From a virus, in the IMG/VR virus record IMGVR_UViG_3300033571_015810, positions 1 through 21,002 of that record: DNA of 21,002 bases; one strand, written 5' to 3'. The notes under the pieces are model-generated. The model made no database searches. It was not told the origin of the DNA and was given only the letters and a program-made list of their open reading frames with translations. Positions 1 to 21,002 of this stretch are shown one piece after another (position 1 is the first letter of the stretch; each line of letters opens with the position of its first letter). The translations under genes and the position numbers were made by a program.

Positions 1-1230
1 ATATCTCCATCGTAAATACTCTTCTTGTGAAGTTAGTTCGGCGTCGCTCAATACTTCGTTGAACAATGCCAAGGAATTAATGCTGCCTTGAAAAGCATTG
101 GAGCGGCTAACTGAATCGCTCACGCCAATTACAAAATTACCTGCGCTGGAATAAATATATGAAGGGGGAGCAATAAAAGATTTTCTTGCGCCATCAAGTC
201 TAAATTCAAGACCATAAGCAGTGCTAGCCCTTACGCTCATAACAAGAGTGCCATTGACTGGCATTACAGTGGGAAAATTGGAAATGATACTGCTTGTAAA
301 CAATCCCCATGCGCCATTGCCACTGCCGCTTCGCCAAGAGCTGGAAATATTAGCTAATGAGCTAACGATGGAATAGACAGCGTCACCAGCCGTTATCGCG
401 TTGCTTAAACTTAGGGCAACAATGAGAGTGGCCCCTGTTGGCAAAGTCGCTCCAATCGTTCCAATGTTCAGAAAATCATCACTCCCGTCAAATCGAACAG
501 CGGGCTTCCCATTGACATCGCTTGTGATCACAGTAGGACGATAAGCGGCTTCAGTTTGCGAAGCATTGGCCCGCTGCAGCACGTCTTCCCATCGTCTCAC
601 CCCCACTCCGTCTAAAGTAATTTGACTGAATTCCGAATCAAGCCATAAAACATTGGAATCTAGCGCTGTTGGAGGAGCTAAATACAATGGCGAAAAACGA
701 AGCGTGCCGCCACTATCTGTAAGTCTTAGATGAGTGCGATATTTAACAAAATAATCCGACCATTGTTTTGTATTTCCTGCGAAATTAAAGCCGCTAATGG
801 TTAAACTAGGAATAGAAGCGGGACCAATTAAATATTGAGCACCAGCGTTATATCCTGATGTTGTCGTGGGAGACAAGAAACTATTAGTGGATGCCGAGAG
901 TATGTCAAATGCAGCATTGTAATAAGCGCGATCATTATTAACAGTGGTGCCAGAAAGAGTGCCGATACCAGAATCCCCATTTTTGCTGATCTTGCCAAGC
1001 ATCGCCACTAGTCCAGAGGCTGCTCCTACCGTAAGTCCACTAATCTGAGGCTCCAAAAAACTATTTAAATCTTTGCAGTTAAAATAATCCCCTTCGGTTA
1101 CACCAGCAGCGCTAGTGCCTACCAATAAGGCCAGGTCACGCCTATCAATGTCTAAATTGTCCCAACAATCATCCCTATCTTCAACTTCTGCTAAATTCCT
1201 AGAAGCGCGAAAACCAAACTGTTGCGTCAT
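1..1230 (-). CDS. Probable tail fibre / receptor-binding protein with C-terminal LamG-like domain (partial)
   Basis: I translated this frame by hand from an ATG at 1230; it stays open for all 410 codons to the window edge, so the C-terminus is missing. The N-terminus carries a short module (ASRNLAEV...CWDNL, residues 9-26) like the start of the upstream 185-aa protein, probably an attachment segment. Residues about 190-410 look like a concanavalin/LamG jelly roll: NGKPAVRFDGSDDFLNIG is the usual strand pattern of such domains, and the visible end (FNEVLSDAELTSQEEYLRW) matches their typical last strand and helix. Such domains bind glycans, so a host-surface recognition role is inferred. The start overlaps the upstream stop as ATGA, indicating translational coupling. 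It could instead be a baseplate-associated structural protein. The domain call is by eye, not by search. Confidence 0.7.
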   Translation of the reverse strand, partial: MTQQFGFRASRNLAEVEDRDDCWDNLDIDRRDLALLVGTSAAGVTEGDYFNCKDLNSFLEPQISGLTVGAASGLVAMLGKISKNGDSGIGTLSGTTVNNDRAYYNAAFDILSASTNSFLSPTTTSGYNAGAQYLIGPASIPSLTISGFNFAGNTKQWSDYFVKYRTHLRLTDSGGTLRFSPLYLAPPTALDSNVLWLDSEFSQITLDGVGVRRWEDVLQRANASQTEAAYRPTVITSDVNGKPAVRFDGSDDFLNIGTIGATLPTGATLIVALSLSNAITAGDAVYSIVSSLANISSSWRSGSGNGAWGLFTSSIISNFPTVMPVNGTLVMSVRASTAYGLEFRLDGARKSFIAPPSYIYSSAGNFVIGVSDSVSRSNAFQGSINSLALFNEVLSDAELTSQEEYLRWRY

Positions 1231-1784
1231 GATTGTCCCGCCTTCAAATAGTAAATATAGTTGCCGTCCCTTACGGGAATAGCCACTTCTGGCTCTGCTA
1301 CTGTGCCAATGCTAAGAGCATTTTGAACTGTAAAGCCGCTAGAAACAATTACATTATCTAACAAAATAGAAGTGGACGCAGTATTACCAGAAAAGGGCGC
1401 AGTGGCAAGAGATTGTACCGCCACTCCATTAATTTGTAAATTTTGTACTGCTAAGTTGCCATTAAGCGAATAATCTCCAACAGAAGATGGAGATGCACGC
1501 AACAGCGCATTATTTTGAAGGACAATACCAGATGCCACTTGCTGACTAACTGTATTGAGCCTTATTTGTACATTACTTGTAAGACCACGCAAAAGCAAAA
1601 GGTCCCTTGCGCTAACCCTGCTGATGCCAGTAATTGCAAGAATGTCCGCACCCTTAACGACAACTCCACTAGTCGTTACATTGTTAAAGGTGTAACTAAT
1701 GCTTGCGCCTAAATTATCCCAGGTTGATTCTGCGCTGCTAACATCAGAAAGATTTTGTGCTGCTACAAGTCCAACAAAGGCCAT
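1227..1784 (-). CDS. Small tail-fibre-like protein with NLSDV/WDNLG N-terminal module
   Basis: A 185-aa protein of unknown precise function. Residues 9-26 read AAQNLSDV...TWDNLG, a pattern widespread near the N-terminus or in repeats of phage tail fibres and adhesins. The rest is rich in V, S, T, N, L and G with alternating hydrophobic residues, as in beta-helical or beta-sandwich fibre proteins. It has no signal peptide, no clear membrane segment and no catalytic motif. It sits in the adhesion module: its ATG shares one base with the stop of the 793-aa gene (TAATG) and its own stop overlaps the next start (ATGA). The most likely role is a fibre shaft or adaptor; a fibre chaperone is possible but nothing specific supports it. 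Confidence 0.65.
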   Translation of the reverse strand: MAFVGLVAAQNLSDVSSAESTWDNLGASISYTFNNVTTSGVVVKGADILAITGISRVSARDLLLLRGLTSNVQIRLNTVSQQVASGIVLQNNALLRASPSSVGDYSLNGNLAVQNLQINGVAVQSLATAPFSGNTASTSILLDNVIVSSGFTVQNALSIGTVAEPEVAIPVRDGNYIYYLKAGQS

Positions 1785-4165
1785 TACTGTTCCTCCCAGT
1801 TAAGACTTGCACTGGCCTCTCCTGATGCAGTGCGAGCAGTGGCAACAACAAAAAGTGCGCCTGTGCTTTCAATGCTTCCAGGGCTGCCTGTTATAAACAT
1901 TTTATCGGGGCCAAACAATGAACTGAGGTCAAACGAACGACTTTCACCACTTCCTATAAAGTAAGTTGCAACGCGCTGACCTCCTCTCAGCACACGCAAT
2001 CCCTGCTTGTCTACTAATACTGCGCTCAATGGATCGGCAAGACTATCAACAAATTTATTCGCCACATAATCAGTGCCGCCTGCAGCCGTCGCATTTTCAG
2101 TAAAGCCACTGCTTAATGGCCAAGACGTTTGGGCCTGCGTAGAGCCGCTGCCAGGATAGAGTCGCACTGCTAATGGCTGCTGCGCCAACACCACGTCTGA
2201 TACCACGGCATCAGCATGAGCTTCTAACACCAAGCGAATAGGCCATGGCGAATTGCCCGAAATGGTAATTGAACGTCCTGCGGCGCTAATAGTAGTGGTG
2301 CCACTTGTTGGAAAAGTGATGGCAAAATCTGTGGCTTGATTGCAGCCAACCGAACTTGGAAATCTAGCTTCTCCCACCACCTGACCAATACGGTTAAATT
2401 GAAGCGCCGGATAATCAGAAGCCACCCATAACACAGGGTCTGACGATGGGTCGTAGGTAAGTCCTGATGCATTAGGCAGCAAGCCAATGCGTGCGTAGCC
2501 ACTGTCAAACCGTCTAAAAATTGTGCCTTGCGTTACGCCACTATCAACAAATCCACTGCTAACGACATAGTTATTCATCCGACCAAGAGTAATGCTTGTA
2601 ATCCCTCCGGGAAGCCCTCTATCGGTCGTAATGCGAGTGAGATCATCAGACAGCGAAGTTACATGAGTGGCGAGAATACCTGCCCCTACCACTTTCACTC
2701 GTCTGCCGCTTCTGTAGTCAACAGACCCGCCTAGTTCATTCCTAATGTCAGGAAAAAATTGTCCCGATGGCGTGGTAAGTGTATTGGCGTTTGTCCGAAT
2801 TACGGTAATTCCAGAGGCCGCATTTGCCGTTAGCGACGTGCCGTTGCCATAGAAATAACTTTCTCCGCCGCATATGCCATTTTCTTGAAAAACCAAATCA
2901 AAGCGCGTAGCAGTTGTTGCAAACACTGATAAATTAGCTGGAAACACCGATTTCTTATTTGCCACTCCATTAATGGTGCTCTTTACTTGCAAGCCAAGAA
3001 TGCTTTTAGGCGTGCTGTTGATTGGCTTCAAAGCATCAAGGCCTACGGCTCCAGTGGTAACAGTGCCTTTGTCGCCGCCATCAATGTAAACACTGCTGCC
3101 ATATAAATTGATGAAGGCAGGAGAAGTGGCACCTGCAGTGGTACGAGCCTCTACAAAAAGTTTTAAGAATGGATTGCGAAGACTAGGGAAGATGAATTGG
3201 TTTTCTGCAAAGAAATAATGCAACGCCACCCATCGAGCTTCGTCATGGTCAATTGGCACATAAGCTAAGAAACGGGCGCCAACGGCACCATACCAGCTAA
3301 ATTCAATTTTAAACATTGTCACGCGAGACAAGTCTAAGTTCCAGCCAGTATTGCCTTTATTGGGTTGAATAGGATCGCCATTCCAATCGTCACGACCAAT
3401 CTTTGCCGTGCCTAAGTCAGGCGAAGTGCGCACCACATACAAGTCACCGCCTTTATCAAGTTGAAAGAAATAACCATCTCCCACGTTATTTCTACACCCC
3501 CATCGCACTATCTCCCCTTCGTAATCACTGCCAGTTGACATTCTCACACCAAATGTAAAAGCAGTAACTCGTCCTGGTTGATAACGAAAAGCACGCTTAC
3601 TTTCCCAAAACGCAGTCATCGTGCCATCACTGCGACCGCCAGGAAACCGTCCTGTGTTGTCATCCACTAAATAAGTAAAGCTCAATGGTGGCGGAAAAGC
3701 ATAGGCTTGAATGGCGCTTTCTGCTTGAATGTGCCTCCAAAAATAGCCGTAGTCGTCAGCAAATGTCCAGTCAGTGGGATCTTGTGCATAGGCATAGCCA
3801 GCCGAAACTGGTCCAGAGTAAAACTCCTTATCATTAATACCATAAATATTCACTGCATCAAAAAGACCTAAAGCAGTTTCGCTGCGAGGAATTCCAAGCA
3901 AGCTAACTTCTACTTCGCTTTGACTATTATTAACAACATTTACGGGTACATCTGATTCCGTAGAGTTTGTCACCGTAACAGGCGTCAACCCTTCATCTTC
4001 AACAAGAACCAAAGTGCCTTTGGCATCTCCAGTGAGCACTTCTTGATCTAGCGGATCAATTAATGAATCGCCCGTCAGGAAATCAATTAATTCTGCATCA
4101 ATAAGATCACTGCCTGCGGGTTGAGCATCATCAGGCACTTGATAATATTCAGAAAAGCTTGTCAT
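1784..4165 (-). CDS. Large virion structural protein, cyanophage FRYQPGRV family (paralogue 2)
   Basis: A 793-aa protein. Scaffold motifs in order: SLLGIPRSETALGLFD (89-104), FRYQPGRVTAFTFGVR (193-208), MFKIEFSWYGAVGARFLAYV (284-303), YIDGGDKGTVT (360-370), LGLQVK (390-395), and a C-terminal RVATYFIGSG...SASLNWEEQ. All recur in the same order in the neighbouring 581-aa protein, so the two are tandem duplicates. This copy has an acidic N-terminal extension (about residues 1-50) and roughly 280 extra residues between about 420 and 720 that the neighbour lacks. From memory, proteins with this core are annotated as virion structural proteins in marine cyanophages. The likely role is a tail-tip or side-fibre component; the biochemical function is unknown. 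The start lies 6 bases after the upstream TAG. Confidence 0.75.
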   Translation of the reverse strand: MTSFSEYYQVPDDAQPAGSDLIDAELIDFLTGDSLIDPLDQEVLTGDAKGTLVLVEDEGLTPVTVTNSTESDVPVNVVNNSQSEVEVSLLGIPRSETALGLFDAVNIYGINDKEFYSGPVSAGYAYAQDPTDWTFADDYGYFWRHIQAESAIQAYAFPPPLSFTYLVDDNTGRFPGGRSDGTMTAFWESKRAFRYQPGRVTAFTFGVRMSTGSDYEGEIVRWGCRNNVGDGYFFQLDKGGDLYVVRTSPDLGTAKIGRDDWNGDPIQPNKGNTGWNLDLSRVTMFKIEFSWYGAVGARFLAYVPIDHDEARWVALHYFFAENQFIFPSLRNPFLKLFVEARTTAGATSPAFINLYGSSVYIDGGDKGTVTTGAVGLDALKPINSTPKSILGLQVKSTINGVANKKSVFPANLSVFATTATRFDLVFQENGICGGESYFYGNGTSLTANAASGITVIRTNANTLTTPSGQFFPDIRNELGGSVDYRSGRRVKVVGAGILATHVTSLSDDLTRITTDRGLPGGITSITLGRMNNYVVSSGFVDSGVTQGTIFRRFDSGYARIGLLPNASGLTYDPSSDPVLWVASDYPALQFNRIGQVVGEARFPSSVGCNQATDFAITFPTSGTTTISAAGRSITISGNSPWPIRLVLEAHADAVVSDVVLAQQPLAVRLYPGSGSTQAQTSWPLSSGFTENATAAGGTDYVANKFVDSLADPLSAVLVDKQGLRVLRGGQRVATYFIGSGESRSFDLSSLFGPDKMFITGSPGSIESTGALFVVATARTASGEASASLNWEEQ

Positions 4166-4171
4166 AGGTGC

Positions 4172-5917
4172 CTACACTTGCTCTTCCCATGTTAGGGAAG
4201 CGCTCATGTTTACACTTGTTCCAATGCCCTGAGCAAATACATAAAGAGTGTCACCAGTTACTGCTGTCAATGGATAGGAAAGATAGTCTTTGTTATAGCC
4301 AAAATACGGAGCTAAGTCAATATCAATACCGCCATCGCCAACAAAGAATGTTGCTACATTGGTGCCGCCAGTTAACGAAACCACCCCGCTTGTGGTGGTG
4401 AAATTTACTGGACTCAGAGTGCCAGCAGAGGAAAATGATGGGGTGCCAGAAACGGCTGTTGGCCCTTTAATTAATTTAACGACTGCTCTTCCACTGCTCC
4501 CCACCCCTAGACGGGTGGGATACACTTGCATGCGATTACGAATGGAGTTGATATTTTCCTTCACTTGCAAGCCAATAAGCATTGTGCCGCTAGTGGTTAC
4601 AGTGCGATCAGCGGCATTGCTTTCAGAACGAGCAGTGACTGTACCTTTATCGCCACCATCAATGTAATACGATGCGCCATATTTGTACAACGCACATTCG
4701 TTGGCACTTGTAGCCTTCTGTGCAAGGTAGGAGATGGGAAGCGTAGGGTTGGCAAGACTAGGACTCGTGAGCTGGTTAGAGGCCCGTATATGGTGCATCC
4801 GCGCCCATCGGGCCTCCCCTGTAGTAGTAGCATCAGGAACGTAAGCTAAAAAGTGGCCGCCTACGGCACCGTACCAGCTATATTCAATCTTGAACATTGT
4901 TACTTTTGAAAAGTCAATGTCCCAAATGCTTGTATCGGTGACAACATCTCCATTAATATCAATTACCGAACTGCCATTGGTGTAAGAAACTGTTGGATTA
5001 GAAGCAGTGCCCCCAATGGAAAGAGTAAATGAATTGCGTCCTGGAGTTTTATCTGCGTAATATTGAGCCTTGGTTTCGCCATCAAGGCGATCATGGCTGA
5101 AGTATTTGCGCGGCACTCGATATTCGTAGGTGTAGCGATAAGGCGTTTCTACAGAAATAAATGAACCCGAAACGCTTGTTGTACCATCAGAAGAAGCAAT
5201 ACTTCCAATGTTCACCCCTCCTGATCCCCTTACACTGCGATCAAACAAACCAGCGTGAATATAAGTAAGACCAGCGCGAACAATTACCAAATCAGTGCCA
5301 GCATTGCCAATATCTCCATCTGCAACATTAGGAGTGCGAATGCCAGGCTCATTGCTTTCAAAAGCACTGGTGCGCCTTACGCAATAGCAATTAAATTCTT
5401 TGCTTGCAGAATCCGTTTGCCCACCACCTTGCACTTCAACGTAATAACCATCACGCTTATCAAAAGCACCAAATTTTTTGATGTCAGTGGAATCATTAGA
5501 AGTGGTGGTCCTTACGCCAAATGTAGCGGCGCTGACTCGTCCTGGTTGGTAACGAAAGAAACGCCTGCTACTTAAAATTTGATAGTTATTAGTATTCGCT
5601 GTGCCAAGGACTACTTTCGCTGCGCTTTCATTGGGAATGTGTGTGGTGGCACCGCCACCTTCGCTTGCCCATTCATTTGGGTTGATGTCATAAGTGGTAA
5701 CATCAGCAAAAATGCCAAGTGCTACTTCAGCGCGGGGCACTCCAAGCAAACTCAAGCTAACTTCACTAATTTGCTGATTCGCCACTTCCACTGGTACTGG
5801 CGTCTGGTCAGAAGCAATTACCACTGGCAGACTGACTGCCATTGTTTGCTGACCAGGAGGAATTGGCGCTGTACGTCCTACCGTGACAACTGCTACGCCT
5901 TCTTTCAACTCAGCCAT
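4172..5917 (-). CDS. Virion structural protein, cyanophage FRYQPGRV family (paralogue 1)
   Basis: A 581-aa protein. The N-terminal segment VSLPVVIASDQTPVPVEV (28-45) is a common opening of phage structural proteins. It is followed by SLLGVPRAEVALGIF (56-70), FRYQPGRVSAATFGVR (121-136), MFKIEYSWYGAVGGHFLAYV (341-360), YIDGGDKGTVT (418-428), IGLQVK, and an ending with NVATFFVGDGG and SLTWEEQV. The same landmarks occur in the adjacent 793-aa protein. Between FRYQPGRV and WYGAVG this copy has about 130 more residues, including a Tyr/Arg-rich stretch (259-270). The upstream stop TGA runs into a ribosome binding site (TGAGGAAC then TATG), so translation is probably coupled. A role in an adhesion device is inferred from position; no enzymatic motif is visible. 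Confidence 0.75.
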   Translation of the reverse strand: MAELKEGVAVVTVGRTAPIPPGQQTMAVSLPVVIASDQTPVPVEVANQQISEVSLSLLGVPRAEVALGIFADVTTYDINPNEWASEGGGATTHIPNESAAKVVLGTANTNNYQILSSRRFFRYQPGRVSAATFGVRTTTSNDSTDIKKFGAFDKRDGYYVEVQGGGQTDSASKEFNCYCVRRTSAFESNEPGIRTPNVADGDIGNAGTDLVIVRAGLTYIHAGLFDRSVRGSGGVNIGSIASSDGTTSVSGSFISVETPYRYTYEYRVPRKYFSHDRLDGETKAQYYADKTPGRNSFTLSIGGTASNPTVSYTNGSSVIDINGDVVTDTSIWDIDFSKVTMFKIEYSWYGAVGGHFLAYVPDATTTGEARWARMHHIRASNQLTSPSLANPTLPISYLAQKATSANECALYKYGASYYIDGGDKGTVTARSESNAADRTVTTSGTMLIGLQVKENINSIRNRMQVYPTRLGVGSSGRAVVKLIKGPTAVSGTPSFSSAGTLSPVNFTTTSGVVSLTGGTNVATFFVGDGGIDIDLAPYFGYNKDYLSYPLTAVTGDTLYVFAQGIGTSVNMSASLTWEEQV

Positions 5918-5923
5918 AGTTCC

Positions 5924-6634
5924 TCAAGGAAAACAATTGGAGAAAGTGGTGCCAACAAAAATACTACCAGCCGCCACTGTGTCTTGTCTTAGTCTATAAA
6001 CACTTCCTCCAATAGCGGCGTTAGTAACGCCAGAAAGAGAAGCAATGGTAAAAGTATAAGGAGAAGCGTAACTGATGCCAGTTAAATTACTGTAAATACG
6101 AGCACTAGTGCCATTGTAATTTATGCCGCTAGTCGTGGTGCCACTAAATACTGCTCGCTCAGTGGCGCCCAGTCCGTGGTTGGTTTGTGCAATAAAAGTG
6201 CCGCCACTAACACTTACAAGGTCTGCAACATATTCCTGTTTTTCAATGCGAATGTCCCAAGTCAATGGAGAAGCCGACAAAGAATCGTTGGAATTTTCAA
6301 TGGTATAAGCAGTGGGAAAGAAAGCTTGACTGATATTGGCGGGACCAGCATCAGCGGCGGCATCCCAAATTAATGCTGTTTGCGCTGAAGTGAGCCAAAG
6401 TCTCACCTGACCATTACGAAGTGGTTCTTGTTCTTCAATGTTAAAAGAAGTGACTAGATCAGCAGTCGTAGCGCCTGTGCGTTTCCAAATGGCCGCGCAA
6501 ACTTGGACATCTCCTAAGTTAAAAGGCTCACCATCTTCATCTTGTAGCAAAAAGCTAACGCCATCAAAATAATCCCTGCGTAATAGCCGCAAGTCAATTT
6601 GAGGGGCCAAACTTGTAGCAACAAATACGCTCAT
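5924..6634 (-). CDS. Baseplate/adhesin protein with BppU-like N-domain and FCCH-like domain
   Basis: A 236-aa protein. Residues about 15-132 follow the pattern of the Ig-like N-terminal domain of phage upper baseplate proteins: an early RRDYFDGVSFLLQDEDGEPFNL segment followed by alternating strands ending in WDIRIEKQ. Residues about 140-215 (from LVSVSGGTFIAQTNHGL to YRLRQ) resemble the small beta domain often labelled ubiquitin-activating enzyme E1 FCCH-like in phage structural proteins: a 'NHGLG' turn, 'SGTTTSGINYNG', then a strand with 'YTFTIAS'. In phages this domain is a structural module, not an enzyme. The start overlaps the preceding stop as ATGA. The likely role is connecting the tail tip to the large structural proteins encoded downstream. 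Both domain calls rest on pattern recognition only. Confidence 0.65.
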   Translation of the reverse strand: MSVFVATSLAPQIDLRLLRRDYFDGVSFLLQDEDGEPFNLGDVQVCAAIWKRTGATTADLVTSFNIEEQEPLRNGQVRLWLTSAQTALIWDAAADAGPANISQAFFPTAYTIENSNDSLSASPLTWDIRIEKQEYVADLVSVSGGTFIAQTNHGLGATERAVFSGTTTSGINYNGTSARIYSNLTGISYASPYTFTIASLSGVTNAAIGGSVYRLRQDTVAAGSIFVGTTFSNCFP

Positions 6635-7041
6635 GTGAGAATTTCGCGGTAAGAAAGCATGACGGTGTAATTAGTGGTTCCGCTGACTACAGCATTTAAT
6701 TTCTCGCTGGTATTACTTTCAAATAATCCAAGGACGTTGTTTTGTGTCAAATTACCATTGTCACTAATGTGAAAAGGAGGCGTCTTGTCAGTGCTGCCAC
6801 CACTTTGTAGCTTTACAGTGCAGCCAGAGAGGGAAGTAATAGTAAGCGCCATCACTCGCAGTTTGCTGCCACTCACAGCAGTCACTACGTCCACGTTGCC
6901 ACTGGCAGAAACAAATGCGCTTTTCATCGCATTTGTCGTCAAGTCGTTTTGCACCGCATACGGATCACCGTCCGTTCCTGTGCCGGTGGCTTTTACATAG
7001 GCAATATTGCCAGCAGCATCAAGACCGAAAAGATTTGCCAT
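6631..7041 (-). CDS. Small beta-rich virion protein of unknown function
   Basis: A 136-aa protein that I cannot assign to a named family. It opens with FGLDAAGNIAYVKATGTGTDGDPYAVQND (residues 5-33); a GTGTDGDP-type turn followed by short strands is common in small phage structural proteins annotated as hypothetical. The remainder alternates hydrophobic and polar residues (for example SKLRVMALTITSLSG), consistent with a beta-sandwich, and one Cys is seen at about residue 74. It has no membrane segment or catalytic motif. The ATG follows the stop of the FN3 gene by one base (TGACATG), and its stop overlaps the next start. Position within the adhesion module suggests a tail-tip or fibre-associated protein; a capsid decoration role cannot be excluded. 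Confidence 0.6.
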   Translation of the reverse strand: MANLFGLDAAGNIAYVKATGTGTDGDPYAVQNDLTTNAMKSAFVSASGNVDVVTAVSGSKLRVMALTITSLSGCTVKLQSGGSTDKTPPFHISDNGNLTQNNVLGLFESNTSEKLNAVVSGTTNYTVMLSYREILT

Positions 7042-7042
7042 G

Positions 7043-7438
7043 TCAAATTACAAGAAACAAAAGACGTTGATTTGGAACAATGCTTCCGTTCGCCAATCTA
7101 ACATCCTGCGACAGCGTGAAATCAAAGACCAGGGGGCTAGATTGAGTGACCGTACTATAGGAATAAGCAGAACGCCGACCATTAACTCCAATTGTAGCAA
7201 TTCTAATGCGGTAAAGACTTTCGCCTACATACACATCAGAAGGGAATTGAATGTAACTGACATTGGTTTCGCCCACCCTTTTCCACTGCATATCTAACAT
7301 GTCCAAATAGTCCACTTCAAATCCTTTAATCAGTGGATTATTTTGAACAGTGTTCCAGCAAATTGCTGGATTGATAACATTTAAAATGGAATAGGCCGAA
7401 TATTGAGGAAAATCCCAGCTTGCTTCGTAGTTAGCCAT
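7043..7438 (-). CDS. Fibronectin type III-like tail tip protein (detached J-type domain)
   Basis: A 131-aa protein built mostly of one FN3-like domain. Landmarks are a Pro followed by Trp (NPAICW, about residues 23-28), GFEVDYLD strand B/C, KRVGETNVSYIQFP, then YRIRIATIGVNGRRSAYS, the Y-x-(V/I)-x-(A/I)-x-N-x-x-G signature of strands F and G. Lambda J and relatives carry FN3 domains directly after the conserved tip-forming region; here the upstream J-like gene stops and this gene begins in a TAATG overlap. The two products therefore probably act together at the tail tip, with this one extending the central fibre. The last 30 residues (after TQSSPLVFDF) are a beta-rich tail of unknown role. Confidence 0.7.
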   Translation of the reverse strand: MANYEASWDFPQYSAYSILNVINPAICWNTVQNNPLIKGFEVDYLDMLDMQWKRVGETNVSYIQFPSDVYVGESLYRIRIATIGVNGRRSAYSYSTVTQSSPLVFDFTLSQDVRLANGSIVPNQRLLFLVI

Positions 7439-9552
7439 TACACAATAGCTCCAACATTAATGGAGGATGTTTGCACTCGCGGAAGACCCAGCCCTTGAAC
7501 AGTCGAATTAATACTTTGCTGTAAAAACGTGCTTTCGTCTGTTTCAGTGAATTTGCTCTCATCGTAAAGCGTGGCAAGCACGGTCAACATTCCTTCGTCT
7601 TCGTTGACAGCTATGACTCTAAATAATCTCACGCTGTCCGAATTTTCCTGTAACACCCATGGAGCACCAGTCACTGCTTCTACGCTCAATGGCGTCACAA
7701 ATGGAATGTTGCTAGTGTCGCCAGACAGCACGGGCAGAGGTTTGGTTTCTACCACCCCACTTGCATTCATCACGGAAAGTTCATAGACGGAAGACGAAGA
7801 AAAAGTGAAAGGGGAGTCAATGGTAACTCCAGAAACTGTAGATGCAATCACCCTCCCCCCATAGCGCTTCCCTCCCTTTGATGGATCTGCAATGCCAATA
7901 ATTTCGCCTGGCAAGACAAAATTTCCCTCGGCTCCCAGCTTGAAAGTTACCGTTTCAGTTTCAAGCTGATCAGTCAGTAAGAGCCACCTTCCTAATCTTT
8001 GCGCCTGCCCTTGCGAAGTTGTCCCAAAAGCTCTCACTTCCTTTTCGTGATAGCCGTAGCGCAATAATCCAGCTCTATCTTCTACATATTCAATTTTAGT
8101 TTTATAGCGATCTTTGGGGTCATTCCAGCTTACTAGCGCCACTGTTTTGCGAGCCTTTCGTGCAGTGCCTTCATACAAGAAAGGAGGTTCCGTCGTGCGA
8201 CCGTCGTCTTCTGTTTTCTGATAGACGTTGGCAGGGGAATAAACCTTCGTAATAGATTTTGGCTTGTCTTGAACGGCAACAATAACGCCTTCGCTGAAAT
8301 AAAGCATTCCACGGAAAGATGCAGCCAGTGCATTTAGCACTTCATAAGCCTCTCCACGGTCGTTGATATAACCATTAAAAGTCAGTCGTGGCTCCATGCC
8401 GCCTTTGCCGTCCGAAACCAGCTCATCACAGTATTGGGCGATGGCAAAAAGGCTATAGCGATCAAGATTTGCTTCGGCAATAAATTGGCCGCACCCATAG
8501 CGCGTATTTGTCATCAAATCGTAAAAAATCCAGGCAGGATTATCAGTCCAATCAGTCTTAAAAGTGCCGTTCCAAATGCCCGAATATGTGCGAGTGTATG
8601 GATCGTAATTAGTGGGAATTTTAACCTTAATACCAAGAAGCTCTACTGCAATTTTTGGCACAGCAGTAAAATTTTCGGCGCCAACTTTAAGGCCAAGAAG
8701 GGCCGTATTAGGGTAACGATAGGCTTGATCATAAATTCCAATAATGGCCCTCCATAAAAGATCATTTTGAAGCTTAACGCTATCTGAGTCCGCTGTTTCT
8801 CTTGATAATGTAATTAACCATGGGCCAGAGCCAGAAAGTTTATATTCATATTCGTAATCAAATGGACCAGAACTTTTACCTTCAATTGTTTGAAGTTCAT
8901 TAACAATTAATGATCCACCTTCGGGTCTAATTTGAATGCGAAATTGTACTGAAGTGCCCCTGCTGTTTCCCTTATCGTCGGTACTGGTAAGAGCCGCTAC
9001 TCCTACTCTTAAGCGAATTCGATTGAAGTCTGCAGATGTAGTCACGCGAGTTGTTGCGCCCGCCGCTTGCGTCAAACGAGTGCCCACTGCCTGTTCAACT
9101 CGTACATCGTCAAAACCTGGCATTGCAGACTGGTCTTGCGTGCCCACGCGATAGTCAACCACTAACGAATTAATGGATTGAGTTTGACGAGTGGTTTGAG
9201 GACTTGGATTGTCTACATATGTCGTGCGACTAAAGGACGTGCCAGGATTCGCCTTGCCAGTGGCTATTCCACCCTTACCTGTTGCAACTTCATTGCTAAA
9301 AGTAGTAATTTGTTCTATTTCAAAATTGTATTCACCTAGCGCATTTTTAATTGGCACATCATCTAAAAAGATTTTCTTAAGTGGATCTTCGGTGTCCAAA
9401 AAACCCTTAACTTCTCCTTCAGAAAGGATGGAGACAGTTGACGATTGAGCGCGGCTTTTTAGCGTGTCAGGGCTTTCTTTGCCGCCGCCGCCACCACCAG
9501 CGCCTTGGATGGCAACAGACCATCCACCTTCAGTCATCTCATAATGTTCCAT
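7438..9552 (-). CDS. Tail tip attachment / host specificity protein, lambda gpJ-like (short)
   Basis: A 704-aa homologue of lambda J, the trimeric protein that closes the tail tip and contacts the host. The N-terminus has the family hallmark: a glycine run (GAGGGGGGKESPDTLKSR) followed by STVSILSEGEVKGF. The middle contains a strongly J-like segment, LTFNGYINDRGEAYEVLNALAA with MLYFSEGVIVAVQDKP (about residues 390-435), and later LGRWLLLTDQLETETVTFKL and VLPGEIIGIADP. The protein ends soon after the DESKFTETDE segment, where lambda J (about 1130 aa) continues into FN3 and receptor-binding regions, so the C-terminal part is missing and is partly replaced by the next gene. The start overlaps the I-like gene's stop (TAATG); a later start before the glycine run is possible but not needed. 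Confidence 0.88.
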   Translation of the reverse strand: MEHYEMTEGGWSVAIQGAGGGGGGKESPDTLKSRAQSSTVSILSEGEVKGFLDTEDPLKKIFLDDVPIKNALGEYNFEIEQITTFSNEVATGKGGIATGKANPGTSFSRTTYVDNPSPQTTRQTQSINSLVVDYRVGTQDQSAMPGFDDVRVEQAVGTRLTQAAGATTRVTTSADFNRIRLRVGVAALTSTDDKGNSRGTSVQFRIQIRPEGGSLIVNELQTIEGKSSGPFDYEYEYKLSGSGPWLITLSRETADSDSVKLQNDLLWRAIIGIYDQAYRYPNTALLGLKVGAENFTAVPKIAVELLGIKVKIPTNYDPYTRTYSGIWNGTFKTDWTDNPAWIFYDLMTNTRYGCGQFIAEANLDRYSLFAIAQYCDELVSDGKGGMEPRLTFNGYINDRGEAYEVLNALAASFRGMLYFSEGVIVAVQDKPKSITKVYSPANVYQKTEDDGRTTEPPFLYEGTARKARKTVALVSWNDPKDRYKTKIEYVEDRAGLLRYGYHEKEVRAFGTTSQGQAQRLGRWLLLTDQLETETVTFKLGAEGNFVLPGEIIGIADPSKGGKRYGGRVIASTVSGVTIDSPFTFSSSSVYELSVMNASGVVETKPLPVLSGDTSNIPFVTPLSVEAVTGAPWVLQENSDSVRLFRVIAVNEDEGMLTVLATLYDESKFTETDESTFLQQSINSTVQGLGLPRVQTSSINVGAIV

Positions 9553-10172
9553 TACGCGGGCACCTGATAAGTGGTCACAGACGAAGAAACGAGGGCTGGG
9601 GACGTGGCCAAATAACGGCCATAAACCAATGGCACTGGAGTGCCTTGTACGCTAGTTTCTGCGGCCTGGTCAAACAGAAAGCTTTCCTCTCTTCCTCCAT
9701 CCTTTGGCGTGGGCGTTAGCAGCTCCGCAATGCCAGTAAATAGCAGCGTTGCGCCAAGCTTGAAAAGAATCATGCTTCCTGCCGCCGTGAAGGCAGGTAC
9801 TGCAGCGGCTGTACTAGTAGCCGCCAGTCCTCCCACGCCAGCAAAAGCCCCTGCACCAAAGCTCACAAAAGACAATGCAATGAGGCCAATGCCAAGTAAA
9901 ATCTTGCCAGTAGCGCCCCCTCCCATCACCATTGGAGCAATAATTAACCTTTTGCAAGGCATCACAGCATTCTCATAAGCCATTCCCTCAGGATCGTCGT
10001 CTACCAGCTTAAAAGCCACGTTTTTTTCATGAGCCTCACATAGATATTGCTTGAATCCTGCTAATTGATTAGACAATGCAGAAATGACATCACGAGGACT
10101 GTCTGCTACAAATTCGTAGTGACGACCAAATTTTTGGCCGAGATCCCCTAGTAGTTTTACTTGTATCAACAT
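9552..10172 (-). CDS. Tail assembly protein, lambda gpI-like
   Basis: A 206-aa homologue of lambda I when started at the ATG at 10172. The N-terminus reads MLIQVKLLGDLGQKFGRHYEF, the ubiquitin-like opening typical of this family. The middle is a glycine/alanine-rich hydrophobic stretch (GKILLGIGLIALSFVSFGAG and following, about residues 88-150) and the end has the conserved TSVQGTPVPLVYGR. The frame is open upstream to 10232, but that would overlap the K-like gene by 59 bases. The chosen start sits one base after the K stop (TGACATG) and is preceded by AAGGAA about 10 bases away. In lambda, I is needed for tail tip assembly but is not found in the mature virion; a similar accessory role is inferred. 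Confidence 0.85.
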   Translation of the reverse strand: MLIQVKLLGDLGQKFGRHYEFVADSPRDVISALSNQLAGFKQYLCEAHEKNVAFKLVDDDPEGMAYENAVMPCKRLIIAPMVMGGGATGKILLGIGLIALSFVSFGAGAFAGVGGLAATSTAAAVPAFTAAGSMILFKLGATLLFTGIAELLTPTPKDGGREESFLFDQAAETSVQGTPVPLVYGRYLATSPALVSSSVTTYQVPA

Positions 10173-10173
10173 G

Positions 10174-10905
10174 TCACAGTAGTTCCTTATGCCGCAGCAC
10201 CTTGTTGGTATGCTTTGCCCAATACCCACCATAAACGTTCTCTTCAGAAAAACGATCTAAAAGATGATGGTAAAAAATATTACGAGAGGGATTGACGAGA
10301 ACACCCGTGTGATTTGGAAAAGGAGACTGTAACTGCATTAAAAGCATGTCTCCTTTTCTTTCTGCGTCATCCACTTCCACAAAGCCTTGATCCTTTACAT
10401 TTTTTTCAAACATGCGCCATTCTGGACTGGTCCATTCAAACTCTGCGCCACGATCATAATCTGCAAGTTCAATATTAAACTCGCGCTTATAAAAATCTCT
10501 AAATAGCGAATAGCAATCATAAATGCCATACACCCATGGCCTCCCTAAGAACGGAGCGCTTCCAGAAGGATCGGCATACGACCATTCACTTGTTCCTAGG
10601 CAGAACATTACCCATGGCGTTTGCGAAACCTTGCAACTCTTTACGTCTTCAAAACTGAACTTTGATTGCTTGTCAATATGCGAATGAAATATTGCTTGGA
10701 TGCGCCCTTTCTTTTCAATTCGAGCATAGTCTTTTGCTGCAATAGCAAAAAACTGGGAGGGCGATGGATGAGTATTTTTACAAGGCCAATATTTGTTTGC
10801 AGCAATAATCCCGCAAACTTCCTGCCCTGGCAATGACATTGCATGTTCGCGCATTGCTGGCTTTAATGCCGCAAAGGGAAAAAACGGGCCAGAAGAGGTG
10901 GGCAT
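10174..10905 (-). CDS. Tail tip assembly peptidase, lambda gpK-like (JAMM + NlpC/P60)
   Basis: A 243-aa homologue of lambda K with two hydrolase domains. The N-terminal JAB/MPN domain has a complete metal-binding JAMM signature: Glu29 (GQEVCG) and H74-S-H76, seven residues, S84, two residues, D87. The C-terminal NlpC/P60 domain has the nucleophile Cys131 in YGIYDCYSLFRDFY, His199 in PNHTGVLV, and a HisHis at 213-214 where relatives have the third active residue. Family knowledge: such proteins help assemble the tail tip and may cut peptidoglycan peptides during DNA entry; the substrate here is inferred. Length is close to that of lambda K (about 200-240 aa). The start overlaps the L-like stop (TAATG). 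Confidence 0.88.
   Translation of the reverse strand: MPTSSGPFFPFAALKPAMREHAMSLPGQEVCGIIAANKYWPCKNTHPSPSQFFAIAAKDYARIEKKGRIQAIFHSHIDKQSKFSFEDVKSCKVSQTPWVMFCLGTSEWSYADPSGSAPFLGRPWVYGIYDCYSLFRDFYKREFNIELADYDRGAEFEWTSPEWRMFEKNVKDQGFVEVDDAERKGDMLLMQLQSPFPNHTGVLVNPSRNIFYHHLLDRFSEENVYGGYWAKHTNKVLRHKELL
10183..10188 (-). promoter_or_regulatory. Ribosome binding site of the gpI-like gene
   Basis: The minus strand reads AAGGAA here, 10 bases before the ATG at 10172. It decides between that start and an upstream in-frame ATG at 10232, which lies inside the K-like gene. Confidence 0.6.
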
Positions 10906-12023
10906 TATTTTTGTAGAGACGCGCCTGGAAAGCCTCCAAATGGCAAGGCTTGACGGGGAAACCTAAGTTTACAGCTAGAAGTTCGCTTGCCACAAACGTC
11001 TAGTTGCCAAACGGGGTCATCCTCTGGTAGTGCGGCTAATGCAGCATTGTAATTATTTACTGCCGTATCATAAGCGGCTTGTGCTGCAGACAATGCCGCC
11101 TCTGCACTGTTGTAAGCAGCAGTAGCGTTAGTACATCTTGTTGAACTAAAACCCCAGGTTTCAAGCTCGTACCTTCTTTGCCCATTGACGATAGTTCTCT
11201 GTTGTCCCGCCCTGACAGAACTTGTTAACGCAACGGGAGTTCCATTTCGGAATGCTCTATTGCCTTCTACAAAAGTGCCAAGAATAGTATCAAAAATAGA
11301 ACCAAGAAATGAAAAGGAATTACACGCCCGCTCTTTGTCTTCAAAAGCTTTATTGCGATTTCTTTTTGTAATTTCTAATTCAGCGTAACGCCTTTCTTTA
11401 ACAGAAAAAGTATTCATAAGATTGGTGGCAGCAGCGGATAATCCACTTGTGCTTAACATGACATCTCTGTCCGTAAACAATGGGGCGCCCGTATAACCAC
11501 ATTCACTACTTCTGTAGCGCCATAGACATAAATTTTGAGCAATAATACGACGAGGAATTTTTAGACCTTCTAAGTCCAAAATACTTGCAAGTTCCCAAGT
11601 AATAGTTAATGCATTTTCCTGGGATTTTCTTTCAATGTAATAAATATCAATTGGCAGTTCTTGAAGAGGATCGGCTCCTGGTTCTCCATCTAAATATTTA
11701 CCAAGAGTGCGGCGCCTGGTTACTTTGGCACCCACCATGTCTTCGTAATTTTTAATAAGCTCACTAAAAGTGCCCAGCACATTGGCCACCGTTAAAGACG
11801 GTTGCTCAATTTGCCCTGAAGTGCTTTTTTCGTAGCCAGTAGCAATAATGGGCAATGGCTCATAAATATTCCCTTTCCATTGAATTTTTGTGTCATCAGG
11901 CTTGAGTTGATTTGAAAAATAATAAACGTCGTTACTATCGCCAGTGATAGGCGAAAGGTCCACGTCAAATAATTCAACGATGGCATCGTGCCACCCCTGT
12001 TGCACATCAATTTCTAAGCTCAT
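10905..12023 (-). CDS. Minor tail protein, lambda gpL-like, with insertion in the Fe-S site
   Basis: A 372-aa homologue of lambda L (232 aa), the tail-tip protein that carries a [4Fe-4S] cluster. The N-terminal domain (about 1-160) includes SGQIEQPSLTVANVLG and PIDIYYIERK...WELASILDLEGLKIPRR, typical of the family. The four cluster cysteines are recognisable as C166 and C175 (LCLWRYRSSECGYTGAPLF) and C344 and C351 (DVCGKRTSSCKLRF), followed by the usual LPFGGFPGA ending. The pairs, normally a few tens of residues apart, are separated here by 168 residues containing charged and alanine-rich helical stretches (about 205-235 and 298-332) and two extra cysteines (C234, C297). The insertion accounts for the unusual length. 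The gene starts 5 bases after the M-like stop. Confidence 0.87.
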   Translation of the reverse strand: MSLEIDVQQGWHDAIVELFDVDLSPITGDSNDVYYFSNQLKPDDTKIQWKGNIYEPLPIIATGYEKSTSGQIEQPSLTVANVLGTFSELIKNYEDMVGAKVTRRRTLGKYLDGEPGADPLQELPIDIYYIERKSQENALTITWELASILDLEGLKIPRRIIAQNLCLWRYRSSECGYTGAPLFTDRDVMLSTSGLSAAATNLMNTFSVKERRYAELEITKRNRNKAFEDKERACNSFSFLGSIFDTILGTFVEGNRAFRNGTPVALTSSVRAGQQRTIVNGQRRYELETWGFSSTRCTNATAAYNSAEAALSAAQAAYDTAVNNYNAALAALPEDDPVWQLDVCGKRTSSCKLRFPRQALPFGGFPGASLQK

Positions 12024-12028
12024 GATGG

Positions 12029-12382
12029 TTATGAACGAGGGTCGTAAATTCGCTTCACTGCAAAGCTTAAAATATTGCTATTGGGTCCAACGACTCGCCA
12101 CTCCCACTCTGGGGGATCTAAACGATATTTGTATTTTTGGTCATCCATGAAAAACTGTGAATAAAAGAAATCACCCTGCAGTGAGCTTAGTTGAGAATCA
12201 AGAGCAATGGCAGTGGAATCAGTGATTGGTGCAGTTTCAATGGTATAACTGCGCATTTCATTGTTAATGCCATCGGGACTGACTTGCTCATAGCCATCTC
12301 CAAATTGCACTTTTTTAATGCGCGTTCCTTTGCGGGCCGTGAGGCCATATAGACAAGGAATGGCAAATGTTGGTTGTGTCAT
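12029..12382 (-). CDS. Minor tail protein, lambda gpM-like
   Basis: A 117-aa protein of the phage minor tail protein family that includes lambda M (about 109 aa). The diagnostic segment is KKVQFGDGYEQVSPDGINNE (residues 24-43), followed by a conserved aromatic strand region (GDFFYSQFFMDDQKYKYRLDPPEWEW) and a short C-terminal strand (NILSFAVKRIYDP). Family knowledge: M works with L at the junction between the tail tip and the tube's first rings. The start codon lies 3 bases after the tape measure stop, and the L-like gene follows after 5 bases, reproducing the lambda order H-M-L-K-I-J. Confidence 0.85.
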   Translation of the reverse strand: MTQPTFAIPCLYGLTARKGTRIKKVQFGDGYEQVSPDGINNEMRSYTIETAPITDSTAIALDSQLSSLQGDFFYSQFFMDDQKYKYRLDPPEWEWRVVGPNSNILSFAVKRIYDPRS

Positions 12383-12385
12383 AGT

Positions 12386-15300
12386 TTAACGCCTGCCACT
12401 GGAGAGGATTCCGCCAGGACGCAATTCACTGACCAGCACCTGTTTAACGGCGCCTTCAATTTTACGCCCCAGTTCGGAGCCATTGCTGTTGCCATTGCCT
12501 TGCATCTGCCCATTATTAATGTTAACAACAATATTACTGGTCACTTCTCCTCCCACGCCGCCAGCCACGCCTCCGAGGTCCACAGGGATGCTCTTGCCGT
12601 CGGGGAGGGGGACAATAGCCTCGTTGTAACGACCTTCGCCTACAAGGCCCATAGTAGGGCCCGTGACCATGCCTCCGTTGGCGAATGCTCGGAAGCCTCC
12701 AGTGGCAATGCCCCCATCGGCAAATTGCAGATTGGTGTTGAATGCTGCTCCCCATCCTGCTGCGCTGGTATCTATGGCGGAAGAAGTGCCTGCACTAAAA
12801 CCACTGCTAAGGCCTCCACCAATGCCTCCTGCAACAGCGCCCAGTCCAGGCAGGGCAGCGTTAAAGATAGACTGGAATCCTTTAAGTAATTGAGCCTTTA
12901 ACCACTCCGCAATCATTTGCGCCACCATGTCAGCAAAGGAATCGGCGATGCTTTGGAACAATCCAGCAAGAGCTTCTCGCACGGAAGATGTTCCAGTGAT
13001 GATTCCCTTAAAAGCTTCGCCAAAAGCATTGCCGATCGTAGAGGCAATGCTTTGAAGATCTTCCTTGGCCTTTTGAGCAGCGTTTACCTGCTCTTGTAAC
13101 AATGCTTGTTCTTCTACGGCAGCAGGACTAAGGAATGGATTTTCTTGGCGAATTTTTTCGCGCAATTCAAGGCCAGGATCAAGAGTTTGCGCAAGGGTTA
13201 GCTGGCCACGCAATCCTCGCAACATTTGCTCTCTCTTGACTTCATTATTCAAGGCAATTTGCTTTTCAATTACTCCTTTTAACAGAGCAATTTTGCCTTC
13301 CATTAATAAAAGCTCGTCTTTACTTATATCCCTTGTCAGTCCTAAAACCTGCAAATAAGCCTGTTGGTCTGGAGTCAATTCCCCAATGCCATCCTTCAAG
13401 TTAGCAAGCAGCATTTCTTGCTCAATAATTGATGAATTAGCGGTGTCAATGGCACTATTAAAGGGTCCTTCTAGTTCCTTTCTCGCGCCTTCCACGGCAA
13501 CATTATATTTATCTTGTGCAATGGCAAGGTTATTGGTATAAATAATTTGAAGATCGGCCAGTTTTAATTGCTTATCTTGAGCCGAAAGGTTATCTCTATT
13601 GGTAGCCATGGTGGCCAGGCGTAATTTCTCTGCCTCTTCTAACTTGGCAGTATCCAGTGCAAGCGCTGCTGAATCAATTTTATACCTTGTCTCTGAGATA
13701 ATATTTTGCTGCCTTCTCCTGTCGAGAGCAAGTTGCTCTTGCTCTGCTTGTTGCTGAATAAAGTCGAGCTTGCTTCTGTCGTATGTATCCAGTTTTGCTC
13801 CCTTGTCACTGCCAGTCCCCGTAACACTTGTTGTTGCAGTAACAGAAGCACGTTGTCTTTCTGCCTCGGTTTGATATTTATTTGGATTTAAATTAAGAAC
13901 TTCTTCCGCGTTCCTAATTTTTAACTCTAATTCTGTTATTTTTGCTTTGGTATTTTCTTGTGTAAAGCCACCAAGTATATTACTAAGGCCACCAACTGCT
14001 GTTTGACTTAAAGCCTGTCCACCTTTTGTTTGGGTGGCTTTTAATGTCGCTAACTGGCCGCGTAATCCTGCTACATACTCCTGCTGGGCTCGTTGATCAG
14101 CCTGAACCTTCTCTTTCGTGGCTCCAGTATATCTTCTTTCTGCCGTCTCAATAGGCCTAGGTCCAGCGGGACCTACAGGATTTTTTTCTCCACGCAATTT
14201 AGCAATCCTGGCTTCAGTTTCAGCAAGCTGCATTAAACCGCTAATTGCAATCGTTACTGCGATGGCAATAGTGCCAATTCCTGCAAGTCTTAATAAAGAT
14301 CCAAGCAAAGTGGTTACAGGTCCAACTGCTCCAGCCGCACCACGCTGAAGCAGTAGCATTTGCAACTGAGTACCTGCAATACTTGTACCAGCCCTAGTAG
14401 TTGCTACTCCCAGTGCGTTCATTGTCACGCTAAGCGCGACGATGCGGGCAATAGCTGCATTAATACTTGCAATCGCCCCCAGGAGGACTCTACCACCAAG
14501 CAAGGTAAAGGCAGTGTTGACTAACAGTACATTTGTATAAACTTTTAACAAGAAACCGACAATTGGATTGCCAGCAAGTGTTGTTAAAAATTTTGCGACA
14601 TTAAGCAAGAGGCCGCCAAAAAGTTGGAACGATGGGATTAAAGCTTGAATATTTGTAACTATGCCTTCAAAGGCAGGCTTGAGTTCGTTTAATTGCTTGG
14701 CGAGAGCACTGCCGCCTGTTGTTTGTGCGGCCTGTCCAGTAAAGAAGGCATTGAATCCATCCGTCACCTGCTTAATGCCGCTGGTCAATGGCATCACGAC
14801 AGCATTCAAGAAGCCAACGGCAGCAGGCTCAAATGCTTCGTACAGGGACAGCAGGGAATTTTGCATTCTGTTTATTACGCCCTGGAAGGTACGCGCTGCC
14901 CCCTCTGCACCTGGGCCAAATTCTTGATTCATTACAATGCCAACATTTGTCAGCAATTGCTTCATCGCTTGTCCCTTATAGGCTCCATCCTCTAGGGCTT
15001 CAGAGAATTTCTGAATTGCGTCAGGTCCTTTAAAGCCTGCCGCTTCCGCAAAAATGCCAAGGGCACCTGGGAGAACGTCTCCCAACTGTCCCTTCAGTTC
15101 TTCGGACATTACCTGTCCTTTGCTCGCCATTTGAGCAAATGCATAATTAACGCGATCAACTTTATCGGCACTCATGCCAAAAGTTGCTGCAGCCTTACTG
15201 ATGCCCGTGAAAATATCGCGCACTTCGTCGCCACCAAAACCAGCCGATTGCATTGATGCATACAGCTTCGTGAAGCCATCCCGTGCCGACTGAAGAGGAA

Positions 15301-16972
15301 TATTGTATTTGTCAACTAATTGAAGAATTAAATCATTAGATGCCTGTACTTCTTTAGCACTAGGACTAATAGCCTTTAAGGTGTTATTGAAAGATTGCAG
15401 CGCTGCAACTGCCTGCCCCACTTGAGCGGGGAAGTTAGTGGCGAACGCCAGCGCCTTATATGCCGTGCCAAACAACAGCACTTGCTTAGTGGCAAATGCA
15501 AATTCTTGGCCAATTTCACGAACCAATCCAGCACCAGGCAGATTGGGCGTGTTAAAGCCTCCTCCTCCTCCTCCGCGCCTTGCAAAATTGCCAGGCCCTC
15601 CGCCAGTGCCGCCTCCTGGTGGCATGCCACCAGGCCCGCTGTAGACCATTGCTCCACCAGGAGCATAGGGGACAATTGCGCTCTGTGGGCGGGCTCCGCG
15701 ATATGCATAGCTATAGGAAGATGGAGGCCTACCAGCCACCCCTCCTTCGCCCATCACATCAACGCCTCTCAGCGCTGAACGCATGCGAGCTTCACGCTCT
15801 CGCCTTGCAAACAACTCTGCTCTAGTTTCACCATCTCGACCAAGACGACCAGTTCCATATGGATTAGAAACACGTCCCACTCCAGGAGCCAAGAATCCTG
15901 CAACTCTTGAACCAGTAAGTGCTGGTCTTAATGCATTACCCAGATCCCTTACATTTACAGAGCGAATGGCTTCATTTAAGCCTTGGCGAATTGTGTCTAC
16001 AAAGGCGTTGGCGGCCTCTCGCGCCGCATTTTTAAGCGATGGGTCAAGAATGTCCCCCATCAATAGTTTTTGTGATCCAATGGCCGTACCAGGAAGGCCA
16101 GGAGGCGTATAACCTGGTGGCAGCATTCTGCCAGTGGATGAAGGACCAGCGCCTACGCCACGCGATGGAGTAGTGGCCTGCCAATCAAACGGGGAAAGAG
16201 CTTTCATCCCGCGAACTTGTTGGCTGATTTGAGAGGCACTCATGCCCCCCATCATCAATGCCATGCGAGCCAGACGATCCAGCATTCGCTGCATTTGGCG
16301 TGTAGCAGATTGCTCTGCTATTTCCATCGCCCTTAATAATCCTTGCTCAAAGCCCTTGCCTGCGTCATCGCCAATTTTTTTAAACTCTTTCGATGGACTG
16401 GCAATTCCCAGGACATCCTTGAAAGACTTAATTAAACTTTTTCCTAAAGTTTGAGCCGCCTGCTGCAGTCTTGGGTCGCCACTTTCTAGCCCGTCAAGCA
16501 ATCCCTTAATTGAATCCCTTCCAATGGTGCCCAAAGCGGCAACCATCTGTGCCCTAGTTTTTCCTAGGGTTTTTTCGTCTAACAGTCCCCCTTGAATTGA
16601 TGCATTAAAAAGCGTTTTAATTTCAGCAGCAGAAAAGCCTCCTTTCCCTGCAGTTTGACTTAAGCCTTTAGTGCCTAATGGAAGGCTTCCTTTTACCTTG
16701 CCACTAGCCTGTTGCACTCTTTGCAGTGCCAGTACAAGCCTGTCTGCGGCTTTGATTTCCGCTTCCAGGTTTGTATTAATTTTTATATTGAAAGTTTTAT
16801 TATTGACGTATCTATTTAAAGTCTGAATTTCTTTATTTAAACTTGCCCTGTCAAATTTAACTCTTAAAGGCGCGTTGAATTCACTGCTTGCGACTGCGCT
16901 GAGCTGGCGAAGTTGCTGCCGAAAAAATCCCAAATCCAGGGATACATTTAGCCTCAGCTCAGGCGCGGCCAT
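12386..16972 (-). CDS. Tail tape measure protein
   Basis: A 1528-aa protein that sets tail length. Residues about 500-690 match the tape measure N-terminal domain (for example LVDKYNIPLQSARDGFTKLY, GFGGDEVRDIFTGISKAA, GQVMSEELKGQLGDVLPGAL). Before it lie helical segments, an SPSK motif (about 188-195) and a Gly/Pro-rich linker (about 440-480). Hydrophobic, possibly membrane-inserting stretches lie at about 780-870 and 887-915. Charged coiled-coil follows (about 1060-1270). The C-terminus carries FADGG/FANGGMVTGPTMGLVGEGRYNEAIVPLPDG, typical of lambda H-like proteins. Using the rule of thumb of 0.15 nm per residue, the tail would be roughly 230 nm. The start ATG is 34 bases downstream of the chaperone stop. 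Confidence 0.93.
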   Translation of the reverse strand: MAAPELRLNVSLDLGFFRQQLRQLSAVASSEFNAPLRVKFDRASLNKEIQTLNRYVNNKTFNIKINTNLEAEIKAADRLVLALQRVQQASGKVKGSLPLGTKGLSQTAGKGGFSAAEIKTLFNASIQGGLLDEKTLGKTRAQMVAALGTIGRDSIKGLLDGLESGDPRLQQAAQTLGKSLIKSFKDVLGIASPSKEFKKIGDDAGKGFEQGLLRAMEIAEQSATRQMQRMLDRLARMALMMGGMSASQISQQVRGMKALSPFDWQATTPSRGVGAGPSSTGRMLPPGYTPPGLPGTAIGSQKLLMGDILDPSLKNAAREAANAFVDTIRQGLNEAIRSVNVRDLGNALRPALTGSRVAGFLAPGVGRVSNPYGTGRLGRDGETRAELFARREREARMRSALRGVDVMGEGGVAGRPPSSYSYAYRGARPQSAIVPYAPGGAMVYSGPGGMPPGGGTGGGPGNFARRGGGGGGFNTPNLPGAGLVREIGQEFAFATKQVLLFGTAYKALAFATNFPAQVGQAVAALQSFNNTLKAISPSAKEVQASNDLILQLVDKYNIPLQSARDGFTKLYASMQSAGFGGDEVRDIFTGISKAAATFGMSADKVDRVNYAFAQMASKGQVMSEELKGQLGDVLPGALGIFAEAAGFKGPDAIQKFSEALEDGAYKGQAMKQLLTNVGIVMNQEFGPGAEGAARTFQGVINRMQNSLLSLYEAFEPAAVGFLNAVVMPLTSGIKQVTDGFNAFFTGQAAQTTGGSALAKQLNELKPAFEGIVTNIQALIPSFQLFGGLLLNVAKFLTTLAGNPIVGFLLKVYTNVLLVNTAFTLLGGRVLLGAIASINAAIARIVALSVTMNALGVATTRAGTSIAGTQLQMLLLQRGAAGAVGPVTTLLGSLLRLAGIGTIAIAVTIAISGLMQLAETEARIAKLRGEKNPVGPAGPRPIETAERRYTGATKEKVQADQRAQQEYVAGLRGQLATLKATQTKGGQALSQTAVGGLSNILGGFTQENTKAKITELELKIRNAEEVLNLNPNKYQTEAERQRASVTATTSVTGTGSDKGAKLDTYDRSKLDFIQQQAEQEQLALDRRRQQNIISETRYKIDSAALALDTAKLEEAEKLRLATMATNRDNLSAQDKQLKLADLQIIYTNNLAIAQDKYNVAVEGARKELEGPFNSAIDTANSSIIEQEMLLANLKDGIGELTPDQQAYLQVLGLTRDISKDELLLMEGKIALLKGVIEKQIALNNEVKREQMLRGLRGQLTLAQTLDPGLELREKIRQENPFLSPAAVEEQALLQEQVNAAQKAKEDLQSIASTIGNAFGEAFKGIITGTSSVREALAGLFQSIADSFADMVAQMIAEWLKAQLLKGFQSIFNAALPGLGAVAGGIGGGLSSGFSAGTSSAIDTSAAGWGAAFNTNLQFADGGIATGGFRAFANGGMVTGPTMGLVGEGRYNEAIVPLPDGKSIPVDLGGVAGGVGGEVTSNIVVNINNGQMQGNGNSNGSELGRKIEGAVKQVLVSELRPGGILSSGRR

Positions 16973-17006
16973 ATTTGCACAGTAATCCTATTGTTTGTAG
17001 TGTAGC

Positions 17007-17477
17007 TTAATCATTGCTTACTTCACGCGAAGAAGCGGTCTTTAACTCATCTGCAAGCAAGGCAATAACCCTTCCGTCCATTCTTGTTGTACGCATTAAT
17101 TTTTGCAACACTGCCAAGCTTTCGTCCGAAAGACCATTTTCTTTTTTAATCTTTTTCGTATCAAAGGGCAAGAAATCATTAACAGAGGTTTTGGCCTTCT
17201 TGCCAGCTAATGCCCCAACTACCACTGTGCCAAGTTTTGCAGTGGAAATGCTATTGATGTTGTACTTGGCAATGTCATGTTTTTCTAGCCACTTCAATGC
17301 GGTAGTGACATCCTTCACTCGCTGCTTGCCAAAATTATGAGATTGCCATCGCTCATCTCTTAAGTCAGATGCATTGAGACGAAAGTAAATTTCGTCCCAC
17401 TTCGTCAGAGTTTTTAAAAATTGTCGAGCTTGTTTTTCTACTCGCTCGGCAACGCTTCCTTCGTTCGGCGTGGCGCT
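17007..17477 (-). CDS. T-like downstream chaperone frame (expressed by frameshift)
   Basis: This is the -1 frame portion encoding 156 residues of the long chaperone. Only a GTG at 17318 (start of VKDVTTALKWLEK) offers an independent start, giving 103 aa, but no good ribosome binding site precedes it and the open frame continues 53 codons upstream to exactly the slippery site. The sequence is mainly helical and basic (AGKKAKTSVNDFLPFDTKKIKKEN), with no recognised enzymatic motif. It should be read as the C-terminal domain of the fusion; an automatic gene caller would likely list the short form as a separate hypothetical protein. Confidence 0.6.
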   Translation of the reverse strand, partial: SATPNEGSVAERVEKQARQFLKTLTKWDEIYFRLNASDLRDERWQSHNFGKQRVKDVTTALKWLEKHDIAKYNINSISTAKLGTVVVGALAGKKAKTSVNDFLPFDTKKIKKENGLSDESLAVLQKLMRTTRMDGRVIALLADELKTASSREVSND

Positions 17478-17983
17478 TTTTTTGCTTGCCCTGCCTCTTT
17501 AGCCTCCGCCTCTTGCTCGCTCACGATAAACTCCATGCCCTTGGCAATAGTTCGTCGCCCCATGGCCTTGGTGTCTTCAATGGACCAGTCATCAAGGGAC
17601 AACCAGTCTCCGCCAATCAGTCCTTCACCGCGACAGCGAATAAAGACAGTAACCATGCGAGCATTGCCATTCTCTACATTGCCACCACTGTTGATCATGC
17701 CAAGCGTTTCTTCAGTGAAATCACTTAGCAACTCCATTTCAGTAATGTCAGCGCCACCCTGAAGCAGTGCAAATGCTTCATCCAGAGGAATATCTTTGGC
17801 CGTGGCAATGCGCTTGGCAAGCTGCACTGCACGAATGGTTGCCTGGCTTTGAGCTTTACTCAGTTCTTCCTGCTCAATACCCTCAGCGACCAACCACCCG
17901 CCATGCTTGCGAAGACGCACCTTGGGAGTGAGTTCAAAATACTCAGGCTCTTCGCTTTGCAGGAGAAAACTATACTTGCTCAT
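17007..17983 (-). CDS. Tail assembly chaperone, frameshifted long form (lambda gpGT-like)
   Basis: Reading the upstream chaperone frame and slipping back one base at the seven A residues (17483-17477) gives a continuous frame. It covers 169 codons from the ATG at 17983 to the slip, then 156 codons (beginning S-A-T-P-N-E-G) to the TAA at 17007: about 325 aa. The downstream frame has no stop across the whole stretch and includes WDEIYFRLNASDLRDERW, absent from any stand-alone protein. Position directly before the tape measure gene matches lambda G/GT and relatives, where the long form, made at low frequency, recruits tube subunits to the tape measure and is absent from the virion. The frameshift is inferred from sequence layout, not shown experimentally. 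Confidence 0.82.
17438..17983 (-). CDS. Tail assembly chaperone, short form (lambda gpG-like)
   Basis: A 181-aa protein when started at the ATG at 17983 (MSKYSFLLQSEEPEYFEL); a TTG two codons upstream is a weaker alternative. It has a beta-strand-rich N-terminus (YFELTPKVRLRKHGGWLVAEG) and a helical, acidic centre (AIRAVQLAKRIATAKDIPLDEAFALLQGG). It ends in a charged EAEAKEAGQAKKAPRRTKE tail in which the slippery A run is embedded. It is assigned as the G-type chaperone because it lies between neck genes and the tape measure gene and feeds a -1 frameshift into the following frame. Sequence similarity to lambda G itself is not evident by eye; these proteins diverge quickly. Confidence 0.78.
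   Translation of the reverse strand: MSKYSFLLQSEEPEYFELTPKVRLRKHGGWLVAEGIEQEELSKAQSQATIRAVQLAKRIATAKDIPLDEAFALLQGGADITEMELLSDFTEETLGMINSGGNVENGNARMVTVFIRCRGEGLIGGDWLSLDDWSIEDTKAMGRRTIAKGMEFIVSEQEAEAKEAGQAKKAPRRTKEALPSE
17477..17483 (-). promoter_or_regulatory. -1 programmed ribosomal frameshift slippery site (A AAA AAA)
   Basis: In the zero frame the minus strand reads GCA AAA AAA GCG, a canonical A-AAA-AAA heptamer 12 codons before the zero-frame stop (17438-17440). Slippage by -1 enters the open frame ending at 17007. I see no convincing strong stem-loop immediately downstream; a short ACGC/GCGT pairing is possible. Confidence 0.82.
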
Positions 17984-18209
17984 GATCAAGAACGTTCAGA
18001 ATGGCATTGAATACCTTCACCCTTTCACTCTGAGAGCGAAATTCCTTAGGCACTTCAACTAAAAAAGAGTGGTCTTCGCTTGAAATTCTAATGGTATCTT
18101 CTGGAAATGCCATAAGGCAAAGGATGCCAGCTTCAATGCTCGCGCCCTCATAAAGACAATTAATGGCATGTACTCTGCCGTCCGCACTCCGAAGATAATC
18201 AAGATGCAT
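17970..18209 (-). CDS. Unknown small protein upstream of the tail chaperone
   Basis: A 79-aa protein that I do not recognise. It begins MHLDYLRSADGRVHAINCLYEG and ends KVFNAILNVLDHEQV. It has two cysteines (about residues 18 and 31), mixed strand/helix character, and no membrane segment or metal-binding pattern. Its ATG lies 11 bases inside the end of the gp10-like gene and its stop overlaps the start of the chaperone gene by 14 bases, so it is firmly embedded in the operon and unlikely to be a spurious reading frame. Many siphoviruses encode a small uncharacterised protein at this place; a tail assembly role is only a positional inference. Confidence 0.55.
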   Translation of the reverse strand: MHLDYLRSADGRVHAINCLYEGASIEAGILCLMAFPEDTIRISSEDHSFLVEVPKEFRSQSERVKVFNAILNVLDHEQV

Positions 18210-18660
18210 TTAAACGCTCTAAGGCCTGCGCTGTCCTCAACTTTAATGCCTTACCAGGCGCCTTTCTAAAGAAAGACGATGGAATGGAAATGTCATCAGT
18301 GAAAGGACGAGCTGTTACGTTGGAGCCAATACCTTCATGTACATACCATGCATATTGATTGCCAGAATTATTAGTGGCATTCCAATGCCAAGATGCCTCA
18401 GCGCCATTAGGGCCTTGCGCAAAACGAAAACTATCGACACCACTTTGGTAAAGCTCTCCAATATCGTAGATGTCACGCGGACTGGTAACAACTAGGCCGT
18501 TCTTGCGCTCAGTCGCACCATCGTATTTCCATTTTTCCTCTTTGAATTGATCCTGCCAATGAGCATCATTAATATCTTCTGAAGCCCAAAGCTCAAAGGC
18601 ATCAATCAAGGCTTTTTCAATTAATCTTTGTCCGATTAATTTGACGCTAACAACTGGCAT
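18199..18660 (-). CDS. Neck / minor tail protein, HK97 gp10-like
   Basis: A 153-aa protein resembling the HK97 gp10-like family of head-tail joining proteins. The supporting segment is YAWYVHEGIGSNVTARPFTDDI (about residues 103-124): the family's typical Y-x-x-Y-V-(E/H)-x-G-x-G followed shortly by A-R-P-F. An N-terminal helix (RLIEKALIDAFELWASEDIN) and a strand region (LVVTSPRDIYDIGELYQSG) fit the fold. The central DSFRFAQGPNGAEASWHWNATNNSGN is also consistent. Family members usually sit between the head-closure gene and the tail tube gene; here the gene is downstream of the tube gene. It starts 2 bases after the preceding stop (TGATCATG). Confidence 0.65.
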   Translation of the reverse strand: MPVVSVKLIGQRLIEKALIDAFELWASEDINDAHWQDQFKEEKWKYDGATERKNGLVVTSPRDIYDIGELYQSGVDSFRFAQGPNGAEASWHWNATNNSGNQYAWYVHEGIGSNVTARPFTDDISIPSSFFRKAPGKALKLRTAQALERLNAS

Positions 18661-18662
18661 GA

Positions 18663-19073
18663 TCAGGGGCCAGGATAAAGGCGGCGAATTGTCATATCAG
18701 GAATAATAAACCTGCAACGTTCATAGGCAATGTCATCGCCAGGTGTAAATCTCAACGATGCATCGGGAAATCGCCTCACCATTCTGTCCATCGCATCAGC
18801 AATTTCTTTCCCATCAGGATTGTATTGCACAATCATGACTTCCCATTGTTGAAGCACACTTACAATTCCCACGCCTGCTTCTGGCAGTAATTCTGGATAT
18901 TGTCGCATCGTCACTTCTAGCCCTGTCACCTTCCATTCCGTGGGCACGCTTTTCTGTCCCACCACATACACAGCAGGAGTGGTTGCACCATTCGGGAAAG
19001 TATAAGAGCCAATTAAATTAGGCGCCGCCGAAAGTAATTCAACAATGGTTTCCCGAAGCTGAGTAATGTTCAC
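18663..19073 (-). CDS. Tail completion / tail terminator candidate
   Basis: A 136-aa protein starting with GTG (NITQLRETIVELLSAAPNLIG). The pattern is an N-terminal helix, then SYTFPNGATTPAVYVVG, GLEVTMRQYPEL, QQWEVMIVQYNPDGKEIADAMDRMVRRFP, and a final RCRFIIPDMTIRRLYPGP. This strand-helix layout is like tail terminator/completion proteins (lambda U or Tc1-type) that cap the tube and join it to the head. The match is by layout and context rather than by a strict motif. GTG is chosen because a GGAGG motif lies 10 bases upstream and the next in-frame ATG would remove about 55 residues. That GGAGG lies in the 3' arm of the terminator after the tube gene, so translation may be dampened. Confidence 0.55.
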   Translation of the reverse strand: MNITQLRETIVELLSAAPNLIGSYTFPNGATTPAVYVVGQKSVPTEWKVTGLEVTMRQYPELLPEAGVGIVSVLQQWEVMIVQYNPDGKEIADAMDRMVRRFPDASLRFTPGDDIAYERCRFIIPDMTIRRLYPGP

Positions 19074-19076
19074 AAT

Positions 19077-19103
19077 AAAAAAGCCTCCCCGTAAGGAGAG
19101 GCT
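19077..19103 (-). terminator. Intrinsic (Rho-independent) terminator after the tail tube gene
   Basis: The minus strand reads AGCCTCTCC - TTAC - GGGGAGGCT followed by TTTTT. This is a 9-bp stem (one G-T wobble) with a four-base loop and a six-T run counting the last stem base. It begins 24 bases after the tail tube stop. No T run exists in the other direction, so it acts on minus-strand transcription. Confidence 0.9.
19084..19090 (-). promoter_or_regulatory. Ribosome binding site buried in terminator stem
   Basis: GGGGAGG, the 3' arm of the terminator hairpin, ends 10 bases before the GTG at 19073 and is the only Shine-Dalgarno-like sequence for that gene. When the hairpin forms, this site is fully paired. 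Confidence 0.65.
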
Positions 19104-19127
19104 AGCAGAAAAGAATCAACTAAAGGC

Positions 19128-19706
19128 TCAGGAGTTAGGAGCTGTCGGGATAATGCTGCCAGTGTTGGTAGCGTTTTGATGGATGCCAATGCGACCACGG
19201 CTAGCCAGGTCGAAGGTGCATTCAACAAGATTATCAGCAGGATAGCTTTCGCTGTAGTTCATCACACAAGCGACGAATGCCACTCGGTCATAGTAGAACG
19301 TGGTGCCGCTCACGCCAAGTTGCTTGTTGATTTCAACGTACACTTCAGCGGTTTTGTTGTAACGGCTCTCAGCGATCACTTGGAAAGCTTCGTCAAAGCT
19401 GTTGGGAACAAACACGGTGCCATCAACATCCTTCTGGAAGTAGGAGGTGACAGATGCAGTTGCCTGCGAAGTGACGATCACGCTATCAGCGAAACCGCCG
19501 CCACCCAGCAGGTAGAATTCAGTGTTGCCATCATTAAAGGCAACGGAAGCCGTGGTTGCTGCTTGCAGCGTATAAAGAGTGGGAGCACCGCTTACCGTGA
19601 AGGTGGCGCCGCTTTGAGTGATAACTGGACGGGCCAAACCCGCAACAGAGCCAACACGTACAATTACGTCTTGGCTCTTAACCAATTCTGTGGGATGGTA
19701 GAGCAT
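19128..19706 (-). CDS. Major tail tube protein (probable)
   Basis: A 192-aa protein of a size usual for siphovirus tube proteins. It is beta-rich: an N-terminal VIVRVGSVAGLARPVI strand, a long hairpin region rich in T/S/A/V, then SFDEAFQVIAESRYNKTAEVYVEIN and a C-terminal YYDRVAFVACVMNYSESYPADNLVECTFDLASRGRIG. The last segment resembles the final strands of tube proteins, where 'y...y.a.....v..t..l..sG' is common. Two contexts support it: it lies just after head-completion genes, and a strong terminator follows directly, as expected for a highly expressed subunit. GAGG precedes the ATG by 8 bases. No Ig-like add-on domain is present. Confidence 0.7.
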   Translation of the reverse strand: MLYHPTELVKSQDVIVRVGSVAGLARPVITQSGATFTVSGAPTLYTLQAATTASVAFNDGNTEFYLLGGGGFADSVIVTSQATASVTSYFQKDVDGTVFVPNSFDEAFQVIAESRYNKTAEVYVEINKQLGVSGTTFYYDRVAFVACVMNYSESYPADNLVECTFDLASRGRIGIHQNATNTGSIIPTAPNS

Positions 19707-19746
19707 GAGAATGCCTCAACAATGGAGAAGAGAAAGTGGTTAAGCG

Positions 19747-20136
19747 TCAGACGTTCTGTACGCTTCCTTTGCCAACCAGTCTAAAAATTCCTCTGATTGG
19801 TGCGCCGAGAAACTGCCAATAATGTTCAGCAATTTGTTCATTCGGCAGTAGCTCAAACCGTCCTTCTCTTCCATTGATAATGGCAGTCGCAGAGCTACCA
19901 GGAGTGACGCCAGAGAAGGCCAGAGGCCCTGTTAAGCGTCCTTCCATGTAGACAGCCGTATTATCAGCACCAAGCAAATAATCGTACTGTGGATTGCGTT
20001 TCTGCCTCAAGCTGGCATAGTAAGTAATGCCAGATGACATTGCCACATAATTTCCAGTTTCTGGGTCAACGGCATAACCAGAAGCCACGGACCACACAAG
20101 AGTGGCATTAGCTAATGGTGAGAGGCCGTTGATCAT
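19747..20136 (-). CDS. Head closure / head-tail connector candidate
   Basis: A 129-aa protein overlapping the adaptor gene's stop by an ATGA junction. It has a strand-rich pattern (VWSVASGYAVDPETGNYV, TYYASLRQKRNPQYDYLLGAD, VYMEGRLTGPLAFSG) and a C-terminal GIFRLVGKGSVQNV. Mid-protein 'Y-x-A-x-L-x-x-K' and 'G-x-x-x-x-x-Y-x-E-G' features and the short beta-barrel-like composition fit stopper (Hc1-type) proteins, which seal the connector after packaging. I found no unambiguous family motif; the assignment depends mainly on lying directly downstream of a DUF4054-like adaptor and upstream of the tail tube gene. Confidence 0.5.
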   Translation of the reverse strand: MINGLSPLANATLVWSVASGYAVDPETGNYVAMSSGITYYASLRQKRNPQYDYLLGADNTAVYMEGRLTGPLAFSGVTPGSSATAIINGREGRFELLPNEQIAEHYWQFLGAPIRGIFRLVGKGSVQNV

Positions 20137-20447
20137 GCGACAAAGCCAATGGAGAGAGGGCCAGCGACGGTTTCAAGCATTCGTTTGAACTCTTGGCCAT
20201 ATTGCGTGGCCTCCAGTCCTTTGCCATAGACCTTGCCATCAGTGGCGCCAATTTGAACGCCCATTTGTGCAAGTTGAATGGCAATAATGTGTGCCGCTAA
20301 GTGTTTCACTGCTCGATCAGTTTGATCACCAAATACATCAGACGATGCATCAGCAGTGGCTTCAGTGATGGCCCCGTTCACAATCCCCGATGGATGAGGA
20401 GTGAATTCAGGGAAACGATCAAGGAAGGTCGCATAAGTAACAGTCAT
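20133..20447 (-). CDS. Head-tail adaptor, DUF4054-like (HK97 gp6 type)
   Basis: A 104-aa protein, mainly helical. The N-terminal YATFLDRFPEFTPHPSGIVNGAI is the hallmark of DUF4054 adaptors (F-x-x-R-F-P-E-F followed by helices), and RAVKHLAAHIIAIQLAQMG matches the conserved 'LAAHLLAL' helix; the tail (YGQEFKRMLETVAGP) also fits. Family members form a ring beneath the portal that links it to the head-closure protein. ATG at 20447 is preferred over an in-frame TTG at 20453, because the AGGAAAGG site lies 7 bases before the ATG but only one base before the TTG. It follows the previous gene's stop by 2 bases. Confidence 0.8.
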   Translation of the reverse strand: MTVTYATFLDRFPEFTPHPSGIVNGAITEATADASSDVFGDQTDRAVKHLAAHIIAIQLAQMGVQIGATDGKVYGKGLEATQYGQEFKRMLETVAGPLSIGFVA

Positions 20448-20449
20448 GG

Positions 20450-20836
20450 TCAAGCCTTTCCTGCTTTAATTGCTTCCTGTCGTTTTGCAATGGCATTACG
20501 CACTCGCACACGTCCTTCAATCTTTTTCCATGCCGTGAGTTGATCAAGATCATGGATGACTTCAATGATGCGAGAGGCTTCAATGATGGGGAGATTAGAA
20601 AGGGTTTGAACGTCCTGCGGAATGGTTTCCACAGTCACTCGCTCCTTCACTTCTTCAATGGCACCAATGGTCATCAGCCGTTGAACGGTTGAATTTTCAC
20701 GGGCCTTTTGCCATTGAATGTCTGGAACATCCTGATTTAAGCCAGGTGCCAGTTGAATCATCCCCCCTTCAGTGATGATGCCAAAACCACCTTCACGCGG
20801 CGGGTTTTCAAGCTCAGGGCGATAAGCGATTAACAT
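20450..20836 (-). CDS. Unknown protein between capsid and adaptor genes
   Basis: A 128-aa protein that I cannot place in a named family. It begins MLIAYRPELENPPREGGFGIITEGG, then has IQLAPGLNQDVPDIQWQKAREN and STVQRLMTIGAIEEVKERV. This ordering, a short beta-rich start followed by 'L-x-P-G-x-N-x-V-...-W-x-x-x' and a 'L-x-x-x-G-A-I' turn, recalls small proteins that follow capsid genes in several phages. The C-terminal half is helical and charged (IIEVIHDLDQLTAWKKIEGRVRVRNAIAKRQEAIKAG). No enzymatic motif is seen. The gene lies 52 bases after the capsid stop and feeds directly into the adaptor gene. Head completion or decoration are possible roles, both positional guesses. Confidence 0.6.
   Translation of the reverse strand: MLIAYRPELENPPREGGFGIITEGGMIQLAPGLNQDVPDIQWQKARENSTVQRLMTIGAIEEVKERVTVETIPQDVQTLSNLPIIEASRIIEVIHDLDQLTAWKKIEGRVRVRNAIAKRQEAIKAGKA
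20455..20462 (-). promoter_or_regulatory. Ribosome binding site of the adaptor gene
   Basis: The minus strand reads AGGAAAGG, 7 bases before the ATG at 20447. It supports that start over the TTG at 20453. It lies within the last codons of the upstream gene. Confidence 0.6.
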
Positions 20837-20888
20837 TGATGTTCAATAAGAACTGATGATCAGCTTAACGCCCCTTGCTTGATTAGGC

Positions 20889-21002
20889 TCAGGACGAAGC
20901 CTGAACGTAAATCATGCTCTTGGGATAGTACAGAGCCACACCACCCACGCGAGCGTGAGCAGGGACAATGAACTCAAGACCACGCTGTTGGGGCGGGAAC
21001 AG
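20889..21002 (-). CDS. Major capsid protein, C-terminal end (partial)
   Basis: The frame enters from the window edge and ends at a TGA (20889-20891), leaving 37 residues: LFPPQQRGLEFIVPAHARVG followed by GVALYYPKSMIYVQASS. The 'AHARVGGVALYYPKSMIYV' pattern is the usual final beta-strand region of HK97-fold phage capsid proteins, in which a short 'R-x-G-G-V-x-x-Y-x-P-K' segment precedes the last strand. Context agrees: a connector adaptor and a tail module lie directly downstream. The rest of the gene lies outside the window, so the family cannot be specified. The last bases before the next gene (20837-20888) show no clear promoter or terminator. Confidence 0.6.
   Translation of the reverse strand: MFPPQQRGLEFIVPAHARVGGVALYYPKSMIYVQASS

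Follow-up and report, generated by a model that had tools for sequence, protein, structure and literature searches.

In the tail tip of phage lambda, the iron-sulfur cluster domain of the hub protein gpL lies on the outer surface, and the role of this domain in gpL proteins was stated to be uncharacterised (PMC10721106). In the hub proteins of RcGTA (g13) and R4C, the iron-sulfur domain is split by an oligosaccharide-binding domain of about 82 residues, which was proposed to bind host saccharides (PMC7296036, PMC10276861). The upper baseplate protein gp50 of JBD30 holds a metal through Cys147, 156, 238 and 245, with 81 residues between the two pairs, and forms the side-fibre attachment site together with the distal tail protein (PMC11445458); its metal site therefore closes across an insertion. 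Insertion at this hub site with the metal site kept is already known from RcGTA, R4C and JBD30. In siphophages of Gram-positive bacteria, evolved Dit proteins with carbohydrate-binding modules are described as a case where an accessory binding module in the tail-tip core aids adsorption (PMC10688798).

Here we analysed a window of 21,002 nucleotides of viral DNA (IMG/VR record IMGVR_UViG_3300033571_015810), in which a hub protein of this family carries a long insert, predicted to form a helical hairpin (the stalk) and a beta head. The window hub shares with lambda gpL (PDB 8iyk, E=2e-26) the family, the four cluster cysteines and the gene neighbourhood, and with the F2-pyocin protein BHP (25vf, E=4e-35) the family and the four cluster cysteines. 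However, lambda gpL has about 22 residues between its cysteine pairs, and neither hairpin, head nor the two further cysteines found at the stalk-head junction of the window hub. As in RcGTA g13 and the R4C hub, an extra domain splits the cluster domain of the window hub in two, and the model of the window hub matched the native RcGTA particle chain 6tba_7A (292 residues) with Foldseek (E=3e-3); their insert has an oligosaccharide-binding fold, which the predicted stalk and head of the window do not match. JBD30 gp50 differs by a shorter insert, for which a stalk-and-head plan is not described. With evolved Dit there is an analogy only, since the core protein, the module fold and the hosts differ. 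The same kind of insert as in the window is found in the L-like proteins of S-CBS4 (465 aa) and S-2L (435 aa), which are annotated as minor tail protein only; unlike in the window, the S-CBS4 head is long and the S-2L protein is without both junction cysteines. In the literature searched, a helical stalk with a swappable head at the gpL site was not found.

The hub gene and its insertion

The hub open reading frame starts with ATG, stays open throughout and encodes 372 residues with cysteines at 166, 175, 234, 297, 344 and 351. The protein matched Pfam PF05100 over its N-terminal hub domain (E=6e-50, residues 31-195), the match ending at residue 195 because the insert begins there, and PHROG 18 (E=5e-79). 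The gene order of the window is lambda-like (TMP-M-L-K-I-J), with the hub gene between M and K. Judged by profiles and synteny, the 372-residue protein is a homologue of gpL. The tail-tip genes are as follows, and the genes 3' of J are virion structural genes (7043-7438, 6631-7041, p236, p581 and p793).

12029..12382, minus strand: gpM-like distal tail protein, 117 aa (PHROG 14, Pfam PF05939)
10905..12023, minus strand: gpL-like tail-tip hub protein with insert, 372 aa (Pfam PF05100, PHROG 18, M-L-K-I-J synteny)
10174..10905, minus strand: gpK-like protein with JAB and NlpC/P60 domains (PHROG and Pfam profile matches)
9552..10232, minus strand: gpI-like plug protein (PHROG 32)
7438..9552, minus strand: gpJ-like central protein, 704 aa (PHROG 31, Pfam FNIII-A_GpJ)

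The initial annotation had placed four cluster cysteines at C166, C175, C344 and C351 with 168 residues between the pairs, from C175 to C344, and the translation confirmed both points. From CGY to CGKR, the window hub has 166 residues and its insert-less close relatives exactly 20, which therefore indicates a true insertion of about 146 residues. A [4Fe-4S] cluster at the four cysteines, including its closure across the insert, is putative; the AlphaFold2 core of the window hub has pLDDT below 50 at residues 148-176 and over most of 345-372. The parts of the hub around the insert are the following.

11526..12023, minus strand: N-terminal hub (HDI-like) domain through C166, aligning to lambda gpL (8iyk_L) and F2-pyocin BHP
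11499..11528, minus strand: first cluster cysteine pair, C166 and C175 (CLWRYRSSECGY), both invariant in alignment A1
11004..11462, minus strand: insert relative to lambda-type homologues, about residues 188-340, placed by spacing in insert-less close relatives
10971..10994, minus strand: second cluster cysteine pair, C344 and C351 (CGKRTSSC), at least 90% conserved in alignment A1

To define how widespread the insert is, we sampled 17 cultured phage proteins across the hit list and compared the spacing of their cysteine pairs. Four recognisable cysteines with 21-23 residues between the pairs, and no hairpin, were found in 13 of them, and two (L338C and MED4-117) did not show the four-cysteine pattern. 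Long gaps were present only in the cyanophages S-2L (181 residues) and S-CBS4 (260 residues; host Synechococcus CB0101), which are the only cultured carriers of the insert found. The S-2L protein (MW334946) is the annotated minor tail protein S2L_46. Among IMG/VR relatives, for the most part metagenomic fragments with no assigned host, the hairpin insert was detected in at least 52 distinct versions, and most cyanophage-like relatives of the window hub have it. Genome contigs yielded four homologues, and the only one with four readable cysteines, from a Methylophaga MAG, has a short loop and no hairpin. The statement that relatives have a few tens of residues at this place is thus correct for lambda-type proteins and fails for the cyanophage-like ones. 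The rarity first attributed to the insert is likewise weakened, both by the 52 or more distinct relatives that have it and by the other insertions at this site in RcGTA, R4C and JBD30.

The insert is kept at 83-86% protein identity in relatives, and its approximate dN/dS is 0.16, vs 0.03 for the N-terminal core, with synonymous sites near saturation. The insert is therefore real and coding, and not the product of chance or of a misread frame.

Stalk, head and junction cysteines

We ran AlphaFold2 for the window hub on a 27-sequence alignment. The insert was predicted as a helix (residues 197-235), strands (238-291) and a second helix (294-331), with pLDDT mostly 81-97. Its elements are listed here.

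11319..11435, minus strand: stalk helix 1, 39 residues (197-235), with C234 near its end (pLDDT mostly 81-91)
11322..11324, minus strand: junction cysteine C234, placed by its spacing to the second cluster cysteine in relatives
11145..11318, minus strand: beta head, residues 236-293, which is hypervariable in relatives and swapped among them (AlphaFold2 strands, pLDDT 89-93; identities)
11133..11135, minus strand: junction cysteine C297, placed by its spacing to the third cluster cysteine in relatives
11031..11144, minus strand: stalk helix 2, 38 residues (294-331), alanine-rich, with C297 near its start (pLDDT about 84-97)

A longer insert from a relative (L024), predicted alone, gave a helix at residues 19-56, strands at 63-203 and a helix at 207-243 with a mean pLDDT of 86.5 in the top-ranked model, the only confident one of five (the others had mean pLDDT of 61-70). 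This repeats the plan of the window with a larger head and supports the stalk-plus-head fold. The hairpin-plus-head fold of the insert thus remains a prediction, drawn from these models. Both models place a cysteine where helix 1 ends and another where helix 2 begins. Among 52 distinct inserts, the first junction cysteine follows the second cluster cysteine by 58 to 74 positions, mostly 59 or 60, and the last precedes the third cluster cysteine by 47 to 50, mostly 47; the window hub, with 59 from C175 to C234 and 47 from C297 to C344, is the same as most of them. The segment between the junction cysteines is short (61-85 residues) in 37 inserts and long (140-170) in the other 15. Both cysteines are missing together in L006 and in S-2L. 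A near-constant stalk, a variable head and paired junction cysteines can therefore be read directly from the sequences, and the window hub belongs to what we define here as the hairpin-and-head hub inserts of cyanophage-like siphophages. The earlier description of a helical insert with two extra cysteines was right about the helices and the presence of C234 and C297; it had overlooked the beta head (238-291) and the fact that the cysteines are a conserved pair at the stalk-head junction. A C234-C297 disulfide would probably clamp the outer end of the stalk.

A known binding domain was sought in the hub and its insert with Pfam, which returned nothing besides PF05100, and in the long insert alone with Foldseek, which gave no significant PDB match. 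Foldseek searches with the window model likewise found no known binding domain in the head, which has no detectable homologue whose function is known. Weak Foldseek similarities to the flagellar proteins FlgL and FliD (E about 0.1) and to Rad50 and Ku coils were taken as chance.

Other grafts on the hub were also detected. In a second group of relatives (L042-L068), unrelated sequences of 91-343 residues occupy the same hub site; at their C-terminal end is a YxxGdyVY...KYYyV...PPNxxYW motif, chitin-binding-like by eye; a Pfam search of these inserts gave no match for this motif, and a viral Foldseek match, A0A6J5N8N2, is named a ChiA1_BD-domain protein. In three other relatives (L072-L074), about 400 extra residues follow residue 112 or so of the hub domain, and the cysteine loop is short. 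In L006 (IMGVR_UViG_3300049917_000079, L006:1201-3330), a 710-residue frame fuses an N-terminal esterase of the alpha/beta-hydrolase type (PF20434 BD-FAE, E=1e-27, with a GHSAG motif) to a gpL part 86% identical to the window hub. A second esterase-L fusion was not found in viral contigs.

Gain, loss and exchange of the insert

Trees were built from K, I and J, from the L core without the insert, and from the L core with K, I and J on 61 rows. In all three, insert-less hubs are nested inside insert-bearing clades, and the 61-row tree needs five changes, four of them forced by supported branches. The simplest history is an early gain in the group, then repeated loss or recombinational replacement. 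Since insert-less clades are nested in this way and several clades have lost the insert, it is dispensable for building the tail tip and not essential. Some rows, mostly those whose L is insert-less, also encode a tripled gpM, in which three gpM-like domains form a single chain of about 337 residues (L019:276-1292, L137:1955-3001, L141:202-1215, L143:1988-3001 and L091:1952-3001).

We then compared the parts of the hub. Identity among the 37 short-head proteins averages 0.74 for the core, 0.46 and 0.51 for the two helices and 0.31 for the head. Close pairs show this sharply: protein identity is 0.99 in the core, 0.95 in helix 2 and 0.37 in the head for L097/L110, and 0.97, 0.97 and 0.32 for L014/L110, while L085/L096 have 0.97 in the core and 0.44 in the head with helices that are also divergent (0.62 and 0.59). 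At the DNA level, blastn aligned L097 and L110 in two blocks of 94% and 90% identity, together about 4.4 kb, and only a 208-base island, which covers the head and the last part of helix 1, interrupts the match. The L014/L110 and L085/L096 alignments also break at the head, the former with one more break, upstream of L. Across M, L, K, I and J, the least conserved 30-codon window falls in L in 65 of 94 close pairs, and in the head in 43 of these 65; the pairs are not independent and go back to a small number of swaps, and N-terminal length differences (L006, L033/L035) account for some few of the L windows. No swap was seen in the close group of the window itself, where head and helices evolve at similar rates. 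As the heads differ in length and share little DNA, their exchange between lineages by recombination is likelier than diversity-generating mutagenesis.

Proposed role and neighbouring genes

We consider it rather probable that the insert is an accessory appendage, present in three copies on the outer face of the tail tip, with a clamped helical stalk and a swappable head that contacts the host. The stalk would consist of two antiparallel helices, each about 38 residues long, that are grafted into the hub's iron-sulfur domain; its outer end would probably be clamped by the C234-C297 disulfide, with the beta head on top. Rooted at the outer cluster domain, the three hairpins would stand out from the cone; we infer both this exposure and host binding by the head. 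Most likely, the head would contact a glycan or protein of the cell surface, weakly and in a host-specific manner, before the phage engages its central receptor, and head alleles would be exchanged between lineages by recombination. The window phage probably infects cyanobacteria, and since the only cultured carriers are cyanophages, cyanobacterial cell surfaces are the likely target of its appendage too. The host-contact reading is weakened because Pfam and Foldseek gave the insert no sequence or fold match to any binding domain, and because the head evolves no faster than the stalk in the window's close group.

Under selection by varied hosts, a binding surface should become hypervariable and be exchanged, and a docking site for the phage's own fibres should be conserved. 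The initial annotation had offered host contact or fibre docking, and the hypervariable, swapped head therefore favours the former. The hairpin might still serve as an arm on which side fibres, or another tail protein of the phage whose gene lies downstream of J, would dock, given the virion structural genes that follow J in the window, the nearly constant stalk length and the attachment site formed by gp50 in JBD30 (PMC11445458); we regard this as unlikely, because the head, which should then be conserved, is the most variable part and is exchanged among phages that are otherwise nearly identical. The first gene 3' of J (131 aa), tried as an obligate partner of the insert, was rejected, being found both with and without it. 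It is also improbable that the insert lies along the cone as a brace, to stabilise the hub or connect it with M or J, and that its head varies by drift. Constant stalk spacing and alanine-rich helices would suit packing, the dN/dS of the insert is low, and a tripled M, found in 5 of 14 insert-less rows vs 1 of 44 insert-bearing rows, hints at shared space. However, drift does not produce an isolated stretch of about 30% DNA identity within DNA that is 90-97% identical, and compensation of the insert by the tripled M was rejected, as only 4 independent pairs are available, the association is not significant (median p 0.5) and L091 has both.

Localised allelic swaps would also be expected if variation of the head served to avoid being recognised, by the host or by rival phages (receptor masking, superinfection exclusion), and not to bind a receptor. 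This we hold to be very unlikely: we know of no recognition system against the gpL cluster-domain site, and the repeated grafting of binding or enzyme domains on the hub (RcGTA, R4C, the L006 esterase) points to adhesion. That the insert is an intein or an unremoved intron without a role in the virion was rejected and has hardly any probability left. A conserved domain is indeed interrupted, and the insert is present or absent in otherwise similar genes, but Pfam gave no intein match, the frame stays open, and a conserved helical hairpin with constant spacing, under purifying selection, is what a folded domain would show.

If the head does contact the host, the hub itself would carry a host-range determinant, distinct from the central and side fibres. 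The data suggest that the iron-sulfur domain is the mount for an exchangeable head in one large aquatic phage group. More tentatively, and short of what we would call probable, the outer iron-sulfur domain of gpL-type proteins may be a general graft site, which cyanophage-like siphophages use for a disulfide-clamped stalk bearing an allelic, recombining host-recognition head in three copies per virion. The head segment, of about 60-170 residues, offers a short, defined target for cyanophage host specificity, with natural insert-less relatives for comparison.

Downstream of J, two adjoining genes of the window (1784-4165, 793 aa, and 4172-5917, 581 aa) encode virion structural paralogues of PHROG 1645, 35-41% identical over several stretches, which are possible adhesins. 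Finally, L007 and L008, with tail tips otherwise 98-99% identical, differ sharply in the hydrophobic plug segment of gpI (about residues 115-165), as do L094 and L110. This segment is another exchangeable cassette and does not depend on the L head.
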